A stretch of DNA of 64,000 bases from a virus. The DNA is taken from positions 39,596-103,595 of the IMG/VR virus record IMGVR_UViG_3300017971_000013. One strand, 5' to 3'. This document shows positions 1 to 64,000 of this stretch, in pieces. A model generated the notes under the pieces. It was given only the letters and a program-made list of their open reading frames with translations. It was not told where the DNA came from and did not search any database. The translations under genes were made by a program, and so were the position numbers. The number at the start of each line of letters is the position of its first letter. Position 1 is the first letter of the stretch.

Positions 1-1
1 A

Positions 2-223
2 GAGCCCGAGGAAGAGGAAGAAGAGGACGAGTTCGAACTGTCGTTCGATATGGATGACATTAAGACCGCCTCTAAGAAGGAACTCAAGAAGATGTTTGCA
101 GAAGTGAACGGAATCTGTGAGGACCTCGAGGTTGAAGGTATTACTTTCAAGCCTCAGAGTACGGTTAAGATGAACCGTGGCATGCTTATGGCTGCCATCG
201 AGGAGCTGACTGAGGGAAACTAG
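2..223 (+). CDS. Acidic hypothetical protein, 3' end only
   Basis: The reading frame is open from the window edge and ends at TAG (221-223); 73 codons are visible and the start lies upstream. The visible N-terminal part is a run of Glu and Asp (EPEEEEEEDE), followed by a mixed helical segment. No family is recognised. The stop is followed two bases later by the GTG of the next gene, so the genes are probably co-transcribed. Confidence 0.75.
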   Translation, partial: EPEEEEEEDEFELSFDMDDIKTASKKELKKMFAEVNGICEDLEVEGITFKPQSTVKMNRGMLMAAIEELTEGN

Positions 224-225
224 GA

Positions 226-411
226 GTGAGGGAACGGGCTCCCGGCCCGGACCCAAAACTTCTAAAATCCTTCTTGGCTACTCGCCCGGAGTGGATAGAA
301 GATACCTGTCTTGAAGCTTCGGGCGAAGCAGCTTGTCTTGAATGTCCAAAAGAAGTCGTCTGGGCTTGTACCAGATACTACATGTCTTTTGCGGAGGTAA
401 ACGAGCAATGA
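226..411 (+). CDS. Small four-cysteine protein, hypothetical
   Basis: A 61-residue frame starting at GTG 226, just after the TAG of the upstream gene, whose last bases supply a GGAG-like ribosome binding site. Cysteines at residues 28, 37, 40 and 48 include one CxxC pair and could bind one zinc ion. The stop overlaps the ATG of the next gene (ATGA at 408-411), which suggests translational coupling. The non-ATG start and short length leave some doubt. Confidence 0.6.
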   Translation: MRERAPGPDPKLLKSFLATRPEWIEDTCLEASGEAACLECPKEVVWACTRYYMSFAEVNEQ

Positions 412-935
412 GTGAGCAACAGCAGAATGTGAGCATCGAGTCGAAATGGAATGAACTGGTCACGTTCGTGCGTGAGCGCATGGACGAGATGGGACAGAGG
501 ATAGAAGCAGTTGAGGCGATGGTGGAGGATATCCGACAGAATCCACCCGTCGAAATCGCCGATGTCATCGAAGACAACATCAAGGCACTTGCAACCGAGG
601 CCGCTAACGAAGCGGCAGAGGTTAAAGTAGGTGATATGTGCGAGATGTTCATGTCAGAGATTCAGTCTCTGACGAACATGGTTCAGAGCCAAAGTGATCG
701 CCTGGCCTATATCGTTATGGAAGGAGAAGAGCCTTCCGAGGAAGAGCCGGTGCTCGAAAGCTTCGAGCAAGGTATGTTTGTGGCAGTAGAAGAGGTGGTT
801 TATACTCTTGTTACTGTTATGGATGAGGGCGCTACGGCCGTTGGTTTGGCAGTCGAAGATCCAACTATTCCACCGATTCGTGTGACGCTGGATTCTGATT
901 TCGAGGTTGTTGAACCAGTTGAAGACGACGAATAA
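408..935 (+). CDS. Acidic coiled-coil protein, hypothetical
   Basis: 175 residues from ATG 408, chosen because it overlaps the previous stop as ATGA and is preceded by GGAGG at 393-397; a longer frame starting at 342 has no comparable signal. Residues 10-45 show heptad-like spacing typical of a coiled coil. The middle is Ala/Glu rich and the C-terminus ends in acidic residues. No family is recognised. It is the last gene of its operon, since a palindrome and a terminator follow. Confidence 0.8.
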   Translation: MSEQQQNVSIESKWNELVTFVRERMDEMGQRIEAVEAMVEDIRQNPPVEIADVIEDNIKALATEAANEAAEVKVGDMCEMFMSEIQSLTNMVQSQSDRLAYIVMEGEEPSEEEPVLESFEQGMFVAVEEVVYTLVTVMDEGATAVGLAVEDPTIPPIRVTLDSDFEVVEPVEDDE

Positions 936-951
936 ATTCTAACTCTTAACC

Positions 952-987
952 GTTGCCTATCGACTAACATTGCCGGTAGGCAACATT
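952..987 (+). repeat. Palindrome family copy (TTGCCGGTAGGCAA) with an outer arm
   Basis: TTGCC-GGTA-GGCAA occupies 970-983, preceded by TAACA. A second arm, GTTGCCTA (952-959), can instead pair with TAGGCAAC (977-984), giving two mutually exclusive hairpins. It lies between an operon end and its terminator. Confidence 0.7.
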
Positions 988-1003
988 AAGCGTTTGAGTT
1001 TTG

Positions 1004-1037
1004 AACCCGTATGGCATTGTGCTGTGCGGGTTTTTTT
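1004..1037 (+). terminator. Rho-independent terminator
   Basis: AACCCG (1004-1009) pairs with CGGGTT (1027-1032), and seven T residues follow at 1031-1037. It closes the operon ending at 935. Confidence 0.8.
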
Positions 1038-1061
1038 GTGCCTAACTGCTAGGAGGTAAAA

Positions 1062-1400
1062 ATGAAGCTAAGATTCAAGAAGAAAGGCGGAGTTAAGAAG
1101 ACTCGTAGAACTGTGAAGAAAGAGAATCCTACAATTGCGTTGATTAATAAGATGAAGGAGATTACCACCATGGAGGTGGGGGGCACGATCTTCAAGTTCA
1201 TGATTGAGGAATATAAGAACAAATGGTACTTTAAGATAAAGCCGATGTTCCGGGCGAATGATGGCACGTTGGTGTACAAAAAAGGAGGGCTTGTAATGGC
1301 CCTTCCTAAGAACGCCAATGCGATGGAGGAGTTGCGCGATACCATCGATATTTGTGTTTCTATCTTTGATGCCGCCGATGAGAATGGAATTTTCGGATGA
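1062..1400 (+). CDS. Basic hypothetical protein
   Basis: 112 residues with an excellent ribosome binding site (AGGAGGT, 1051-1057). The first 20 residues are strongly basic (KLRFKKKGG and KKTRR), which suggests nucleic-acid contact. The rest alternates predicted strands and helices. No known family is recognised. It is the first gene of a four-gene run whose members overlap by a few bases. Confidence 0.8.
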   Translation: MKLRFKKKGGVKKTRRTVKKENPTIALINKMKEITTMEVGGTIFKFMIEEYKNKWYFKIKPMFRANDGTLVYKKGGLVMALPKNANAMEELRDTIDICVSIFDAADENGIFG

Positions 1401-1630
1401 AGTATAAATATATTGATGTTGAGCGCTTTCCAGCGTTGCCCGATGGGGCAACCGATATTTCTATCACTCTCTATAACTTTGAAAGGAAAGTTATTGGCGG
1501 AGCGGCTAGATTGGTGTGTGGTATGCTGACAGCCTGGTTCGACACTGGGTTGGGCGTTGTCACACTGTCTGGTCGGGAGGCACATGAGTTTATTGATGAT
1601 TGCTTGGAGGTGGCTAACAGTGAGCCCTGA
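1397..1630 (+). CDS. Hypothetical protein, 77 aa
   Basis: Starts at ATG 1397, overlapping the previous stop (ATGA), which points to coupled translation. The 77-residue product looks like a small alpha/beta domain with no recognisable motif. Its 3' end overlaps the next gene by 11 bases. Confidence 0.75.
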   Translation: MKYKYIDVERFPALPDGATDISITLYNFERKVIGGAARLVCGMLTAWFDTGLGVVTLSGREAHEFIDDCLEVANSEP

Positions 1631-1991
1631 AACAGTGTATTCTCTGCTTGCTCAGGTGTTCGAGATCCATTACGGCTTTGAGGAGGCCGTGGTTAAGAGA
1701 TACTCGGATGTCACGGGCGAAGCAAAGTTTGATGTGGAGGAGGCGCCCGAGCATTCCTACTTTCCATACCGAAACAGATACTCTATCACATACATAAGTC
1801 CCTATGAAATACCTGGAGTGTACATATCGACGGTAGGGTTTGTGTTCGGGTATCTTGTTTCTGTCTTTCGTAAGGAAAACCAGTGGGTGGTGATGGATAA
1901 GCAAATGCTTAATCCTACTTACTACCATTTTTCTACGGCGATCGCGGCGGCACAGAAGGCCATAGAAGTGGCTTTAGAAAGGAAGATATGA
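1620..1991 (+). CDS. Hypothetical protein, 123 aa
   Basis: The best start is GTG 1620, preceded by GGAGG at 1606-1610. The longer frame from 1557 would overlap the previous gene by 74 bases. The 123-residue product is rich in Tyr, Phe and Val, like a compact beta-rich domain ending in an Ala-rich helix. No family is recognised. Confidence 0.7.
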   Translation: MSPETVYSLLAQVFEIHYGFEEAVVKRYSDVTGEAKFDVEEAPEHSYFPYRNRYSITYISPYEIPGVYISTVGFVFGYLVSVFRKENQWVVMDKQMLNPTYYHFSTAIAAAQKAIEVALERKI

Positions 1992-2434
1992 GCATCGAGG
2001 AATATAAAGACGAAGTCTCCAAGGTTCTGATTAAAGTGAATTATGGTCGTGCTGAGGCTTATTTCCAATGGCAGGATTCAGTTGGTAACTGTGATGCGAT
2101 TTTGATGACTCTCTTTGAGAGTGACTCAGAGGAGATGTTCCTTGAGGAGAAACTCCGGTGGGAGTTCAATGATGACGGCACCTTACTTCGTCTGTTTGTT
2201 GGCACAGAAGAAGTTCTCAGAGACAGAGCCCCTTATTTGAAGTTCGTATTGTATGGTGGATCGAAGCCGCGTGATTTGATCTTAGATGATTTCACACGAA
2301 TCTTTGAATATGGGCTAGAGTATCACTTGGAGCCGATTTTTCTAGAATGTGGTTGTGGTTGCGAGATGCGACAGTATGGTTTCTGTCATTTCGACGTGGA
2401 GCGTGCTACAGCGGGAACTAACAGAGTAAGCTGA
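1988..2434 (+). CDS. Hypothetical protein with CGCGC motif
   Basis: 148 residues starting at an ATGA overlap (1988) and preceded by AAAGGAAG. It is an acidic alpha/beta protein whose C-terminal third carries ECGCGCEM and a further Cys and His (GFCHFD), a possible small metal site. No family is recognised. It is the last gene before the structured non-coding region at 2436-2656. Confidence 0.75.
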   Translation: MSIEEYKDEVSKVLIKVNYGRAEAYFQWQDSVGNCDAILMTLFESDSEEMFLEEKLRWEFNDDGTLLRLFVGTEEVLRDRAPYLKFVLYGGSKPRDLILDDFTRIFEYGLEYHLEPIFLECGCGCEMRQYGFCHFDVERATAGTNRVS

Positions 2435-2435
2435 G

Positions 2436-2656
2436 CACGAGCAAGGAATCGTCGGGAGTTCGATAAAGCTCATCAATGGCTGGAAGTTCTTTGTTCACCT
2501 TTTCAACAGACTTGACTGTCGAATCGGTGAGAGGTAGACTTGGCTCGTGACCTGTAAGGTTTAGCTCCGCCTTACAGGCTGCCAATACTTTACCTCCAAA
2601 GAAGACTTGGCATAAGTTAAGCCCCTTGCATTGATTTGCAGGGGGCTTTTCTTTTT
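2436..2656 (+). ncRNA. Candidate structured non-coding RNA
   Basis: There is no credible gene between 2435 and 2727. CACGAGC (2436-2442), two bases after the upstream stop, can pair with GCTCGTG (2543-2549) and enclose about 100 nt. A second hairpin follows (CCTGTAAGG 2551-2559 with CCTTACAGG 2570-2578), then a strong terminator at 2621-2656. The ordered structure suggests a trailer RNA or small RNA, but no known class is recognised. Confidence 0.4.
2621..2656 (+). terminator. Rho-independent terminator
   Basis: GCCCCTTGCA (2621-2630) pairs with TGCAGGGGGC (2637-2646) around a 6-nt loop, followed by TTTTCTTTTT. Confidence 0.9.
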
Positions 2657-2675
2657 GCCTTCAAAAGTGTTAATA

Positions 2676-2689
2676 TTGCCACTTAGCAA
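2676..2689 (+). repeat. Palindrome family copy (TTGCCACTTAGCAA)
   Basis: A 14-bp imperfect palindrome in the leader of dpdA, 38 bp before its ATG and 20 bp after the terminator. Confidence 0.75.
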
Positions 2690-2727
2690 CGTTTAGGTGT
2701 CAATCTTATTACTTTTGGAGCGTAATA

Positions 2728-4830
2728 ATGACTAGGTACTTTTTTGCAGGAGGGGACTCTAAGCCCGCAATTAAGTGTATGCTCGCATGTGACGTCAAAA
2801 ATATTCTGTTTAGCTTCTTCTATATACAGAAAAAGCGGCAGAAGAATTTTGATGCCCTTGTAAGTCAGCTGACAGAACTCAAGGAAAAAGGTGGTTATAC
2901 TTTTATCTTAGATTCTGGTGGCTTTACTTATAAAGATGTAGCGGGCCGAGGGTTTCAAACTGTTAGAAGTGAAGCAGGCGCTGTACGGACAAAGAAGCTA
3001 GATCCATATGCGTATTTAGAGGAATACACCAAATTTCTTATACAATATGGACACTTGTTTGATGTCTGTGCAGAGTTTGAACCGGACGAAGTGTTCGGCG
3101 GCGTAGATATTGTAGATGAGAACAGAGAGAAGATGCTAGCCACCTTCGAGAAGCACGGTGTAGAGGTTAACCTCATGCCTGTGTTTGATTCTTTCATAAG
3201 GGATCTAGATACGTGGGAAGAGTGGTGTGAAGATTCTAGATACAAGCATCTTGGTTTTGTGGGAAATGATATACGTCTTGCTTCTCGTCTTGTAAATAAG
3301 GCGCATAGACACGGCAAAAAAGTACATGGTTTCGCGCAGACTAAGATTGAGGATCTTCAAAGAGCTAAGTTTGATACTGTGGATTCTACAGGATGGATTT
3401 CTGGGCAGAAATATGGAGAGGTGTTCATATTTCAACGTGGTAAATGGACCAGACTAAACGCTACCCAAAAGAATAAGCGCAAGCTTTATAAGAACTATTT
3501 CAAGGCAATTGGGATAGATTGGGACCTCATCAATAGAGATGATCCCAATGAGTTACTTAAAGCCTCATGTTTGTCCTGGAAGCGTTTGTTTGATCACTTT
3601 GAGGCTAGGTCTATATTAGAGACAGCCAGTACCACCTCCTTAAAGAGAGCAGCACCAACAAAGCCTGTTCGTGGGGTGTTGATGCAGTTAGCTGAGCTTG
3701 GTGTAGACAAAAAACCACGGGAGCGTAATGTCCCAAAGAAGACAATCAAAGTGGGGGGTAAGATACGGCTTATGTCGACGAAAGCGACAGCGTTCGACGC
3801 ACAGAAGATCATTGCACGGGCGTTGGAGTTGTCGGAACTCCCTGTCGAGGAAGCCTGGGAAAAAGCCTTTGGGCGAGATGAGCAAGAAATAACTGTTGAT
3901 GAGCAAGAGATGAACGCGTTGTTTAAGCCTAAAAGAGCCAGAGGGTTTAGCCCAGAATGGTATGCGTTGCTAGACCAACAACGTCAGGTAGAAGAGGCAT
4001 TAGAAAAAGTCTCGGCAGACAATGAAAAAAGAAATAATAACTGGGACAAGTTCCTGGTGACTGAGCCTCTTATGTCCGAAAACGAGGTAATTTCGCAGGG
4101 TTCCATTTTAGGTGACACTACAGACTACACAAATATTAAACAAATTCAGGGAAATACCGCAGAAATGGCGGATGGATCGCACGTTGCTAAAGACAACGTT
4201 GTTAATAGCAACAGAGAAACTTTAGACAGTCAAAACGACCCTACAAAGCTCACATCATCGACGATTCGTAAAAAATTGTCCGTCCATGCGTGTCATACGT
4301 GCGCAGTTTCTACCGATTGCTCTTATTATCAACCTGGCTACTTGTGTTATTACAAACCAGCATTTCAAACGTTGCAAAGTCGCAATGTTAAAGATGTGAT
4401 GCAGGCGTTAGAGTATATAACGGACAAGAACCTAGAGAGAACGATGCGCGCGTTTTTGATGGAAGAGATACAGATGGGGGGTCAAGTAGACCCTCAAGCA
4501 TCAAATGTGTCTCAGTTAGCTTTCGGGCAGTTAGAGAAGCTAGCTTCACTGAAACATGCAACCAGACCCGAATCTTTCAAGGTAACACTCGAAGGACAAG
4601 GTGAGTCAGCGTCTATCTTGACCCAACTTTTATCGGGCGCAAAACAGCCCGAAGAGCCAAAACAGTTAGAAGCGCAAGAGACTAATATGATAGATGTGAC
4701 ACCTAAGAAGAAAGAGAGAATAGAAGAACGCGCGATAAGAGAGTCAAAACAGCAAGGTAACAGACAAGATGAATATGACATTACTGAATTAGCTACGATA
4801 CAGAAAATGTTTGTTCCTGATCAACAGTAG
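2728..4830 (+). CDS. dpdA: DpdA-like 7-deazaguanine DNA transglycosylase with long C-terminal extension
   Basis: 700 residues, start after TTTGGAG. Residues 1-290 resemble the TGT-fold DpdA family, which exchanges guanine in DNA for a 7-deazaguanine base. Visible motifs are DSGGF (62-66), AEFEPDEVFGG (115-125), HGFAQT (200-205) and VDSTGW (218-223). The window also encodes QueD and QueC, which supports the call. Residues about 300-700 are not part of a normal TGT domain. They are low-complexity and polar, with a four-Cys cluster at 522, 525, 531 and 540 (CHTC, then x5-C and x8-C), and a charged C-terminus. The extension could bind metal and DNA, or derive from a separate protein. The family call is firm; the exact base inserted cannot be read from sequence. 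Confidence 0.82.
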   Translation: MTRYFFAGGDSKPAIKCMLACDVKNILFSFFYIQKKRQKNFDALVSQLTELKEKGGYTFILDSGGFTYKDVAGRGFQTVRSEAGAVRTKKLDPYAYLEEYTKFLIQYGHLFDVCAEFEPDEVFGGVDIVDENREKMLATFEKHGVEVNLMPVFDSFIRDLDTWEEWCEDSRYKHLGFVGNDIRLASRLVNKAHRHGKKVHGFAQTKIEDLQRAKFDTVDSTGWISGQKYGEVFIFQRGKWTRLNATQKNKRKLYKNYFKAIGIDWDLINRDDPNELLKASCLSWKRLFDHFEARSILETASTTSLKRAAPTKPVRGVLMQLAELGVDKKPRERNVPKKTIKVGGKIRLMSTKATAFDAQKIIARALELSELPVEEAWEKAFGRDEQEITVDEQEMNALFKPKRARGFSPEWYALLDQQRQVEEALEKVSADNEKRNNNWDKFLVTEPLMSENEVISQGSILGDTTDYTNIKQIQGNTAEMADGSHVAKDNVVNSNRETLDSQNDPTKLTSSTIRKKLSVHACHTCAVSTDCSYYQPGYLCYYKPAFQTLQSRNVKDVMQALEYITDKNLERTMRAFLMEEIQMGGQVDPQASNVSQLAFGQLEKLASLKHATRPESFKVTLEGQGESASILTQLLSGAKQPEEPKQLEAQETNMIDVTPKKKERIEERAIRESKQQGNRQDEYDITELATIQKMFVPDQQ

Positions 4831-4975
4831 CTTGATCGGCGCAAATCACTGTTGTAATATTGATCTTTACGTAAGAGAGGTAACACCTAAAAAAAACTTT
4901 GTTGTAAAAGAAGGTGAACCATGAACAACGAGGGTTAAACCCCTCAAGGATCGGTCTTTTCAGGACCTAGACCAT

Positions 4976-5017
4976 TACCCCGATTGAGTGTCAAAAACTT
5001 GGTCGGGGTATTTTTTT
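4976..5017 (+). terminator. Rho-independent terminator after dpdA
   Basis: TACCCCGA (4976-4983) pairs with TCGGGGTA (5003-5010), followed by a T tract to 5017. The 145 bp before it contain smaller hairpins, such as GAGGG with CCCTC around 4931-4945, but no convincing gene. Confidence 0.9.
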
Positions 5018-5025
5018 GCCTAACA

Positions 5026-5039
5026 TTGCACTATTGCAA
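5026..5039 (+). repeat. Palindrome family copy (TTGCACTATTGCAA)
   Basis: Perfect 5-bp arms, preceded by TAACA. It lies 25 bp before the ATG of the next gene and just after a terminator. Confidence 0.75.
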
Positions 5040-5064
5040 CATCAAAACAAAAGGAGGAGACAAA

Positions 5065-5286
5065 ATGAACGTCACACTATACGTAACAGAAGAGACAAAG
5101 AAAGACATGGAGTATCTTAAGAAGTATCACAACTTCAAACCAAGTAAACTACTACAGGAGGTAACAACGCTCATCATGGAGAAAACTGAGATCTGTGCTG
5201 GTTGTCCAGCTCGAGCCGATGAAACGTGCGCGGTGTGTAAGTATAACTCTGTGACTATTATAGTAGAGAAACACTTAAAGAGATGA
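5065..5286 (+). CDS. Putative ribbon-helix-helix protein with Cys-rich tail
   Basis: 73 residues from ATG 5065 (ribosome binding site AAAGGAGGA); the longer frame from 4984 starts inside the terminator. Residues 1-40 look like a ribbon-helix-helix unit: a short strand (MNVTLYVT), then helices around KKDMEYLKKY and PSKLLQEVTTLI. The second half has CAGCPARADETCAVC, a four-Cys set able to bind zinc. Such proteins usually bind palindromic operators as dimers, so it is a candidate regulator for the palindromes described here. That link is inference only. Confidence 0.7.
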   Translation: MNVTLYVTEETKKDMEYLKKYHNFKPSKLLQEVTTLIMEKTEICAGCPARADETCAVCKYNSVTIIVEKHLKR

Positions 5287-5481
5287 CGCTCCCCCGGAGA
5301 CACCTCAACGTCTTGTGGCGTGGTCTGTAACTACTGTTATGAGAGTATAACAGGCATTCCTTACATAGATGTTGAGGTGGAAGATATTGTCTATTGTGAG
5401 TCTTGTGCAGCTAAATTAGGAGGAACATATAATCTGGGGGTAATAGTCAACGGTCACGTGCAATCTAACGTCGGTGAATAA
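5283..5481 (+). pseudogene. Small zinc-ribbon gene with disrupted frame
   Basis: ATG 5283 overlaps the previous stop as ATGA, the usual coupling in this genome, but this frame stops at 5328. The +1 frame carries a clear zinc-ribbon protein to TAA 5479-5481, including CGVVCNYC and later YCESC. The frames join at a run of five C residues (5291-5295); with four C residues the product would read MTLPGDTSTSCGVVCNYC. The cause could be a sequencing error, a real mutation or programmed +1 slippage. The downstream part is also in frame with the 5065 gene beyond its TGA, so readthrough is another option. Confidence 0.6.
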
Positions 5482-5900
5482 GAGGAGGGCAATCTAAAAG
5501 TATCCAGCGGGAATGAGATGAAAGAAAGTCCCCTCCGGCAGGAGGGTTAGGGTGTCGTTGTATTACCCTAAGAGAGAGAGACACACACACATACATAAGA
5601 GCATACAAGGAGGACAAGAGAGACAGAGTGACCCGATACCCACCGCATAAGACCTATTGTTTAGAGCATTCTTCACATAGAGGTGGAGTTACTCACATGA
5701 GTGGCAGTCCTCAGAAGTGTAAAGTGGAGTACCTAGGGGCCAGGTGGGGACTATACGTTATGAGCATATGCCCATAACCTAGTGTCTGCCATTCCACTTT
5801 TGTTCATCTACAACGTGTAAATGGCACCTAGGTGTACCCTAGACCCCCCCTGAGACCAACCTCAGTCCCCCTCACGCCCAGTAAAGTGATCAGTCAGTGA
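5482..5900. other. Non-coding region, 5' part: hairpins and microsatellites
   Basis: No credible gene. CCCTCC (5531-5536) pairs with GGAGGG (5541-5546), and TTAGGGT (5547-5553) with ACCCTAA (5565-5571). An (AG)5(AC)5 tract spans 5571-5590. A near-perfect 22-bp palindrome centred on GCATATGC spans 5757-5778 with one mismatched pair, and CACCTAGGTG lies at 5825-5834. Isolated TAAAGTG copies lie at 5720 and 5882, forerunners of the array downstream. Confidence 0.6.
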
Positions 5901-5947
5901 AAAGGGTCAGTCTTTGGGGGAGTGTATGGGGAGTTCAGTGTCGGGGC

Positions 5948-6030
5948 AGTGAGTTGGGAGTGAGTATTAAGTGAGTTCTTAACGAGAGTGAGTAGCCGAG
6001 AGCCCTCCTGCAGTGAGTGAGTCAGTGAGT
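5948..6030 (+). repeat. AGTGAGT direct-repeat array
   Basis: AGTGAGT occurs at 5948, 5959, 5970, 5987, 6012, 6016 (overlapping) and 6024. The first three are exactly 11 bp apart, about one helical turn, so a bound protein would sit on the same face each time. Confidence 0.7.
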
Positions 6031-6042
6031 TTCTTCTGTGCG

Positions 6043-6362
6043 ATAAAGTGACACTCCACCAACCACCTCTTATCTCCAAACATTGCCACTTGGCAACCTC
6101 AAAAAGTCCACGTTCATACATTATAAAGTGATATCTTCAGACATCCTCTGTCAGGCAGCGACCATTTCCTACCTTAGCTGTCATTTTCCACTCAAAAAGT
6201 CTCGGCGTGAACGTTATAAAGTGCATGTGTACCTACTATAAAGTGTATACAGAGCACCAATAAAGTGATGTCTCGCAGCAGTTGGTAGTACAGAGCTATG
6301 CGAAATAAAGTGTTGCGGCGAAAGAGATAAAGTGTGGGCCAAAGTCTCATAGGAAATAAGTG
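6043..6362 (+). repeat. ATAAAGTG iteron-like array, candidate replication origin
   Basis: ATAAAGTG occurs at 6043, 6123, 6216, 6238, 6260, 6305 and 6327, with a variant (AATAAGTG) at 6355. Spacings of 22, 22, 45 and 22 bp among the last five fit two helical turns, with one unit missing. Two copies belong to a larger unit: CTCAAAAAGTC, 12 variable bases, then TTATAAAGTG (6098-6130 and 6191-6223). The arrangement resembles replication iterons. A set of phage-specific promoters or repressor sites is an alternative. Confidence 0.6.
6083..6096 (+). repeat. Palindrome family copy (TTGCCACTTGGCAA)
   Basis: Perfect 6-bp arms inside the iteron-like region, two bases before a CTCAAAAAGTC element. Confidence 0.8.
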
Positions 6363-6400
6363 ACGCAGCTGCCGGAGCGGACGGACGAGGTCAGTGGTGT

Positions 6401-6523
6401 CCATATTCGGCCATTGACCACATATGGCGATTGAGGTGTCCATATATGGTGATCACCGCATATGGTGAATCCGACCCTTCTATCCATATATGGCGATTCA
6501 CCCCAAAATTCGACCATATCTGG
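6401..6523 (+). repeat. CCATATATGG palindrome cluster
   Basis: Six related sites: CCATATTCGG (6401), ACATATGG (6420), CCATATATGG (6440), GCATATGG (6458), CCATATATGG (6484) and CCATATCTGG (6514). Most are followed by CGA or TGA and then an ACC. Centres are 17-30 bp apart. Two more copies occur at 8102 and 8158. These are probably binding sites for a dimeric protein. Confidence 0.65.
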
Positions 6524-6628
6524 CGAATATCCTTTTAAACCCTTGAAACCATGGGTGAAATTCGATCCATCTCTGAAACCCCTCATTTCGGGACACGAAA
6601 GCTCTATATAATGATAAGGGCGACTGTG

Positions 6629-6737
6629 GCAAAATGTATACACTGTATATTCAGAGCAACACTTGGTTTGAGCGAGCAACCATGCGGACATGAGCAAATA
6701 CGTCCTATACCTACATGTCATACTGTATACATTTTGC
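6629..6737. repeat. 14-bp perfect inverted repeat
   Basis: GCAAAATGTATACA (6629-6642) is the exact reverse complement of TGTATACATTTTGC (6724-6737), separated by 81 bp. Each arm contains the 8-bp palindrome TGTATACA, so the arms may be operators rather than a long hairpin. Confidence 0.7.
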
Positions 6738-6751
6738 TACAGGGTGTTGTG

Positions 6752-6780
6752 TTGACACCTTGCCATTTGGCAACGTCTGT
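6752..6780 (+). promoter_or_regulatory. Possible promoter with palindrome in its spacer
   Basis: TTGACA (6752-6757) is a perfect -35, but the -10 position 17 bp on (6775-6780, GTCTGT) is poor. A family palindrome (6760-6773) fills the spacer, which would suit a repressed or activator-dependent promoter. Confidence 0.35.
6760..6773 (+). repeat. Palindrome family copy (TTGCCATTTGGCAA)
   Basis: Perfect 6-bp arms, starting two bases after the TTGACA hexamer at 6752. Confidence 0.8.
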
Positions 6781-6787
6781 TCTGTAC

Positions 6788-6812
6788 AGGTTGTACTTTT
6801 TTCAACCTTTTT
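6788..6812 (+). terminator. Weak terminator or attenuator hairpin
   Basis: AGGTTG (6788-6793) pairs with CAACCT (6803-6808) around a T-rich loop, with TTTTT at 6808-6812. It sits just downstream of the possible promoter at 6752. Confidence 0.35.
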
Positions 6813-6924
6813 ACACTCTGTAACATATTGTAATTATGTACAAAACAGCCACAGGCCGAAATTCGACCCAAAAAAACGACACAAAAAAGCGATGGTTGGT
6901 ATCGAACCTGCAATTTAACCTTTG

Positions 6925-6982
6925 TGTTCGCGGGGGCGAACAAGGGAAGCAAGCCCTACTTGCTAAGGTCCCTTAGGGGACC
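6925..6982 (+). other. Three consecutive leader hairpins
   Basis: TGTTCGC/GCGAACA (6925-6942), AGCAAG/CTTGCT (6948-6964) and GGTCCC/GGGACC (6967-6982) are separated by 2-5 bases and have loops of 4-5 nt. They form the leader of the gene at 6999 and lack a T tract, so they are not ordinary terminators. Confidence 0.6.
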
Positions 6983-6998
6983 AAACAGCGGAGCTATC

Positions 6999-7235
6999 AT
7001 GGAATTGCTAGCTATCATCATGTTTTCGTTCCTTGGTCTGTTCGTTTCTTCTGTTGTAATTCAGAGCAACCTTGCCGTTGTCGTCGCGGCGACTAATCGT
7101 AAGAACTATCTCGATTTCTGCGAGAATGTAGATAGCGAGCTGAAAGCTATTCATAGACAAATGTACGTAGACGAGATTGTCGCTGAAAGCGACATTTACG
7201 CGGCTGTTGATTGTTTGGGTCTGAGACTACGCTAA
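6999..7235 (+). CDS. Small membrane protein, hypothetical
   Basis: 78 residues from ATG 6999 (GGAG at 6990-6993). Upstream in-frame ATG 6924 is rejected because the extra 25 codons cover the hairpin leader. Residues 4-32 are a single hydrophobic span (LLAIIMFSFLGLFVSSVVIQ and on), followed by a soluble charged tail, so it is probably an inner-membrane protein. Its stop codon lies within the tRNA-like minihelix at 7228-7272. Confidence 0.7.
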   Translation: MELLAIIMFSFLGLFVSSVVIQSNLAVVVAATNRKNYLDFCENVDSELKAIHRQMYVDEIVAESDIYAAVDCLGLRLR

Positions 7236-7272
7236 AACGGTTTTAGGGCGGTTCGATTCCGCCCTTAGCGTA
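7228..7272 (+). ncRNA. tRNA-like minihelix (acceptor plus T-arm only)
   Basis: TACGCTAA (7228-7235) pairs perfectly with TTAGCGTA (7265-7272). Inside, GGGCGG-TTCGATT-CCGCCC (7246-7264) is a T-arm with the conserved TTCGA loop. Only ten bases separate the 5' acceptor strand from the T stem, so there are no D or anticodon arms. This is the minimal shape recognised by RNase P and tRNase Z. No CCA is encoded. Confidence 0.5.
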
Positions 7273-7274
7273 TA

Positions 7275-7323
7275 CCTCTCAATATGGGGTTGAGAGGAAA
7301 CACAACGGCGCTGAATAGGCGCC
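7275..7323 (+). other. Two hairpins with 7-nt loops
   Basis: CCTCTCAA-TATGGGG-TTGAGAGG (7275-7297) and GGCGC-TGAATAG-GCGCC (7307-7323) follow the minihelix immediately and precede the gene at 7342. Confidence 0.6.
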
Positions 7324-7341
7324 ATATCAGGAGCTAATATC

Positions 7342-7674
7342 ATGCCCACTAAGAACACTAAAAACACAAAAACGATGATTGACCGACTTCGTGCATTGGC
7401 CGTAAACGGCGACCTGTTCATCCCCTTGGATAGCAAGGGTGAGAAGGTGCTTGAAGCTATCACCTTGAATCAGCTGTTGCAGGCTAGCGCAGGAATCGAA
7501 CCGTGTCACGTTGAAGCGGTCTGGCGCTTAGAAGGTAAGGGTGGTTCGTGGTTGTATGAGCGTCGTTTCAAGGGCGGACCACAGATGAAGCGTATCAAAC
7601 TGCGGACACCTATCGAAGGTGTCGTTGTTTCCTTCCCTTCTGGCGATGATACAGAAGACACCGATCTCTGGTAG
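7342..7674 (+). CDS. Hypothetical protein, 110 aa
   Basis: 110 residues with AGGAG at 7329-7333. The N-terminus is polar (TKNTKNTK), the middle has mixed helix and strand segments, and the C-terminus is acidic (DDTEDTD). No family is recognised. It lies between hairpin-rich spacers, which suggests that the transcript is processed into single-gene units. Confidence 0.7.
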   Translation: MPTKNTKNTKTMIDRLRALAVNGDLFIPLDSKGEKVLEAITLNQLLQASAGIEPCHVEAVWRLEGKGGSWLYERRFKGGPQMKRIKLRTPIEGVVVSFPSGDDTEDTDLW

Positions 7675-7675
7675 C

Positions 7676-7729
7676 CTCTACAGAGACCACACCTGGCGCG
7701 CGTTTGTGTTGGTTGTGGTCTCGATAGAG
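7676..7729 (+). other. Long intergenic hairpin
   Basis: CTCTA (7676-7680) pairs with TAGAG (7725-7729), and GAGACCACA (7683-7691) with TGTGGTCTC (7714-7722), with 2-nt internal loops on each side. There is no T tract, so it is an RNA structure rather than a terminator. Confidence 0.6.
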
Positions 7730-7757
7730 CCTATCACACACAAAGGGAGAGAAGAAC

Positions 7758-7970
7758 ATGAGACTATCATCTTGCATGACATGTGAAGAAACCACGTGCG
7801 CAAATTGCGCGCGGTTAGCTGTATATAGAGCACGGGTAACCAGAAGGGCGAGGGCTGGGCGACCAGGAAAGGTGGGTCACATCTACGGGTATGCAGCCAG
7901 ACATAGCCTCACAGACTGGCGTAACGATGGCAACAGGTCGACTGCGTTTTTGAAGCACGCGGCAGCATAG
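7758..7970 (+). CDS. Small zinc-finger-like basic protein
   Basis: 70 residues with ribosome binding site GGGAGAGA. Cysteines 6, 9, 14 and 17 form CxxC-x4-CxxC at the N-terminus, a compact metal-binding knuckle. A strongly basic stretch follows (RARVTRRARAGRPGK), suggesting nucleic-acid binding. Family unknown. A terminator follows at 7991. Confidence 0.7.
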   Translation: MRLSSCMTCEETTCANCARLAVYRARVTRRARAGRPGKVGHIYGYAARHSLTDWRNDGNRSTAFLKHAAA

Positions 7971-7990
7971 CCAACCAACGCGTGTTCAAG

Positions 7991-8017
7991 CCCTCTAGGA
8001 AACTAGGGGGTTTTTTT
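7991..8017 (+). terminator. Rho-independent terminator
   Basis: CCCTCTAG (7991-7998) pairs with CTAGGGGG (8003-8010) including one G-T pair, followed by seven T residues. Confidence 0.85.
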
Positions 8018-8351
8018 GTACCCACCGTAGACCGTCAATCCCCTGACACTAAGCCACCTTGGCGCGCCACTATGACACAACGTCGGGCGCATGACTGCTC
8101 ACCATATATGGACAACGCCGGAAACCCGCATGGTTACTAGGGTTACGGGTCAACTCGCCATATATGGCGACCCACCCCCTTAACGGAAGGGTGTCAAAAT
8201 TTTGACGCTCCAGGACAGATTTTAAATATTAGAAATTGATAGAAGTATATACTGCACATTAGGTTAATATTGCCATTAGACAATGTTAAAAAAAAAATAG
8301 AAAAAATAAAAAAGAAGTGTAAAACTATAATTCTTTACAAACTGTACAAAA
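8018..8351. other. Second non-coding region with palindromes
   Basis: No credible gene. It holds CCATATATGG at 8102, the 16-bp perfect palindrome TCGCCATATATGGCGA at 8155-8170, and the 14-bp palindrome GTCAAAATTTTGAC at 8193-8206. An AT-rich stretch (8210-8345) follows, and a strong promoter begins at 8352. Confidence 0.65.
8270..8283 (+). repeat. Palindrome family copy (TTGCCATTAGACAA), degenerate
   Basis: Imperfect arms; preceded by TTAATA and followed by TGTT. It lies 69 bp upstream of the promoter spacer at 8352. Confidence 0.55.
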
Positions 8352-8380
8352 TTGACAACACAGGAGAGAGCCTGTATAAA
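8352..8380 (+). promoter_or_regulatory. Near-consensus sigma70 promoter
   Basis: TTGACA (8352-8357), a 17-bp spacer and TATAAA (8375-8380). Transcription would start near 8387, inside a (GA)10 tract at 8383-8402, and drive the AT-rich cluster of small genes from 8413. Confidence 0.8.
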
Positions 8381-8412
8381 CGGAGAGAGAGAGAGAGAGA
8401 GAGGAGGGAGAG

Positions 8413-8694
8413 ATGAAGGAAGCAAGACTAGCAGCAAAAGAACTAGTCGTCGATAAGCTGGTTACGTCTCTTAGAGATATAATCATCGAGCACTTTGAAT
8501 GCATGGAAGATAACTTCTCTTCACCAGCACCAGGGAAGGTATTATTGCTGACCGAAGAAGAGCAAAAGATCTTAATTGACATAGTAAAACCTTGGGTATC
8601 TAACCAGAACATGTTTTGTTCTTTAGAGAAGGAAGAACTAGCAAGAATTCAGAAACTAGAAAGAGACCTATTGAAGAAAATAGAGACTCTTTAA
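8413..8694 (+). CDS. Helical hypothetical protein, 93 aa
   Basis: 93 residues, preceded by GGAGGGAGAG directly after the (GA)10 tract. It is predicted to be almost entirely helical, with a charged C-terminal coiled-coil-like end (EELARIQKLERDLLKKIE). No family is recognised. As the first gene behind a strong host-type promoter, it is likely expressed early. Confidence 0.75.
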   Translation: MKEARLAAKELVVDKLVTSLRDIIIEHFECMEDNFSSPAPGKVLLLTEEEQKILIDIVKPWVSNQNMFCSLEKEELARIQKLERDLLKKIETL

Positions 8695-8705
8695 CACAGG
8701 AAACA

Positions 8706-8719
8706 TTGCGGTATCGCAA
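8706..8719 (+). repeat. Palindrome family copy (TTGCGGTATCGCAA)
   Basis: Perfect 5-bp arms, preceded by AAACA; lies 30 bp before the ATG at 8750. Confidence 0.65.
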
Positions 8720-8749
8720 GCTATACTAAAGAAGGAAGAAGAGGTCACT

Positions 8750-8899
8750 ATGAAGAGAGTACTTAAAGGAGAAAGATACAAGAAACAAAAGATGACAGAA
8801 ACAGAGATAATTAAAGCCCGTGTAAACTGCTTAACTTGTGACACGCTTAGACGTTTATCTATAAAAGAAATAAACTTCATTTGTTATGTTTCAGGATAA
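8750..8899 (+). CDS. Very small Cys-containing protein, 49 aa
   Basis: Starts at ATG 8750 after GAAGGAAGAAGAGG and ends at TAA 8897-8899. It has a basic N-terminus (KRVLKGERYKKQK) and a CLTC pair plus one later Cys near the C-terminus. No family is recognised. It fits the pattern of small Cys-bearing proteins in this cluster, and the spacing to the neighbouring genes supports it. Confidence 0.6.
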   Translation: MKRVLKGERYKKQKMTETEIIKARVNCLTCDTLRRLSIKEINFICYVSG

Positions 8900-8919
8900 A
8901 TAAAGACCCAAGGACAAAA

Positions 8920-9363
8920 ATGAAGAAACTACTTAGACCAGGAAAAATAGAAACAATCTATCTAGAAGACTGCAGAGAATGTGGAGCTTTATATGTTTAC
9001 GAGAAAGAAGACATAGACTATACAGATAGACCTGGGTATTTGTTTATTGTTTGTCCTTTCTGTGGTGTACAAAGCTTTCATTCAGATAAGAACCTAGTTC
9101 TTAAACATGAGGTTAATCTGAGAATATGGTTAAGGGGGTTAAATGAGAAACAGAAAAAAGAATTTGCTAAATATTTAGGGCTTGAGATTTCTTATAAGAA
9201 AAGGTGGGATAAAAGACAGTTAGAAGATGAATTAGTGAACGCTACTCAACTTAGAGATGAGATAGTAAAAGGAAGAAAATTAAAGGGCTGGGATGAGCAA
9301 TTCTTTCACTTTGACGGAGATAAACTGACAGTAATAGAGGTAGAAGATGAACTACATAGTTGA
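8920..9363 (+). CDS. Zinc-ribbon protein, 147 aa
   Basis: Starts at ATG 8920 (AAGGAC upstream); the frame extends back to 8881 but that would overlap the previous gene. The N-terminal half has CRECGALYV and, about 30 residues later, CPFCGVQSF, a two-knuckle zinc ribbon of the same type as the endolysin N-terminus at 15390 and the protein at 9539. The C-terminal half is charged and helical. Possible roles are nucleic-acid binding or protein-protein contact; function unknown. Confidence 0.75.
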   Translation: MKKLLRPGKIETIYLEDCRECGALYVYEKEDIDYTDRPGYLFIVCPFCGVQSFHSDKNLVLKHEVNLRIWLRGLNEKQKKEFAKYLGLEISYKKRWDKRQLEDELVNATQLRDEIVKGRKLKGWDEQFFHFDGDKLTVIEVEDELHS

Positions 9364-9451
9364 ACATGGTGACGAATTCGAAGGAAGATTGTATATAGGC
9401 AGGTGTTCTTGTGGATGTAGAAAGATTTCTTTTGTGATCTGTATAAACTAG
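9347..9451 (+). CDS. Tiny Cys-rich protein, 34 aa
   Basis: ATG 9347 overlaps the end of the upstream gene by 17 bases and has AGAGGT upstream. The product ends in RCSCGCRK plus one more Cys, so it could hold a metal. The 87 bases after it contain only frames of 13-14 codons. Short length limits confidence. Confidence 0.45.
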   Translation: MNYIVEHGDEFEGRLYIGRCSCGCRKISFVICIN

Positions 9452-9538
9452 ATATGGGAGGTATATTTGCTCTTGTGTGCCAAAAGAAAGAGAAATAATG
9501 AATAAAGGTGATAGGTATTTCTGTTTAAAGGAGCTGTA

Positions 9539-9874
9539 ATGATTACCATACTAGAACAAGGATCGGCCGAATTAAAAACTTTTAAGGTCACATGTACTTC
9601 TTGTAATTGTAAATTTCTTTATCAATCGAATGATCTAATTAGAAGAAGAACATCTCCTGATCTTGTCAAAGACTCTGTGATCTTTTGTCCTGAATGCCGT
9701 ACATGTATTCCTCACTTTAACGAAAACGAACTAGCACATCCACATACAGATGTAATAGAACACCTTTGTCTGACCTGTGAACATCTTAACCATGACGATA
9801 TGTTTTGTGGAGTAATGTCTAGAAATTGTAATGTTTGGATTGTAGGAGCTTGTGCTGGTTACGAAGAACATTAA
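9539..9874 (+). CDS. Double zinc-ribbon protein, 111 aa
   Basis: 111 residues with AAAGGAGC upstream. The first ribbon uses CTSC (19-22) and CPEC (50-53). The second segment, CLTCEH followed by spaced Cys and a final CAGYE, matches a small Cys domain also seen in the protein at 10453 (CKTCKHW to CEKYE). The two domains in tandem suggest domain shuffling among the small genes of this cluster. No function can be assigned. Confidence 0.75.
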   Translation: MITILEQGSAELKTFKVTCTSCNCKFLYQSNDLIRRRTSPDLVKDSVIFCPECRTCIPHFNENELAHPHTDVIEHLCLTCEHLNHDDMFCGVMSRNCNVWIVGACAGYEEH

Positions 9875-9875
9875 A

Positions 9876-9904
9876 TTGACATTATTTTTAGGTAATGTTA
9901 CAAA
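9876..9904 (+). promoter_or_regulatory. Probable sigma70 promoter with extended -10
   Basis: TTGACA (9876-9881), a 17-bp spacer, and TACAAA (9899-9904) preceded by TGT. It begins right after the stop at 9874 and would drive the gene at 9940 and those downstream. Confidence 0.6.
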
Positions 9905-9939
9905 ATGTATAGAACGTACAGAGAAGGAAAGGAGATAGA

Positions 9940-10197
9940 TTGAAGAGGATTAAACAAGCAAATCCTAGACTGAGAAGAAAGAACTATGACCTAAAACAAG
10001 AATTAAAGAGCTACAAAAATGCATTAAATAACCTACATTACATAATGAAACTACTTTTAATAGAACATGGAGGTTCTTTTGAATTTTCTTCAGAAAGAAA
10101 CCAAGGGATAAACGACAAACATTTAGTCACTAAGAAGGCAGAAACAGAGGGTAATCATGTTATCTATCTTGTAGGATCAGATTTAAATGAAAATTAA
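9940..10197 (+). CDS. Basic helical protein, TTG start
   Basis: 85 residues from TTG 9940, which has an ideal site (AAAGGAGATAGA) and no better ATG. The first 45 residues are basic and helical (KRIKQANPRLRRKNYDLKQE), with coiled-coil character; the rest is polar. The 3' end overlaps the next gene by 11 bases. Family unknown. Confidence 0.65.
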   Translation: MKRIKQANPRLRRKNYDLKQELKSYKNALNNLHYIMKLLLIEHGGSFEFSSERNQGINDKHLVTKKAETEGNHVIYLVGSDLNEN

Positions 10198-10453
10198 AGA
10201 TTTTCTAGAAGGAAAAAGAATCGACAAATTAACACTGAATAATAATGTGTTAAAACTGACGACAGAGAAAGGAACTGTGACAATAACGCCGCGCGACAAT
10301 CAAGGAAATCTTACAGGAGCCTATTTAGATCTCTTCTTTGAAGAAAGAACCTGTCCTTCTTGTGACTCAACTAATGTCGTAATAAAACCTAGTAAATATG
10401 AGCAAAATAAGAAAACATTATATTGTTTCAACTGTGGACTAGGGTGTGTGTAA
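10187..10453 (+). CDS. Small protein with C-terminal zinc ribbon
   Basis: 88 residues. The first 50 form a beta-rich segment (LTLNNNVLKLTTEKGTVTI), and the C-terminus carries CPSC and CFNCG, a standard zinc ribbon. It overlaps both neighbours (10187-10197 and TAATG at 10451-10455). Zinc-ribbon placement suggests a transcription or nucleic-acid accessory role, but no family is recognised. Confidence 0.75.
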   Translation: MKIKDFLEGKRIDKLTLNNNVLKLTTEKGTVTITPRDNQGNLTGAYLDLFFEERTCPSCDSTNVVIKPSKYEQNKKTLYCFNCGLGCV

Positions 10454-11073
10454 TGGGTTTTCGGTTTAAACAAGACTATTTTAATTATCTAGAAGAAAGA
10501 ATAGAAGGGTTAGAACGAGCAAATAACAGCCTAAAAGAAGACATAAGGAAGACTATGACTGCAAATAGAATATGTAAAACATGTAAGCATTGGAATGAGC
10601 ATGAGAATATTTCTAATGGAGAATGTGGCGTTTATGGAAGTACAACTACTAAAAGCCATACTTGTGAAAAATATGAAGCAGGCAGTCTGTTTTACCAAGA
10701 AGAAATACAACGTCTGAATGGTATCGTCATCGAACAGAAACAAGAACTAAAACAAGCTAAAAAGGAGATATCTTCAGCTATAGAAGATAAAGGCAACTTT
10801 AGAAAGTTAGCAGAAGAACGATTAGAAGAGATAAACCTTTTAAAGAGAACAGAGGAAATTACAGATAGAGTATGTTGTGTGATTGGAGAGGTGTTTTATC
10901 TGTTAGATGACGAAGAGAATTCACGTTTAAATGTCTCTCCTATGGAACTAGAAGATGTCTTCTGGGAGGCATTCAAGAGCTTTCAATCGGAAGAAGAAAG
11001 CATCTATAATCTATCTAGAGAATTCTACGGTGCGCTAGTTAGGAGACCTATAGAATGGGTGACAGACAAATAA
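10453..11073 (+). CDS. Coiled-coil protein with Cys domain, 206 aa
   Basis: Starts at ATG 10453 in a TAATG overlap; the longer frame from 10423 is rejected. Residues 10-35 are helical. A small Cys domain follows (CKTCKHW, GECGV, HTCEKYE), a pattern often seen in short phage proteins. A long charged coiled coil comes next, around residues 80-140, then a mixed C-terminal domain. Function unknown. Confidence 0.75.
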   Translation: MGFRFKQDYFNYLEERIEGLERANNSLKEDIRKTMTANRICKTCKHWNEHENISNGECGVYGSTTTKSHTCEKYEAGSLFYQEEIQRLNGIVIEQKQELKQAKKEISSAIEDKGNFRKLAEERLEEINLLKRTEEITDRVCCVIGEVFYLLDDEENSRLNVSPMELEDVFWEAFKSFQSEEESIYNLSREFYGALVRRPIEWVTDK

Positions 11074-11420
11074 ATAAAGAACTACGGTATTTTCTACAAA
11101 AAGAGCTTCCAGGTTGTGTATTAACTGTTAAGGATGAAATATATGGAGAAGACTGTAAATCAACTGCCTTTAAATTAGAGTTTGCAGGCTTTCACGCCGA
11201 AAACTATATTTCAGACTTTGCAATGGTAACATCAGCTTTTCCTGATATAGCCGTTGAAAATATCATTAAAGAGCTCGTAAGAGAGATCAAACATTTAGTA
11301 CTCAAACACTTTGGAATGGTATGTATACCAAGAGATGTGTTTGATGCAACCATTAAGTATCTAGGATATAATCCTTTTGGCGCTTCTTATGGAGAAGAGA
11401 AAAAGAATGAATACACCTAA
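11055..11420 (+). CDS. Hypothetical protein, 121 aa
   Basis: 121 residues, overlapping the previous gene by 19 bases and the next by 14. An alpha/beta composition with a central helix-rich part (ENIIKELVREIKHLVLKHF). No motif or family is recognised; codon use and AT content match its neighbours. Confidence 0.7.
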   Translation: MGDRQINKELRYFLQKELPGCVLTVKDEIYGEDCKSTAFKLEFAGFHAENYISDFAMVTSAFPDIAVENIIKELVREIKHLVLKHFGMVCIPRDVFDATIKYLGYNPFGASYGEEKKNEYT

Positions 11421-11661
11421 GGTTTCGCAGCTTTATCGTATCGGTATTGTTGAGATGGAAGATGGTTCTGTAGGTCTGTGTGGAGAGCTGATAGACAAGA
11501 ACAAGAACATAACTCTTTTTGCTATTTCTTCTCAACAACTAGCGGCGATGAATGAACTTCAAATGAAAGCGCAAGAGCTTAGAGGGGAGATTGAAGGTCA
11601 CGTAACCATTGCTGTTTCTGAAGAAATTGATGAAGATGTGACTAACAAATTGTTGAATTAG
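11407..11661 (+). CDS. Hypothetical protein, 84 aa
   Basis: Start ATG 11407 is chosen because GGAGAAGAG precedes it; the frame extends to 11377 without such a signal. The product looks like a small alpha/beta domain: strands around YRIGIVEMEDGSVGLCGELI, then a helix rich in Gln and Glu. No family is recognised. It is the last gene of its transcription unit, since a promoter follows. Confidence 0.7.
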   Translation: MNTPKVSQLYRIGIVEMEDGSVGLCGELIDKNKNITLFAISSQQLAAMNELQMKAQELRGEIEGHVTIAVSEEIDEDVTNKLLN

Positions 11662-11665
11662 AGAG

Positions 11666-11693
11666 TGTACATAACGTAGAAATGTGGTAAAAT
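11666..11693 (+). promoter_or_regulatory. Probable extended -10 promoter
   Basis: TAAAAT (11688-11693) preceded by TGG (extended -10), with a weak -35 (TGTACA, 11666-11671). An 8-bp hairpin (TTTCTGAA 11701-11708 with TTCAGAAA 11721-11728) would begin the transcript, followed by the palindrome at 11731. Confidence 0.5.
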
Positions 11694-11730
11694 ACTGAGG
11701 TTTCTGAAACTGTTGTTTTCTTCAGAAAGG

Positions 11731-11744
11731 TTGCCACATGACAA
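11731..11744 (+). repeat. Palindrome family copy overlapping a start codon
   Basis: TTGCCACATGACAA contains the ATG (11738) of the next gene, so any protein or hairpin on it would directly affect translation or transcription of that gene. Confidence 0.65.
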
Positions 11745-11920
11745 CATCTAGTACTGAGGCCTTCAAAAGAGCATTAACTAATCTAAACTCTTTTGCGGCT
11801 AAAATGGTTGGTCTAGGGTATCCAATACCTCCTAATGTGAATCAGAATGATCCGGAGGTTCAGACGTTATTACAGAGATGTAAAGAAAAATGGGGCGCGC
11901 CCAGAAAGAAGATAGAATGA
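11738..11920 (+). CDS. Hypothetical protein, 60 aa
   Basis: 60 residues with only a weak AAAGG site, 7 bases before the ATG, which itself lies in a family palindrome. The product has a helix (TEAFKRALTNLNSFAAKMVGL) and a Pro/Asn-rich middle. No family is recognised. The stop overlaps the next start (ATGA). Confidence 0.65.
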   Translation: MTTSSTEAFKRALTNLNSFAAKMVGLGYPIPPNVNQNDPEVQTLLQRCKEKWGAPRKKIE

Positions 11921-12156
11921 ATAAGCTAGCTTTTAGACTTACTGTCGTTTCGATTCTTATTCTTTGTGTGATTTGTCTTCTTAAAATGGCATTCTATCAA
12001 CCTACTTATGAATATGGCATAGATCCTACACAAGACTGCGAGGCCGTTAAAAAAGGTGAGGGTTACGCACCTTGTATGAATAATTTGTCACGGCAGGGTT
12101 GGGAGCCTATAGATACGGTAGGAGGACAATACGTTATTTATAGGAGAGCCAAATGA
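11917..12156 (+). CDS. Single-span membrane protein, 79 aa
   Basis: Start ATG 11917 overlaps the previous stop as ATGA. Residues 7-26 form one hydrophobic helix (RLTVVSILILCVICLLKMAF), and the remainder is a small soluble domain with two Cys and the end motif GGQYVIYRR. It is probably anchored in the inner membrane with the C-terminal domain outside. Function unknown; a lysis or exclusion role is possible but unsupported. Confidence 0.7.
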   Translation: MNKLAFRLTVVSILILCVICLLKMAFYQPTYEYGIDPTQDCEAVKKGEGYAPCMNNLSRQGWEPIDTVGGQYVIYRRAK

Positions 12157-12473
12157 CCGAAGATGAATATTTTTTCCCCACCAAACCTATAAACCTAGGG
12201 AACGCCTGTAGTACTGGTGATAATGGAATTTCTATAGACAAGAAAGATCTTACACTTTATGCAAATTGTAATTTCTGTACAATGAAGCGCGAGGCGACGA
12301 AAATGTTCGGTTTCTTTGTAGCAGAAGACATCATGCGTATATGTGAAGACTGTGTCTTAGCCGCAATATCCAACTCACTAGCTGTTCCTGAACTTGAGCA
12401 AAGACTTCAAAGATTAGAAGAATACCTACGGGCCAATGAGCCTTATAGGTATAAACATTTTGATGAAGGATAG
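12153..12473 (+). CDS. Protein with ClpX-type C4 zinc finger
   Basis: 106 residues. Residues 39-67 read CNFCTMKREATKMFGF then ICEDCVLAA, matching the spacing and flanks of the ClpX N-terminal zinc-binding domain (CxFC, a basic middle, then ICxxCV). No AAA+ domain follows; the C-terminus is a Leu-rich coiled coil (LEQRLQRLEEYL). A stand-alone ClpX-like zinc domain could mimic or bind ClpX or its adaptors. Resemblance is by motif only. Confidence 0.65.
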   Translation: MTEDEYFFPTKPINLGNACSTGDNGISIDKKDLTLYANCNFCTMKREATKMFGFFVAEDIMRICEDCVLAAISNSLAVPELEQRLQRLEEYLRANEPYRYKHFDEG

Positions 12474-12475
12474 TA

Positions 12476-12718
12476 ATGTTCAGACATAATAGAATACAAC
12501 CTATCTTCACTAGATGTGAGAGGTGCGGAACGTCTTTAGACGAACCTAATGCAACAGAAACTTCTCCTTTTTGTTTAAGATGTCGGCGTCTCAACAGAAA
12601 AGAAGCACACATGGATAAAAAGAATAAATGCGCATGTGGTAGCCCAAAATCTAAGAAAGCCAAACAATGTAGGCAATGCTTTTATCACAGAAAGAAATCC
12701 AAACCTTTTGATTTGTGA
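12476..12718 (+). CDS. Double zinc-finger basic protein, 80 aa
   Basis: 80 residues. The first finger is CERCG...CLRCRR and the second CACGSP...CRQCF, joined by a Lys/Arg-rich linker. The C-terminus is basic (YHRKKSK). An internal ATG (12611) could give a shorter protein with only the second finger. Nucleic-acid binding is likely from charge and fold; no family is recognised. Confidence 0.7.
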   Translation: MFRHNRIQPIFTRCERCGTSLDEPNATETSPFCLRCRRLNRKEAHMDKKNKCACGSPKSKKAKQCRQCFYHRKKSKPFDL

Positions 12719-12724
12719 GGAACT

Positions 12725-12943
12725 ATGCTACGAAGAATTTTAGGATATACTGCGGCGGTTGTTTTTGGAGGAGCAACACTTCTAGCGGTCGCTTTCTTTG
12801 TTATGGTGTGCATAGCGGCAACTATGTCATATCTGGCTTTTATAGGTCTGGTGAAAAGCGCAGAAGCAAAGCAATGGAGCGACGCATTAGCGGCACTAGG
12901 GATGGTGTTTGGGTTACCACTGGGATATCTCTTTGGGTACTAA
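12725..12943 (+). CDS. Two-span membrane protein, holin-like
   Basis: 72 residues with GAGGAAC upstream of ATG 12725. Two hydrophobic helices (about residues 7-40 and 54-71) and a short basic N-terminus (MLRR) fit a class II holin topology. It lies 2.4 kb before the endolysin at 15390, rather than adjacent, so holin function is a guess. A competing frame (12715 onward) through this stretch lacks a good start. Confidence 0.55.
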   Translation: MLRRILGYTAAVVFGGATLLAVAFFVMVCIAATMSYLAFIGLVKSAEAKQWSDALAALGMVFGLPLGYLFGY

Positions 12944-12948
12944 CCATC

Positions 12949-13293
12949 ATGGTTATTGTAGATTTTAAATATTTAGAGCGTCTTATAAGAGAAGAGGCCA
13001 CAAAACTTCGGCGTTTACTGCCAAAAAATAGGTGGTACCTGCTCTGTCCTTACTATGATGCAGAGGAAGGTAAGCTAATAGCTTCGTTTGAAGGTCAATT
13101 GGCTTATAAGACACTTGTTACTTTCGAATGCAAAAAAGACTCGGACTTCGACACTTGTGCCGTTGTTGTTGAGATAGAAAAAGGAGGCAGGTGGCTGAAA
13201 TTAGCCAATAAAGAACTCAAATTCATTAATAACAGAGACATAGAGAGGGTAAGACATTGGCTACATTCGATCTTAAAGGAGATCACAACTTAA
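12949..13293 (+). CDS. Hypothetical protein, 114 aa
   Basis: Start placed at ATG 12949, after the upstream stop; the frame is open from 12715 but that part overlaps the membrane protein gene. The N-terminal helix is basic (LERLIREEATKLRRLLPK), followed by a beta-rich core. No strong ribosome binding site is visible, so translation may depend on the upstream gene. Family unknown. Confidence 0.6.
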   Translation: MVIVDFKYLERLIREEATKLRRLLPKNRWYLLCPYYDAEEGKLIASFEGQLAYKTLVTFECKKDSDFDTCAVVVEIEKGGRWLKLANKELKFINNRDIERVRHWLHSILKEITT

Positions 13294-13667
13294 GTAGTAA
13301 TTACACTTTTGAGGTCTTCTTTAAAAATGACATGTATGAACATTTTCGTGCAGGTAACATGAAAGGCACTGTAGGTGATGCAATTGTGATTGCCTATAGA
13401 AGCATTCAAACGTTTAAAAATATTTCAGACACGCATTTTAAGATTATTGTTAGAAAAAGAATGTGTAAAGGCTGCACACAATGTGGAAAGACACGTGATA
13501 CCTCGGTGATGCGAGGAGATATTGTAGCCACTGTAATTTTTCAATATCCAGACAGAGAGCTGGAAGAACTTCAGAAGATTTTTGTGGGAGATATTACATA
13601 TGTCGAAGAAAAAGGTACAGAAGATCAGTGCGACAATTCTGAGGCTGGAGCTTGCGGACACGCTTAA
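13257..13667 (+). CDS. Hypothetical Cys-containing protein, TTG start
   Basis: 136 residues from TTG 13257 (AGAGGG 8 bases upstream), overlapping the previous gene by 37 bases. An alpha/beta domain with a central CKGCTQCGK motif and two late cysteines near the C-terminus. It overlaps the antitoxin-like gene at 13600 by 68 bases in another frame, which is unusually long for this genome. Family unknown. Confidence 0.6.
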   Translation: MATFDLKGDHNLSSNYTFEVFFKNDMYEHFRAGNMKGTVGDAIVIAYRSIQTFKNISDTHFKIIVRKRMCKGCTQCGKTRDTSVMRGDIVATVIFQYPDRELEELQKIFVGDITYVEEKGTEDQCDNSEAGACGHA

Positions 13668-13827
13668 TGAAATTGCCTACAATCATGTAAGGTATATCAT
13701 CGAGAGAAGCGGAAAAGAGATAGCGGCTATTGTACCTATGGAGGATTTTGAAAGACTCCAGAGAGAAGGGGCCGATGAAGAAACTAGTGATGGTGGAGGA
13801 AAGACTAGAAAACCTGGTGGATCTTAA
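13600..13827 (+). CDS. Phd/YefM-like antitoxin protein
   Basis: 75 residues from ATG 13600 (GGGAG upstream). Residues 6-50 match the Phd/YefM antitoxin pattern: an Ala/Leu-rich helix, then YIIERSGKEIAAIVPMEDFERL, which closely fits the family signature (IxRxGKxxAxxVPxEDFERL). The C-terminus is polar and could be the disordered toxin-binding part. No recognisable toxin lies beside it, so it may be an orphan that blocks a host toxin or acts as a repressor. Confidence 0.7.
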   Translation: MSKKKVQKISATILRLELADTLNEIAYNHVRYIIERSGKEIAAIVPMEDFERLQREGADEETSDGGGKTRKPGGS

Positions 13828-13999
13828 TCAACTAGAGAAACAAATTTGCGCACTTGTTGCCGCAAAATATGAAATAGATGTCAGTAGGGCATCTGTACGT
13901 ATAGCACCAGAGAGAGGTTGGACAACTGGTTACAAATTGTCTGACTTTTACATACAGGTACGCGCGGAAAGAATAACTGATACTTCTCAGGAGAAATAA
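13775..13999 (+). CDS. Hypothetical protein, 74 aa
   Basis: Start ATG 13775 has GAGAGAAGGGG upstream and overlaps the antitoxin-like gene by 53 bases. An N-terminal helix (VMVEERLENLVDLNQLEKQI) is followed by a strand-rich part. The position next to an antitoxin-like gene raises the thought of a partner, but the protein shows no RelE, Doc or PIN features. Confidence 0.6.
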   Translation: MKKLVMVEERLENLVDLNQLEKQICALVAAKYEIDVSRASVRIAPERGWTTGYKLSDFYIQVRAERITDTSQEK

Positions 14000-14000
14000 A

Positions 14001-14288
14001 ATGGCAACGGTGTCTGAGACAATTCGAGGCGTCATCGAAGGTGAAGGTTTAGAGGTTGCAGATTTGTATTCTTCTAACGTGACCGATGGAAAACATTGGA
14101 GACTACTGTTAAATAATGATGAATTTAAGGTACGACCCCCTATGAGAATGTTGTTGAATGATAAAGTACGCCAGGCCCTAGACTCTGAGGGTTACGTGGT
14201 CTTTAATAACAAAGTGGAGATAAAAGCGTATACAAGAGACGAGGTTGTAAATAATTACGCGGCCTTTTCTTATTACATAGAGGACTAG
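14001..14288 (+). CDS. Hypothetical protein, 95 aa
   Basis: 95 residues with CAGGAG upstream. An alpha/beta composition without Cys or membrane segments. The gap to each neighbour is one base, so it belongs to the same operon. No family is recognised. Confidence 0.7.
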   Translation: MATVSETIRGVIEGEGLEVADLYSSNVTDGKHWRLLLNNDEFKVRPPMRMLLNDKVRQALDSEGYVVFNNKVEIKAYTRDEVVNNYAAFSYYIED

Positions 14289-14289
14289 A

Positions 14290-14625
14290 ATGACTATCAG
14301 CAAAGAGAATTGGAAAACTTGGGTGCCAATAGCTCTTACTGTTTTGTCTATGCTAGGAGGCGCCTTTGGTACGATGATATCATGGATTCATGGTGTAGAC
14401 ATGCGGCTAGAGGTAATTGAACGTGAGATAAAGAACATAGAACCAAACTTCGAGCCTTATAAAATAGCTGTAGAACACAAAGAAAAAATTAAAATGAGGA
14501 AATTTTGCCATTCAACGCCTTCTGGTAAACGTTGTACAACGGAGGTTTGTGTAGATAAAGATGGAACCATGGAGTGTTCAGCTGTTCCAGACCTTAAAGA
14601 AGATGAGAAGAGAGCGGCACCTTAA
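14290..14625 (+). CDS. Membrane-anchored protein with Cys-containing tail
   Basis: 111 residues. Residues 12-33 form one hydrophobic helix (VPIALTVLSMLGGAFGTMIS), followed by a charged helical region and a C-terminal part with four Cys (CHSTPSGKRCTTEVC and MEC). The single N-terminal span with a coiled-coil-like region resembles phage lysis accessory proteins, and the endolysin is 0.8 kb downstream. A lysis role is plausible but unproven. Confidence 0.6.
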   Translation: MTISKENWKTWVPIALTVLSMLGGAFGTMISWIHGVDMRLEVIEREIKNIEPNFEPYKIAVEHKEKIKMRKFCHSTPSGKRCTTEVCVDKDGTMECSAVPDLKEDEKRAAP

Positions 14626-15145
14626 GAAAAAGCAAATGAAGGACATCATGACAAAAGCCCTGGAAGATTTAGAGCCGGTTGAAATTGTGGCGATGACAAA
14701 AGCACTTAGAGATGTGTATGCGGTTGCAAGAGATCAGGTGTTACCAGGTGTGCATCACGTTGATGTCGTAGTAAGATTAAAAGGCACAGTTAAAGTTGCC
14801 GATGCGCAACTTTACACACCAACAGCTGAAATCTCTTTTATGAAGATCTTGGCGCAAATGTTACATAATATTGGATACAACGAAGCGGCGATGGCGCTAC
14901 GTAAAATGTTTGTAGATCAATTTATGACAGCGGCAGAGATGTTAATAAAAGAAAAAAACCCTAAGAAAATAGAGGATGAGATAGAAGCGCTATCCACAGC
15001 TTTTGAAATGGTCAAACAACGTCTAAGAGACGTCCTACCTAAGAAACTTCGACATGGAGCCGTTTCACCTCAGCTCACCGTGGAAACCTGGGCTCCAGAA
15101 GATCCATTGTATTCAAAAATAAAAAAGATCTTTGGGAGGTGTTAA
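14603..15145 (+). CDS. Helical hypothetical protein, about 180 aa
   Basis: Start uncertain. ATG 14603 gives 180 residues with a very basic N-terminus (RRERHLKKKQ). ATG 14648 has a better GAAGGA site and gives 165. The protein is mainly helical, with an Ala/Met-rich middle and the repeated idea ALRKMFVDQFMTAAEML. No family is recognised. TAATG at 15143-15147 links it to the next gene. Confidence 0.65.
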   Translation: MRRERHLKKKQMKDIMTKALEDLEPVEIVAMTKALRDVYAVARDQVLPGVHHVDVVVRLKGTVKVADAQLYTPTAEISFMKILAQMLHNIGYNEAAMALRKMFVDQFMTAAEMLIKEKNPKKIEDEIEALSTAFEMVKQRLRDVLPKKLRHGAVSPQLTVETWAPEDPLYSKIKKIFGRC

Positions 15146-15387
15146 TGCTGCGTGAAGTAATTCAGGTATGGAAATGTTCCAAATGTGAATATTACGCATT
15201 TGGGGATGTTATTTCTTCTAAGAAACACAGAGAGGTTGTTGTAAATCGTTTAGGAGCAAAAAAGGTGCGGGTATACACAGAAAATCTGTGTGACGGGGAG
15301 ATGAAGAAAAAAGGTAAAGGTTTTGGTTGTTATGATTTAGATCCTGGTAAGGGCGCAGCTAGAAGCTGTAGTCATAGAGGAGAATAA
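15145..15387 (+). CDS. Zinc-ribbon protein, 80 aa
   Basis: Start ATG 15145 is preferred over GTG 15139 because GGGAGG lies 5 bases upstream. The N-terminus has WKCSKCEYY and later cysteines (LCDGE, GFGCYD, SCSH), with a basic central helix. It fits the zinc-ribbon theme of the cluster and ends two bases before the endolysin gene. Confidence 0.7.
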   Translation: MLREVIQVWKCSKCEYYAFGDVISSKKHREVVVNRLGAKKVRVYTENLCDGEMKKKGKGFGCYDLDPGKGAARSCSHRGE

Positions 15388-15389
15388 GA

Positions 15390-16505
15390 ATGAAGGAGAT
15401 ATATTTACGCATATTTACATGTGATTTTTGTTCGTGTATTTTTGGGATAGAATGGTCAAAGACAGATTCCCCTTGTGCAATAATCTGTCCGGTCTGCACA
15501 GAATATGTGTGGGAAGAAAACGACGAGGACGATATGGATCATCTTTCAGATACACAAGTTGAAGAAGCTGTAAGTTATAATAAAAAACAAAGTTATTCAC
15601 CTAGTACTTGGATGGAAATTCAAGAAATGGTAGTTTGTCACGCTGATGGACTCGTTGGGCCAGATACTGTTCAGCACGTAGCATTTTGGCAATATAGACA
15701 AGATATAGGATTGACTATAGATGGAAAAGTAGGGCCAGCTACCCTAAAAGAAATGGGTATTGAATACATTCCTGATGATGAATATGACATTAGAAACATG
15801 GTTAAAACCTACCCACATAGGTGTTTTGGTATAGATGTTTCTGACTATCAAGGTGATCTTTCTGCGGAAGATTTTCAACTTATGAAAGATGCGGGAGTAG
15901 TCTTTGTCATTTTTAAGGCTACTGAAGGTAGAACTTGGAAATCAAAATATTTTCATAACAATATTGTGAGAGCAAAAGGTGTCGGTCTTTTTGTATCTGC
16001 TTATCATTTGACGCGTTTGACAGACTCTGCCGTTACTGAGGTGATGAACCCAGAAGGAGGAGCAGAGAACTTTGTTAATTTTATAGGTGATAAATGGTCA
16101 CTGCTTGATTTTACTTGTTGGAACGATTTGGAATACAAACAGGTAGAACAGATGGTTAATTTGTGCAGCGCAGCTGAAGCAAATGATTGGTTGATGCGGT
16201 GGATGGTACGATTCAAAGAAATGGTTAGCCATAAAATTGAATTTTACCTGTCTCATAGAACAGCAAAGCTGTTTAGTTCGTATTGTGAACCTTTTAATAC
16301 AACAGAAGGGTGGTGGGCGTATTACGATTCTGCTACTTGGGGAGATCCACCAAAAATGTATCCTCCTAATTGGAATAAATGGATGTTTAGGCAGATAACA
16401 GGCTCGGGTAAGGTTCCTGGCATTCATGGGGATTGTGACATAAACTATTTTGCCGGAGATACACAAGACTTTTTGGACTTTATAACCAATGAGCAAAGAG
16501 GATAG
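15390..16505 (+). CDS. GH25 endolysin with zinc ribbon and peptidoglycan-binding domain
   Basis: 371 residues. Domain order: an N-terminal zinc ribbon (Cys 11, 14, 33, 36); a peptidoglycan-binding-like helical domain (about 60-130, with GLTIDGKVGPATLKEMG); and a GH25 muramidase domain (about 145-365) that opens with CFGIDVSDYQGD and ends with WMFRQITGSG and GDCDINYFAG. GH25 enzymes cleave between MurNAc and GlcNAc. Asp149 in GIDVSDYQG is the likely catalytic-site residue. There is no signal peptide, so a holin would be needed. The zinc ribbon fused at the N-terminus is not standard for the family. Confidence 0.85.
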   Translation: MKEIYLRIFTCDFCSCIFGIEWSKTDSPCAIICPVCTEYVWEENDEDDMDHLSDTQVEEAVSYNKKQSYSPSTWMEIQEMVVCHADGLVGPDTVQHVAFWQYRQDIGLTIDGKVGPATLKEMGIEYIPDDEYDIRNMVKTYPHRCFGIDVSDYQGDLSAEDFQLMKDAGVVFVIFKATEGRTWKSKYFHNNIVRAKGVGLFVSAYHLTRLTDSAVTEVMNPEGGAENFVNFIGDKWSLLDFTCWNDLEYKQVEQMVNLCSAAEANDWLMRWMVRFKEMVSHKIEFYLSHRTAKLFSSYCEPFNTTEGWWAYYDSATWGDPPKMYPPNWNKWMFRQITGSGKVPGIHGDCDINYFAGDTQDFLDFITNEQRG

Positions 16506-16509
16506 TTCT

Positions 16510-16761
16510 ATGTTCACAGCCCTGTTGGTGTTGTTTGTTGATATAGAGCGTCAAGTGCCTAAAGTATCTCTTTCTATGTTAACTAACGATTTTATTAACA
16601 GGGTTAAATCTTATATCGAATATGAACTTAGGGAATTAATGAAATTCTTTGGGTTCATATTTCGATATGAGCTACGGGTCTTACCGTGTGTTAGCTTATG
16701 TGATGTGGTTTTAAGCATACCAGATGAAGACATAGCTAAAATGAAGGAGTATAAATGGTAG
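16510..16761 (+). CDS. Hypothetical protein, 83 aa
   Basis: Start ATG 16510 has AGAGGA 7 bases upstream; ATG 16489 would overlap the endolysin. Mixed hydrophobic and charged, with possible amphipathic helices (NRVKSYIEYELRELMKFFGF). It overlaps thyX by 7 bases. No family is recognised. Confidence 0.6.
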   Translation: MFTALLVLFVDIERQVPKVSLSMLTNDFINRVKSYIEYELRELMKFFGFIFRYELRVLPCVSLCDVVLSIPDEDIAKMKEYKW

Positions 16762-17477
16762 ACGTTATTGTAGAGAGACCTCATGTGGAAATAATAAGCC
16801 CACCAATGATTTTTAAATATAATAAAATGATGGTGGAGATTTGCGCGAGAAACTGTTATAAATCAGAAGAAGGCAGACTCTTCAAACATTCAGATAGATT
16901 CTTAAAGAGCGTAATTCAGACAAGAGGACACGTTTCTGTAGCGGATCATGCGCACATTACTGTGCGTTTCTTTATTGATAGAGCTTGCTCTCACCAACTT
17001 GTTCGTCATAGAATTGCTGCGTATTCTCAAGAATCACAACGTTATTGTAACTACGGAAAGAATAACGCGTTGAGGGTTGTTGGCGAGCCAGACATATTCA
17101 ATGAAGGCGATGATCTCAAACAACTTTGGATAGAAAAGAGAAGAGAAGACTACGAAGAGTACTTGTTGTATCTTAAAAGAGGGGTAAAGCCAGAGGCAGC
17201 GAGAACTTGTTTACCTAACGCTACAAAAACAGAGATATGTTCTACTTTTGATTTGACTGAGTGGCGCCATATCTTTAAAATTCGAGCACTGAGTTCTGCT
17301 GCACAATGGCAGATTCGAGCTGTGATGCAGAGGACTTTGATTTATTTTGATACTCTGTTACCAGCTTTTTTTAGCGATCAAATGAGACAGCTTAGAGAAT
17401 CAAAAGACGGATTGGCTGTATTTGATAGGGCAGATCTGAAGAAATTTCCGTGGGAACAACATGGCATAGAATGGTAA
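16755..17477 (+). CDS. thyX: Flavin-dependent thymidylate synthase
   Basis: 240 residues with AAGGAG upstream. ThyX methylates dUMP to dTMP using FAD, NADPH and methylenetetrahydrofolate. The signature RHRX7S is present as RHRIAAYSQES (84-94), continuing QRYCNY. Other family features are RGHVSVADH (57-65), with the His at 59 typical of the FAD site, and LPNATKTEI near residue 155. Length is normal for the family. With dUTPase at 19767 it forms a thymidine supply set. Confidence 0.95.
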   Translation: MVDVIVERPHVEIISPPMIFKYNKMMVEICARNCYKSEEGRLFKHSDRFLKSVIQTRGHVSVADHAHITVRFFIDRACSHQLVRHRIAAYSQESQRYCNYGKNNALRVVGEPDIFNEGDDLKQLWIEKRREDYEEYLLYLKRGVKPEAARTCLPNATKTEICSTFDLTEWRHIFKIRALSSAAQWQIRAVMQRTLIYFDTLLPAFFSDQMRQLRESKDGLAVFDRADLKKFPWEQHGIEW

Positions 17478-17481
17478 GAAC

Positions 17482-17769
17482 ATGGTACAAACGTGCTCTA
17501 AACACCAATTCACACATAATTGTGTGATTACTTTTGACGGTAATTTTGAGGCGTGTCCACTATGCAGCGCACTTGCTGAGGTGGAGGAATATAAACCTGT
17601 TTACGACAGATTTAAAGACCTTTTTATTACTCAGACTAAGATGGACAAAGCTTTTACTATTATGGCAACTGCTATGGTAGATGCTTCTTCTGTTTTAGAG
17701 GCTGAGGTGGAGCGTGTAACCAATGACCTGGGAGTCCTTGTTAATGAAAGAAAAAATCAATCACCCTGA
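17482..17769 (+). CDS. Small Cys/His-containing protein
   Basis: 95 residues. The N-terminus has CSKHQFTHNC and CPLC, a possible zinc knuckle, followed by a long helical C-terminal half. It overlaps the DUF3310 gene by 26 bases. No function is recognised. Confidence 0.65.
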   Translation: MVQTCSKHQFTHNCVITFDGNFEACPLCSALAEVEEYKPVYDRFKDLFITQTKMDKAFTIMATAMVDASSVLEAEVERVTNDLGVLVNERKNQSP

Positions 17770-17971
17770 CTACTATAACGCCGCTGCCTTGGAGACAATA
17801 GATGCTATTGAAGGTCTAGGGTGCGAACCTGGTTTTAGTATTGGGTCTGTAATTAAATACATAACAAGGTACCAACATAAAGGTTCGCCTCTTACAGATC
17901 TTAGAAAAGCCAAGTGGTATATTGACAGACTTATTCAATACGAAGAGAAGAAATTAGAAGACAAGCGTTAA
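17744..17971 (+). CDS. DUF3310 family protein
   Basis: 75 residues from ATG 17744. It matches the DUF3310 family of phage proteins, sometimes annotated as nucleotide-kinase-like. It opens NHPDYYN and continues with ETIDAIEGLG, GSVIKYITRYQHKG and LRKAKWYIDRLI, the family core in order. Enzymatic activity is unproven for the family. Its place between thyX and dut agrees with nucleotide metabolism. The upstream ATG 17723 is not preferred. Confidence 0.85.
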   Translation: MKEKINHPDYYNAAALETIDAIEGLGCEPGFSIGSVIKYITRYQHKGSPLTDLRKAKWYIDRLIQYEEKKLEDKR

Positions 17972-17973
17972 CG

Positions 17974-17987
17974 TTGCCATTGTGCAA
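17974..17987 (+). repeat. Palindrome family copy (TTGCCATTGTGCAA)
   Basis: Followed by CTTT and TAGGAG, then ATG 18002. It sits in the leader, with the ribosome binding site directly downstream. Confidence 0.75.
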
Positions 17988-18001
17988 CTTTAGGAGTTTT
18001 C

Positions 18002-18250
18002 ATGTCTAACTCTAGAGAAGAAGAAAAACTGCCGCCTGAATGTGCGGATGGTGTCCTAGATATCAAAGCGTATGATGCAGCTATCAATAACCCAGACAGG
18101 AAAGCTTATTGGAATCCAGAAGGCAAAAAAAGATGTACATGGTGTTTAAACGTTGTAGAGCAGCTGGCAGATGAGAGGTACTGCGAAACGTGCAGGCGTA
18201 TGTACATTTTTAAACTCAAATCAGAATTCAAGGATACTTCAGAAGCATGA
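18002..18250 (+). CDS. Zinc-ribbon protein, 82 aa
   Basis: 82 residues with TAGGAG upstream. An acidic N-terminal half is followed by CTWCLNV and CETCRRM, a zinc ribbon. The C-terminus overlaps the next gene (ATGA). The fold suggests a nucleic-acid or protein contact role; no family is recognised. Confidence 0.7.
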   Translation: MSNSREEEKLPPECADGVLDIKAYDAAINNPDRKAYWNPEGKKRCTWCLNVVEQLADERYCETCRRMYIFKLKSEFKDTSEA

Positions 18251-18570
18251 ACATTTATGCTTATTCTGTACCAGGCGCAACAATCTTTGTTTCCACCCTA
18301 CAGAAAGCGAGGCTCAGGGCAGAGGAGGTGGCCACAAGAGGCGCTACGGCGGTCGTTCTTAAGTTTGATTTTCCATCTTTGAGCAAAGATCTTGTTGTTA
18401 AATTATGTAATAGCGGTGTTGACGCTGTTCCTTTTGTGAAACTTGAGGAATGGAAACCTCTTTATTACAAATCTAATGACAAGATGGTTTTTGACTCTGT
18501 GGTTCGAAGAGACCTAGGTATACATAAAGCTAAAGAAGAATCGGAAGAAGAGGAGGAGGAAGAGGTATGA
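18247..18570 (+). CDS. Hypothetical protein with acidic tail
   Basis: 107 residues. An alpha/beta body (YAYSVPGATIFVSTLQKARL and on) ends in a run of glutamates (ESEEEEEEEV). It is coupled to both neighbours by ATGA overlaps. No family is recognised. Confidence 0.7.
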   Translation: MNIYAYSVPGATIFVSTLQKARLRAEEVATRGATAVVLKFDFPSLSKDLVVKLCNSGVDAVPFVKLEEWKPLYYKSNDKMVFDSVVRRDLGIHKAKEESEEEEEEEV

Positions 18571-18800
18571 AACTATTTTTGTTTTTGGTGACATTTTGCG
18601 CGTTGATGTTTAGCGGTTGTCCAAATGACAACTGTGAGGTTGCCTCAACACGTTGTGAAGGGAATGTTGCTCAGGTTTGCAACGCTGATAAGAACTGGCA
18701 AGATTTTCTTAGTTGTGACGAAATGGAAGGCGATTGGGTTTGTGGTCAGGTTCCAGAAACTAAAGATTTCACGTGTTTGCAAGAGGAAGGTTCTGATTAA
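18567..18800 (+). CDS. Cys-rich secreted lipoprotein
   Basis: 77 residues. A signal peptide (MKLFLFLVTFCALMFSGC) ends in a lipobox (FSGC, Cys 18), so the protein is probably lipidated and sent to the cell envelope. The mature part has eight more cysteines spaced like the disulfide-rich lipoproteins of Myxococcota-type bacteria (C...RCEGN...QVCN...W...SC). On a phage this is a likely moron, for example blocking superinfection at the surface. That role and the host link are inference. Confidence 0.75.
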   Translation: MKLFLFLVTFCALMFSGCPNDNCEVASTRCEGNVAQVCNADKNWQDFLSCDEMEGDWVCGQVPETKDFTCLQEEGSD

Positions 18801-19171
18801 TGCCTACTATCAAATTCAAGACTTTTACATATGTTCCAGATCAATTGGAGGAAGAGGTCGGTCAAGATCAGTATTTTTCTGAACGATTACAGCAGGTTCT
18901 GAAGGATGGTAATCGTTTGGTCACATTTAGCACACCAACTTACACAACAGGTGCGGTACGTTTCTCTGTTGTTTACTTGGAGCCTACAACTGAAGAGCTT
19001 GCGCAGGTTGAACAGCAGAAAGAGGCAATGGCGCAAGCACAGGCTGCCCAGGCAGAAGCATCAAAGCAGAATAATGTATCCAATGAACTCGCTATGGAGC
19101 TTTTAAGGTCTCAAAAGCGTGAAATTGAGATGCAAAGGTCAGAAATCGACAGGCTGAAAGGGAGTAGCTGA
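18800..19171 (+). CDS. Protein with C-terminal coiled coil
   Basis: 123 residues. The N-terminal 65 residues are beta-rich; the remainder is an Ala/Gln/Glu-rich helix (EQQKEAMAQAQAAQAEASKQ) ending in a charged coiled coil. It starts at the TAATG overlap with the lipoprotein gene. Function unknown. Confidence 0.7.
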   Translation: MPTIKFKTFTYVPDQLEEEVGQDQYFSERLQQVLKDGNRLVTFSTPTYTTGAVRFSVVYLEPTTEELAQVEQQKEAMAQAQAAQAEASKQNNVSNELAMELLRSQKREIEMQRSEIDRLKGSS

Positions 19172-19770
19172 TGTTGCCGATCACATCTGAAGATGTAAAA
19201 AACTTCTGGGCCTATATGAGCAATCATTATGGTACAGATATTGTTACAAAAGACGATAGTTGGTTTATAGAGATCTTAGCTTTTGCCATGGATACTTTAG
19301 GTATTGTGGATAAAGAAAAATTCATGAATCATTTTACGACAACTATCGGTATGAACATCTATGTGCCTTTTGAAATTGGCACAATGGAAGAAGGTGCACC
19401 TTCTTTGTTGTCTCAGATGGCTACATGTGTTCATGAGCATATGCATGTTAAGCAACATTTAGTAGAACCGGCTTTGTTTGAATTGAAATATCTTTTTGAT
19501 TCTGTACACAGGGCTGCATACGAGGCCAAAGCATACGCTGCCAACATGGAAATGCACTGGTGGTATAACGGGAAGCTTTTAGACACAGAAAAGCTGGCGA
19601 ATAAACTCAAAGGCTATGCTGTTGATGAGGCGGATATTCAGGTAACAAAAAAGACCTTGGATATGCTTAGTGTTACTATTTCTAGAGGAGGTGTTGTTAC
19701 TAAGCCTATGCGTGTGGCCATGAAATGGTTGAAGAAAAGATTTCCAGATCATGTGCCGGGGACACCATGA
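19171..19770 (+). CDS. Putative zinc metallopeptidase-like protein
   Basis: 199 residues. CVHEHMHVKQH (about 87-97) contains HEHMH, a classic HExxH zinc site with Glu as general base. A later YEAKAYAANME helix could give the third ligand. No signal peptide or transmembrane segment is seen, so it would act in the cytoplasm or virion. The target is unknown. The call rests on the motif alone and no peptidase family is assigned. Confidence 0.55.
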   Translation: MLPITSEDVKNFWAYMSNHYGTDIVTKDDSWFIEILAFAMDTLGIVDKEKFMNHFTTTIGMNIYVPFEIGTMEEGAPSLLSQMATCVHEHMHVKQHLVEPALFELKYLFDSVHRAAYEAKAYAANMEMHWWYNGKLLDTEKLANKLKGYAVDEADIQVTKKTLDMLSVTISRGGVVTKPMRVAMKWLKKRFPDHVPGTP

Positions 19771-20201
19771 CAGAAATTATTTTTGAGATGTTAGAGAACT
19801 ACCCAAGTGATTGTCCCATACCAAAATATGAATCAGATTGTGCCAGCGGCATGGACGTAAGAGCAGCAAACTCTTATTTATTGTGGCCAGGAAAAACAGC
19901 CCTGATAAAAACAGGCTTGAAAGTAGAAATACCAAAAGGGTTTGAGTTACAGGTGCGTCCTAGGTCAGGTCTAGCTTTAAAACATGGAATAACGGTTTTA
20001 AACGCACCAGGGACAATTGATCAAGATTACAGGGATGAGATTGGAGTTCTTCTTATTAACCACGGAGGGGACACTTTCACTATTGAGAGAGGAGACAGGA
20101 TAGCTCAGCTTGTTTTATCTAGGGTAGAGAAAGCCATACCCAAGGTAGGTGTTGTGAAAGAAACTTCTAGAAAAGGCGGTTTCGGCAGCACTGGGGTGTA
20201 A
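19767..20201 (+). CDS. dut: dUTP diphosphatase
   Basis: 144 residues from ATG 19767 (ATGA overlap); the frame from 19725 lies inside the upstream gene. All trimeric dUTPase motifs are visible: ASGMDVRA (26-33), RPRSGLALKHGI (64-75), GTIDQDYRDEIGV (82-94), RGDRIAQLVL (108-117) and the C-terminal RKGGFGSTG (135-143). It converts dUTP to dUMP and diphosphate, feeding ThyX and keeping uracil out of phage DNA. Normal length. Confidence 0.96.
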   Translation: MTEIIFEMLENYPSDCPIPKYESDCASGMDVRAANSYLLWPGKTALIKTGLKVEIPKGFELQVRPRSGLALKHGITVLNAPGTIDQDYRDEIGVLLINHGGDTFTIERGDRIAQLVLSRVEKAIPKVGVVKETSRKGGFGSTGV

Positions 20202-20212
20202 GAGGACTGAAG

Positions 20213-20248
20213 ACCCCGCTTGCATTTTTGTAGGCGGGGTTTTCTTTT
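20213..20248 (+). terminator. Rho-independent terminator after dut
   Basis: ACCCCGC (20213-20219) pairs with GCGGGGT (20234-20240), followed by TTTTCTTTT. Confidence 0.9.
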
Positions 20249-20252
20249 AACA

Positions 20253-20266
20253 TTGCAAGGTGGCAA
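20253..20266 (+). repeat. Palindrome family copy next to queD
   Basis: TTGCAAGGTGGCAA, preceded by TTTAACA, lies three bases before the queD ATG. Its internal AAGG is the only possible ribosome binding site. Confidence 0.7.
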
Positions 20267-20269
20267 CTT

Positions 20270-20704
20270 ATGGAAGTAACTATAGCTAAGAATTTTCATT
20301 TTGAAGCAGCTCATAGGCTAAAAGACCATTTTGGTAAATGTGAATTTATTCATGGTCATTCTTACAAATTAGAGCTTTTTCTTACTGGTTCTGTAGATCC
20401 AGACACAGGTGTTGTGCTGGATTTTCTTTTGTTTGATAGGTTGTACTATCATAAATGTGAGGCATTGGCTATAGCTGATTTTGACCACGCCTTTATTATA
20501 CAAGAAGAAGATCCTGTGAATGTAAAAATATATGCTCGTGTGATTGAGATTGGGTCTCCTCCTACTGTTGAGAATCTTGTGTTGATCTTCAAAAATATTA
20601 TTGTCGATGCTTTGTCAAAAGATAAAGAATCTTATGGAAATATATGCGGCGGAAAGCTTATTTTATGGGAAACTGAAAGATCGCGCGCAGAGGTATCATT
20701 TTAA
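20270..20704 (+). CDS. queD: QueD, 6-carboxytetrahydropterin synthase
   Basis: 144 residues. QueD converts dihydroneopterin triphosphate to 6-carboxytetrahydropterin in preQ0 synthesis. Zinc ligands His15, His28 and His30 (EAAH and IHGH), catalytic Cys24, DFDH (71-73), PTVEN (99-102) and LILWET (130-135) are visible. With QueC at 43368 and DpdA at 2728 it supports 7-deazaguanine modification of the phage DNA. A family palindrome containing the only ribosome binding site abuts the start, so expression may be controlled there. Confidence 0.93.
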   Translation: MEVTIAKNFHFEAAHRLKDHFGKCEFIHGHSYKLELFLTGSVDPDTGVVLDFLLFDRLYYHKCEALAIADFDHAFIIQEEDPVNVKIYARVIEIGSPPTVENLVLIFKNIIVDALSKDKESYGNICGGKLILWETERSRAEVSF

Positions 20705-20720
20705 AGTAGGGGGGATTGCA

Positions 20721-21122
20721 ATGTCAGGTAAATTTTTGTATGATGCACTAGAAGCAGTGCTTAATAACACTGTATCAGGAGGAAATGCGCCCCATTTAGA
20801 TCTTTTTTGGGCAACTTTTCCTCAGGTGCTTTTTATGCCTATAGATTCTTCACGCCAAACTTTTTCCCTCCTATCTACGGTAGCTCCAGCACCAGATGCG
20901 GATGTCCCGCAATTAGAAGAGACATTTATAGAGCAACCTGTCAAGACCCTCATGCTAGAGGACATTAAATTCCTTTACTTGAGGGCTTTGCATCTTCTGG
21001 TTGTGGATTCTTCTTTTCTTGAAAAATATAAAGATACAATGCGGATGCCTAAATTGCTTGAATTTATGGTGTCTTTGGGGTTGTTTAAGACAGGGAGGAG
21101 GCAATGCCGGGTAAACAGGTGA
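20721..21122 (+). CDS. Hypothetical protein, 133 aa
   Basis: Start ATG 20721 after AGGGGGG; the frame open from 20601 overlaps queD. A mostly helical protein with a central Pro-rich loop. No family is recognised. The 3' end overlaps the next small gene by 19 bases. Confidence 0.65.
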   Translation: MSGKFLYDALEAVLNNTVSGGNAPHLDLFWATFPQVLFMPIDSSRQTFSLLSTVAPAPDADVPQLEETFIEQPVKTLMLEDIKFLYLRALHLLVVDSSFLEKYKDTMRMPKLLEFMVSLGLFKTGRRQCRVNR

Positions 21123-21250
21123 AGAATTGGAAACAATACCATGCGTTGAGACGTAAAGGGCTTTCAAAAACATCTTCGGCGAAGATAGCTAACGCGCGCA
21201 GCCGTAGAAGAAAACATGGTGGAAGCTGCTCAAAAGCTAAACGGAGATAA
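21104..21250 (+). CDS. Small basic protein, DUF7218-like
   Basis: 48 residues with an excellent site (GGGAGGAGG). The start MPGK and the segment YHALRRKGLSKTSSAKIANA match the small basic protein type (MPGK...YExLRxxGxSKxxAAxIxNA) often annotated as DUF7218, and an Arg/Lys-rich tail follows. A possible helix-turn nucleic-acid binder; function unknown. Confidence 0.7.
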   Translation: MPGKQVKNWKQYHALRRKGLSKTSSAKIANARSRRRKHGGSCSKAKRR

Positions 21251-21252
21251 TA

Positions 21253-21654
21253 ATGAGTATAACGCGTGATGCAAGCAATACTCTGTACTATGCTGCAAAA
21301 GCAACTCGTGTGTTTGCTGATGAAACTGTGCCTGAAGCAATAGATGCTATCACTGGAGCTTTGGGCGTAGACACTAAGAACTGTTCTACTTACACTATTT
21401 CGGTGAGGGCGTGGCCACCTGCTGCAGGTATTACTTTCAATGTTATTTGTGTCGGTATGATGACCGGCAAAGATAGACTTGCAACGTATAAATTTTGGTC
21501 TCGTTGTAGAAATTCTTCTTTTTTGGGTATTGGTGACCCAACTTTTACTGAATCTTTGAATGTCGAGAATTTTGAACGTGTATATGCGGCGATTACAGGC
21601 ATCATTGGTCTTAATCCCGGAGAATATATAGTGAAGATTGAAAGAGCAATCTAA
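21253..21654 (+). CDS. Hypothetical protein, 133 aa
   Basis: 133 residues, two bases after the upstream stop. A helix-rich N-terminus precedes a beta-rich middle (YTISVRAWPPAAGITFNVIC). It lies directly before the tail fibre block and may be structural, but no family is recognised. Confidence 0.65.
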   Translation: MSITRDASNTLYYAAKATRVFADETVPEAIDAITGALGVDTKNCSTYTISVRAWPPAAGITFNVICVGMMTGKDRLATYKFWSRCRNSSFLGIGDPTFTESLNVENFERVYAAITGIIGLNPGEYIVKIERAI

Positions 21655-21666
21655 TAAGGGGATGCC

Positions 21667-23427
21667 ATGCCGTTAAGTACAAATAACATTTCTATTCCAG
21701 ATGGAGGCGCTGGCGGACCTACTACTGCAAATTTAGTTACTTGCGACACTACAAACTTCAATAACAACCTCAGCGCGGCCGATGTCAATGTCCAGTTGGC
21801 CTTAGAGACTTTGGACGATATGGTGGCAGGCGGCGCGGTTGAGGTACAAGATGAAGGTGTTGTAGTCGTACCAGCAGCGCAGGTGATCAATTTTATTGGT
21901 GCCGATGTGTTAGCTGTACAGAATGGCGGAAACCCGAATCAGGTTGACGTCTATATTCCTGCAATTACTTTTCAACCTTTCTATAATCAATCTAATCCGT
22001 CAGGTAATGCGGTAGTACCGAACATACCTACATCAAATAGAAACATAGCAGATCCAGCGCCTGCTAATAATTTTGATATAGGTTCATGGGTGCCAGGTTC
22101 CGTACACCCAGCTTCAAATGATGGCACTACAGGTTACGCACATGCAGATCCTTGTAGTTTCATTGATTTAACAACTACGGTTGAGGTTACTGTTTATGAT
22201 GCAGATGACGTAACTCCTCTGGCTAATTACATAACGCCTGCTATAACAGGCAATATTGTGCTTCCTTCAGGGGCAATAACGGTCACAATTTCTAACTGGG
22301 CACCTGATTCAACTCAATGGCAAGCAAATATTGATGTTGATTTAAATCTTCCTCTGTTAATAGCAAATGGAGGTAGATACTCTGTTGAAATTGTGCATCA
22401 TAATGCAGGTACAGATTACACAAAAACACAAGGCCCGTTATTTTATGATGCAGAAGCGTTTGCTGCTGTGTTGGCAGGTGTAACGATAGCTGAGACTCCT
22501 GGTTTCGTAGTAACTAGGTTTATTTCAGGTGTTGAATATTATGACACGGGGTCAGATTTTACTATTGACATAGCTGACATTGATTACACCAACTCAGATT
22601 CTTACATAGCTGCGGATTTGATCGAATGTAATGGTGTTGAATACGGATTACCCACATTAACACCTGGAAGTGTTGATCTTACGGGCTGGGCAGGCGCGTG
22701 GGATGTCAATAACATGACTTACAATAATACGGTCTGGGAAATTACAGCCGTAAACTTCTTCACAGCTACAACTACCGCCAATGTATCTTCCAGAACTTTA
22801 GATTGGATAAATGGCGCGTGGGTAAATTCTGCAAACGCATCAATTCTTATTGATACGCATACAGATGTTTCTACTAGGTTGATTGAGCGTTTCTATGATG
22901 AGCAATGGCGTTGCCCTGTAACAGGCAACTTTGATTTGCCAGGACAAAGATCGTGGGATTCTACCATAGATGTTTTGGCTACGGACGCTGTTTTTTACAA
23001 CGGCGGATGCGAGAGAAATGTAACTGATTTTACTATCTATGATCCAAATGCAGCCTCACAGCCAGATTATTCAGGGGCTTTTATGGATCCTATCGTGTAT
23101 CTCTATAGAGAATTCATGCACGATGGGGCAGCTTCTTCTGGGTTCACATTAAATATAGCGGGCACCTATACGTCCCTAGAGATGAAACTGGCGGCCGCTT
23201 GGGATGGAACACCTGGAGGGGGTACTGTTTGGGTAGATATGTTAGCGGCGTATAATGCTGCGCAATGGAATAATGGGAATCCATTAGCAGGTACTGGTAG
23301 CTGGACAGGTGCCGCTCATTATACCTTCGGTTCGAATAACATTGTTAACACTGGAGACACACTCTACCTCCGTATAGGTTTTTCAGCTGGAGAAAGAATC
23401 ACCGCTCTCAGTGTGACTTTTGATTAA
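21667..23427 (+). CDS. Tail fibre or adhesin protein, 586 aa
   Basis: 586 residues, beta-rich and low in Lys/Arg, as usual for phage adhesins. The N-terminal 55 residues carry a module shared with the protein at 32929 (DTTNF, then DVNVQ, then ETLDD), a segment common near the N-termini of phage fibres and probably used for attachment to the tail. The rest shows repeated Thr/Asn/Trp-rich sandwiches. Receptor binding is inferred from context: the first of nine fibre-region genes. Confidence 0.7.
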   Translation: MPLSTNNISIPDGGAGGPTTANLVTCDTTNFNNNLSAADVNVQLALETLDDMVAGGAVEVQDEGVVVVPAAQVINFIGADVLAVQNGGNPNQVDVYIPAITFQPFYNQSNPSGNAVVPNIPTSNRNIADPAPANNFDIGSWVPGSVHPASNDGTTGYAHADPCSFIDLTTTVEVTVYDADDVTPLANYITPAITGNIVLPSGAITVTISNWAPDSTQWQANIDVDLNLPLLIANGGRYSVEIVHHNAGTDYTKTQGPLFYDAEAFAAVLAGVTIAETPGFVVTRFISGVEYYDTGSDFTIDIADIDYTNSDSYIAADLIECNGVEYGLPTLTPGSVDLTGWAGAWDVNNMTYNNTVWEITAVNFFTATTTANVSSRTLDWINGAWVNSANASILIDTHTDVSTRLIERFYDEQWRCPVTGNFDLPGQRSWDSTIDVLATDAVFYNGGCERNVTDFTIYDPNAASQPDYSGAFMDPIVYLYREFMHDGAASSGFTLNIAGTYTSLEMKLAAAWDGTPGGGTVWVDMLAAYNAAQWNNGNPLAGTGSWTGAAHYTFGSNNIVNTGDTLYLRIGFSAGERITALSVTFD

Positions 23428-23430
23428 ACG

Positions 23431-23444
23431 TTGCCATGTGACAA
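23431..23444 (+). repeat. Palindrome family copy (TTGCCATGTGACAA)
   Basis: Preceded by TAAACG and followed by CTTT; 22 bp before the ATG at 23467, with the ribosome binding site CTGGAGG between. Confidence 0.75.
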
Positions 23445-23466
23445 CTTTAAATATCTGGAGGCCATC

Positions 23467-23646
23467 ATGGCAGTATTTTCTGAACCTATAAGGTTTACGG
23501 GTAATGTGGAAGATGGAACAGGGACCATAAGCTTAGCTGTAAATGATACAATGGTTACTGTGAAAAGCATGTCTAAAAGAGAGGTACAGCAGCTGTATGC
23601 TGAGCTAGACCTTTTCCTCAAGACTCAAGATGAGGAGGAGGAATAA
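23467..23646 (+). CDS. Small acidic protein, 59 aa
   Basis: Start ATG 23467 after TGGAGG; the frame from 23431 begins inside the palindrome. A beta-rich first half is followed by a helix and an acidic tail (TQDEEEE). The TAATG overlap with the large fibre gene suggests a matched partner, such as a chaperone, but this is a guess. Confidence 0.65.
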   Translation: MAVFSEPIRFTGNVEDGTGTISLAVNDTMVTVKSMSKREVQQLYAELDLFLKTQDEEEE

Positions 23647-25505
23647 TGCCTTTCTCTGACGAGGAAATTCGCGTAAAATCTGATAAACTTTCTTTGCAGA
23701 TTTCAGGAGGCGCGGATCAGGCTCCAGGAAAAAAGTTCTGGTATAATGAGGAGCATCCTTGGTCTCCTATTGTTGTACCTGATAACATTTGGTCTGATTT
23801 TGCTACAATACCTCCAGCTACAACGCCAGCTCAGGCAGATGCAAATGCTATAGCTAATCCCACTATTATTGAAAGGTTGGAAACCAGGTTAACTAACAAT
23901 CCAACTAGCAATAATAGGCAATATGAAGCTAGACAAACTTATGGTGATCGGACCAGTGATATTTATGTCAACTGGATCCAGCCTGCTCTCGTTAGAGATA
24001 GCGGTGCGCCCTCAAACGGATACATCATCCGACTGTATAATGGTGATCCCTCTGGAGGCGGTGTAGAGTTACCAACTACTTGGAATGGTGGTCCAGATGG
24101 TGCCCCCTCTTGGGAATGGAATTACTCTACTGGTGTTTTAAAGGTTTCTACTGATCAATCTGCAAACTATGGTGCTATAGATGCTGGCGCCGGTTTATGG
24201 GTTCAGGGTTTCAGATATATCGGGCCTACAGGAGGAGGTGCTTCCACTGTTGCAAGCACACCTAAAAGACTTGGCGCAATTGATATAGATGGCGCAGTTA
24301 ACCTAGTAAATACAGATTATGTTTTGTACACTGTTCCAGCAGGGTCTTATGCATTATCTGCCTTTGTTGTTGTGTGTAACAGAAACGCGGCGTTGGCAAC
24401 AACTGTAAGAATTGCACATTCTGTGGCTGGGCCACTAAACAATGAAGATTACATATTTTATGATGTAGATGTGCTAGCTTACGAATCTAAATTCATTTCT
24501 ATACCAGGCATGTCTGCTGGTGATTATATTACAGTAAGAGCAGATACTTCTGATACGGATTTTATGATTCGTGGTTTTGAAGATGTTGGAACTGCGCCTG
24601 TTCAACGCATAGCAGCGCTTGCCACAGATATAGGAACCAGAAATACAGATCTCCAAGCCTACTTAAGTACACAGGATTCTAGTGATGTTAAATACTACAT
24701 TTGTAATCATAATGGTGCTTTAGCTACGCGCGTGCGCGTGGCGCATATAGATGATGTTGTTGTTGGTAGTTTACTACCAGAGGACTACGAACTATATGAG
24801 GAAGAATTAGTAGCCACTGAATCTAGAGGATATTGTACTGGTCTTCAAATGTCTGCTAATCAGACTTTGATGTTTCGCGCAGATGAAGCAGATGTGAACA
24901 TTGTTGTTTATTGTTCATTTGGAGGAACGGGTGGAGGCGGTGGAGGAGGTGTTTCTTTATGGCAAGAAATAGGTACCGACTTAAGTCCTCTAACTCCAGG
25001 TAACAATGTGACTGTTCCTGGCGCAAGGCTGACTCTAGGTGATGATGTAGATCCTCAATTCTTTGAATCCATCACACAAGCTTCAGGCCAAGCTACCCAG
25101 GTTGGTGACAGCCAATATGAACGTGTTGTCTGTTATGGTGAGACTTTTGATGCGGCCTGGACAGTTCTCTATCCAGGCGGCAATGCCGCTAACAATTTGA
25201 CTTTAGTTGCAGGTTCATCTTATACTTGCAGGGTTCTTGTAACTGGAGTTCAGTACGGCGGCATTTTAGGGTCTCAGTATGATACTTGGGCATATGAATT
25301 GATAGGAAACATTGTGCTGGCCGGAGGTGTCACTACAATGCATTCTTATATCTCAAATACAATATTTGAAGCAGATAATACCTTTGATGTGCAATTAGTT
25401 GCAGATGACATCAATGATGCAATTCAGGTCCAGGTTAGAGGCGGTGTTAGTAAGTCCGTGCGATGGACCGCCGTTGTTGAACTTATAAATAGTTATGGTG
25501 GCTAG
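23646..25505 (+). CDS. Tail fibre protein with duplicated domain, 619 aa
   Basis: 619 residues. An N-terminal part with EEHPWSPIVVPDN and a Tyr/Trp-rich section is followed by an internal duplication: a segment with RIAHSVAGPLNNEDYIFYDV and later a related segment with RVAHIDDVVVGSLLPEDYEL, each about 70 residues and beta-rich. A Gly-rich linker (GGTGGGGGGGV) precedes the C-terminal domain. No enzyme motif is seen. Probable host-binding protein. Confidence 0.7.
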   Translation: MPFSDEEIRVKSDKLSLQISGGADQAPGKKFWYNEEHPWSPIVVPDNIWSDFATIPPATTPAQADANAIANPTIIERLETRLTNNPTSNNRQYEARQTYGDRTSDIYVNWIQPALVRDSGAPSNGYIIRLYNGDPSGGGVELPTTWNGGPDGAPSWEWNYSTGVLKVSTDQSANYGAIDAGAGLWVQGFRYIGPTGGGASTVASTPKRLGAIDIDGAVNLVNTDYVLYTVPAGSYALSAFVVVCNRNAALATTVRIAHSVAGPLNNEDYIFYDVDVLAYESKFISIPGMSAGDYITVRADTSDTDFMIRGFEDVGTAPVQRIAALATDIGTRNTDLQAYLSTQDSSDVKYYICNHNGALATRVRVAHIDDVVVGSLLPEDYELYEEELVATESRGYCTGLQMSANQTLMFRADEADVNIVVYCSFGGTGGGGGGGVSLWQEIGTDLSPLTPGNNVTVPGARLTLGDDVDPQFFESITQASGQATQVGDSQYERVVCYGETFDAAWTVLYPGGNAANNLTLVAGSSYTCRVLVTGVQYGGILGSQYDTWAYELIGNIVLAGGVTTMHSYISNTIFEADNTFDVQLVADDINDAIQVQVRGGVSKSVRWTAVVELINSYGG

Positions 25506-25506
25506 T

Positions 25507-26745
25507 ATGCAAAACAATGTCCAAGGAAAGGTCGTTGGCTTGGGCGGTAATTTGCCGAGCCACGTAAGACTGGAACCTTCTTTTCATGATCATTGTAACT
25601 GCAGGGGTTGGACTCCTGCAGCCCTTGGGTCTGGAAATAGTTTCCTTAATAGGTTTTGGAATAGGGCAAACACTGATTGGAACAATCATTGGAAATATAA
25701 ATGGTGGGAATTCTTTCCTCAAGGAGGTACTGTAGATCCATTTGGTCCAAGAAGGTTTGATACCACTGTTGAACTTGCTAATTACCTAGCTGATAACCTA
25801 CCGATGCTTGCTGGCAATTATGATGATGGTGTGAATGTGCGGTGTTATGATGCCGTAGATTATGCTGATTCATTTCCGCGCATAAGAATTGTTCGCAATT
25901 CTATTATAGGCTCGGTTAGAGGCAGGCGTAGATGGTTAGTAGGCTTTAGCTCCGAAACTTGTGGTATTTCTTCGGGCTTTAATGCCCCTAACTATTATGC
26001 AGGTGGCTTTCCTGGTAACACGGGTCGTTTGTTTGTTCAGAAATATACAGGCTTTTTACCAGGGACAAATAACGATGACGTTGTGTGGGCTACGAGGAAG
26101 AAACGCACTATGTGGTCGTTCCCTAAGGTAGGTAATCTGATTCAAGACTTACCCCCTGGAGCAAGAAGGGCTGCGTGGAATACAAACACTTTAAATTGGG
26201 TGACTCCAGCTCCTCAGCTTAGTTACGCATTTCAAAATCCTTTTCTGTGGTATGAAAACTACTGGGGCGGGGTTTTGGCTGTTGGTTATCCTAGTGACTT
26301 AGGTCAATCTTACAGAGAGGCTGTTCTTAATGGACCAGCAGCACTTGTGTTTCCTGTAGTCTCTGGGGATCATGTCGCTTTTGCTGTTTATCCAATGGGT
26401 TTTGATACTTTTTACACGGATAGACTAGGTACAGACGAAGAGCTTATCACAAAAGCAACCTTTAAAAGACAATCAACTCCAAGATACAAAGTTCTAACAT
26501 CTTCAAGCGTCGATCGTGATGTTGAAATGTTCCACACCGGAGACGGTGGAGGAAATCATTTTATGCAGTCAACGGATTGGCCAAACTCAAGCAATGATGG
26601 TATACGTGTACCTCATAAGGTGTATGTAGCTAAACGTAACACTGTGACAGGTGTGCGTTCAAAATGGGTTAAATTAGGAATCTTTCATCATCGTGTTCCT
26701 CATTCATCCCATAGGTTTGATCCAGCCTATAAATGGACAGGATAA
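25507..26745 (+). CDS. Receptor-binding protein, paralogue of the 27275 gene
   Basis: 412 residues from ATG 25507; ATG 25495, overlapping the previous stop, is an alternative. It shares blocks with the C-terminal half of the protein at 27275, including RGRRRWL versus KGRRRYL and PGTNNDDVVWATRKK versus PGSNEENIVWFSRNI, followed by similar spacing. It is rich in Trp, Tyr, Asn and Arg. The shared domain is probably a host-binding unit. Family unknown. Confidence 0.65.
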   Translation: MQNNVQGKVVGLGGNLPSHVRLEPSFHDHCNCRGWTPAALGSGNSFLNRFWNRANTDWNNHWKYKWWEFFPQGGTVDPFGPRRFDTTVELANYLADNLPMLAGNYDDGVNVRCYDAVDYADSFPRIRIVRNSIIGSVRGRRRWLVGFSSETCGISSGFNAPNYYAGGFPGNTGRLFVQKYTGFLPGTNNDDVVWATRKKRTMWSFPKVGNLIQDLPPGARRAAWNTNTLNWVTPAPQLSYAFQNPFLWYENYWGGVLAVGYPSDLGQSYREAVLNGPAALVFPVVSGDHVAFAVYPMGFDTFYTDRLGTDEELITKATFKRQSTPRYKVLTSSSVDRDVEMFHTGDGGGNHFMQSTDWPNSSNDGIRVPHKVYVAKRNTVTGVRSKWVKLGIFHHRVPHSSHRFDPAYKWTG

Positions 26746-26755
26746 GATTCAGATG

Positions 26756-26769
26756 TTGCCAACTGGCAA
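26756..26769 (-). repeat. Palindrome family copy (TTGCCAACTGGCAA)
   Basis: Perfect 6-bp arms. The flanks (TG before, TGTT after) fit the family best on the minus strand. Confidence 0.7.
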
Positions 26770-26788
26770 TGTTTGATTCCCCGTGAGA

Positions 26789-26875
26789 GGGGCTGCTATG
26801 TAGTAATGCAGCCCCAACGGGGTCACTTTGTAGTAATGTGGCCCCAAAGGGGCTGCCTTGTAGTAGTGCAGCCCC
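26789..26875 (+). repeat. Three tandem hairpins, 30-nt period, covarying stems
   Basis: Hairpins start at 26789, 26819 and 26849. Stems are GGGGCTGC/GCAGCCCC, GGGGTCAC/GTGGCCCC and GGGGCTGC/GCAGCCCC. The loops TATGTAGTAAT, TTTGTAGTAAT and CTTGTAGTAGT are nearly constant. Two pairs change together in the second copy (T-A to C-G, G-C to A-T), so the stem is under selection. There is no T tract. Confidence 0.8.
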
Positions 26876-26877
26876 AA

Positions 26878-26927
26878 TGAGATGCCTCTAAAGGAGAGCC
26901 AGCCAGGTTCGATTCCTGGGCATCTCA
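26878..26927 (+). ncRNA. tRNA-like minihelix, second copy
   Basis: TGAGATGC (26878-26885) pairs with GCATCTCA (26920-26927). A small hairpin CTCT-AAAGG-AGAG (26886-26898) and a T-arm CCAGG-TTCGATT-CCTGG (26903-26919) lie inside. There are no separate D and anticodon arms, and no CCA is encoded. It follows directly on the tandem hairpins and may be an RNase P or tRNase Z processing signal. Confidence 0.55.
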
Positions 26928-26954
26928 CTTTTGTGTTTCACTAAGAGGAATGTA

Positions 26955-27278
26955 ATGAAAGAATTACAGGTTAGAGGCACTACTGGTCAAAGACACTCTG
27001 GTGGGCAGCAAAACACTACGTCTGTATCCACCTTGACTGTGGCAGATTATGATTTAACTGATATGCGTTACGGGGGAGAATTCCTCCTTACGCCAGACGG
27101 TTCTTCTACTTTGTTAGAGTTGCTTCAGGCCGAAGCTCCTTGGGATTTGATGGAGACTTATACACTGGAGGAGCCTCCAGAAGATAATCAGTTAAGTTTA
27201 GCTGTGGTACCTTCGGCCGGTGCCACTGTTCGTGTTTTGTTGACTGCACGAATTGATTGTCAGGATCCTGTAACATGA
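26955..27278 (+). CDS. Small structural protein, paralogue of the 37992 gene
   Basis: Start ATG 26955 after AAGAGGAA. 107 residues. The segment GGEFLLTPDGSSTLLELLQ is similar to GGDVVLDADGTKNILELIQ in the protein at 37992, and both end in a Val/Thr strand region followed by a late Cys. It overlaps the next gene by ATGA. Both copies flank fibre genes, so an adaptor or chaperone role is possible. Confidence 0.65.
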   Translation: MKELQVRGTTGQRHSGGQQNTTSVSTLTVADYDLTDMRYGGEFLLTPDGSSTLLELLQAEAPWDLMETYTLEEPPEDNQLSLAVVPSAGATVRVLLTARIDCQDPVT

Positions 27279-28987
27279 TTGAAAGCACAAAACCTAATAT
27301 AGATTTTGCGGCAAGAGACACAGCTTTTTTGACTATGTCAGCGCCGCAGAATGCTAATCTAGCTGTCGGAGATCATGTTGAATTTAACTTAGTTGAAGGA
27401 AACATCCCGTTATCTGTAGGAGCCGGACAGGCTAACGGTGTTTTGACTTTAACTAACAGCAAAAAATATAAACTAGAGGCCAATGTCTCTTGTGCGTTCG
27501 GCGCAACAAATGATTCGTGCTCATTTGTCTGGTATGACACAACAAACAACACTGAGATAGGGAAAAGGTCTGATTGTTTCTCTGTTTCTGGTTCAGCTAC
27601 AGAGAGTTCTGTCAGCACCGTGCGCGCGGTGGTAACGCCAGGGGCAGACATAAACGTAGAGCTTAGAATTATCGCTGTCAGCGGTACTGTTACACTCATT
27701 TCTAACTCCTTTGCAAATGGGTGGGTAGAGAGCTTAGAGGCGTATATAAATGTAGTGCCAACTTTTGATGTTCATGTTCCCACTATAGAATATGACACGT
27801 TCACTGTTGGCATACACGACTCTACAAACTGGTCTGGTTCTGCTTTTGATTCTTTGGCGGATCGTCAAGCGGCAGATATAAACAGAAATTTCTCTAACTA
27901 CACACAATGTTTTTGGCGCTTGTATGAAAGAGAGGTAGGCACTAACCTTTTGGTTAATTACTGGGAAGGTTTGCAATTTGCCTCTATTGCCGCTCTTTAC
28001 ACCTTCATAAGAAATAACTGTGTAGAAAGTGGGACGGCTCCAGGGACACCAGCCAATGATATCATCGCTACTGCTTATGATATCATTGATGACACGGTAC
28101 AGCGCGTTAACCGTATTTATGGCCTGAATACTTTTCTTGCTATATTGAAAGGTCGGCGCAGGTATTTGTCATCCAACTTTGATGAATGTGTTTTAGACGA
28201 AAATCTGTGTTCGTGGGGACAGCTTGGTAACTGGATTGATGATCTGAATGCCAACGCGCCTGGGTGGCTTAATCCACTTTCGTCTTGGGCTCCAGGTTCT
28301 AATGAAGAGAATATTGTTTGGTTTTCAAGGAACATAAAGAAACTTTATGGGCTTCCAAACATCTCTACTGTGTTTATGAATCTGACTGCTCTAACAAATA
28401 GACGTGTTTGGGATTGGGGTGCGTCTGCTGTGGTCGCAGCCCCTCTTGGTGGTTATCAGGGCACAGGGCCGAGCGGAGAGCCTAAGATTTATTGTTCGTT
28501 GGATATGCCTACTCAAACGTGGACGTTTTTTGACACTACGTTGAGAGATCATTACGTACAGCAGTTTAACGGAGATAAATCTATTATAGTGCTTTATCAA
28601 CTGTCCAGTACTGCCGATCCGAACAAAAGAGCTGTCTTAGCAAAGCCTCTTGGTATAGATAGGGTTTCGATTCCTTGGTTTGATTCTTCTGTGTATGACT
28701 TATACGCTCTGTATAATCGTAAGAATCAGACACACAATATTCGCGGTCCTTTGACTAGTACCTTCGAAGATGTTATAGCTAATAAGAAGTGGGTGTTGAA
28801 AGATCAGTGGATGCATCCTTCTAAGTTCGATACTAAAGCTTCTGCAAGAATGGTTGGTACTCAAGAGTACACAACTAGATTCTTTTTGCGGCATAAATCT
28901 ACAGGGCGTATCTCAAAGCCTAGCAGCGCCAGAATAGTATGTGCCCAGAGGCACAGAGACGCTATGTTTAAATTTGAGGTACGTTAA
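27275..28987 (+). CDS. Tail fibre with jelly-roll-like N-terminus, 570 aa
   Basis: 570 residues from ATG 27275 (ATGA). Residues about 20-160 look like a TNF/C1q-type jelly roll common in phage fibres (VGDHVEFNLVEGN, GVLTLTNSKKYKLEANVSC, a late WVESLEAYINVV). The C-terminal 300 residues are homologous to the protein at 25507. The pair looks like a duplicated receptor-binding domain with different N-termini. Confidence 0.7.
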   Translation: MIESTKPNIDFAARDTAFLTMSAPQNANLAVGDHVEFNLVEGNIPLSVGAGQANGVLTLTNSKKYKLEANVSCAFGATNDSCSFVWYDTTNNTEIGKRSDCFSVSGSATESSVSTVRAVVTPGADINVELRIIAVSGTVTLISNSFANGWVESLEAYINVVPTFDVHVPTIEYDTFTVGIHDSTNWSGSAFDSLADRQAADINRNFSNYTQCFWRLYEREVGTNLLVNYWEGLQFASIAALYTFIRNNCVESGTAPGTPANDIIATAYDIIDDTVQRVNRIYGLNTFLAILKGRRRYLSSNFDECVLDENLCSWGQLGNWIDDLNANAPGWLNPLSSWAPGSNEENIVWFSRNIKKLYGLPNISTVFMNLTALTNRRVWDWGASAVVAAPLGGYQGTGPSGEPKIYCSLDMPTQTWTFFDTTLRDHYVQQFNGDKSIIVLYQLSSTADPNKRAVLAKPLGIDRVSIPWFDSSVYDLYALYNRKNQTHNIRGPLTSTFEDVIANKKWVLKDQWMHPSKFDTKASARMVGTQEYTTRFFLRHKSTGRISKPSSARIVCAQRHRDAMFKFEVR

Positions 28988-28997
28988 CAGTGTTTTG

Positions 28998-29084
28998 GCG
29001 GTTCGCTCGATTAAAGACGAACTGCGTTAGGTTCGCTCGATTAAAGACGAACCGTATTTGGCCCGCTCGATTAAAGACGGGCCA
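28998..29084 (+). repeat. Three tandem hairpins, 30-nt period, conserved loop
   Basis: Stems GTTCG/CGAAC (29001-29022), GTTCG/CGAAC (29031-29052) and GCCCG/CGGGC (29061-29082) are each extended outward by 1-3 pairs. All three loops are CTCGATTAAAGA. In the third copy two T-A pairs become C-G on both sides, direct compensatory change. Confidence 0.85.
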
Positions 29085-29092
29085 CATATTCC

Positions 29093-29141
29093 AATAATTC
29101 CCCTCTTGTGTAACTTTCTCCTACATGAGAGGGGAATTATT
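29093..29141 (+). terminator. Long 14-bp stem, possible terminator
   Basis: AATAATTCCCCTCT (29093-29106) pairs perfectly with AGAGGGGAATTATT (29128-29141). Only a short ATTT follows, so it may terminate weakly or protect RNA. From 28988 to 29219 there is no gene. Confidence 0.5.
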
Positions 29142-29219
29142 ATTTCCTGCCCTTCTATCTGCTTGCTATTCCTATCCCTTGTAGATTCTTCTAGCTTTAT
29201 AAAAAAATTGAGGGTTAAT

Positions 29220-32009
29220 ATGTCTAACAACACTGGAAGTATAACTTCAAGCGAGTTATTTGGTGCTCCTGCTTCTGGCTCTTCATCTTCCTCTATTTGG
29301 GATGCTGATGCGGATACAGGCGTTGATGTTGAGGCAACACCGGATAATGATACTATCTTTGGGTATACAAATGATGGCGCGGGAAATCCCTTAGCTCGGT
29401 TTTCCATCTCTCAGCCAGGCGAAGCATCCTTTGGACAGCTTGATGGTCGGGTGGGGACCGAGTTTTTTAATGTCTTGGGTGGGGATACTTTAGGCTTAAG
29501 CGCTGGTTTGCTGTTAGATGCTGTGGATGGTGCAGGCGGCGGATACGATGCTTTTTTAGCCATTGATAGTGATTTAGCTGGTGGTGGTAGCTCCGCAGCC
29601 GTGATCTTAAGAAACAATGGCGGAAACTCTGTGGCTTGGACAGCGCCATCTGTCGCTCCAGGTTCCGACTTGTTTTTTGCTCTACCAAATACGCAAGGCG
29701 CAAATGGCCAGGTATTAGCTAGTAATGGTGTTGACAGCACTTATTGGACTACTGTTGCCACTTCAGGTATTTGGGACACTGATGGTGATACAGGTATAGA
29801 TTGTGAACGTACTCCAGACGTAGACGAGATTTCTTTTTATACAGGAGATCCGTCTGTCGAACGAATGCGTTTGGGTGGTAACGGTTTACGTATTGAGCCT
29901 GGTTCTGTGTCTGGGACTGCTACAGAGATTTTAGAGATACAAGGTAGTTCAATTGGCGGAGATATTCGTGCCAAGGCAACAAATATTTTAGGTCTGCCAA
30001 CTCAACCAGGCACAGCTGGTTTAGATATGGATGTTTCTGGGCTGGTTGGTTCTATTTACATGTCTCGTAATGATGGCTTGTGGCTAGAATCTGATGGGAC
30101 AGCCTTAGGACGTCAGGCGCCTATTCATATGTCTGTAGATTCTACAGAGATTGTGACTGTTAATTTTGATTCCGGTTCTGTTCCTGGTTATTTGGGCTTG
30201 AGTCAATATGGTGCTGGTGCAGGTGAGAAGTCAGAGCTAAGGTTTTTTCTGGGAGATGTTAGCTCTAATTATGTTGGTTTTAAGGCGCCGGATGCAATAC
30301 CTACTTCTGAGATATGGACATTACCAGCGGCGGATGGAACACCTGGTCAGGTTTTATCTACCAATGGCGCAAATGTTTTATCTTGGGTTGGAGGCGCAGC
30401 AGATTCAGATTGGTCTGGAGCAGCTACGGGTATGTTATATCCGACCAACATTACAGATAATGTAGCTATAGGAAACGCGACGCCAACATATACAAATCGT
30501 GGTTTGTGGGTAGAAAATGCTGGAGCCTATGGAGGTTCAGCACAGTTAAGAGGAAGCGCAGCTAGGCTCGAACTTTTTTCTTCTGGTAATGCTGCTGGTG
30601 CCAGAGCCATGGATATTGTTGGCTATTCTGACGCTTATCATATACGGCTGTTAGATGATGGCTTTAGCACACAATCTGCTGGCATTTTGTTGTCGGCATC
30701 ATCTTTTATTTTAAATGACAACTATGCTGATGTAGATACTCAGATTTTTGGAAACTCTGGTTTGGTTCCTCGTGTGCATGCTGATGGCGCGACAAAGACA
30801 GTTGGTATAAATACTGCTACTCCTGGATCTCAGCTACATGTGACAGACGATACTGCTTGTGGTGTTTTGGTCTCTGCTTTTGGAAATGGAGCAGGAGATT
30901 ATCCTTTTTGGTTTATGTATCGTGGCAGGAATGTTGAGGCCGCGCCCAATTCTGTGCTGACAGGAGATATTCTTGGCAGCGCCGATTTTAGAGCTTTTGA
31001 CGGTACAGGAGCAGGAGACGCTGGTTATATTGCTATGTACGCCAATGAGGATTGGTCTACTGGTAATACTGGATCCAGGTTAGTTTTAGCTACTACAGAA
31101 GATGCCAATGCTACTTCTGTTGAGAGAGTTCAGATAGATGATGATGGTGTTGTTCAGGTTTTAACTAATTATATAGATGTGCATCCGAAAGGAACGGCAG
31201 CTGGTGATGGTGGGACGGTACGTTTTAGAGAATTAGCAGCAAGCGGCACTGATTATGTAGGGCTTAGTGGGCCAGATGCAGCAACAGCAACACAAGACTA
31301 TAAACTACCGCAGAACTATCCTTCTGTGGCAGGAGATGCTCTCACGTGTGATGGTTCAGGAAATATGGGGTGGGCAGCAAGAGACTTGCGATGGTCTGCA
31401 ACTGCTGCTGGAACCTGGGCATCTACTAGCACATTTACTGTCACTGATAACGCCACCAACCAATCAATCTTTGCAACTGGGCGTCCAATCAGATTTAGAC
31501 AAGCTGCAGGTACTTGGCGTTATGCAATTATTACTGACTACACAACAGGGACAATAACTGTTGCTGGTCATCCGATTACAAATGCTGCCGAAATGACAGA
31601 AATGGAATGGGGTAACTTTGATCGTGTTCAGACCCTTTCTTTTGCTATTAATGGCGAATTTGCGGATGGCGCAAGCACTTCTCTGATTGAAGATGATTTA
31701 TTTACTTTCTTTAAATGGACGATGGCTAAGGCTTATTGTGTACTCATTAGCCATCGTGTGACAGACGTGGATACAGGCGCATCGCAGCCGCGTGTTAACT
31801 TAAGAGTGAACGGTCAGCCTGTTTCAACTTCTAATACTAACGCAGGACGAGATGTTTCTACTTCGTGGGTAGATACTGTTGTAGACATCGCTGTAGCTAA
31901 TTATGATATTAACTGGGGAGAAGCTATAGAGATTTCTACTGATGCTAACGGTACAAATAATGATGCCAGAAGTCTGTCACTACAGGCCACCTTTGTATTT
32001 GAGGATTAA
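29220..32009 (+). CDS. Large tail fibre protein, 929 aa
   Basis: 929 residues from ATG 29220 (GAGGGT upstream); the frame is open from 29058 but that part covers the hairpins. Repeated units with SSIWDADADTGVDVE and SGIWDTDGDTGIDCE and later PGQVLSTNG are typical of long repetitive phage fibres. Composition is Gly, Ser, Thr, Asp and Ala rich. The C-terminus has a TNF-like beta region. Probable trimeric side fibre. Confidence 0.75.
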   Translation: MSNNTGSITSSELFGAPASGSSSSSIWDADADTGVDVEATPDNDTIFGYTNDGAGNPLARFSISQPGEASFGQLDGRVGTEFFNVLGGDTLGLSAGLLLDAVDGAGGGYDAFLAIDSDLAGGGSSAAVILRNNGGNSVAWTAPSVAPGSDLFFALPNTQGANGQVLASNGVDSTYWTTVATSGIWDTDGDTGIDCERTPDVDEISFYTGDPSVERMRLGGNGLRIEPGSVSGTATEILEIQGSSIGGDIRAKATNILGLPTQPGTAGLDMDVSGLVGSIYMSRNDGLWLESDGTALGRQAPIHMSVDSTEIVTVNFDSGSVPGYLGLSQYGAGAGEKSELRFFLGDVSSNYVGFKAPDAIPTSEIWTLPAADGTPGQVLSTNGANVLSWVGGAADSDWSGAATGMLYPTNITDNVAIGNATPTYTNRGLWVENAGAYGGSAQLRGSAARLELFSSGNAAGARAMDIVGYSDAYHIRLLDDGFSTQSAGILLSASSFILNDNYADVDTQIFGNSGLVPRVHADGATKTVGINTATPGSQLHVTDDTACGVLVSAFGNGAGDYPFWFMYRGRNVEAAPNSVLTGDILGSADFRAFDGTGAGDAGYIAMYANEDWSTGNTGSRLVLATTEDANATSVERVQIDDDGVVQVLTNYIDVHPKGTAAGDGGTVRFRELAASGTDYVGLSGPDAATATQDYKLPQNYPSVAGDALTCDGSGNMGWAARDLRWSATAAGTWASTSTFTVTDNATNQSIFATGRPIRFRQAAGTWRYAIITDYTTGTITVAGHPITNAAEMTEMEWGNFDRVQTLSFAINGEFADGASTSLIEDDLFTFFKWTMAKAYCVLISHRVTDVDTGASQPRVNLRVNGQPVSTSNTNAGRDVSTSWVDTVVDIAVANYDINWGEAIEISTDANGTNNDARSLSLQATFVFED

Positions 32010-32012
32010 AAT

Positions 32013-32918
32013 ATGATTATTTTGAATACAAGGGAATACAATGGCTATAATATGGATGATCAGGACACTATGTTGGCAACAGGTGATGAAACTATCACCG
32101 GAGGTTCTGGCACAGTATCTACCGGCACAGTAACTACTGGAGGAGGAGCAACCACATTAATTGATTCTGCAGCTACTTTTGTGACTGATGGTGTGGCTGT
32201 TGATGATGTGGTTATAGTGCCTACTGATAACACAGCAATAGCAAAGGTCACTTCTGTGGATAGTGAAACACAGCTGACCACAGAAATTTTAAGCGGTGGA
32301 TCTAGTTACAATGTAGGTGATGGTTACTCTGTTGAGAATTGTGATTCTTTTACAGAAAGCAGCCCCAACGCTAGAACTGGGCTTATTTTACCAAATGCAT
32401 CGATAACTACTTCAGGTAAGATAGGGGATGCTTTTAATTTCGACGGAAACTTACAAAGCATTGTAACTTTTGGTAATCTTCCAGCTTTTGAATTAGGTAG
32501 CAACGACTTTACTATGGATGCGTGGGTGTATCCTACTGTAAGCTTTTTTGGTGCCATTATAGCTAAATACAGGGTCAGCATAGGTTGGTTATTCAGGGTG
32601 AATGGGACGTCGGTTGATTTTTACACCGGAACAGGTGGTATTCTTCTAGGTTCAGCTGGAGGTACCGTACCTTTAAATCAATGGACGCATGTTGCCGTTG
32701 TGCGTAAAGGGAATCAATGGCGTCTTTATGTTAACGGTGGTATAAGAGATTCCTTGAATTCTAGCCATGTAGTACCTACTTCTAATGAACAACTCTGGCT
32801 GGGAAGACAGAATTATCAAAGCCGTGTTTTGACAGGACGTATAGACCATGCCCGCTTGAGCATAGGAATGGTGCGATGGGAACGTCCTTTCGAACCTCCT
32901 GCACGTGTGTTTTACTAA
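32013..32918 (+). CDS. LamG-like (concanavalin fold) fibre protein
   Basis: 301 residues. Residues about 140-300 match a laminin G/concanavalin A-like domain: FTMDAWVYPT, GWLFRVNGTSVDFYTG, LNQWTHVAVVRKGNQWRLYV, LWLGRQ and a closing GRIDHARLS. Such domains bind carbohydrates, so it probably recognises a host surface glycan. The N-terminus is Thr/Gly-rich and likely forms the attachment part. Confidence 0.75.
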   Translation: MIILNTREYNGYNMDDQDTMLATGDETITGGSGTVSTGTVTTGGGATTLIDSAATFVTDGVAVDDVVIVPTDNTAIAKVTSVDSETQLTTEILSGGSSYNVGDGYSVENCDSFTESSPNARTGLILPNASITTSGKIGDAFNFDGNLQSIVTFGNLPAFELGSNDFTMDAWVYPTVSFFGAIIAKYRVSIGWLFRVNGTSVDFYTGTGGILLGSAGGTVPLNQWTHVAVVRKGNQWRLYVNGGIRDSLNSSHVVPTSNEQLWLGRQNYQSRVLTGRIDHARLSIGMVRWERPFEPPARVFY

Positions 32919-32928
32919 GGAGATACCA

Positions 32929-33225
32929 ATGCCTATTGGAAGAGGAAACATTAGTGATAGTCCAGGAGGAGGCGGCGGACCTATTGCTGCTAATCTTGTT
33001 ATTCTTGATACCACAAATTTTGATGGGGCGTTAGGGCCGGGCGATGTCAATGTGCAAATCGCCATGGAAACCTTAGATGATGCTATTCCTGCAACACTAA
33101 GCGGCGCAGGTTCGCCGGACGGCGTTGTAAATGGGGCATTCGGACAAGGTTATTATGACACAACAAATTTACTTTGGTACAAATGCACATCTGATCCGTC
33201 CGGGTTAAACTGGACGGTAATCTAA
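32929..33225 (+). CDS. Short fibre-like protein, 98 aa
   Basis: Start ATG 32929 after AAGGAGATACC. The first 60 residues match the N-terminus of the 586-aa protein at 21667 (GGPIAANLVILDTTNF, DVNVQIAMETLDD). The rest is a short beta segment ending GLNWTVI. It may be a stub of a fibre module, a truncated copy, or an adaptor. Confidence 0.65.
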   Translation: MPIGRGNISDSPGGGGGPIAANLVILDTTNFDGALGPGDVNVQIAMETLDDAIPATLSGAGSPDGVVNGAFGQGYYDTTNLLWYKCTSDPSGLNWTVI

Positions 33226-33227
33226 CA

Positions 33228-33241
33228 TTGCCATGTGGCAA
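33228..33241 (+). repeat. Palindrome family copy (TTGCCATGTGGCAA)
   Basis: Perfect arms, preceded by TAACA and followed by CTTT; 24 bp before the fibre ATG at 33266. Confidence 0.85.
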
Positions 33242-33265
33242 CTTTAAAAAAGGGAGAAAATACTA

Positions 33266-35086
33266 ATGGCACTTAGCTCTACTTACAAACAGCATAATTA
33301 CCTTGGTGAATATGCAAATGATGCCGCAGCTCTAACTTTTCTTCAGGCGTGTGAATGGGATACTAATTCAGACGGAACTGGTAACCCTAGAAACGGTATG
33401 TGGTACTATGATAGTACCAATAATAAATTTCGTGCCTATATAAATAGCGCTTGGGCCGATATGGATACGGGAGCGGCTATTGTAGATAGACAGGATGTCT
33501 ACGATCAAGACCCGGCGGTTCTAGTAACCGCAGCTGGTGGTGCGCACGGCGCAACACTGAACGACAATGGCGCGGAATTTGAAATTGGCTCTGGTGGCGC
33601 TGACCAGTTTAATCTGACACGCTCAGCGCTCGGTGAAATAACCGCTGATTGGGATCTAGAATCTATTGACGCGGATGTGGCCGGGGATGTCGCCATTACG
33701 TCTACAGGCGGCAATGCGACGTTTGAAGGTGACTCAGATGTCACTCTTCAATCTACCAGCGGCTCTGGCCGTGTGTTGATACAGGCTGGCGGTGGCGATA
33801 TTGACGTCGATGCCTCTCAGATCACCCTTGACGCGGGCTCGAATTTCAGCATTGACGCTACTGGTTCTGCGTCGAATGTCAGCTGTTCTGGTGGTGACCT
33901 GACTGTCTCTGCTACTGGTGCAGGTAATGACTTGTTGCTTTCGTCAGCTGCCGCAGAGGTGGATATCACTTCTGGTACGTTGATGGACATTAATGCTGGC
34001 GCTAATTTAGATATGGATGTCACAGGTACGTGTGATATCGATTCTACAGCTGCTATGACGTTGACGGCAGCAGGCGCGGCGCTTAACCTTGTTACTACAG
34101 GTTCTGGTGATGTTGTTCTGAACGCGGCTGATGATATCGATGCCAACAATAACATTATCAAAAACGTTGCTACGCCCACGGCCGGTTCTCATGCAGCTAA
34201 CAAGAGCTACGTGGATGCTGCTGTTAGTGGTTTGCAGTGGCTAGAACCAGCAGATGTAAAGGGCTATATTGGTTCTAGAACGATCGCAGAAATCAACGCT
34301 CTCACACCGAGCGCTGGTGATGCTGTTGTTGCAGCTTCTGCTGGTACACCTACTGCAGGTACTTCAGATGCTTTAGCCATTGGTGATATTGCAGAATATG
34401 ATGGCACTAGCTGGCTACAAATTGTAGCTAACTCTGGTGGTTTTCCTCCTGCAGACACTCGGGCGCTTGTTGCCGATGGTGCCGCTACTCTTTATGCTCC
34501 TCTTACTGATAATACGGACGAAGGTAAGGTTGCAGAGTGGGATGGCACCTCTTTAACGGCTACACTTGATACACCTGATGATGGTGATGCTATTTTGATT
34601 AACGGAGAAGGTTCTGTTAATGAGAATAAGCAATTTGTATTTGATGGTTCTGTGCCCACTGGAACGTGGGTGCAATTTGGTGGCACAGGCCTGGCACATA
34701 GTTCTTTATCGGGATTAACTGCTGGCGATGACCATACCCAGTATGCTCTGCTTGCTGGCCGTGCAGGCGGACAGACTCTTATTGGTGGTACTGCTGCCGG
34801 TAATGACCTGACTCTTACTGGTTCTTCTGGTGGTGGCGGTACTATCATTATGTCTGATGATGTAGACATGGGTGGTAGTCAGCAGATTACAAATTTGCAA
34901 GCGCCAGCAGCCAACGGAGAAGCCTTGCGTTATGAAGACTCGCCTATTGTGTCCACTAATGCTGGTCCCCCTGAAGGTTCTGTCACGGCCACTAAAAATG
35001 GCGATATTTGTGTAGATACTACAAATAGTCTTGCTTATATTAAGACTTCAGGTGGCGCTACTAACACAGGCTGGGCTGTGATGTAA
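33266..35086 (+). CDS. Tail fibre, 606 aa, paralogous N-terminus with 35166
   Basis: 606 residues. The first 70 match the start of the 937-aa fibre: STYKQHNYLGEYANDA versus STYKQHNYMGEYADDA, and both have GNPRNGMWYY. The middle (about 90-290) is a repetitive Ala/Thr/Asp beta-helix-like region. The C-terminus has the fibre motif HSSLSGLTAGDDHTQYALLA and GRAGGQTLIGGTAAGNDLTL. The N-terminus probably docks on a shared site. Confidence 0.8.
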   Translation: MALSSTYKQHNYLGEYANDAAALTFLQACEWDTNSDGTGNPRNGMWYYDSTNNKFRAYINSAWADMDTGAAIVDRQDVYDQDPAVLVTAAGGAHGATLNDNGAEFEIGSGGADQFNLTRSALGEITADWDLESIDADVAGDVAITSTGGNATFEGDSDVTLQSTSGSGRVLIQAGGGDIDVDASQITLDAGSNFSIDATGSASNVSCSGGDLTVSATGAGNDLLLSSAAAEVDITSGTLMDINAGANLDMDVTGTCDIDSTAAMTLTAAGAALNLVTTGSGDVVLNAADDIDANNNIIKNVATPTAGSHAANKSYVDAAVSGLQWLEPADVKGYIGSRTIAEINALTPSAGDAVVAASAGTPTAGTSDALAIGDIAEYDGTSWLQIVANSGGFPPADTRALVADGAATLYAPLTDNTDEGKVAEWDGTSLTATLDTPDDGDAILINGEGSVNENKQFVFDGSVPTGTWVQFGGTGLAHSSLSGLTAGDDHTQYALLAGRAGGQTLIGGTAAGNDLTLTGSSGGGGTIIMSDDVDMGGSQQITNLQAPAANGEALRYEDSPIVSTNAGPPEGSVTATKNGDICVDTTNSLAYIKTSGGATNTGWAVM

Positions 35087-35097
35087 TAATAAACCAG

Positions 35098-35140
35098 AAA
35101 ATACCCTCGGCTGGATGTCTGGTCGGGGGTATTTTATCTT
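35098..35140 (+). terminator. Rho-independent terminator in fibre block
   Basis: AAAATACCCTCG (35098-35109) pairs with CGGGGGTATTTT (35124-35135), with one G-T pair. It separates the two paralogous fibre genes. Confidence 0.85.
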
Positions 35141-35165
35141 TTGATTGACAACTTGGAGATAAGAA

Positions 35166-37979
35166 ATGGCTCTGACTACGTCTTCGACATATAAACAGCA
35201 TAATTATATGGGCGAATATGCTGACGATGCGACAGCATTAACGGCCATTAGAGATCAAAATTGGGATTCAAACTCGAATGGCACAGGTAACCCCCGTAAT
35301 GGGATGTGGTATTACAATACAACGTCCAACGTTTTCAGAGCTTATACAAGTGGTGCGTGGGGCAATTTAGGAGGAGGGGGTTCTCCAGGAGGTGCGGATA
35401 CTCAACTGCAGTATAATAATAGCGGGGCATTTGGAGGAGATGCTGATTTAGCATGGGACGATACAAATCATTTTTTGCAGCTTGGAACACCAGCTCTGTT
35501 AATGACAGGTGGCCACACAACGCAAGACACCTACGTTAGCGACGGTGCTATCATCGTTAACACAGCGAGTGTAGGGTCGTCTTATCGGTCGATGCGTTTT
35601 CGGTGTGATTCCGTGATAAACAACTCGTCTCTGGCCAACATCCCGGATGAGGTGTATTGTGATATATATCCGCACGCGACGAACGGTGGCATGAACATCT
35701 GGGGGTTTAGTAACGACGCAGCCACAAGCCATGGTCTGCGGCTGCACGGACACTCACAGGTTGAGGATACGACGACAACTACTTCATCAAACGGGGTGGT
35801 TGAGCTGTATGGATCTCGTGGTTCGTTGAGTACAATTAGCGACTCTGGAAACATACTGAGTATCGATAGCGGCGGAACCAAATTTCTCATGAAGGGCGAC
35901 GGTGCTGTTCGTGGGTTAGGTTCATGGACGATAGGGTATGGAACAACATATGACGATAACCCTGGTACAAATGCTGACGGTCTCACACTTCATCAAGGGA
36001 TAGTTGACGCCTTTACATATGATGATCCTATTCTGGTAATGCGCGGAAATGGGGTATCAACCGGACTGACGGCTGCTACGTATAGAAATACTACGGAAAC
36101 GTACGCAAGGATACTCCAGGCAAACAAGAGAAATGGTGGCGCTCAGTTGGACGGGTTTGCTGAGACGTCGGCAGGTTTGGTCGGTATCAGGCTGCGGGCA
36201 ATCAGTGGACTGGCATCATCAGACCCATCAGCTGCTGCACCATTGGACTTGCAGTGTATGGAGAACTCTGGTGCAACATCTGGTACAGCAATTGCGGTTG
36301 GTGAGAACCTCGTTCGTTTCAGCGGGTTTAGTAATGCTACGTATTATGCATTCCAACATCGTAAGGCTTGGTGGCCAAGCGTCAAGTTAATTACAGGTGA
36401 TATTGGACTGACGTCAACTTATGACACTGTAAGTGACCGTGGTATATCAATCTATACAAACGGATTGGACAACTCCTTCGAAACATTTGCTCCGAATGTG
36501 GCAACAGGTGTGACGGAGATTGATGGGTCGGCATCTAGGGCTATCGATACGAGGACTACGTATTGCCTTCAGCAGCATTCTTCAAGTGCTGGCGGTACTC
36601 GCGTCATTGGACTGTCTGACCAAACTTATGGACTTTCATTAGAGGGAATTGGAAGGTCGGCATCATCGACTATAAGTACAGCATCAGAGGGTCCGATTTC
36701 GCTGCGCGGTCACAAGTGGGATAGCGTCGACACCAACACGTCACTTGCAGGTACTGAGGTGTGTTTCACGATTCGAAACTACACCACGACTCGCGCGGTA
36801 ATGACTGGAAACGGCGACTGGTTCTTCAGCGGCAAGATCTCCATCGATGAGAGCGGCAGTTTTGAGACCGCTCCAGATGTAGACTCCGGAGGTCTTTGTT
36901 TAAACCACGGTGCAAACGATGGGAATGTATTAACGTTTAAGAACTCTGATGTGAGCGTGCCTTACACCTCCGTTGTTGAAGCTGATACTTACATGGAGGC
37001 GCATAAACGTAGCGGCGATTATGGAGGGGCTATTTTCAGAGGCTACGCGGATTCAGGCACAGAGCCTGGTATGACTATACATGGCTTTTCTGTTACACCT
37101 TCAACTAGTGTAACTTCTACTACTGCTCAAGGCTGCACTGTTCTTAGAAGCTCTATGTCTGACGGTGGCACAGGGATTCAAGATGTGGACGATAACAGGT
37201 TGATGGTAACTATTCGTAACAGAGATACAAATAAGATCCAAATAGTAGGCGATGGATCTATGTACTTTGTAGATACCGATGCTGTTATTTCTACAGGAAA
37301 TGAAGATAGCCCAGATTGCTCGGGCGGAGGTATTTGTTTAAATCAAAACGCAGAAGATACTGATATTTTGACGTTTAAATCTTCTGATGTTGCTCATGGT
37401 ATGACAAACATTGCTGAGACTGATACTTATGGAACTTTTGCTAAAGGCAGCCCTGCTGCCGGAGCCTTGCGTTTAACAGGTTTAGCAGATTCTGCTCTTG
37501 CTATAGGAATAGCTTTACGTGGTTACGGAGGCACAACTGATAATACCACGGGTTCAGCGGCAATAGGTGCCATCACACTTGAGGGTGCATATGCTAATGG
37601 AACCGGTGTACAGGCGGTAGGAAATACAGATAACGTCTTCGTTGTCCGTAATAGAAATAGTTCGGAATTGATGTTAAAGGGCAATGGAGATCTGTATACA
37701 CAAACGGGCACAGGTGGTCCTTATGATGATGAGAACGATCTTGCGTTAGCCGAAGCAGCAAAATATGAAATGGCAGGATGTTATGATAGGATAACTAAAA
37801 AAGATCAAGAGAGGTTGCACGAATTAGGTATTATGAAAAATGGTTATGTTTGCCACCAAAAAATGATGGCGTTGCAACTAGGTGCATTTGGTCAGATTTG
37901 GAATGTTTTAAAAGGTTTAGCTGAAAAACTTGGTTTTACAGATGAGGAGCTTTTGGCCCTAACTAAGAATTATTCGTAA
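35166..37979 (+). CDS. Large tail fibre, 937 aa, mosaic
   Basis: 937 residues with the same N-terminal docking module as the fibre at 33266, followed by NNSGAFGGDADLAWDD, a common fibre linker. The long middle (about residues 115-570) is beta-rich. At DNA level it uses more TCG, CGG and ACG codons than the ends, as if acquired separately. The repeated unit LCLNHGANDGNVLTFKNSD and ICLNQNAEDTDILTFKSSD lies near 580-740. The C-terminal 90 residues are helical (AEAAKYEMAGCYDRITKKDQ). Confidence 0.8.
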   Translation: MALTTSSTYKQHNYMGEYADDATALTAIRDQNWDSNSNGTGNPRNGMWYYNTTSNVFRAYTSGAWGNLGGGGSPGGADTQLQYNNSGAFGGDADLAWDDTNHFLQLGTPALLMTGGHTTQDTYVSDGAIIVNTASVGSSYRSMRFRCDSVINNSSLANIPDEVYCDIYPHATNGGMNIWGFSNDAATSHGLRLHGHSQVEDTTTTTSSNGVVELYGSRGSLSTISDSGNILSIDSGGTKFLMKGDGAVRGLGSWTIGYGTTYDDNPGTNADGLTLHQGIVDAFTYDDPILVMRGNGVSTGLTAATYRNTTETYARILQANKRNGGAQLDGFAETSAGLVGIRLRAISGLASSDPSAAAPLDLQCMENSGATSGTAIAVGENLVRFSGFSNATYYAFQHRKAWWPSVKLITGDIGLTSTYDTVSDRGISIYTNGLDNSFETFAPNVATGVTEIDGSASRAIDTRTTYCLQQHSSSAGGTRVIGLSDQTYGLSLEGIGRSASSTISTASEGPISLRGHKWDSVDTNTSLAGTEVCFTIRNYTTTRAVMTGNGDWFFSGKISIDESGSFETAPDVDSGGLCLNHGANDGNVLTFKNSDVSVPYTSVVEADTYMEAHKRSGDYGGAIFRGYADSGTEPGMTIHGFSVTPSTSVTSTTAQGCTVLRSSMSDGGTGIQDVDDNRLMVTIRNRDTNKIQIVGDGSMYFVDTDAVISTGNEDSPDCSGGGICLNQNAEDTDILTFKSSDVAHGMTNIAETDTYGTFAKGSPAAGALRLTGLADSALAIGIALRGYGGTTDNTTGSAAIGAITLEGAYANGTGVQAVGNTDNVFVVRNRNSSELMLKGNGDLYTQTGTGGPYDDENDLALAEAAKYEMAGCYDRITKKDQERLHELGIMKNGYVCHQKMMALQLGAFGQIWNVLKGLAEKLGFTDEELLALTKNYS

Positions 37980-37991
37980 GGAAGGAAAAAG

Positions 37992-38348
37992 ATGTCCATT
38001 TCATTTAAGAGTAGCTCTAAAGAAACTACAAAGTCTTTGTTCTTTGGCGATGTTCTTCAGACCCTAAATAGATATTCCGGTATGATTAACTTTCATGGAG
38101 AAGGACCAGGCGGTGACGTTGTGTTAGACGCAGACGGAACAAAAAACATTCTAGAGCTTATTCAATCAGGTCCAGATCTTTCAGCTTTATCTACTAAAGA
38201 GATTCCCGAAGAACCTTCTGATACAGAGAGCCAGGAGTGGCTGGATTGGAACAGGCAATATGGTGGTTTCTCGAAAGTACCGGTCTCTGGTTCTAAGGTG
38301 GTTGTTACTACGAAAATCATTGTGACCTGTGAAGAATTGAAGGAGTAA
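37992..38348 (+). CDS. Small structural protein, paralogue of 26955
   Basis: 118 residues. The segment GGDVVLDADGTKNILELIQSG aligns with the protein at 26955, and the end (VVVTTKIIVTCEE) is similar in type. It lies between the largest fibre gene and the 381-aa structural gene. Function unknown; an adaptor or chaperone for fibre assembly is possible. Confidence 0.65.
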   Translation: MSISFKSSSKETTKSLFFGDVLQTLNRYSGMINFHGEGPGGDVVLDADGTKNILELIQSGPDLSALSTKEIPEEPSDTESQEWLDWNRQYGGFSKVPVSGSKVVVTTKIIVTCEELKE

Positions 38349-38353
38349 AACTT

Positions 38354-39499
38354 ATGCAAAATGTTGAATATCCCTATGCGTTAACTTCTTTTTTAAATAC
38401 AAAAGTAGATATCCAGACCTTATCTGAAGAAATACTGGCAAGTGATATAACTATAGCCTTGAATTCTATCTCTTCCGGTGCAACTTCATGTTCAATTTGG
38501 TTCAAGGCAGAGCTTTCTTCTGACGAGGAAGGTCTTCTAGATGTTGTTGTGGCTTCTCATACAGGCGAGGCTAAACCTCTTGGTGATCTTGTAACAATTG
38601 TAGGTCAGAATCCAGACACAAAGGCCGTACCTGTTTCATTAATTGGGCGTGTTGGTTCAGACTCCATTCGTGCTTCTCATGACATGTGCCACAAAGAGAC
38701 ATGGTTTGAGAATTCTAATCGTGTTGTAAGAGAGCACTTGTTAGATACAGGCGACGGCTTTACTTGGGAATCTGAGAATCCATGGTGGATCGATACACGG
38801 CATGGGCGTGTACATAAAGAGCATCTTCTTCTTAACGATCAAGGTGATCATCTGTACGATGAAATCATTTATGTAGATAATGTAAAGATGGACCCGCGCC
38901 CACCCTTCTGTGTTGATTGGTCTGAGGGCGGGGATTACTATATTGAATATTATACCGGTCGGGTTATTTTTAGGGAATCTCAGTATGGCAAAGACGTAGA
39001 AGCTACATATAGTTATTCCCCAGACGAAGAAGGTTCGTCTGTTTGGGTCTTAGAACCAGATGAGGGTGAGGTTATTGAAATTAACCAAGCGGAGGTTCAA
39101 TTTTCTAAAGATATCGTTATGACTGACGATATTTACTATGAGGTCTATGGATATGTTGAAGCGTTTGCGCCTAGCTTGGCCGTTTCTGGAGGTGGATCTA
39201 TTCCTGACGGAACTCGCATTCAATTGGATTACACCCTATACAAAACTCTATATCAATTAATGGATGAAGCGCGCGGCGCGTATCCTTTGATTCCAGCGGT
39301 CGGAGGCGCAACTAGCCCTCACAATTTCGGTCGAGGTATGGATAACGAGTTTTTGATCTTTCCTTTTATTTATGGAACGGTCAGAGAGATAAAATCTTCG
39401 TTAGGTATGCAGCTGCGGTGCAGGCAACTCAATGATATCCCTTTTGAAGGGGAAAGAGCGACTGTTACTTTTTATTGTACAGGAAGGCCAGAAGAATGA
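38354..39499 (+). CDS. Structural protein, 381 aa, hypothetical
   Basis: 381 residues, beta-rich, with no signal peptide. A WSEGGDYYIEYYTGRVIF segment suggests a beta-sandwich domain of the tail or baseplate periphery. No family is recognised. The ATGA overlap couples it to the patatin-like gene. Confidence 0.65.
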   Translation: MQNVEYPYALTSFLNTKVDIQTLSEEILASDITIALNSISSGATSCSIWFKAELSSDEEGLLDVVVASHTGEAKPLGDLVTIVGQNPDTKAVPVSLIGRVGSDSIRASHDMCHKETWFENSNRVVREHLLDTGDGFTWESENPWWIDTRHGRVHKEHLLLNDQGDHLYDEIIYVDNVKMDPRPPFCVDWSEGGDYYIEYYTGRVIFRESQYGKDVEATYSYSPDEEGSSVWVLEPDEGEVIEINQAEVQFSKDIVMTDDIYYEVYGYVEAFAPSLAVSGGGSIPDGTRIQLDYTLYKTLYQLMDEARGAYPLIPAVGGATSPHNFGRGMDNEFLIFPFIYGTVREIKSSLGMQLRCRQLNDIPFEGERATVTFYCTGRPEE

Positions 39500-40359
39500 G
39501 AGCTTTAGTGCTTAGCGGAGGGGGCTCTAAAGGAGCTTTTCAGGTCGGCGCAATTATGTATTTAATGGAGACCTTGAAGTTCAAATATGATATTTACTGT
39601 GGGGTGTCTGTAGGGGCAATCAACGCAGCGCATCTAGCTCAATACAAAGACGGAGAGGAGAAAGAGGCTTCAATATCTCTTAGACTACTCTGGCAGAAGC
39701 TTTACACTGATAAGGTGTATAAAGATTTTCCTCTAGGGAAGATATCTGCTTTGTGGGAGCCTTCTGTGTATAACTCTTGGCCATTACGTAAACTACTAGA
39801 AAAAGAGCTAGACGTTAATAAGGTCAGAGAGAGCGGCAAGCAGCTAAAAATAGGTGTTGTATCGCTGGATACAGGAAACTATCGTCGATTTGATGAAAAT
39901 TCGCCCGAGTTGCTTAATGCTGTTTTGGCTTCGTCTGCGTTTCCTGGTATGTTGATGCCGATAGACATTGACGGCGAACTTTACACCGATGGAGGTGTAA
40001 AGAATATTACTCCTATCTTTGCGGCGCTTTCAGCCGGTGCCACAGAGATAGACATTGTAATGACTTCGCCAGCGCACGTTAAATATAAAAAGCTTGACGA
40101 TCCTAACACTCTCGACATAGCATTGAGGGTGATTGAATTGATGGCAGATGAGATAACAGAAGGAGATTTGAGAGAGGCGGTACTTCTCAATGATCTTTCT
40201 TCTAAACCTAAAGCTACTTTTAGGATCATAAGGCCTGACAAGGTACTTACGGACAATTCTTTGGACTTTAGCCCTATAAAAACAGGCGCGATGCTGGTTA
40301 AGGGCTATAGTAAAGCTAAACTTATTTGTGAGGGAAAACATGGAAGAGAAACAGCTTGA
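39496..40359 (+). CDS. Patatin-like phospholipase
   Basis: 287 residues from ATG 39496 (ATGA overlap). Patatin motifs are complete: oxyanion-hole GGGSKG (9-14), nucleophile elbow GVSVG (about 35-39) with the catalytic Ser, and DGG (about 159-161) giving the catalytic Asp. The family hydrolyses acyl lipids. No signal peptide is present. In this context it may weaken host membranes during lysis, with the candidate holin and SleB-like hydrolase downstream. Being virion-associated is an alternative. Confidence 0.88.
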   Translation: MRALVLSGGGSKGAFQVGAIMYLMETLKFKYDIYCGVSVGAINAAHLAQYKDGEEKEASISLRLLWQKLYTDKVYKDFPLGKISALWEPSVYNSWPLRKLLEKELDVNKVRESGKQLKIGVVSLDTGNYRRFDENSPELLNAVLASSAFPGMLMPIDIDGELYTDGGVKNITPIFAALSAGATEIDIVMTSPAHVKYKKLDDPNTLDIALRVIELMADEITEGDLREAVLLNDLSSKPKATFRIIRPDKVLTDNSLDFSPIKTGAMLVKGYSKAKLICEGKHGRETA

Positions 40360-40561
40360 TTTGAATGATGCTCTTGATTGTGTGGATTTTTTGTATGGTT
40401 TAACTAGAAATCTCAGGCTTAATGCGCAGGAGCATGAAGCTTGCTCAGCCGCTCGGGCTAAGATTTTAGGTGAAATTAGCGACCTCAAAGAAAAGATGGA
40501 CGAATTCTACAAAGAGACAGTGGGCCTGAAGAGTCAACTAGAAAACTCAACAACACATTAA
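40340..40561 (+). CDS. Small coiled-coil protein, 73 aa
   Basis: Start ATG 40340 after GAGGG, overlapping the patatin gene by 20 bases. It is helical, with a C-terminal coiled coil (SDLKEKMDEFYKETVGLKSQ). No family is recognised. The position in a lysis-like cassette is suggestive only. Confidence 0.65.
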   Translation: MEEKQLDLNDALDCVDFLYGLTRNLRLNAQEHEACSAARAKILGEISDLKEKMDEFYKETVGLKSQLENSTTH

Positions 40562-40579
40562 CATTAAAGGCCACTTATT

Positions 40580-40864
40580 ATGACACCACAAGAATATGAA
40601 GAACGAGAAGCTCGGCTCGTTAATATTTACAAGACTTTTCCTGTGTTAGTACTTTCTTTGTCCATAGGGCTTCTGTTTGTCGCCTTTGCAACCCTGGACC
40701 TTACTCTTTGGCTGAAAACTTCTTTGGTTGCTACTCTTTGTTTTTTTGCGCTTAGTGGCCTTGGAATTCTGTCTGAAATAGGTACGGTGAAGATTTTTGC
40801 GCTAGCAAAAGAATTGAAGACAGGAGAGAAAGAAGAAGAGACTTGGGTAAACGACTGGGAATAA
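40580..40864 (+). CDS. Two-span membrane protein, candidate holin
   Basis: 94 residues. Two hydrophobic helices (about 19-42 and 45-67) are separated by a short loop, with charged ends, as in class II holins. The gene overlaps the start of a signal-peptide-bearing cell wall hydrolase by 22 bases and follows a patatin-like lipase. This is the best holin candidate in the window, but holins cannot be confirmed by sequence alone. Confidence 0.6.
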   Translation: MTPQEYEEREARLVNIYKTFPVLVLSLSIGLLFVAFATLDLTLWLKTSLVATLCFFALSGLGILSEIGTVKIFALAKELKTGEKEEETWVNDWE

Positions 40865-41514
40865 TACTCCTGGTTTCGATGCTATTCTTACCTAAAGAGA
40901 CGGCACCTGCTGAAATTTCTGAATTTCATTGGTTACGACTTAGCATTGCCAATGTGCAATGTTTGATACGACCTGCGTTTGATCCCACCATAGCTACCTC
41001 GGCTTTTGAAATATCTAATAATTTTCATACAATTGAAGGAAAACTTCGCGCGTTAGATATTATGTTTTTGACGCGCGTTGTTTTTGCTGAAGCTAGCATC
41101 GGAACTAGATTTGAGAAACAATGTGTTGCGCTCGCTGCTTTAAATAGGTATGCTCTTAATATGGAGTATAATTTCAAGAAGGAACGTGGGCGATGGGCGA
41201 AAAGGGTCTGGAAGACAAGAAACACTTACAGGTATCTGTGGCTGACTCTAGCGCTATACGCGAAAAAGAACGCAGGAGATACATGCAACGGAGTTACTCA
41301 CTTCTTTTCGCCAATGAATATGAGAAAATGCATACCGGGAGAAAAGCCAAAAGGAACAAGAATGCCCTGTGAGGACTTAGGAAGCTTAGGTTATAGACTG
41401 GTTCCTGTGTTTTCTTTTTCACCTAGGTTTAAACGTCTGAAATCTAAACGTCCTAAGGTTTTCACGTTTTATAAGGACAGATATGTTACTCAACCGGTCT
41501 TTGATAAAATCTAA
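40843..41514 (+). CDS. SleB-like cell wall hydrolase
   Basis: 223 residues from TTG 40843 (GAAGAAGAG upstream). It has a Sec-type signal (GKRLGIILLVSMLFLPKETA). Residues about 70-110 match the SleB/cell wall hydrolase 2 domain: LTRVVFAEASIGTRFEKQCV followed by ALAALNRYAL, with Glu in VVFAEA as the probable catalytic acid. The domain cleaves peptidoglycan glycan strands. The late THFFSPMNM also fits the family. A family palindrome lies inside the gene at 40946. Confidence 0.75.
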   Translation: MGKRLGIILLVSMLFLPKETAPAEISEFHWLRLSIANVQCLIRPAFDPTIATSAFEISNNFHTIEGKLRALDIMFLTRVVFAEASIGTRFEKQCVALAALNRYALNMEYNFKKERGRWAKRVWKTRNTYRYLWLTLALYAKKNAGDTCNGVTHFFSPMNMRKCIPGEKPKGTRMPCEDLGSLGYRLVPVFSFSPRFKRLKSKRPKVFTFYKDRYVTQPVFDKI

Positions 41515-41995
41515 TACTGTGTTTTATGATGCTGTAGACGATATGTTGGTGTCCGCTAGAGATGGAGATTTTGTCCTGTGGCGTCAACTGTCTCTAGAAG
41601 CTATAGCTTTCTATAGACGGAATTTTGGCGCGGCGTTCACATTATTGTGGATGTGTATAGATGACAGTTGGCGCCTTATAAGAATACCTGGAAATGACCA
41701 AGGCGTCATTAACTCTCTTCAGACAAACCTTATTGCCAGCCTAGAATTCCCTATCGACACGTGGCACACTTTCACTGTCATTGACGACAAGACTTTGTTT
41801 GAAATGTTGGATGAGGATGTTCTAGTAGACATAGATGTGCAGATCTCAGGCCTTATTCTTGTGTTAGATTCTTATTTTGGGGAGGGTTTCCTTGAGCAAT
41901 TCACTGGGTGTAAGCAAATCTCACTTAAACAAGGACGATTTTTCAGTGGTTTCTGGGAAGAGGAAAAGGTTTCTACAGGCACTGATAGATCTTGA
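41483..41995 (+). CDS. Hypothetical protein, 170 aa
   Basis: 170 residues, start overlapping the SleB-like gene by 32 bases (AAGGAC upstream). A helical, acidic protein rich in Phe, Leu and Trp. The 3' end overlaps the next gene by about 100 bases, which is long for this genome, so one of the two boundaries may be off. Family unknown. Confidence 0.6.
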   Translation: MLLNRSLIKSNTVFYDAVDDMLVSARDGDFVLWRQLSLEAIAFYRRNFGAAFTLLWMCIDDSWRLIRIPGNDQGVINSLQTNLIASLEFPIDTWHTFTVIDDKTLFEMLDEDVLVDIDVQISGLILVLDSYFGEGFLEQFTGCKQISLKQGRFFSGFWEEEKVSTGTDRS

Positions 41996-42440
41996 ACATG
42001 ATGAAATCAGAGTTCATTACAAAGATTTTTTTGCTGAAACAACTACTTTTGGATGCCGCGAAGACTATCTAGCGGTCTTAGCTAGCTACATAACGGCTGT
42101 TTTAGGTATTCCTAGCGTTCCTGTTAAGAGAGACGACGGTAAGCAAAGGTTGCCAGGTGTCAAGGTTAGCGGAAATGTCGTTCGCGCCGGTTGTTATTAT
42201 CAAGGAATTATCTATTTGAAGCCTTTGGTAGAGAATAGAAAATCCTCTGTAATGTTTCTTTTTGACTCTTTTGTTCATGAGCTTGCACATCATGTACTTT
42301 TAACGTATTTTCACGATCGTGAGTTCCATATTCATTATGCACGTTTTTACTTGATCATGGGTTGTTTACGGTCTGCTTTTATGGGTCAGGTGGGTAACTT
42401 GCGTGCAATGTTGAAGGAGTTAGAAGATGCCGGCAGCTAA
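41892..42440 (+). CDS. Putative HExxH metalloprotein
   Basis: 182 residues from TTG 41892, chosen because GGAGG lies 6 bases upstream; the frame starts at 41877. FVHELAHHVLLTYF (about 130-143) contains HELAHH, an HExxH zinc-peptidase motif. No signal peptide is visible. It is the second HExxH protein of the window, unrelated in sequence to the one at 19171. Substrate unknown; a procapsid or baseplate protease is conceivable given its position before the head genes. Confidence 0.55.
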   Translation: MSNSLGVSKSHLNKDDFSVVSGKRKRFLQALIDLEHDEIRVHYKDFFAETTTFGCREDYLAVLASYITAVLGIPSVPVKRDDGKQRLPGVKVSGNVVRAGCYYQGIIYLKPLVENRKSSVMFLFDSFVHELAHHVLLTYFHDREFHIHYARFYLIMGCLRSAFMGQVGNLRAMLKELEDAGS

Positions 42441-42798
42441 TCAGAACTCTATAGTTATGGATGGTGAATTAAAGAAATACTCTGGTGGTCGAACAGCCAA
42501 AGAAGATTTTTCTTTAACTTTCGCACTAGAAGATCTTGAATACGTTGGGACTGAATCTGCACGTTTGCAGGTAGCGGACACTCTTCCTATTCCTCAATAT
42601 AATCTTCAGCAATTTAAATTTGTCGGTATTTATGTAAGCCAGCCTGTAGATCTTACAAAAGTAACGGGCGGCGTTCCTGTTACAGAGACTGTTGATCGTT
42701 ATTATATTCATTTTTTTGAAGATGGTAACGGTGTAGATTCCCTAACTGTGACGGGTAAATTTAGCGATACTTTTGTAGATGTAATGGTAGGTGTGTGA
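42427..42798 (+). CDS. Hypothetical beta-rich protein, 123 aa
   Basis: 123 residues, overlapping the previous gene by 14 bases. It is predicted to be largely beta-sheet (YNLQQFKFVGIYVSQPVDLT), like small phage structural proteins. No family is recognised. Possible minor virion component. Confidence 0.65.
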   Translation: MPAANQNSIVMDGELKKYSGGRTAKEDFSLTFALEDLEYVGTESARLQVADTLPIPQYNLQQFKFVGIYVSQPVDLTKVTGGVPVTETVDRYYIHFFEDGNGVDSLTVTGKFSDTFVDVMVGV

Positions 42799-43199
42799 TG
42801 AGCGATGATCTATGGGATGAGATCGAAGAGGTGGCAAAGAAAGGCGGTTCGCCTTTTATTCGTCTTAATGAGCAGCGTAAGGTGGGAAAGAAAGAGCCAA
42901 AACGTCGTGCTCCCAGACGCACAAATTTGCGCTATGATTTTGACGTAGACCCCTTTATGAAGGGTGTTTATATGACTCTTCCTCTCAAACATAAATCGCG
43001 CAGAACCTGTATTCGTAAAGGCTGCTTGAAAGAACTTCGTGTAGACCAGAAATGGGTATGTTGCACTGAATGTAAGATAATTGTCGTACAAGCACTTTCA
43101 AACGTATTGTCTGACCTTGTGCCCGGCGGAGAGGTACTTTTTGGGAGCATCAATAATGATCTCTTTCGACGATATAAAAGAATCCTTGAAGGAATTTGA
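42798..43199 (+). CDS. Basic Cys-containing protein, 133 aa
   Basis: Start ATG 42798 in a TGATG overlap; GTG 42795 is possible. A basic N-terminal half (KKEPKRRAPRRTNLR) and a CIRKGC...CCTEC cluster suggest nucleic-acid binding through a zinc knuckle. The gene lies just before queC. No family is recognised. Confidence 0.65.
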   Translation: MSDDLWDEIEEVAKKGGSPFIRLNEQRKVGKKEPKRRAPRRTNLRYDFDVDPFMKGVYMTLPLKHKSRRTCIRKGCLKELRVDQKWVCCTECKIIVVQALSNVLSDLVPGGEVLFGSINNDLFRRYKRILEGI

Positions 43200-43371
43200 C
43201 GGAGAGATGGCGCGACAGGCGTTTGAATCTCTTCGTGAAAGATATCGTTTACTTGGTAAACTAGCTTTGCTCGATTGCAGTGAAATAGAACGTTCGTTGT
43301 TTGTAGCAGAGCTACATAGAAACCTTTCTGTTGGGCGCGTTACTTTTAGTAAGAGGAGATTTGGACGATGA
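43156..43371 (+). CDS. Hypothetical helical protein, 71 aa
   Basis: Start ATG 43156 after GGGAG; the frame from 43081 overlaps the previous gene further. A helical protein with a basic C-terminus (FSKRRFGR). The ATGA overlap with queC suggests coupled expression. Confidence 0.65.
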   Translation: MISFDDIKESLKEFDGEMARQAFESLRERYRLLGKLALLDCSEIERSLFVAELHRNLSVGRVTFSKRRFGR

Positions 43372-43997
43372 AGATTGTAATGTTACTCTCTGGAGGACTA
43401 GATAGTTTTGTTTCAGCGCGTATTTTGCTTGAACAGGGATACAACGTTTACCCTCTCTATGTTGATTATGGACATGCGGCCAATATGGCCGAAAGAGAGG
43501 TTATTTCATACTATAGAGAAATAGCTAGCGTAGCTTCTGCGCATAGAAGCAATGATCCTTTGATTGTAAAGACAGAATTTCCAGGTAACAACAGACTGTG
43601 TTCTCTTTTTAATCCAGAAGGAGAGAAGGCGGAGTTGGCGGGTAGAAACTTTGTATTTCTGTCTTTAGCTATTTCTTATGCTTTAGAGTTAAGGGCCAAG
43701 GCCGTTGCTTTTGGTGTGTCTAAGACATCAAACTTACACAACCCTTCTATCTATGCCGACACTGGCGAGGAATTTGTAGATATTGGTTACAAATTGATGG
43801 GTTTATATGGTTTGGATCTACTCTTGCCTGTATATGAGCTAGATAAGCGTCAGATTCTTAGGTTAGCGGAGAGCTTCGGTATAAAAAACTATCATTCATG
43901 CATTGTTAGCGATATTCCTTGTGGGTCGTGCATAAACTGCAAAGAACTAAAAAACGCTATTCTTGAAATCGGACTAGATAACATACAAAAAGCTTGA
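43368..43997 (+). CDS. queC: QueC, 7-cyano-7-deazaguanine synthase
   Basis: 209 residues. QueC converts 7-carboxy-7-deazaguanine to preQ0 using ATP and ammonia. The PP-loop SGGLDS (8-13), AGRN (91-94), and the zinc site Cys178, 185, 188 and 191 (C then CGSCINC) are all visible. It is slightly shorter than typical bacterial QueC but complete. With QueD (20270) and DpdA (2728) it indicates deazaguanine in the phage DNA. Its stop overlaps the -35 of a promoter. Confidence 0.95.
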   Translation: MKIVMLLSGGLDSFVSARILLEQGYNVYPLYVDYGHAANMAEREVISYYREIASVASAHRSNDPLIVKTEFPGNNRLCSLFNPEGEKAELAGRNFVFLSLAISYALELRAKAVAFGVSKTSNLHNPSIYADTGEEFVDIGYKLMGLYGLDLLLPVYELDKRQILRLAESFGIKNYHSCIVSDIPCGSCINCKELKNAILEIGLDNIQKA

Positions 43998-44022
43998 CAA
44001 AAAACCTATACCCAGTTAAAAA
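43994..44022 (+). promoter_or_regulatory. Probable sigma70 promoter before packaging genes
   Basis: TTGACA (43994-43999), a 17-bp spacer and TAAAAA (44017-44022). It would drive the Arg/Gly-rich gene at 44064 and perhaps the terminase. Confidence 0.55.
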
Positions 44023-44063
44023 GAAAATTGGGATTCGTTTACACCAAGTAAAGGAGAACTCCA

Positions 44064-44201
44064 ATGGGTAATACTGGTGGTCGTCGACGTGGTCCTGGTG
44101 TGACGGCACGTCGGACCGGAACGCGACGCGCACGCGGTGGACGAGGAACTCGAGCACGAGGTGGCCGAGGAACACGCGCCCGCGTAGGACGTCGTCGTTA
44201 A
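44064..44201 (+). CDS. Arg/Gly-rich protein, 45 aa
   Basis: 45 residues with a perfect site (AAAGGAGA). Nearly half the residues are Arg and a quarter Gly, with a duplicated unit (RGGRGTRA and RGGRGTRAR). The composition resembles RGG boxes or protamine-like DNA-condensing peptides. It sits directly before the terminase, so a DNA packaging or condensation role is plausible but unproven. Homologues may be hard to find because of low complexity. Confidence 0.75.
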   Translation: MGNTGGRRRGPGVTARRTGTRRARGGRGTRARGGRGTRARVGRRR

Positions 44202-44234
44202 GTCACATTTCTATATTTAAGCACGTTTTTTAGC

Positions 44235-44270
44235 AAGGCAGGTATTCCAAATAGGAGTAGCTGCCTTTTG
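44235..44270 (+). terminator. Possible weak terminator
   Basis: AAGGCAG (44235-44241) pairs with CTGCCTT (44261-44267), followed by TTG. The short T tract suggests partial termination before the terminase. Confidence 0.45.
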
Positions 44271-44289
44271 TGTTCTGAGGTAATGAACA

Positions 44290-46107
44290 ATGGCTGTTTG
44301 TCCTTTAGATACTCTACAGGTTGTAGAGGTTATACTTAACTTCTGCTCGATGCTATCTAAGCATACGTTTTATGGGTTTCAGAAGAAGACACTCAGCCGT
44401 ATAGTGGAATTACTTCTTGAACCACCTCCTACAGATTTTATCACTTCGGGCGAAGACTATGTGCCTACTACGGTATCTATGTTGGTTTCTCGTCAGGGTG
44501 GTAAATCCTCTAGTATTGCTGATCTTTCTTCTGGTCTATGTATCATTCTTCCTGTTTTGGCGCAGAAATTTCCAGATGATCAGCGCCTTTCTCAATACAA
44601 GGATGGTTTTCTTTTAGGCGTTTTTGCGCCAAAGCAGGAAAAGAGTGAGATTATTTACGGTAAGGTTCGCGACATTGTTGAAAGCGAACTGGCAAAAGAG
44701 GTTTATGAGGATCCAGAATTTAGTATTGGGGTATCAACTTCTAGAGGTGATAGATTCTCATGGTCGCATGGGTCTCTTGTAGATGCGAAGACGGCATCTG
44801 AATCATCTGATAAGGAAGGTTTTACTTACCATCTTGTTATTATTGATGAGGCGCAGCTTGTTCCAGGCACTAAGGTAAAGAAAGAGCTTAGACCAATGCT
44901 CGCTGCCACTAATGGTAAGATGGTTCTTATTGGAACTTCTTCTTTGAATCCTAATTCTGGATTTTTTAAAGACCAGATAAAACAGAACTTAGACTATGAG
45001 AAAGCCTGTGGTGTGCGAAACCACTTTGAATTCGATTTTCTCAAGGTCATAGCGGATAAAAGAAAAGCTTTTAAAGAAGATCACAACCCCTTCCATTTGA
45101 ACTATGAACGGTTCGTTCAACGAGAAATAATGGAGCTTGGGTACGACGCAGACGAGGTTAAATTAAACTATCGTCTGCAATGGGTTGCTCCTTCAGGTAA
45201 GGCTTTTGACGTAGAAGAATTCGAAAAACTTGGCCTGGCCACTAGAGAGAAATCACCTTCTCGTGCTGGGTTTCAAGTAGCAGCCATGGATGTAGCCAAA
45301 GATGGCGGCGCGAGATCTGTTGTCACTGTTGGTAGAATTCATTTAGAGAATCCCCTTTCTGCAGAAGGTGAAGACGAAGGACACTTCGTAAAAGAGATTA
45401 TCAACTGGATTCAGCTAACAGGGCGCTTTGAAGGAGAGACTGGGCAATATGAAAGGGTAAAGAATTTTCTATTACACCATAATGTGAAATTCTTTATGGT
45501 GGATGCTACAGGTATAGGTGATCCTGTCTGTGAGCATTTTGCAGAGATTCTGAAGCCCTATAACATTGCTGTCATTCCGTTCAAACACTCTGTTGTCATC
45601 AATGACAGAATAAATAAGCTGTATATGAGGGAGATAAAAACCAAGAGATTTTTATTCCCGGCAGGGCCAGAGACACGTGCTTCGGAAGAATACAGCTTAT
45701 TTATAGAAGAACATGATGAGATAGTTAAAGAGTATTCTGGAAACTATCTGCAATTTGTGTCCATCGGTAATACAAAAGACTTTGTAATATCTTCGATACT
45801 TTTTGTTTATTGTTCAAAATTGATCTTTGATGATCCAGAGTTAAGACAATCTGTGCCATCTAGGGTTACAAGCCAAGGTCAGGTAGATGTTGAGAACTAT
45901 AGCTCTTTAGCGTCGTTAACAAACGGCCGTGAGATGCCTCAGTTTAGACCTGACCTTAAATATTTTGATGCCCAACGTTACATACACAAAGGTAAGGAGC
46001 GAGGTTCGTTAGGTCAAGAATACGGACACTCTAGCGGGCATCACCAAATTGTCGTTGGTACTTTTTCTAGGGAAGATAGGTATCGGCGCGGACGGAGGGG
46101 AAGATAA
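44290..46107 (+). CDS. terL: Terminase large subunit
   Basis: 605 residues. The ATPase domain has a Walker A variant RQGGKSS (68-74), Walker B VIIDEAQ (183-189) and the coupling motif GTSS (215-218). The C-terminal RNase H-like nuclease has MDVAKDGG (333-340) and VDATGIGD (404-411) as metal-binding Asp sites. It packages phage DNA into the procapsid with the portal. The tail is basic (RYRRGRRGR). No small terminase is recognised beside it. Confidence 0.93.
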   Translation: MAVCPLDTLQVVEVILNFCSMLSKHTFYGFQKKTLSRIVELLLEPPPTDFITSGEDYVPTTVSMLVSRQGGKSSSIADLSSGLCIILPVLAQKFPDDQRLSQYKDGFLLGVFAPKQEKSEIIYGKVRDIVESELAKEVYEDPEFSIGVSTSRGDRFSWSHGSLVDAKTASESSDKEGFTYHLVIIDEAQLVPGTKVKKELRPMLAATNGKMVLIGTSSLNPNSGFFKDQIKQNLDYEKACGVRNHFEFDFLKVIADKRKAFKEDHNPFHLNYERFVQREIMELGYDADEVKLNYRLQWVAPSGKAFDVEEFEKLGLATREKSPSRAGFQVAAMDVAKDGGARSVVTVGRIHLENPLSAEGEDEGHFVKEIINWIQLTGRFEGETGQYERVKNFLLHHNVKFFMVDATGIGDPVCEHFAEILKPYNIAVIPFKHSVVINDRINKLYMREIKTKRFLFPAGPETRASEEYSLFIEEHDEIVKEYSGNYLQFVSIGNTKDFVISSILFVYCSKLIFDDPELRQSVPSRVTSQGQVDVENYSSLASLTNGREMPQFRPDLKYFDAQRYIHKGKERGSLGQEYGHSSGHHQIVVGTFSREDRYRRGRRGR

Positions 46108-46496
46108 TGCCTAAAGGAGGGTACAGGGCTCCTGTCGAAAGACTAGTAGGTAGACACGGGCCTTCTCGTGAAAGAGTTCCTGAGCCATCAGATAGAACGT
46201 CTGTAAATGATACCGAAAAAGGTGCTTACGGCGGGAATTTGTATGGTTTCGTTATTCCTACTCAAGCCGGACTTAGCGGCAGCGTTACGCCCAGAGGAAA
46301 AATCAGCCCTGTTGTTGAGGCTAAAGGCAGCATGCCTGCGGTAAAAGCTGCTACTGGTATGTATAATGCTGAAGGCGACACTAAAAATAACGTACCTCAG
46401 GGCAGCACACAGGCTTTTGAGCAAGGTAGATCAGGTAACTCTTTTAATGGCCGTGCTACCAAGACCATACAGAGAAATTTGAAAGCCTATAAGTAA
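46107..46496 (+). CDS. Hypothetical protein between terminase and portal
   Basis: 129 residues, start in a TAATG overlap with terL. Gly, Ser, Pro and Asn rich, probably disordered, with a basic N-terminus. Conserved position only; a head accessory role is possible. Confidence 0.65.
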   Translation: MPKGGYRAPVERLVGRHGPSRERVPEPSDRTSVNDTEKGAYGGNLYGFVIPTQAGLSGSVTPRGKISPVVEAKGSMPAVKAATGMYNAEGDTKNNVPQGSTQAFEQGRSGNSFNGRATKTIQRNLKAYK

Positions 46497-46515
46497 TAAA
46501 TGAGGATGGTGAGAA

Positions 46516-48531
46516 ATGTCTTACACCTTTTTTCAAAATCCAGACTCTGTTCATCTGACGTCTCCTTCTTATATGGCTCTACCGGAGTTGGATTTACAAC
46601 GAATTAGACGATACATCTACCACTGGAAGCGGTATGCAGGTATTTCCTGGGAATTCCAGCGTGAAGATGGTTCTTCTTTAGCTACTTATAATTTCATTCG
46701 AAAATTCGTCGACAAACATATTTATTGGTTGATTGGTAAAGGCGTTAATTTCACCGTTCAAGAGCCCTTAAGTGAGATAATCGGGGATTTCATCGACATT
46801 GTGTGGCGTGAGAACAATGGGGATCAGCTGAAACAGGATATGGCTTTGATGGGAGGTGTTACGGGCGATGTGTTTGTGCTCGTAACTGATAGGCCACATC
46901 AGCAATCTTTTGATTCTGTATTTAAGAAACATGGTATTCATATTCAGCTGCTAGCCTCTGAAACTGTGTTTCCTAGGTTTTTTGGCTCACTCACACAGAC
47001 TCCAGAATGGTATGAGGTTAGAACTCCTCACTATAATGAAAAAGGTGAGGTTCAACTGTTCATTCAAGAGATTTACCAAGACAGGATAGTGGAATACACG
47101 GATGGTTATAGAGAGGCCACCGAGCGCACATTTCCTAATCCTTTAGGCGAATTTCCTATTGTTCATGTGCCAAATATCAAGATGGGTACAGAGTACTTTG
47201 GCATCTCCGATGTTGAAGACATTTTAGGGCTGAATGATTCATTTAATAACAAGGCAACGGATCTAGAAGATATTATTTATTATAATGCTTCTCCTTTGCT
47301 TTTGTTGTTTGGCGCGAAACTGGCTGAAGGCGAACGGAGCCCTAAATCCATCTGGTCCGGTCTTCCGCCAGAAGCTAAGGCCCAGTTAATTGAGATGGAC
47401 AACGGAACACTTAATAGCTCTCTTGATTATCTTGATATGTTATATAGTAATATGTTGCGTATTGGAGATATTCCGGCGGGCTCTTTAGGTGACACACAGC
47501 CGATCTCTAATACTTCTGGTGTTGCTCTACATACTCAATATTTACCTCTGATTGAAAGGGCCGCTCGGAAATATCCGAACTATGCAGCTCTTTTTAAACA
47601 CATCAATTATTTGGTGCTGAAATGGGGTGAATTAAAAGGGCATATTGAGAGGGATCTTTCTAAACTAAATATTTGTCAGTATTGTGGAGGAAAGATCCTT
47701 GAAACACGAGAAAGTGTAAACACAGCTGAATTTGTTACTGAACTACCGAATCCTCAGGTTCTAGAAGCAGATAACTCTTTCAATCAAATGTTGCAACTTG
47801 GCAATGTTCCGGTTTATAGAGATCGCTGTTTCGAGGTCGACAAAAAAACCTTACAGGTAGAAGATCCTAACAACCGTAAGGTAAAAATGTTGACTGACAT
47901 TGGATTCGGAGTTAAGTTAGCAGACTTGGATAAACAAGAGTTGTCAAGTGGCAAGGTTAACTCTTTTTGGTTGCCAAATACTGATATGGAGCCACTTACA
48001 GAAGAAGATGATGTAACTACTACATCAGAGGTTCTTCGTAATCTTGATTTTCCTGAAGAGCCAGACTACTATGAAGTTGTATTTCGCAGAGATTTTACAG
48101 AAGAGGAGTTAAAGGGGAATGATGTACCTCCTAAAGCACAGAAACCTGTGCGTGGTGTGGTGCGTTCTTTTATAACTCCTAAAAATTGCCACCACGCCGA
48201 GCCTTTAAATCCTTATGAGACAGATGTAGACTTTATTTCTGTCTTACCTAGAGATGAACACCTGCAAGCTACCCTTTGGCAGCAATATCAGACTGCAGGT
48301 TGGACCACCCCAGAAGAGGCTCGCGAGAATATACCAACTCTTGCTGACCTAGAATCAAAACCACAAACAGTTTTTCAGAAGCTACAAATTCCAGAGGCGG
48401 AAGATGTAGCCGAAGTTGAAGGTGAGGAAGGCAAAAAATCTTCTCCCACATCGGATAGTGGCGAAGGTCAAATGTCTTCTGGAAAGGACCTGGAGCGTCT
48501 AATGACGAAACCAGGCGGAACTAATCAATAG
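46516..48531 (+). CDS. Portal protein
   Basis: 671 residues, directly downstream of terL. The length and the order (terminase, portal, scaffold, capsid) fit a portal. Segments such as FIRKFVDKHIYWLIGKG near residue 62 and LNDSFNNKATDLEDIIYYNA near 238 are consistent with portal proteins of large phages. The C-terminal third contains CQYCGG, unusual for the family, and an acidic tail. It forms the dodecameric ring for DNA entry. Confidence 0.82.
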   Translation: MSYTFFQNPDSVHLTSPSYMALPELDLQRIRRYIYHWKRYAGISWEFQREDGSSLATYNFIRKFVDKHIYWLIGKGVNFTVQEPLSEIIGDFIDIVWRENNGDQLKQDMALMGGVTGDVFVLVTDRPHQQSFDSVFKKHGIHIQLLASETVFPRFFGSLTQTPEWYEVRTPHYNEKGEVQLFIQEIYQDRIVEYTDGYREATERTFPNPLGEFPIVHVPNIKMGTEYFGISDVEDILGLNDSFNNKATDLEDIIYYNASPLLLLFGAKLAEGERSPKSIWSGLPPEAKAQLIEMDNGTLNSSLDYLDMLYSNMLRIGDIPAGSLGDTQPISNTSGVALHTQYLPLIERAARKYPNYAALFKHINYLVLKWGELKGHIERDLSKLNICQYCGGKILETRESVNTAEFVTELPNPQVLEADNSFNQMLQLGNVPVYRDRCFEVDKKTLQVEDPNNRKVKMLTDIGFGVKLADLDKQELSSGKVNSFWLPNTDMEPLTEEDDVTTTSEVLRNLDFPEEPDYYEVVFRRDFTEEELKGNDVPPKAQKPVRGVVRSFITPKNCHHAEPLNPYETDVDFISVLPRDEHLQATLWQQYQTAGWTTPEEARENIPTLADLESKPQTVFQKLQIPEAEDVAEVEGEEGKKSSPTSDSGEGQMSSGKDLERLMTKPGGTNQ

Positions 48532-48541
48532 GAGATTAGAC

Positions 48542-48802
48542 ATGGCAAAGCGTTATGGTCAGGGTATTGCTCGGCGCAACCGCGTCGGGGCTACTACCTC
48601 GCCAAACCCTGTTCGTAAGCCGATGGGCCGTCAGGGTGAGTATGGAACTCCTGGTTCTATTTATTCGGGTGAGGTTAATGAATACCCGAATACTTCCAAT
48701 CCGAGAAACGATCCTACTTTAGGTAATCCTGCTGATGTAGCCGTCGATGGCGGTCTTCCTGTTGTCAGCAAGGCTTTTCGTAACACGGGCCGAATTCGTT
48801 AA
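48542..48802 (+). CDS. Small structural protein, hypothetical
   Basis: 86 residues, basic N-terminus (AKRYGQGIARRNR), Gly/Pro/Asn rich. It is placed between portal and scaffold, where head accessory proteins are usual. No family is recognised. Confidence 0.65.
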   Translation: MAKRYGQGIARRNRVGATTSPNPVRKPMGRQGEYGTPGSIYSGEVNEYPNTSNPRNDPTLGNPADVAVDGGLPVVSKAFRNTGRIR

Positions 48803-48833
48803 TTTTTAGGCCGTATATTTAGAGGAGACAATT

Positions 48834-50069
48834 ATGCCGGACTCTATTAATACAACTACTGGAGACCAAGTTCAGCCGACACAGACTACTGATCCGCAGC
48901 AGCAGACTGTGCCTGTTTCTCAGACTCAGGCTTTTCCTCAAGATGCAGCAGCGCAGCAGCCACAGGCTCCTGTTCAGCCTCAGCCGCAAGCTTATCCTCC
49001 TCAGTCAGCTAATATTGATGAGGTTATGAAGCTTGTTAATTTGAGTAAAGCTGAAGATCGTAAGTCTTATAATGAAAAAATTGCTTCTCTGGAGTCTAAG
49101 CTTTCTGCCGCTGAGAAGCAGCTGAAAGAGGTACAGGAACCTGATTATTCTACAATCAAAGATGAGAAGATCAGGACAGAACTTCAGAGCTTGCAGCAGC
49201 AGCTGACAGCTGAAAAAACTGCGCGCGAGGATCTCGAGAAAAGAAACGAATTAGAGGCCTATAAATCTCACATTCGTTCCCTTCTTCGTCCTGGCGAAGC
49301 TGTAGAGGCTATGATTGGTGGCGGAAGCATTGAAGAGATTAACCGCTCTGTTGCTATGGCAAAAGCTGAGGCAGATAGATTGCGTTCAATGTTTGCGCCC
49401 GCTGTTCAGCAACAGCAGATGCCACAGCCTCAGGTACAGCAGCAGTATTTTCCCCCACAGCCGCAGCAGAATATTCCTTCGGTTTCTCAGCAGGCACAGG
49501 CAATGCCTCAGCCTTCTGTTGGACCGACGGCTCCGTCTCCTCAACCCCCTGTTTTAGATGTTGGTCAGGATTCTAATCTTTTGGCTCAGTCTCAGCAATT
49601 GACTGGTGACCAGGCGCGCCGAACCGGTAGTTATATGCAGAGCAGAGAACAGCTGCTTAATACTATTCAGCAAATGACTGGCGGCGGAATGCCTTCTTTT
49701 AAATTAGAGCCAACTAATTCCTTTGGGCAACATCCTGTGTCTGCTACAAATGTACAATCGCTTTCATGGCCGCAGCCTGGACAACAGGCTGGATATGCTC
49801 CTCCAGGCCATCAAAGCCCGCAGGCTAGACAGCGTGCAGGTGTCTACACACCCCCGCAAGCACCCGCACAGCCGCCGTCCCCCCATCAGTCTTATCAACA
49901 GGGTGGTTTTCAGCAACCACAAATAGGGCAGCCAACGCCTGTTCAGCAGGCACATAATATGCAGGGAGGTATGCCAGACTTTCAGCAAGGTGGAATTGCT
50001 CCGGCAGACGCAGGCACATCTTCCACTCTGCAGAATCCAACTGGCCACCCCATGTTTAGAAACTCGTAG
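48834..50069 (+). CDS. Scaffold-like Gln/Pro-rich protein
   Basis: 411 residues. It starts with a Gln/Pro/Thr-rich region, has a coiled coil (about 65-150: EDRKSYNEKIASLESKLSAA and on), and ends with a long Gln/Pro/Gly-rich region. The position before the major capsid gene and this architecture fit a scaffolding protein or a head assembly factor. No protease motif is seen. Confidence 0.7.
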   Translation: MPDSINTTTGDQVQPTQTTDPQQQTVPVSQTQAFPQDAAAQQPQAPVQPQPQAYPPQSANIDEVMKLVNLSKAEDRKSYNEKIASLESKLSAAEKQLKEVQEPDYSTIKDEKIRTELQSLQQQLTAEKTAREDLEKRNELEAYKSHIRSLLRPGEAVEAMIGGGSIEEINRSVAMAKAEADRLRSMFAPAVQQQQMPQPQVQQQYFPPQPQQNIPSVSQQAQAMPQPSVGPTAPSPQPPVLDVGQDSNLLAQSQQLTGDQARRTGSYMQSREQLLNTIQQMTGGGMPSFKLEPTNSFGQHPVSATNVQSLSWPQPGQQAGYAPPGHQSPQARQRAGVYTPPQAPAQPPSPHQSYQQGGFQQPQIGQPTPVQQAHNMQGGMPDFQQGGIAPADAGTSSTLQNPTGHPMFRNS

Positions 50070-50091
50070 AGGATGACAAGGAGAGAGGAAT

Positions 50092-51078
50092 ATGCCAGGT
50101 GTAATTAACACTGCTGTTGCTACTGGAGCTGGCTATAATCAGCTAACTGGTGCCATTCGCGATGTTTTTTCGGCCGAGATTTTTGTTCGCGCGCTTCCGC
50201 TTCTGCGCTTTGACCAGTTCGCTCTTTACCGATCCGAACTAGGTGTTCAGCCCGGGCACACCATTCAGATGCCCCAGCTGCACAACATCAAACGCGGCAA
50301 GATGATGACAGAGAAAGATGAGCTTGAGACCCAGGCCATGGCTCTGTCGACCCTGCAGATTACCGTGCATGAGTATGGTAATGCTGTTGGTTTTTCTGAG
50401 TTTCTTTTACAGACCAGCTTTTTCGATCAGATGACTTCGGCATCTATCGTTCTGGGTCGTGACTTTGCTGTCGTTTTAGACACAGAGCTTCGTACCTCGA
50501 TGCTGGCGGGTGCTGTTAATGTTGTTTATGCTAACGGCAAAACAGCGCGTACGGCTCTCGTTTCTGCAGACGTTCTGACTACTCAGGAAGTTAAGGACGC
50601 TGTTGAGGTCTTGGAAACTAATAACACACCTCGTTGGAATGGTGACCACTATGTGTGCATCATTCATCCTCATAGTGCTCGTCACTTAATGGATGCCAAT
50701 CAATGGATCGAGGCTAGCTTGTACGGTAACGTCGAGCAGATTTATCGCGCTGAAATTGGGCGTTATCATGATGTTCGTTTTATCTCGACGACGGTCATGA
50801 ACAATGGTGCCAATCCTACGGTAGATCCAAACACTGGTGACTACGTTGATATCGGTTTCGATCCTGCGCTGCAGAACGGCGTTGCCGGTAATCAGACGGT
50901 GGTTTATCAGTCTGTTATGTTTGGTGAGTTCTCTTTAGGCCATGCTGTTTCTTTGCCGGTCGAGCTGCGTGATAACGGAATCGAAGATTTCGGTCGCCGC
51001 CATGCTTTGGCTTGGTATTCAATTTTTGGCCAGGATGTTTTAGAGACGGACAATATCGTGGTTATTGAAACTGCGTAA
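50092..51078 (+). CDS. Major capsid protein, N4-gp56 type
   Basis: 328 residues. The sequence pattern, with TAIRDVFS-like beginning, QPGHTIQMPQLHNIKRGKMM, TLQITVHEYGNAVGFSE and the end FGRRHALAWYSIFGQ, fits the N4-gp56 major capsid family. A position after the scaffold is as expected. It forms the icosahedral shell. High expression is likely, given the strong site (GGAGAGAGG). Confidence 0.9.
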   Translation: MPGVINTAVATGAGYNQLTGAIRDVFSAEIFVRALPLLRFDQFALYRSELGVQPGHTIQMPQLHNIKRGKMMTEKDELETQAMALSTLQITVHEYGNAVGFSEFLLQTSFFDQMTSASIVLGRDFAVVLDTELRTSMLAGAVNVVYANGKTARTALVSADVLTTQEVKDAVEVLETNNTPRWNGDHYVCIIHPHSARHLMDANQWIEASLYGNVEQIYRAEIGRYHDVRFISTTVMNNGANPTVDPNTGDYVDIGFDPALQNGVAGNQTVVYQSVMFGEFSLGHAVSLPVELRDNGIEDFGRRHALAWYSIFGQDVLETDNIVVIETA

Positions 51079-51100
51079 TTCACTGTTGAGAAAACAAAGG

Positions 51101-51114
51101 TTGCCACTTGGCAA
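51101..51114 (+). repeat. Palindrome family copy (TTGCCACTTGGCAA)
   Basis: Perfect arms, followed by CTTT and AAAGGAG, then ATG 51133. It lies between the major capsid gene and its likely decoration gene. Confidence 0.85.
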
Positions 51115-51132
51115 CTTTAAAAGGAGAACGAG

Positions 51133-51810
51133 ATGCCTGTTTATAAGCGTGGACGGGGTTTCGCTGGTTTCAACCAGGTTAACCGTACCGAGCGTGCTTT
51201 CACGCACTATGAAGGTTTTGTTGATAACGCCGCTGGTTTTCAGATTGCTGCTCCAGATAAGCTTGACGGTGTGTTGGTTCCTTCTGTTGAGCCTTGGGAT
51301 GTTGGTAACAGCCCCATGATGTCTGTAGCCATCGCCGTTGGTGTTGGCATCGATATTTCGGCCGTTACTTTAGGTGGTAACGCAGCTATCGATTTCGTTC
51401 TGGACGGCGAGGCTGTTACGTTCGATCTCGAGACTCAGAATGGTCTGGCTATTGCTAACATGGCAGCGGCAGAGGCTTCTGAAATTACGGCAGCTATTAA
51501 CGCAATCGCTGCGCAGCTTGATCTTGATGATAAGATTTTTGCTACGTACGATTTTGGCGCTGTCAATGCTACCATGCATATCTTGCCTGGTGACGGTGAA
51601 GATGTAGCTTCTGTTGAGGTTACTGGTGGTCTTGCCGCTCTTCCCGTCTTCGGCGCAGCTACTGTTGCTGAGATGAAGTGGAGCGATTTCACTTATGCTA
51701 AGTCTGATCCTGCTGATTGGACGATTGCTTATGATGCTAGCGCTCCTGAGCTGGATCTTACTAACGCTTCCGGCGCTGCTATCCATACTGCCTTTATTAT
51801 TCGTTACTAG
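51133..51810 (+). CDS. Head decoration-like protein, 225 aa
   Basis: 225 residues directly after the capsid gene, Ala/Asp/Val-rich and beta-rich. The placement and composition resemble head decoration or minor capsid proteins. No specific family is identified. It has its own strong ribosome binding site (AAAGGAG) and upstream palindrome. Confidence 0.6.
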   Translation: MPVYKRGRGFAGFNQVNRTERAFTHYEGFVDNAAGFQIAAPDKLDGVLVPSVEPWDVGNSPMMSVAIAVGVGIDISAVTLGGNAAIDFVLDGEAVTFDLETQNGLAIANMAAAEASEITAAINAIAAQLDLDDKIFATYDFGAVNATMHILPGDGEDVASVEVTGGLAALPVFGAATVAEMKWSDFTYAKSDPADWTIAYDASAPELDLTNASGAAIHTAFIIRY

Positions 51811-51850
51811 AGCTAACGAACTTATTTAAACAGATATTTAGGAGAACATA

Positions 51851-52126
51851 ATGGCCGACAAAGATTTTGACCAGCTTGTTGTAGAAGAAGAGAGTTTTCT
51901 TGAAGGTGGCGACGGTCCCGTAACGATTTCTTCTGCGTCTGAACCGCTTCCACAGCCCAATGATCAGGCCTTGGGCGGGAATGTTGACCTTGTAGCTGTG
52001 GTTGCGGTGAAGACCTTAAGAAAGGTGCATGTCGGTGGTTCCTGGTATACGTTTCAATCAGGAAAAACTTCCATGGTGCCATCTACGGTACTTAATCATC
52101 TTAAAGAGAAAGGTATAATTCACTGA
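51851..52126 (+). CDS. Hypothetical head protein, 91 aa
   Basis: 91 residues with TTAGGAG upstream. The acidic N-terminus precedes a beta-rich core (VAVVAVKTLRKVHVGGSWYT) and a C-terminal helix. It overlaps the next start by one base (TGATG). The position suggests a head completion or joining role. Confidence 0.65.
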   Translation: MADKDFDQLVVEEESFLEGGDGPVTISSASEPLPQPNDQALGGNVDLVAVVAVKTLRKVHVGGSWYTFQSGKTSMVPSTVLNHLKEKGIIH

Positions 52127-53520
52127 TGATGATTGAACGTTTCCGCACCATGACGGGGGATATCTCCTACGCTAAACCAGCTGTTGTCATTGAAATTGAT
52201 CCTACTGCTGGGCTTAGGGATGCCGAGGTTACTGTAACTGTCTTAAACGGCGTTCTAGCCTTGACTCCTAGTACTGGTCGTGGGGGCCTTCAAATATCTC
52301 TTCAGGATGAACGTGTATCTACTCTAGAAAAACTCGTTGAATACTTAAATGCTCAACGATCTTATAATGCTCATTTAGGCAGAAACGCAAAATCTTATCA
52401 TGATTCAATAGACATAGGAGACGTATATAACAGAGAGATTTCTCCAGAGTTGGATGGGGTCACTCTTTACTCTCATGTTTATTGTGATAGGGAATGTTGG
52501 GCTTTTCTTGAGCGGGGTATGAATCGTCATAATCCCACGTTTAGTTCTTTAGACGAAGTTCCTCCCAATGAATTAGATTTTGTTTTTACTTTGGCGCGTT
52601 GTGAATTTCTTGGTGACTTGGCTGCTGATGCAACACGTCGGGCTTACATGGAAGAGAGCGTATCTACGCTTTTAGATCTGAAAGCCGACTTAGAAAATCA
52701 ATACAAGCGCGACTACTCAAGGCTAAATAGAGCATTTAAGCCTATAGAGAATACACCGGAGGTTCAGGGCGAGGGAGATGTTCTTGTTGGTCAGTACAAC
52801 AGGAAAGATCCTCGCTGGGGGTTCATGTATCCTTTAAATAGGAACAAGGCCCCTTATAAACCTCTTTTAAATGAGGTTATACCTTCTGATATTTCTGACA
52901 AGAGCGTATTGATTCGTTGGATAAGACCTGCAGAGGTGGATTGGGCTAGAATAGAACTATGGAGAGATACTCGGCCAGAGGTTAGAAGAGAGGATGTTTC
53001 TAAGACAGCCTATATGACAACTTCGCGCCGTGTGTTTGCTTATCCTTGGGCTAAATCTGAATCCGCTTCTGTTACAATCTTACCTAACTTTAACTACGAT
53101 TCTAACGCAGAATTTGTTCCTACAAAGTTCTTAGACGAGACAGTCGAGCCGGATACTAGGTATTACTACAAGCTGTATGTGGTAGACTCAACCGGCATGA
53201 TGTCGAGTTCAGATACAATATTGGTGGAAACGGCGCCATTACGTGCTTTATTGGACGACACTGCGCCCGTCACACCAACTTTTACAACTTTAGGTACTCT
53301 TGAGCCGCTGACTTTTGCAGGTACTGGTTTTGTAGCAGGCTGTAGATTCTATGTAGGTGAAAAAGAAATTACTAATGTTGTGATTGTAACGCCTAATCAA
53401 GCAACCGGAGACCTTCCTCCTTTCTATAATGAAAATCAAACGGGTAGTAAGATCGTTACCGTGGTTAGTCCTGAAGGACAACTAGATCAGGTTCCCGCTG
53501 GTTTTGAATTGAGAGCGTAA
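52126..53520 (+). CDS. Neck or head-tail protein with Ig-like domains
   Basis: 464 residues. The C-terminal 80 residues form an IPT/TIG-type Ig fold (LTFAGTGFVAGCRFYVGEKE and TVVSPEGQLDQVPAGFEL). A fibronectin III-like part (VLIRWIRPAEVDWARIELWR to YYYKLYVVDSTG) lies before it. The N-terminal half is unknown. Phage head and neck proteins often carry such surface Ig domains. Confidence 0.7.
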   Translation: MMIERFRTMTGDISYAKPAVVIEIDPTAGLRDAEVTVTVLNGVLALTPSTGRGGLQISLQDERVSTLEKLVEYLNAQRSYNAHLGRNAKSYHDSIDIGDVYNREISPELDGVTLYSHVYCDRECWAFLERGMNRHNPTFSSLDEVPPNELDFVFTLARCEFLGDLAADATRRAYMEESVSTLLDLKADLENQYKRDYSRLNRAFKPIENTPEVQGEGDVLVGQYNRKDPRWGFMYPLNRNKAPYKPLLNEVIPSDISDKSVLIRWIRPAEVDWARIELWRDTRPEVRREDVSKTAYMTTSRRVFAYPWAKSESASVTILPNFNYDSNAEFVPTKFLDETVEPDTRYYYKLYVVDSTGMMSSSDTILVETAPLRALLDDTAPVTPTFTTLGTLEPLTFAGTGFVAGCRFYVGEKEITNVVIVTPNQATGDLPPFYNENQTGSKIVTVVSPEGQLDQVPAGFELRA

Positions 53521-53522
53521 TT

Positions 53523-54026
53523 ATGGCGCGCGGATACCACACAGCGACTCTTGTCGTAAAAAAAGGTTTTGGGTGGGGAGACGCGCGTAAAAATGTACGC
53601 AAACTACAGCCTATGATTCGGCTAGCTGTAGAAGGTGCTCTCTACGATGCAGCAGAGATGTTTAGAAATAAACTCGTACGTGGCATTTATTCTGGAGCAT
53701 TACCTACAGAAAACCAGGCTCTTTCGGCTAAATGGAAAGAAGAGAAGGCAGAAAAAGGTCATTCTCCTTTGACTCTTGTTGCTACAGGTAAGTATCTAGA
53801 TTCGATTAGAATAGTTAAAAGGCGAAAGACAGTCACGAGAGGCCTACAAGCAGAGGTTTGGTTGGGTGTAGATGATCCAGATTCTGTGGAAAAGGCTATG
53901 ACGCACGAATATGGACTTGGTAAAAACCCAGAAAGACCTCATTGGCGTCCTACTGCTATTTGGTTTAAAAGATTTGGTGGAAATTTCTTAGGTGAGATGT
54001 TGCGTAAACGATTGATAGCGAGGTGA
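53523..54026 (+). CDS. Minor tail/neck protein, HK97 gp10-like
   Basis: 167 residues, basic N-terminal half with an alpha/beta arrangement (RLAVEGALYDAAEMFRNKLV, then TGKYLDSIRIV, then HEYGLG and RPTAIWFKR). This order matches gp10-like tail completion proteins. Located just before the tail terminator-like and sheath genes. Confidence 0.65.
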   Translation: MARGYHTATLVVKKGFGWGDARKNVRKLQPMIRLAVEGALYDAAEMFRNKLVRGIYSGALPTENQALSAKWKEEKAEKGHSPLTLVATGKYLDSIRIVKRRKTVTRGLQAEVWLGVDDPDSVEKAMTHEYGLGKNPERPHWRPTAIWFKRFGGNFLGEMLRKRLIAR

Positions 54027-54028
54027 AT

Positions 54029-54751
54029 ATGGGAGACGTTAACAAAAAGAAATTGATAGCTGTTTCTCATCGAATTCGAATCGCTATGAAAAATTTACTC
54101 AAACAAGGCCTGAATCATATTCTTGTTCAACAAGGATTATTTAACAGTAAGATTCTGAACATAGGTGAAAGACGTGACGGTGTTGACTACAAAGATGCAC
54201 CTCAGATCACTATAGACTATTTAAACAGGGAATTTAACCCTGTTCATTATCATTACGACCGGCCGATTGTTAGGCCGGTTGAAGCTTCTAAAGCTAAAGC
54301 TGTATTTGCCTACGGGTCTGAAAAAGAAGGCTACCTTCAACAGATGGTGTACAAGCATCCAATGCCGTACACCTATTATTACATTGTGGCCGTGTGGTCT
54401 CATCACCACAACGCGGCCGAGGCAGAGGCGATTGTAGAGGCAATTCAGCATCCTAGCGTTTTGCCAGAGAGAGGTTATGTTCCTGTAACATTGTCAGATG
54501 GCAATGTTTACAATTGGAACATGTTTTGTGGTGATGTTTCGAAAATAGACCCGCGTAAAATGTTATCACAGCGTGCACCCGAAGATTTCACATCTGAAGA
54601 ATATCGGGTCGAGCTGATGTATACTGTGGAAGGTTTCAACGACCCATTCTTGTATGGTGAGAGACAAGCTACAATAAGTCGGACAGTTCTTGAAATGGAA
54701 CGTCTTGATGGTGTTGAAACAGAGGAGCACCTGATAGAACCTATAGAATAG
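54029..54751 (+). CDS. Putative tail terminator or neck protein
   Basis: 240 residues from ATG 54029 (GAGGT upstream); GTG 54023 is possible. It sits directly before the sheath gene, where tail terminators are usually encoded. No diagnostic motif is visible. A palindrome-like site (TTGTCAGATGGCAA, 54491) lies inside. Confidence 0.55.
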   Translation: MGDVNKKKLIAVSHRIRIAMKNLLKQGLNHILVQQGLFNSKILNIGERRDGVDYKDAPQITIDYLNREFNPVHYHYDRPIVRPVEASKAKAVFAYGSEKEGYLQQMVYKHPMPYTYYYIVAVWSHHHNAAEAEAIVEAIQHPSVLPERGYVPVTLSDGNVYNWNMFCGDVSKIDPRKMLSQRAPEDFTSEEYRVELMYTVEGFNDPFLYGERQATISRTVLEMERLDGVETEEHLIEPIE

Positions 54752-54760
54752 GAGGGTTAA

Positions 54761-57199
54761 ATGCCTGATGCTCCTGGGGTAAGAACTTTTGAGGTTAACC
54801 GAGCAGGTTTCATTATTAATCAGAGACCTGTTGGGAGACCCTTGTTTTTTGTTAGGGCTACCTCTGGTCCTGCTGGAGTTCCAGTCTTGATTACAGGCTG
54901 GGATGACTATCGTGCAATTTTCGGTGAAAGAATTAGTGGCGATTACTCCTATGATGAGGTGTATCAATTCTTTCGCCTTGGTATCGAATGCTACATTGTT
55001 CGTGTTATCGATGGTACGGCAGCTATTGCTACTGGGACATTGAATACTCTTGGTGTTGCTACTAACGGCACTCTGACTTCTACCATCGATCCTTTATTTC
55101 CTGTTGCTTTAGCTCCAGGGGATAATATCGAGTTTGACTCTGACCTGCTTGGTGGTTCTACTGCTGTTACGGTTGCTGCTACGCAAGCCGCCGACATTAC
55201 GGTAGAAAATTCAGGCGCATTTGTTGCTCCTGCTGTTGGCGATACCATGGTGTTCGAAATGAACGGCGATGGTGTTTCTCAGCAGGTTACTTTTGCAGGT
55301 CCTCCTGTGACGATGCAGGATGTTGTCGACCAGATTAATGCGCAGATTTATGGTGCCGTTGCGACATTCGTCGATGCGGCCGTCTCTGTTTCTGGTAATG
55401 ACGAAATTCATATTGTGTCTTCTTTGTTAGGCACTGATTCCGAGGTTGACTACACAGCAGATACCTTAACTGGTTCAATGACAGCGTCGCCTTTAAATGA
55501 CGCTCCTGGCGTTGGTGATTTTGCAGACTATTCTGCCGTCACTTATGCGGAGTTTAAAGCTGTTGTTGAAGCTGCCCTGGGTGCTGTGAATGTCACTGTT
55601 AACCCGGCTGGCGCAGCTTCTTGGTCTATTCAGACCAATACAGCTGGTGCTGGGGGTTGGATTCAATGTACCGTGACTGGTGCTATGGGTCCGAAGATTG
55701 GTATGTTAGCGGGTGCCGCTGTTGCCGGTGGTACGTTGACTTTGCCGCTACCTACCATGGACGTTGAAGCCTCTTATGAAGGTGACTTCGCCAATACTTA
55801 CGATGTTATTGCAACGCGCCGTGATTTGTACTCTGGTCAGGTTTCAGCAGATCTTCCTGTTGCTGCCGCACGTCAGTTTAACATGGTGTCTACGCATAAT
55901 GTTGCTGTTGGTGATGTTCTTCGTGTGCGTGATTCAGCTGCGCCTACGAACTACTTCTATTGTACGGTTAGAAAGATCTCTGGTCCAATTGTTTATACAG
56001 AGGCATCTTTCACTCCGCCTGTGCTAATTCCAGCCGCTACTTCTGAGGTTCATAAGCTTGTCTTTGACCTTGAGGTTGATGACCAGGGCGACGTTGTTCA
56101 CAATTGGGTTGGTCTCTCAATGAGTCCTACTTCGCCATCTTATTGTGAATCCGCTGTAAATAGCACTGACCCAAATCGTAAGATTCAGATTAGTATTATT
56201 TCTCCTGCTCCTGCTATTGATAATCGCCCTGATGGAACGATTCAGCTTGCGGGCGGAGATGACGGCGGTATTCCATTAGCGGCTGATTACACTGCGTTAT
56301 GGCCGTCTCTTGAGAAGTACAAAGATTTCGACGAAGCCTATAACCCTGCTATTATGTCTTATGACAATGCATCGCAGGTGAGCTGGGCGCGTTCTCTTGA
56401 AGGTGAGGCAGCGGACCGTAAAGACTTTTTAGGTATTGTCATTCCTCATGAAGTAGGTGGTAATCCTTGGACGTCTGCACAGCTTCTTAAGGAATGGAAA
56501 GAAGGCTCTTCTGGTGGTGGACCTGCGCTGTTCTCTACTTTTGTAGCCCTTTACTATCCTTGGGTTAAGGTTGAAGATCCTATCTCTAGCGCTGCTGGTG
56601 CGTTGGTTACTGTGCCTTGTGGTGGTTCTGTTTTAGGTGCTTTTCAGTATAATGACAGAGAAGCTACTTTTGGTAAGGCTCCAGCTAATAGGACTGGTAT
56701 TCTTCCTAATGCTCTTGGCATTACGGCTGAATACTCTGACCCAGAACGTGGAGAACTGAACAACGCTGGCATTTGTATCATCAAGAAGGTTCGTAATCGC
56801 GGCATTAGAATCTTTGGTGCACGTACTGCTGGTCTTGGCGATTTTATGTATGTGAATATCCGACGTGGATTTATTCGTATGCGTAAAGACATTGATGAGG
56901 GGCTGCAGGATGCTCCTTTTGAGAACAATGACGCCAGAACTCGCGCCGAGATTACAAGGGTTATTGAGAACTACCTTTATAACCGCTGGAAAGAAGGCGT
57001 CCTTATGGGTGAAAACTCAGAGGATGCTTACTATGTAATCTGCGATGAAACTAATAATCCTCCGTCTGTCGCTGAATCTGGGAAACTGATTGTTCGTGTT
57101 GGTTTGGCTATGGCGACTCCTGGTGAGTTCATCGAGGTTTATTTTGAGAGAGACCGACGTGCTCTGAATGAAGAACTTGGTCTTCAGCAGCTTACATAA
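54761..57199 (+). CDS. Tail sheath protein
   Basis: 812 residues. The N-terminus (PVLITGWDDYRAIFGERISG and YQFFRLGIECYIVRVIDGTA) and C-terminus (GRRRF-like end regions with RGIRIFGARTAGLGDFMYVN and TRAEITRVIENYLYNRWKEG) match the contractile sheath family. Residues about 90-340 form a large Thr/Ala/Val-rich insertion typical of extra surface domains. It identifies the phage as a myovirus. The tube gene follows 13 bp after. Confidence 0.92.
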   Translation: MPDAPGVRTFEVNRAGFIINQRPVGRPLFFVRATSGPAGVPVLITGWDDYRAIFGERISGDYSYDEVYQFFRLGIECYIVRVIDGTAAIATGTLNTLGVATNGTLTSTIDPLFPVALAPGDNIEFDSDLLGGSTAVTVAATQAADITVENSGAFVAPAVGDTMVFEMNGDGVSQQVTFAGPPVTMQDVVDQINAQIYGAVATFVDAAVSVSGNDEIHIVSSLLGTDSEVDYTADTLTGSMTASPLNDAPGVGDFADYSAVTYAEFKAVVEAALGAVNVTVNPAGAASWSIQTNTAGAGGWIQCTVTGAMGPKIGMLAGAAVAGGTLTLPLPTMDVEASYEGDFANTYDVIATRRDLYSGQVSADLPVAAARQFNMVSTHNVAVGDVLRVRDSAAPTNYFYCTVRKISGPIVYTEASFTPPVLIPAATSEVHKLVFDLEVDDQGDVVHNWVGLSMSPTSPSYCESAVNSTDPNRKIQISIISPAPAIDNRPDGTIQLAGGDDGGIPLAADYTALWPSLEKYKDFDEAYNPAIMSYDNASQVSWARSLEGEAADRKDFLGIVIPHEVGGNPWTSAQLLKEWKEGSSGGGPALFSTFVALYYPWVKVEDPISSAAGALVTVPCGGSVLGAFQYNDREATFGKAPANRTGILPNALGITAEYSDPERGELNNAGICIIKKVRNRGIRIFGARTAGLGDFMYVNIRRGFIRMRKDIDEGLQDAPFENNDARTRAEITRVIENYLYNRWKEGVLMGENSEDAYYVICDETNNPPSVAESGKLIVRVGLAMATPGEFIEVYFERDRRALNEELGLQQLT

Positions 57200-57212
57200 T
57201 TAGGAGGCTAGA

Positions 57213-57683
57213 ATGGCATCTGGACGTGCGACGTTTGAAGACCCGCTTCGCGCATTTCGGTTTCTTGTTGAGATTGATGGTTTTGAGCGGGCTGGTTTCA
57301 CTGAATGTAGCGGTCTAGTATCGACTACAGAGGTGATTAAATATAGGGAAGGTTCTGATCCTACGCACCCAAAAAGCCTTCCTGGCATCACAGACTTTGA
57401 CCCAATCACTTTGAAGCGTGGGCTTATTCTGTCAGACAAGAATGATATTGAAGAATGGTATAACGAGGTTTATGCTGCTCGTCGCGATAAACGGGCCGCA
57501 AACTTTCGTCGTTCTCTAGATGTCGTTATTCAGACAGAAGATGGTTCGGGCGAGGTTCGTTACCGTGTGTTGAATGCTTGGCCTTCAAAATTCACTGCTT
57601 CTCCTACAATGGGAGGGCAGACTAATGAGGCCTATATTCAAGAGGTTGAGCTTACACACGAGGGTTTCTACAGAGTGCGGTAA
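57213..57683 (+). CDS. Tail tube protein
   Basis: 156 residues. The sequence (FRFLVEIDGFERAGFTECSG, KYREGSDPTHPKSLPG, ITLKRGLI) is diagnostic for the T4 gp19-like tail tube family. It builds the inner tube within the sheath. Normal length for the family. Confidence 0.95.
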   Translation: MASGRATFEDPLRAFRFLVEIDGFERAGFTECSGLVSTTEVIKYREGSDPTHPKSLPGITDFDPITLKRGLILSDKNDIEEWYNEVYAARRDKRAANFRRSLDVVIQTEDGSGEVRYRVLNAWPSKFTASPTMGGQTNEAYIQEVELTHEGFYRVR

Positions 57684-57690
57684 TTTAACA

Positions 57691-57704
57691 TTGCCACTTT
57701 GCAA
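57691..57704 (+). repeat. Palindrome family copy (TTGCCACTTTGCAA)
   Basis: Preceded by TTTAACA and followed by CTTTTG and AAGGA; 17 bp before ATG 57722. Confidence 0.8.
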
Positions 57705-57721
57705 CTTTTGAAGGACGTATT

Positions 57722-58711
57722 ATGTCACTTACTGCAGAAGAACTTGATCCTACAACCTTCCATCTTTCTGGCACGGACAATGGTTTAGCTGAAGAAGATG
57801 TCTATGATCTTCCTGTGGGATATGTAGATAGAGAAGGTAAATTTCACAAAAGAATTATACAGAAACAAACTTTTGGCAAAGCCGAGGCTGCTTTACATAG
57901 TAAGACAGAGCACAAAAGAGGGCGGGCGTTGACCTCTTTCTTAGGGCATATAGTGTCTTCGGTCGGTACTCACATCTCTTCAGGTCCTAAATCTTTGACG
58001 GACTTGATTCATGATATGTGGATTACCGACCGGACCTATATGCTCTTTAAGGCTAGGATCTTCAATCTTGGCCCAGAATGGCGCAATGCTCCCGTGCGCT
58101 GTCCAAGTTGTAACTATGTAAATAAGAATACTGTTGACTTAAATACTTACCTTTATGGAAATATTCATGTTCCTGGTCTTGATAGACCACCGGAATCTGA
58201 AGATGAGGTTGTTGAGCTTCTAACAGAAATGAAGGAAGAGTCGGAAAGTACTGGTCTTTCTTTAGAAGCTTTAGCAGAAGAGCTTGAATACACTGGTGAT
58301 TTTGCTGAGCTACCTCATTACTTTCCAGCAGATGAAGAGGAAAGGGAACGGAATGAATGGGAGATTACTCTTCCTGTGTCTCAGGTTCCTCTGACTTATC
58401 GTTTGATTAAAGGTAGTGACGAGAAACGCGTGCAGACCATTTTAAATCGTGGCCAAGATGAACTAGACGCCATGATGAAGGTCTGTATTACTTCGATAGA
58501 TGGTAACTCAAGAATCAACTCTAAAATGTTAAAGGCACTGCCTTGGAAGGATAGGATCTATTTTAGAGAGATGATGACTAACGTTAAGCCTGGAGGTAGG
58601 TTTGATCTTAGAATCATACTTGATAAATGTGTCCGCTGTGGGATGGAAGATCAAGAGACTGTCTTGAACTTTGAACTCGATAGTTTTTTTTCTCTTTCTT
58701 TGGGCCGTTAG
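57722..58711 (+). CDS. Tail assembly chaperone with zinc motifs
   Basis: 329 residues, located between tube and tape measure, the usual site of the tail assembly chaperone. CPSCNYV (about 124) and CVRCGM (about 307) could bind zinc. Near the stop, the heptamer T TTT TTT (58684-58690) allows a -1 shift. The unshifted product ends SFFSLSLGR. Confidence 0.8.
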   Translation: MSLTAEELDPTTFHLSGTDNGLAEEDVYDLPVGYVDREGKFHKRIIQKQTFGKAEAALHSKTEHKRGRALTSFLGHIVSSVGTHISSGPKSLTDLIHDMWITDRTYMLFKARIFNLGPEWRNAPVRCPSCNYVNKNTVDLNTYLYGNIHVPGLDRPPESEDEVVELLTEMKEESESTGLSLEALAEELEYTGDFAELPHYFPADEEERERNEWEITLPVSQVPLTYRLIKGSDEKRVQTILNRGQDELDAMMKVCITSIDGNSRINSKMLKALPWKDRIYFREMMTNVKPGGRFDLRIILDKCVRCGMEDQETVLNFELDSFFSLSLGR

Positions 58712-58884
58712 CTGGCTCTCCCCAGATCCTTCATGAAATGTACTTTGCCTTCGCAGAAGGTTGGAATTGGACCCCGGACGTTGTTGATTCTTTACCGACG
58801 AGAACCCGCATCTTCCTATTTAAGCGTCTTCACGAAGCACGTAAGAAGCTTACAGATAAAGCGGAAGGGGTTAGAAGAGGTTAA
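57722..58884 (+). CDS. Tail assembly chaperone, -1 frameshift product
   Basis: After slippage on T TTT TTT at 58684-58690, the -1 frame stays open to TAA 58882-58884, adding about 60 residues that include ILHEMYFAFAEGWNWTPDVV and LPTRTRIFLFKRLHEARKKL. This frame has no good start of its own. In long-tailed phages such shifted products bind the tape measure protein, whose gene starts two bases later. Confidence 0.72.
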
Positions 58885-58886
58885 AA

Positions 58887-61208
58887 ATGGCTCAGACTGT
58901 TGGAACCTTCGGTATAATCTTCAATGCTCGTGGTAATGCTCTACAGTACGTACAGCGCCTTAACAGAGAGGTTGGCGCCCTCGCCAGCCAGATAAATGCC
59001 CTTCAGTCAAAGCCCTTCCTAAATGTTAGTGGTGCCGCTGTTGGCGGTCGTCGTGGGCAACAAGCCTCTGGCGGAGCCGTAGGTCAGGGCGGTGCCACTA
59101 CCAATCCTTTCCGTTCTCATGTTTTACAGTCATGGTTTGGCCAAATCGGTATGTTAATGGGTGTTGCCTACGGTTGGATTTCAGCTGGTAGGCAATTCAT
59201 TCATATGGGTGAGGCCATGATAGGAGTTACTGCCGGAATTGCCCAAGGTATGTTCGGTATCGTAGCTTCAACCATGGCAGTGCGCATGGAATTTGAGCTT
59301 CTAGAGAAGAGGTTTGAATTTGTGTTTGGAGATAAAGGTGGGAAGGTCTGGCAGCAAACACTAGATGTTGCCATGGATACACTTGCTACTACGAAAGAGA
59401 TGGCTACTCTTGTCCAATCTATGGGTCTGCAGAATGTCACAGATCCTTTTACTATGGTTCGTAGTAGAACAGGAGAGATGATAACAGCGGCTGAGGCTTT
59501 GGCTGATGTCGCGGCTGTTATTGGCCCTGGTGGTACTAGACAGATTCAAATGGCCACACGAGAATTTCTATCTGGAGGTTCTCATGGTGTACGTTCTATG
59601 ATGCAGCGTTTGAATCTTCCTGGTGTTATGAAGGGCGAGCTTCAGAAGATTCAGCGTTTGACAGAGACTGATGTCCAAGCTGCCTACCAAGAGATGGCAC
59701 AATTACTTGCTACTCAATATGGTGGTCTTGGTAGAGCAATGGAGGGTACCACTGCTTTCATTCTTGGCCAGTTTCCTGATATTTATGAGAATCTAGCTGA
59801 TATTCTCGGTAAGGCAGCAGACGAGGTTCTAAATCCATTTCTTAATGAGGTGATGATTTGGGCCAAAGAATTCGTAAGAGCTTTACGTGCAGGAGAATAC
59901 AAAGGTCTGCTTGACGGTATTCGTATGATTGCTGAGGCTTTTAAATGGCTAGGCGAGAAGATCTTTGGCGCGTTGAAATGGATTGTTGCATTCATAGATC
60001 AGAACCCACACTTTGTTAAACTTATCATTACATTGACAGCCCTTGTTGGTGTTTTGACAGCTTTAGCTGGTGTCTTGTTTATCATAGGTGGTTCTATCTT
60101 TGTTGTTGTGGCAGCGGTTGCTGCTTTGACAATGGCTGTTGGTGTGCTTGAAGCAGCTTTAATACCTATCTTGCTTACATTAGGCGGCATTATTGCCTTA
60201 ATGACTGGTGCATTTGCTGCTGGTTTAGTTCTTTTGGGCGCTTACTTTGAGAACTGGGGTGGATTCGCCGATAAGATCGAAGATGTCTTTCTTGTTCTTC
60301 AAGGCTTGTTTCAACTTATTTCTTCTGAGAAGAATACAATTGGTTTGATGGACCATAAATTAGCTTCGAAGCTGGAACAACGAGGGTTGATGGATACAAC
60401 ACTTGGTTTGTTTCATATGTATGGCCAAGGTAAAGAATTTTTAGGAGGCGTTAAAGAAGGTTTTATGGATAAGCAGACAGCAGCTGCCCGTAAAACTTTG
60501 TTTGAAGGCATCATAGACAACGTTTCTAGTACTGCCAAGAATCTAGGAAAACCAATTTCTGCTTTCTCCGCAGGTTTAGATGCTGCTACGCCAGGCTCTA
60601 TGGACGGCCCAAAGAATTTTGGTGAAATGGTCGGTTGGTTTTTAGGTCAGATCCTAAATGTACTTCTTGCGCAGTTGTTTTTCTTAACAGCAATGGCTGA
60701 TTTAGCCTCTGAAATTTTTGCTCTTATGATGCAAAGTCCTATGTTTAATGTAGGTAGAGGTTTTGGTAAGATGATGGAAGATCCCGTTGCAGGTGCTCTA
60801 GATGTCGCCAAAGGTTTAATAGGTTTTCAGCCTCTCTCTCCTCTTGGCATAACTACGGCCATATGGGAAAAACATCAGAAAAATTTAGAGGAAAACAGAG
60901 ATAAGGGCCGTAAGACTTCCGAGGAAGTTGAGATGGCCCAAGGCACCTTGCGTGAACGTGAGCCTGGAGGTGAGGTTTATAGACTTACGCAGATGCAAGC
61001 TGTGGCCGATAAACTTGATAGGATGGCTAAAGCCTTGGAAGCACAACAAGAGCGCGTTATGCAGCTTAATCTTGAGTTGGATGGTGATACTGTTTTTGAG
61101 AAAATGGTTTCTCTTCAAAGCTTAGCTAGGGAACGCGGCGCGCTTGATGCGTTTAACTCTAGAACTGGCGACGCTTTAGAAGCGTTAGATGACATAGGCG
61201 GTCTTTAA
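58887..61208 (+). CDS. Tape measure protein
   Basis: 773 residues. It begins with VGTFGIIFNARGNALQYVQR, typical of tape measure N-termini, and has a long hydrophobic region (about 375-450: LIITLTALVGVLTALAGVLF and on) with several helices able to cross a membrane, as needed for DNA ejection. Helical parts flank it. It sets tail length and is coded after the chaperone. Confidence 0.9.
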   Translation: MAQTVGTFGIIFNARGNALQYVQRLNREVGALASQINALQSKPFLNVSGAAVGGRRGQQASGGAVGQGGATTNPFRSHVLQSWFGQIGMLMGVAYGWISAGRQFIHMGEAMIGVTAGIAQGMFGIVASTMAVRMEFELLEKRFEFVFGDKGGKVWQQTLDVAMDTLATTKEMATLVQSMGLQNVTDPFTMVRSRTGEMITAAEALADVAAVIGPGGTRQIQMATREFLSGGSHGVRSMMQRLNLPGVMKGELQKIQRLTETDVQAAYQEMAQLLATQYGGLGRAMEGTTAFILGQFPDIYENLADILGKAADEVLNPFLNEVMIWAKEFVRALRAGEYKGLLDGIRMIAEAFKWLGEKIFGALKWIVAFIDQNPHFVKLIITLTALVGVLTALAGVLFIIGGSIFVVVAAVAALTMAVGVLEAALIPILLTLGGIIALMTGAFAAGLVLLGAYFENWGGFADKIEDVFLVLQGLFQLISSEKNTIGLMDHKLASKLEQRGLMDTTLGLFHMYGQGKEFLGGVKEGFMDKQTAAARKTLFEGIIDNVSSTAKNLGKPISAFSAGLDAATPGSMDGPKNFGEMVGWFLGQILNVLLAQLFFLTAMADLASEIFALMMQSPMFNVGRGFGKMMEDPVAGALDVAKGLIGFQPLSPLGITTAIWEKHQKNLEENRDKGRKTSEEVEMAQGTLREREPGGEVYRLTQMQAVADKLDRMAKALEAQQERVMQLNLELDGDTVFEKMVSLQSLARERGALDAFNSRTGDALEALDDIGGL

Positions 61209-61217
61209 GGAGTAAAT

Positions 61218-61877
61218 ATGGCTATAACATATCAATGGATAGCTGGGGGCAGAGATACTCCAGTTACCACTAAGGCGACAGAGGCCGCCGTAGAGCTTAG
61301 CTCTCAATATACCCGTTATAAACATATTTTCGAAAAAACTAGAAAAGGCTCCCTGTCTATAAATTCTTCTTTTGCTTTTGAAGAGGATAAGATCTTTACC
61401 GATGCGATTATTTTTCAATACAATCCAGAGACTGTGGTTGTAAACAGGAATCCTGTGTATGGCAATAATACCCCTCCTGGGTACTCACATTCTCTTCAGC
61501 AATTTGGAAATAGTGGTCCGCGCGAAATTTCTTTTTCTTTATATCTTCATTGCTTAGGAGAAGACCCAGAAGGCAATGGTGACTTGAAGCGAGACATAGA
61601 GCGGGAGCTTTTAATTCTTGAAGCTGCTTGTGTTCCTGAATCAGAGACTATAGGAGGCTCTGAGATTGTTACTTCTCCTCCTCAAGTAGTTCTTTACTTT
61701 GGGGAAAGCTCTTTTATGGGTATTCTACCAGGCATCATTACTGGTTTTAGCGCTCGTATAGAGAAGATGTGGCCCAAGACATTAAAACCTATGATTGCTA
61801 CAGCAGCAATTAAATTCAGACATCAACCTGTTTCTAACCTGACTGCCGGAAGAGTCATGGATAAAATCTGGGGATAA
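61218..61877 (+). CDS. CIS tube-type baseplate protein
   Basis: 219 residues. The pattern IIFQYNPETVVVNRNPVY, HSLQQFGNSGPREISFSLYL and the end region fits the contractile injection system tube/baseplate protein family that precedes LysM-bearing hub proteins. Probable baseplate-tube adaptor. Confidence 0.8.
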   Translation: MAITYQWIAGGRDTPVTTKATEAAVELSSQYTRYKHIFEKTRKGSLSINSSFAFEEDKIFTDAIIFQYNPETVVVNRNPVYGNNTPPGYSHSLQQFGNSGPREISFSLYLHCLGEDPEGNGDLKRDIERELLILEAACVPESETIGGSEIVTSPPQVVLYFGESSFMGILPGIITGFSARIEKMWPKTLKPMIATAAIKFRHQPVSNLTAGRVMDKIWG

Positions 61878-61878
61878 A

Positions 61879-62160
61879 ATGTACAGAAGATCTCTGTTAG
61901 ACATCTTGGGACCAGATTTAAAGCCGCTTACTCAACAAACTATCGCTGTTAGTAAGCGGTTTTCTGTACCTACTTCTAAATGTTTGAGGTACAAGGTCAA
62001 ATTCGGCGATACTCTTCTCATGATAGCCTATAACTTCTATGGCACGTCAGATTACTGGCGCGAGATTGCCGACCAAAACAAAATCATCGATCCCTTAGAC
62101 ATTGCCGAGGGGCAACTTTTGTTTGTGCCTTTCTTGTCTGAGGTAGCTTTGGGGTTCTAG
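61879..62160 (+). CDS. LysM-domain baseplate protein
   Basis: 93 residues. The C-terminal half is a LysM domain (YKVKFGDTLLMIAYNFYGTS to GQLLFVP), of the type found in tail proteins between tube adaptor and hub. It may anchor the baseplate hub or touch peptidoglycan. It starts one base after the preceding stop. Confidence 0.85.
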   Translation: MYRRSLLDILGPDLKPLTQQTIAVSKRFSVPTSKCLRYKVKFGDTLLMIAYNFYGTSDYWREIADQNKIIDPLDIAEGQLLFVPFLSEVALGF

Positions 62161-62161
62161 C

Positions 62162-63778
62162 ATGCCTGTACCATTTGTGTTCGAACTCTATAAAAAGCCT
62201 GTGTTTATCATGCGTGTTAATGACCAGCCTAATACGCTGATTCATAGGTTCATGACGAAATGGACGATTAAAAACTCCATGAGAAAAGCAGATGAGCTTA
62301 AGCTTAGCGTTAAGCTTCCTTATGGAGATCTTTTGTACTCTTGGGAATTTGAGCAAGGCAACACTTTCAAGGTGCGTTTTGGGTACCCATTCAAACTTTC
62401 GCGCCTTTATGAATTTACGGTTGTCTATCTTAAACCAAGGTTCGCAAAAGACGGAATTGTTCATGTAGAAATCACAGCATGGGATATCTCATATACGCTT
62501 TCGCGAATAATGAAAGAGCGTAACTGGTGGCAACTACATTCAAGCCAGATTGCTTCTTTGTATGCCAAACAGCATAATCTTAGATCTGTGATTGAACCTT
62601 CTAATGATCTTGATCCAGAGCATCCTTTTGTTCAGACGACGAACACAAATGCTTGGCGTTTTTTGAGAGCACGGGCGGAAGAGATTGGTTTTGAATGTTT
62701 TATAAAGAATAGGACCTTATTCTATGTAAGTGATGAGCGCATTGAAGCTCAAGCTCCCGTCAAAAGCTATACCTATAAAGAGCTTGATACTTTATTGTTA
62801 GAGTTTACACCGAGCATAAAACAGCCACAGGTACCTAACATTAGGGTGCAGGGTGTTAATTCTAAAGAGAAAGAGCAAGCAGGTGAGGATAGTAAGAAAT
62901 ACGCAATTGATGTAGGAAAAAGGGCCTTTGGTTATGCGATTAACACAGAAAAAGGGCGGAAATTCAATGAGGAAGGTCATGTTTTTAACGCTAAGTTAAG
63001 AAAAGAGAACTTCGATTTTGATTTTCCTTTACCTAGAGATACCAAAGCTGCATCTATCCGAGAAATCAATAGGCGGAGCCCGGATAGTGGTCCGATTACT
63101 GGCGCAGGTATAGTAGGTTTAGGCGGCCAGACTGTTGATAGTTCTATCCCTTTTATTTCTAGTCTTGAAAAATTTCATACTGTTTATAACATAATTAAAG
63201 GTCGTGAAGGCATAGAGCAGGAGCGAAACACCACGCAGGTTAAAAAACCTACGGCCGAGACTCAATCTGCCAGAATTCGTTTGATTGCTCGCGCTAAAAG
63301 AAAAAGCGCTTTAGAGAGAGCTAAAGAAGCTTCAGCCACTGTTGTTGGTGAACCAGACATTGAAGCAGGGACGGTCATTAGGTTTGCGAATGTAGCTATG
63401 CTCGGTGGGGACTATGTTGTTTCTGAATGCACTCATTCTGGAGGTTCAGGGGGGACATTTACCACTAAAATGAGCAAGATGCATCGTAAGTTAAAGGACG
63501 ACGGTAGGACAGGATCTGGTAAAGGTAATTCTGGTAATCTTGGTCCAAAAGAAGGTCTATCTTCTGTCAAAACTGCTTTACCAGAAATAATTAACGCAGC
63601 ATCATATCATTATGATGATAAAATAGTTATTGTTCCTGGTAAATATGTTGAAGACTTCAGGGCTTGGGGTCCTCAGGCCATGGTTGCTCCTAAAGAGACG
63701 TTAGAGGCTATCAAGATTGAACGTCAGACTTACCAGGCCGTTAGAGAAGCACCCCAGGCCGTTGAGAGGTTATTCTAA
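62162..63778 (+). CDS. Baseplate hub protein, gpD/gp27-like
   Basis: 538 residues. The order (CIS tube, LysM, this, then gpV) is that of the late control gene D-type hub. The N-terminus has KWTIKNSMRKADELKLSVKL, a beta start similar to hub domains, and AWRFLRARAEEIGFECFIKN (about 160-180) is a typical hub helix-strand segment. The C-terminus is charged and probably flexible. It joins tail tube and spike. Confidence 0.8.
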   Translation: MPVPFVFELYKKPVFIMRVNDQPNTLIHRFMTKWTIKNSMRKADELKLSVKLPYGDLLYSWEFEQGNTFKVRFGYPFKLSRLYEFTVVYLKPRFAKDGIVHVEITAWDISYTLSRIMKERNWWQLHSSQIASLYAKQHNLRSVIEPSNDLDPEHPFVQTTNTNAWRFLRARAEEIGFECFIKNRTLFYVSDERIEAQAPVKSYTYKELDTLLLEFTPSIKQPQVPNIRVQGVNSKEKEQAGEDSKKYAIDVGKRAFGYAINTEKGRKFNEEGHVFNAKLRKENFDFDFPLPRDTKAASIREINRRSPDSGPITGAGIVGLGGQTVDSSIPFISSLEKFHTVYNIIKGREGIEQERNTTQVKKPTAETQSARIRLIARAKRKSALERAKEASATVVGEPDIEAGTVIRFANVAMLGGDYVVSECTHSGGSGGTFTTKMSKMHRKLKDDGRTGSGKGNSGNLGPKEGLSSVKTALPEIINAASYHYDDKIVIVPGKYVEDFRAWGPQAMVAPKETLEAIKIERQTYQAVREAPQAVERLF

Positions 63779-64000
63779 TGGACTCTAATTTTCCGGGTAT
63801 TTACAAAGGTTTTGTTGTAGATAATCAAGATCCTCAAAAACGCGGCCGCTTGCGTTTTATTATTCCTCAGGTGTTTGGAGAAGGGGAGAATGATGCCCAA
63901 TGGTCGAATTGGGCCGAGCCTTGTTTTGGCACCTACGTCGATTTCAAAATACCAACTATCGGCGCGATGGTCTGGGTTATGTTTGAAATGGGTAACCCCC
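63778..64000 (+). CDS. Baseplate spike protein gpV/gp5-like, 5' part
   Basis: Starts at a TAATG overlap and continues past the window end; 74 codons visible. The OB-fold start (GIYKGFVVDNQDPQKRGRLR, then FIIPQVFG and IPTIGAMVWVMFEMGNP) matches gpV/gp5/VgrG-type spike proteins. The remaining domains lie outside the window. Confidence 0.88.
   Translation, partial: MDSNFPGIYKGFVVDNQDPQKRGRLRFIIPQVFGEGENDAQWSNWAEPCFGTYVDFKIPTIGAMVWVMFEMGNP

Follow-up and report, generated by a model that had tools for sequence, protein, structure and literature searches.

Anticodon-less, tRNA-shaped sequences in phage gene gaps probably mark cutting or spacing points of long messenger RNAs

What does a sequence with the acceptor stem and T-arm of a tRNA, and no anticodon arm, do between two phage genes? 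The question is raised by a 50-nt element, E1, in a 64,000-nt stretch of virus DNA (the window), which comprises bases 39,596-103,595 of a 103,595-base virus record. Matches to sheath, portal and terminase proteins identify the source as a contractile-tailed phage. An earlier note on this DNA had described, at exactly 26878-26927, an 8-bp acceptor-like stem, a 5-bp T-arm with the loop TTCGATT and a 4-bp hairpin. Direct reading of the sequence, TGAGATGC-CTCT-AAAGG-AGAG-CCAG-CCAGG-TTCGATT-CCTGG-GCATCTCA, confirms this pairing potential, and an inverted-repeat search finds the outer 9 nt as a perfect inverted pair (26878-26886 / 26919-26927). In tRNA numbering, a 7-bp acceptor and the 5-bp T-arm form a 12-bp stack, with an extra U-A pair at -1/73. 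Instead of an anticodon arm there is a 17-nt insert, in which a possible 4-bp hairpin with GG in its loop may be D-arm-like. Coordinates are collected in Table 1.

Table 1. Positions of the tRNA-like elements and of neighbouring features, in window coordinates unless prefixed by L004, a locus of the same record.
Feature	Position	Strand	Evidence or remark
E2	7228-7272	+	TACGCTAA AACGGTTTTA GGGCGG TTCGATT CCGCCC TTAGCGTA; scanner, model R1
Gene 69 nt 3' of E2	7342..7674	+	
Three tandem 30-nt hairpins	26788..26877	+	8-bp stems, loop core TGTAGTA; inverted repeats
E1, mini tRNA-like element	26878..26927	+	Sequence, inverted pair, scanner, sub-threshold tRNA-Sec match
E1 acceptor-like stem, 5' strand	26878..26885	+	Pairs with 26920-26927; pair probabilities 0.54-1.0
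E1 insert, mini-hairpin CTCT-AAAGG-AGAG then CCAG	26886..26902	+	Sequence; pairing disfavoured by energy model
E1 T-arm, CCAGG-TTCGATT-CCTGG	26903..26919	+	Sequence; T-arm-only matches of models R1 and R2
E1 acceptor-like stem, 3' strand	26920..26927	+	Inverted pair
Next gene after E1	26955..27278	+	ORF 26931-27278; start position checked
E4	L004:14725-14775	+	Scanner
E5	L004:15179-15229	+	Scanner
tRNA-Leu, intact	L004:16017-16100	+	

E1 is not a functional tRNA, as the earlier note had also held: the anticodon arm is missing, and neither ARAGORN nor Rfam at its gathering cut-offs, RF00005 included, gives a match in the window. Below threshold, the best Rfam match is tRNA-Sec, which covers exactly 26878-26927 with 17.3 bits where the cut-off is 47. 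The half of a tRNA that E1 does carry, a 7-bp acceptor beside a 5-bp T-arm with a TTCRANY loop, is found both by direct reading and by scanner, but its T-arm is contradicted by the energy model. When the 50-mer is folded alone under the nearest-neighbour model, the minimum-energy structure (-24.6 kcal/mol, compared with -19.5 kcal/mol when the T-arm is forced) keeps the acceptor but has another stem in place of the T-arm. This gap of 5.1 kcal/mol comes from a model that leaves out T-loop tertiary contacts, but the corresponding gap in 55 elements from outside this phage never exceeds 1.9 kcal/mol and is 0 in 48. E1 may therefore fold poorly, represent a decayed copy or act as a switch.

E1 directly abuts a head-to-tail trio of hairpins, which perhaps forms the 3'-end structure of the upstream message. 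It is followed directly by CTTTTG and, 27 nt on, by the ATG of the next gene, with AAGAGGA upstream. The window also contains a dispersed small palindrome, TTGCCANNTGGCAA, with 20 matches at up to two mismatches where 2.9 are expected; its sites in the record include window positions 6083, 6760, 26756, 33228 and 51101, and exact TTGCCNNNNGGCAA occurs 14 times in the whole record. Repeats abound at window positions 5960-6420, where ATAAAGTG motifs are numerous and long reading frames few.

Searches for relatives of the locus returned little. Positions 24000-30000 have no match by blastn against 50,697 phage records, and no homologue of the E1 locus was found in IMG/VR by way of the upstream protein, terminase alone or DNA polymerase. 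A ThyX query gave one related locus (L105), which is without a mini tRNA-like element. Alignment of the terminase kept 80 loci, the best of which (L008, 60% identical) is a 28-kb contig that ends short of the E1 region. These 80 loci (1,039,397 bases) contain no mini tRNA-like element at a score of 28 or more by scanner 1 with inserts of up to 34 nt. A control with scanner 2 on 101 partly overlapping loci (L005-L105; 1,480,340 bases) gave one match at 30 or more and four at 28 or more.

Within this phage, E1 is one of at least four such elements, which the earlier note had missed. Scanner 1, an acceptor plus T-arm search over the whole record, returns five places at a score of 30 or more, all on the + strand: E2, E1, E5, a real tRNA-Leu and E4. 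The background in 200 dinucleotide shuffles is 0.015 places per genome at this score. Scanner 2 returns four places at 24 or more, with 0.18 per shuffle at that score and none in 60 shuffles at 30 or more. Another sequence, E3 (L004:14081-14144), is tRNA-sized and D-armless, and has a 5-bp arm with the 7-nt loop TTCCCCA at the anticodon-arm position; its score of 25 is by itself not above chance (0.36 per shuffle at 24 or more). The energy folds of E2, E4 and E5 match the drawn architecture, give or take a junction pair. E4 and E5, both with the T-loop TGCAATT, are alike over 51 nt while their flanks differ; five of their six differences lie in stems and 18 of 18 pairs are kept in both, a pairing test that is weak alone, as 14.7% of random transition sets also keep all pairs. 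An E4/E5-specific pattern has no match in IMG/VR. The distance to the start ATG, which has a purine-rich stretch upstream as at E1, is 38 nt for E4 and E5 and 69 nt for E2, and the elements share the sense, intergenic placement shortly before a start that is described below for other phages. At both E2 and E5, the upstream reading frame has its stop codon within the 5' strand of the acceptor.

Elements of this kind recur in other phages. E1 gives weak blastn matches in 150 phage records; eight blastn loci (L106-L113) were read, and short elements of the E2 build are present in Gordonia phage ObLaDi. The whole ObLaDi genome contains nine copies at 26 or more by scanner 2, all of them scoring 33-36 (shuffle background 0.45 at 26 or more and 0.017 at 32 or more). 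There are 16 copies in 24.6 kb of Gordonia phage VanLee, 7 in 25.5 kb of Morgana and 2 in 6.5 kb of Mycobacterium phage MyraDee. ObLaDi and Morgana are related to each other, so they are not independent; between ObLaDi and MyraDee, the sole match over the 1,672 ObLaDi bases compared is a 49-nt stretch, the element. None of the copies in these four phages is annotated. The annotation of VanLee with tRNAscan-SE and ARAGORN reports one tRNA and no such element (PMC8320454), and we found no report of such elements in phages in the open-licence literature. What is new here is an unannotated, recurrent phage RNA element that goes undetected by gene finders.

Beyond these phages, the pattern ACGGTN{7,11}GGTTCRANTCC hits at least 120 stretches in IMG/VR, and scanner 2 scores 28 or more in at least 20 of them; some resemble tRNA pieces or chance. 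A genome scan gave eight stretches, with a scanner match at 27 or more in four (L241, L242, L243 and L245) and none in the other four. Chromosomal copies are present in Streptomyces benahoarensis, S. lydicus and a Hymenobacter bin. Among 197 genomes of the class of the S. lydicus genome, three contain model matches at E ≤ 1e-5, five in total; chromosomes therefore seldom carry the element, and the model is not just detecting ordinary tRNAs. E1 itself matches, over 28-35 nt and at E 0.01-0.04, an unannotated sequence in L-type phages of Mycobacterium. Candidates at L095:6153-6241 and in Bacillus phage A9Y (L110) were inspected and judged to be chance or unsupported.

Larger tRNA-like sequences were also encountered. 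Streptomyces phage LuckySocke (L006) has at 17976-18054 an unannotated 79-nt tRNA-like stretch whose acceptor and T-arm are intact. The acceptor is followed by a tmRNA-like GGTTTCGAC, but neither a tag frame nor an anticodon arm was seen, and the Rfam matches of the stretch are sub-threshold only. Blastn with E1 touched 104 Microbacterium records, and the two that were read (L108 and L109, Ilzatvirus phages) carry at 948-1024, 47 nt 5' of the DNA polymerase I gene, a tRNA-like element of 77 nt that lacks a normal anticodon loop.

The position of the elements is strikingly constant. All 34 scanner copies in ObLaDi, VanLee, Morgana and MyraDee lie on the strand of the neighbouring genes; 32 are wholly intergenic and two overlap a coding sequence by 1 nt. 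Most begin within 15 nt of the upstream stop (26/34) and end 29-53 nt before the next annotated start (32/34, with the remaining two at 12 and 131 nt). Co-directional gaps of 70-140 nt are occupied in 31 of 41 cases (VanLee 14/14, ObLaDi 9/12, Morgana 6/12, MyraDee 2/3), compared with 0 of 94 gaps below 40 nt, 0 of 8 gaps of 40-69 nt and 2 of 11 gaps above 140 nt. Many copies at L115, L237 and L238 are followed, a few nt on, by a perfect tetraloop hairpin and then by a GGCACCCAAC-like sequence, so that a cut after the element would leave the hairpin near the new 5' end. A start codon preceded by purine-rich sequence could be made out in two of the seven chromosomal loci that were read, L254 and L256, where it lies 47 and 38 nt past the element, respectively.

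The anatomy of the class was counted in 59 outside copies, chosen by a scanner that demands pairing. The stack of acceptor and T-arm is 12 bp in 35 of them, 11 bp in 12, 13 bp in 9 and of other lengths in 3. The first pair is G-C in 45/59, the next three bases are ACG in 36/59, and the T-loop has the 7-nt form TTCRANY. A CCA end is encoded in none (0/59). The insert, often AYGGT, contains GG in 58 of the 59 copies. In tRNAs, the GG of the D-loop contacts the T-loop at the elbow through G-G contacts; the GG of the insert may stand in for it, and longer inserts can probably form a mini D-arm.

The stems of the class differ and still pair, whereas the earlier note had named a lack of conserved pairing in homologous loci as the outcome that would speak against its reading. 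In an alignment of 13 sequences, in which pairing is 100% by construction and two-sided changes are the informative part, such changes occur at 9 of the 12 pairs. Between elements with similar flanks, 151 pairs have changed and 142 of these retain pairing, 129 through a two-sided change, in comparisons that overlap and with an alignment that is model-fitted. A covariance search, which the earlier note had proposed, recovers E2 but not the whole of E1. Model R1 was trained on 13 sequences from other phages and genomes; its best match in this phage is E2, full-length at E 4e-5, and it matches E1 in the T-arm only (E 0.15). Model R2, built from 55 sequences, gives E 0.001 for E2 and again a T-arm-only match for E1 (E 0.6), the insert of which is 17 nt long. 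E4 and E5 are detected by neither model. E2 is therefore a class member by model, and the clearest one in the window; E1, E4 and E5 are members by architecture and position only, and E1 is the least certain.

Our hypothesis is that polycistronic phage RNA is cut at these elements by RNase P and/or RNase Z of the host, a reading to which we give a probability of roughly 0.55. The elements lie on the sense strand of phage operons, shortly past one stop codon and some 30-50 nt ahead of the next start. The transcript would fold into the elbow-plus-acceptor half of a tRNA, with a short GG insert replacing the anticodon and D arms. RNase P would then cut at the 5' side of the element and/or RNase Z at its 3' side, dividing the polycistronic message into units with defined ends. 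The features that these two enzymes read recur throughout the class in a punctuation-like position, which favours host cleavage. RNase P requires the T-loop while the D-loop appears dispensable, and RNase Z acts on precursors without CCA (PMC4919913). The known targets of RNase P in bacteria include mRNAs and regulatory RNAs induced by phages, C4 RNA among them (PMC4919922), and also the T4 gene 32 mRNA (PMC11143913). The suggestion of the earlier note that E1 matches the minimal substrate of RNase P and RNase Z is the best supported one for the class, by virtue of the many copies, the varied and still paired stems, the frequent 12-bp stack, the missing CCA and the placement between stop and start; for E1 itself, it is weakened by the energy fold that excludes the T-arm. 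The observation was right, and its interpretation is plausible and strengthened for the class.

Several points count against cleavage at the elements. The predicted fold of E1 excludes the T-arm, models R1 and R2 match its T-arm alone, and the terminase relatives (1.04 Mb) are without an element at 28 or more. Because the acceptor covers the upstream stop codon in E2 and E5, a 5' cut would leave a message without a stop; this loss would be avoided if cutting took place on the 3' side only, or only in copies that are not being translated. Transcription, folding in the cell, cleavage, and E1 behaving like the other copies are all presumed in this hypothesis. The broader statement, that unrelated phage lineages punctuate their messages with anticodon-less mini-tRNAs cut by host RNase P and/or RNase Z, with at least four here and E1 one of them, is tentative and falls a little short of even odds.

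The same elements could instead stay uncut and act as small folded spacers, shielding the ends of messages, stopping exonucleases or insulating neighbouring genes. This is unlikely, though it fits the intergenic placement and the tetraloop hairpin soon after many outside copies, which makes the gap a run of structures, much as E1 follows its array of three hairpins. Plain hairpins would suffice for such a role, which leaves the 7-nt TTCRANY loop, the 12-bp stack and the GG insert unexplained. We consider it rather improbable that the elements are recombination boundary modules, short shared RNA or DNA units at gene borders by which small phage genes are exchanged. Some elements do differ from each other although the 250 nt downstream of them show 91-94% identity, as though whole units had been exchanged (L115:28780 versus L238:17826, and L115:26765 versus L238:16323), and both the 49-nt stretch shared by ObLaDi and MyraDee and the likeness of E4 and E5 despite different flanks fit exchange; yet the stem sequences change freely without loss of pairing, which suggests that RNA structure, not DNA identity, is what counts, and exchange is possibly a by-product.

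A trans-acting decoy or substrate of host tRNA enzymes (the CCA-adding enzyme, RNase P or modification enzymes), working as a sponge or charged mimic, would agree with the many copies per operon region and the intact T-arm and acceptor. It seems improbable, as a role in trans needs no fixed place before start codons. Decayed tRNA genes, or the tRNA-derived attachment site that the earlier note had offered as an alternative, are a long shot: the record does hold an intact tRNA-Leu and the D-armless E3, and E1 has its short match to Mycobacterium L-type phages, but dozens of copies retain intact pairing and constant placement. For an attachment site, moreover, the integrase search, confined to tyrosine integrases (PF00589) and positive in 14/14 control genomes, found none in the record, and several copies exist. 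E1 also possesses a matching 5' acceptor strand, which bears out the argument of the note that self-pairing speaks against a simple 3' tRNA fragment. An intrinsic terminator or attenuator, suggested by the CTTTTG after E1, is very improbable: positions 26600-27100 yield no terminator-like call, just 2 of the 59 outside copies have TTTT within 12 nt, and a start codon lies 30-50 nt further on.

Cleavage by host tRNA-processing enzymes has counterparts in known systems. The tRNA-like domain of tmRNA likewise consists of an acceptor and a T-arm without an anticodon arm; the mini-tRNA elements differ in being without a tag reading frame or long helix, and ARAGORN finds no tmRNA in the window, L003 or L004. 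In mitochondria, polycistronic transcripts are punctuated by tRNAs, and there, as with plant t-elements, tRNA-shaped RNA between genes sets message ends through cuts by RNase P (and RNase Z); the phage arrangement would be a bacterial-virus version of this punctuation. In contrast to the mitochondrial case, the bacteriophage elements are mostly 40-50 nt long, have no anticodon arm and reach as many as 16 copies in 24.6 kb, and their cleavage is presumed. A t-element in an Arabidopsis mitochondrial transcript is an RNase P substrate (PMC4919922). Host RNase P is also known to cut the C4 antisense RNA of P1/P7, phage M3 RNA and the T4 gene 32 mRNA (PMC4919922 and PMC11143913); in arrangement, these are single RNAs, whereas the mini-tRNAs form a repeated intergenic module. 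The small tRNA-like mascRNA/menRNA (RF01684), which RNase P releases (PMC4919922), are human, and no Rfam match at gathering cut-offs is present in the window, L115, L236, L237 or L238. A link to Y RNA was dropped, the Ro protein (PF05731) being absent from this phage.

Anticodon-less, tRNA-shaped sequences in gene gaps probably act on long messenger RNAs as marks for cutting or spacing. If cleavage at these elements is borne out, phages would borrow the most conserved RNA-processing enzymes of the cell, by means of a 40-50-nt signal, to cut their long messages, and many uncharacterised small phage genes would acquire a defined message start. It would also explain the intergenic gaps of 70-140 nt and supply natural minimal substrates of RNase P, and it would mean that a whole class of elements has been missed by tRNA finders.

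Follow-up and report, generated by a model that had tools for sequence, protein, structure and literature searches.

A genuine pair of tandem hairpin arrays is found in the tail-fibre region of a contractile-tailed phage, each array lying just behind its own member of a pair of paralogous genes, A and B, and paired hairpin arrays of this kind are apparently previously undescribed. Tentatively, both arrays may be RNA elements on the + strand of the A-B region that are not translated, in which the three copies of the loop constitute a multivalent site for a trans-acting partner and regulate in cis.

Two hairpin arrays behind two paralogous genes

The window, that is the whole stretch of 64,000 nucleotides that was analysed, spans positions 39596-103595 of a virus record that is 103,595 bases long (IMG/VR IMGVR_UViG_3300017971_000013). 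Terminase, portal, major head protein, sheath and tape-measure genes, recognized with PHROGs, identify a contractile-tailed phage. The head protein shares 66-74% identity with that of some uncultured phages and about 40% with those of Streptomyces phage BRock and a Bacteroides phage. The features of the region, in window coordinates, are as follows.

25495..26745, + strand: gene A, 416 aa, a distant paralogue of gene B with a basic C-terminus; upstream of array 1
26755..26770, + strand: copy of the palindrome GTTGCC-N4-GGCAAC, which is dispersed in the record; between gene A and array 1
26789..26815, + strand: array 1, hairpin 1, GGGGCTGC - TATGTAGTAAT - GCAGCCCC
26819..26845, + strand: array 1, hairpin 2, GGGGTCAC - TTTGTAGTAAT - GTGGCCCC; two pairs altered on both sides
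26849..26875, + strand: array 1, hairpin 3, GGGGCTGC - CTTGTAGTAGT - GCAGCCCC
26879..26927, + strand: tRNA-like element directly 3' of array 1
26955..27278, + strand: small gene (s26955), 107 aa; between array 1 and gene B
27275..28987, + strand: gene B, 570 aa, a fibre-region protein with a basic C-terminus; upstream of array 2
28998..29025, + strand: array 2, hairpin 1, GCGGTTCG - CTCGATTAAAGA - CGAACTGC
29030..29053, + strand: array 2, hairpin 2, GGTTCG - CTCGATTAAAGA - CGAACC
29059..29084, + strand: array 2, hairpin 3, TGGCCCG - CTCGATTAAAGA - CGGGCCA; two pairs altered on both sides
29093..29141, + strand: 20-bp hairpin followed by an ATTT tail, right after array 2, from fold evidence
29220..32009, + strand: gene C, fibre-like, 929 aa; 3' of array 2 and of the hairpin that resembles a terminator

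Array 2 (28998-29084) consists, as the initial annotation had stated, of three tandem hairpins with an invariant loop. Sequence inspection and repeat finders agree on an exact 30-nt period, with copies beginning at 29000, 29030 and 29060 and loops at 29006, 29036 and 29066. The 12-nt loop CTCGATTAAAGA is identical in all three copies and occurs exactly three times in the whole 103,595-base record. The stems are GGTTCG/CGAACT in copy 1 (lengthened by GC/GC), GGTTCG/CGAACC in copy 2 and GGCCCG/CGGGCC in copy 3 (lengthened by T-A). The compensatory changes that had been claimed for them are borne out: U-A is replaced by C-G twice, on both sides, one further change leads to G-U, and all 18 cells remain paired.

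The sister array 1 (26789-26875) has the same copy number and spacing and a different loop. Its core, UGUAGUA, is constant and 3 of the 11 loop columns vary; in its stems, both partners of two pairs are altered without loss of pairing, and one more pair has become G-U. The geometry of the two arrays had been described as identical. This holds for period and copy number, but array 1 has stems of 8 and loops of 11, against stems of 6-8 and loops of 12 in array 2.

Both arrays lie in non-coding gaps of the tail-fibre region, the setting originally assigned to them. Array 2 starts 10 nt past the stop codon of gene B. Array 1 starts 43 nt past that of gene A, with the dispersed palindrome in between, and could instead be a 5' element of the unit that follows. 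The hairpin at 29093..29141 is probably a terminator or an RNase III site that closes the transcript after array 2; a terminator-like hairpin of this kind is absent after array 1. There, the tRNA-like element combines a 7-bp acceptor-like helix (GAGATGC/GCATCTC) with a T-arm (CCAGG-TTCGATT-CCTGG) and has neither a D nor an anticodon arm; ARAGORN made no tRNA call for it, and it is a possible processing site after array 1. A blastn search with the array 1 stretch matched the T-arm alone, in tRNA genes or unannotated stretches of actinophages, and left the array itself unmatched.

Several other structured or repeated sequences are present. A second tRNA-like element at 7229-7271 has the same build, with an acceptor-like helix and a TTCGATT T-arm loop, no D or anticodon arm and no ARAGORN call, and clusters of two to three short hairpins are found near it (6925-6982 and 7275-7323). 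A normal tRNA-Leu(TAA) lies at L012:16017-16100. With up to 2 mismatches allowed, the palindrome GTTGCC-N4-GGCAAC has 29 sites in the whole record, compared to 0-4 when the sequence is shuffled; examples are those at window positions 23430, 26755, 33227, 51100, 57690 and 62101. Several sites are located 13-50 nt before gene starts, and the palindrome is nearly absent from the relatives checked; from its sequence, it resembles a dispersed operator or stoperator. Ahead of the terminase gene, a short reading frame rich in Arg and Gly contains a 24-nt tandem repeat (44126-44191), and fibre-region genes have paralogous N-terminal segments in common (33266-35086 and 35166-37979; 21667 and 32905).

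Genes A and B are distant paralogues, with 20% identity over 214 aa (E=4e-7), and they are the sole two of their kind in the record. That the arrays govern fibre choice is conjectural: the identity is low, and nothing indicates an alternation between A and B. The net charge of the last 60 residues is +7 for A and +9 for B, compared to +1 to -9 for seven other fibre-region proteins tested. By C-terminal charge, A and B rank in the top five of the record's 29 + strand open reading frames of 350 aa or more, three others being as basic; this is weak evidence, observed post hoc. Protein, two-sequence profile and PDB searches yielded no relatives of A and B, in neither of which an RNA-binding domain is recognized, and the AlphaFold model of A has a pLDDT of 28. 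Gene C, the start of which was picked by inspection (GAGGG ahead of ATG), has no relatives in the fetched genomes. Neither Pfam nor PADLOC gives a match for A, the small gene, B or C, and no toxin-like or defence match was found for these four.

Paired stems, constant loops and strand

Both arrays fold far better than shuffled sequence. For 28980-29160 the folding z-score is -7.45, with none of 200 shuffles folding equally well, and for array 2 alone it is -4.2. In simulations, the probability that the four substitutions between copies 2 and 3 of array 2 all keep pairing by chance is 0.012; for array 1, stem substitutions placed at random, as many as are observed there, keep full pairing with P=0.0037. 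Pairing is destroyed in both arrays when the partner is slid by 1-3 columns. The observed covariation is reached by 42 of 500 column shuffles for array 2 and by 56 of 500 for array 1, a control that is weak with three rows per array, so that this comparison is only suggestive.

The variable columns of array 2 are distributed unevenly: none of 12 in the loop, 5 of 12 in the stem and 5 of 6 in the linker (loop versus linker, Fisher P=0.0007). The loop is therefore the constrained part of array 2, which is less clear for array 1. Of the earlier proposal of a defined system in which the loop sets specificity, it is this constraint on the loop that is supported. Furthermore, both one-sided stem changes produce a G-U wobble on the + strand, which also carries the genes, and would give an A-C mismatch on the other strand, which favours a + strand RNA; the elements appear RNA-like rather than DNA-like.

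Since two of the three copies in each array have the same stem, those two can also pair into a rod. In array 1, a nested rod of copies 1 and 3 (-53.5 kcal/mol) is slightly more stable than three hairpins (-49.9 kcal/mol). The minimum-energy fold of array 2 (-38.3 kcal/mol) has three hairpins, but copies 1 and 2 form a competing rod in the ensemble centroid. During co-transcriptional folding, local hairpins would presumably be preferred over the rod.

Occurrence of the arrays in other genomes

A detector for three tandem hairpins with a common loop and stems differing in a paired manner was run over 3.44 Mb of other viral DNA, comprising some 20 capsid relatives (complete or in large parts), BRock, a Bacteroides phage and a faecal phage. 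No comparable array was found in this DNA, and loops of at least 11 nt in common on such stems were seen in the two arrays of the window only; the arrays are therefore not a common accident of phage DNA. The detector matches that were inspected in capsid relatives are coding repeats, mostly collagen-like G-X-Q, and another was judged coding by eye. Three of these relatives (L157, L160 and L184) carry long collagen-like G-X-Q coding repeats, the DNA of which forms many nested palindromes. Genes A and B, like the arrays, are absent from the scanned relatives.

Broader searches gave a similar picture. The region 26700-29300 has no blastn relative in 50,697 phage records, and the loop-gap-loop pattern of array 2 has no second occurrence in IMG/VR and none in 84,980 prokaryote genomes (GTDB). 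The exact array 2 loop with its closing pair has three matches in IMG/VR, all inside terminase-like genes of other phages (..SIKDG..) and attributable to chance. The loop-pair pattern of array 1 retrieved 95 stretches, some of them coding repeats, and none was scored by the detector as such an array. Rfam 15 (cmscan) contains no RNA family that matches at E<=1, and no description of such arrays was found in the literature. Rarity does not amount to uniqueness, because the searched collections may omit records very near the window.

Possible roles and comparison with known systems

Each array shows one loop three times and might in this way be bound multivalently by a single trans-acting partner, be it an RNA-binding protein or a complementary RNA. 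Transcription would run through the A-B region including the arrays, the stem would serve only to present the loop, and the three copies could confer avidity. Binding would then act in cis, affecting how stable the mRNA is, how it is translated or how A and B assemble locally, and such cis-regulation of the A-B region would be the most economical use of the arrays. The A and B proteins themselves, with their basic tails, could speculatively be the first candidate partners, in a form of autogenous control. This multivalent cis-element is supported by the constancy of the loop as compared to linkers and stems, by the two-sided stem changes in both arrays, by the strong folding and the + strand G-U pairs, and by the position in non-coding gaps after two paralogues with a hairpin after array 2. 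Against it stand the single genome with three copies per array and no relative found, the covariation shuffles that are only suggestive, the variation of the array 1 loop (3/11), the rod as the most stable fold of array 1 and the distance of that array from gene A.

It is rather doubtful that the hairpins are passive mRNA 3'-end elements, slowing exonucleases and stabilising the A and B messages, with loops that are alike through recent tandem duplication. The arrays do lie just past stop codons, with strong GC-rich stems and, after array 2, a terminator-like hairpin, but a barrier has no need of a fixed loop, the linkers and stems of array 2 have diverged around an unchanged one, and the loops differ between the arrays while period and copy number agree. 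A decoy or sponge RNA is unlikely as well. Array and terminator would in that case form a short RNA, the three loops of which titrate a host factor as pseudo-ToxI titrates ToxN, the target being, for instance, a nuclease involved in defence or an RNA-binding protein or small RNA of the host. The tRNA-like element after array 1, as a potential processing site, would suit this, as would the antisense searches: for loop 2 the best match in the record is 8 nt and no antisense match of at least 9 nt exists elsewhere in it, so that any partner RNA would have to come from the host. (Loop 1 matches one other gene over 10 nt, on its sense strand, which is about the level expected by chance.) A decoy is disfavoured by the lack of an Rfam match to a known antitoxin RNA at E<=1, by single hairpins in place of 36-nt pseudoknots, by the lack of toxin-like or defence matches in A, the small gene, B and C, and by the absence of a promoter-like site near the arrays.

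The use of the dyads as DNA, in recombination, replication or operator sites, is improbable. The intergenic position in the fibre region and the identical 30-bp spacing would fit, but a DNA-binding protein would keep the arms, which here change in pairs, and the G-U wobbles indicate one RNA strand. Recombination between fibre genes, as originally envisaged, is disfavoured because the arrays share no core and the record contains no detected serine recombinase, tyrosine integrase, reverse transcriptase or Y1 transposase (RVT_1, Resolvase, Phage_integrase and Y1_Tnp were not detected in a record that may be incomplete). Short coding repeats are very improbable. The 30 nt equal 10 codons, each array has an open + strand frame, and in array 1 this is the gene A frame continued beyond its stop codon (RGCYVVMQPQ RGHFVVMWPQ RGCLVVVQPQ); however, this frame has no start bearing a ribosome site and array 2 is closed in gene B's frame. 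Coding is disfavoured because the stem changes are non-synonymous and nevertheless keep pairing.

Within the cis-acting, multivalent reading, it could be imagined that each paralogous structural protein recognizes its own gene's three-hairpin array via an orthogonal loop code, and that this protein-RNA pairing controls or localises the assembly of two related tail parts, although we regard this as a long shot. Equal period and copy number with different loops, each by one of two paralogues, make up a natural experiment on loop specificity. A protein partner, if it exists, would provide a new RNA-binding pair with a use comparable to the MS2 or PP7 hairpins, whereas a host factor as partner would point to a new phage decoy. 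To our knowledge, the late, structural part of tailed-phage genomes has so far yielded few structured RNAs in which a unit design is clear.

Several known systems bear a partial resemblance to the arrays. The linkers of only 3-6 nt differ from the 20-40 nt spacers of CRISPR arrays, and a target-site hairpin of a diversity-generating retroelement (DGR) or a recombination site would be expected together with a reverse transcriptase or recombinase, neither of which was detected in the record. REP/BIME 3'-UTR hairpins are dispersed, occur in many copies and have conserved arms. They are likewise intergenic GC-rich hairpins past stop codons, but here there are two loci only, the arms vary and the loops are conserved, loop 2 being present only three times. 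In the sponge RNAs CsrB and RsmZ, several hairpins repeat one loop motif and bind many copies of one regulator, CsrA, through GGA loops. The repetition of a loop motif over several hairpins is common to both, in contrast to the loop sequences, which here are UGUAGUA- and CUCGAUUAAAGA-like, with no Rfam match. TwoAYGGAY RNAs consist of two tandem hairpins with AYGGAY terminal loops and have no known function. Tandem hairpins with a common terminal-loop sequence are also seen here, but with three hairpins, other loops and no Rfam match to this motif, which is named in PMC2864571 and Rfam.

Type III toxin-antitoxin systems use 36-nt pseudoknot repeats, ToxI or the phage pseudo-ToxI, and include a toxN gene (PMC3475682). 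The arrays are similar as tandem short structured repeats in a phage and as multivalent RNA, and array 2, unlike array 1, has tandem repeats followed by a terminator hairpin. They differ in that ToxI has no paired stem changes on a fixed loop, in that no ToxI, CptI or TenpI family is matched (Rfam 15, E<=1), and in that PADLOC and Pfam reveal no adjacent ribonuclease toxin gene among A, s26955, B and C. What is expected of a multivalent loop-binding RNA, a constant loop on variable paired stems, is found in both arrays, the loop of array 1 being only partly constant.
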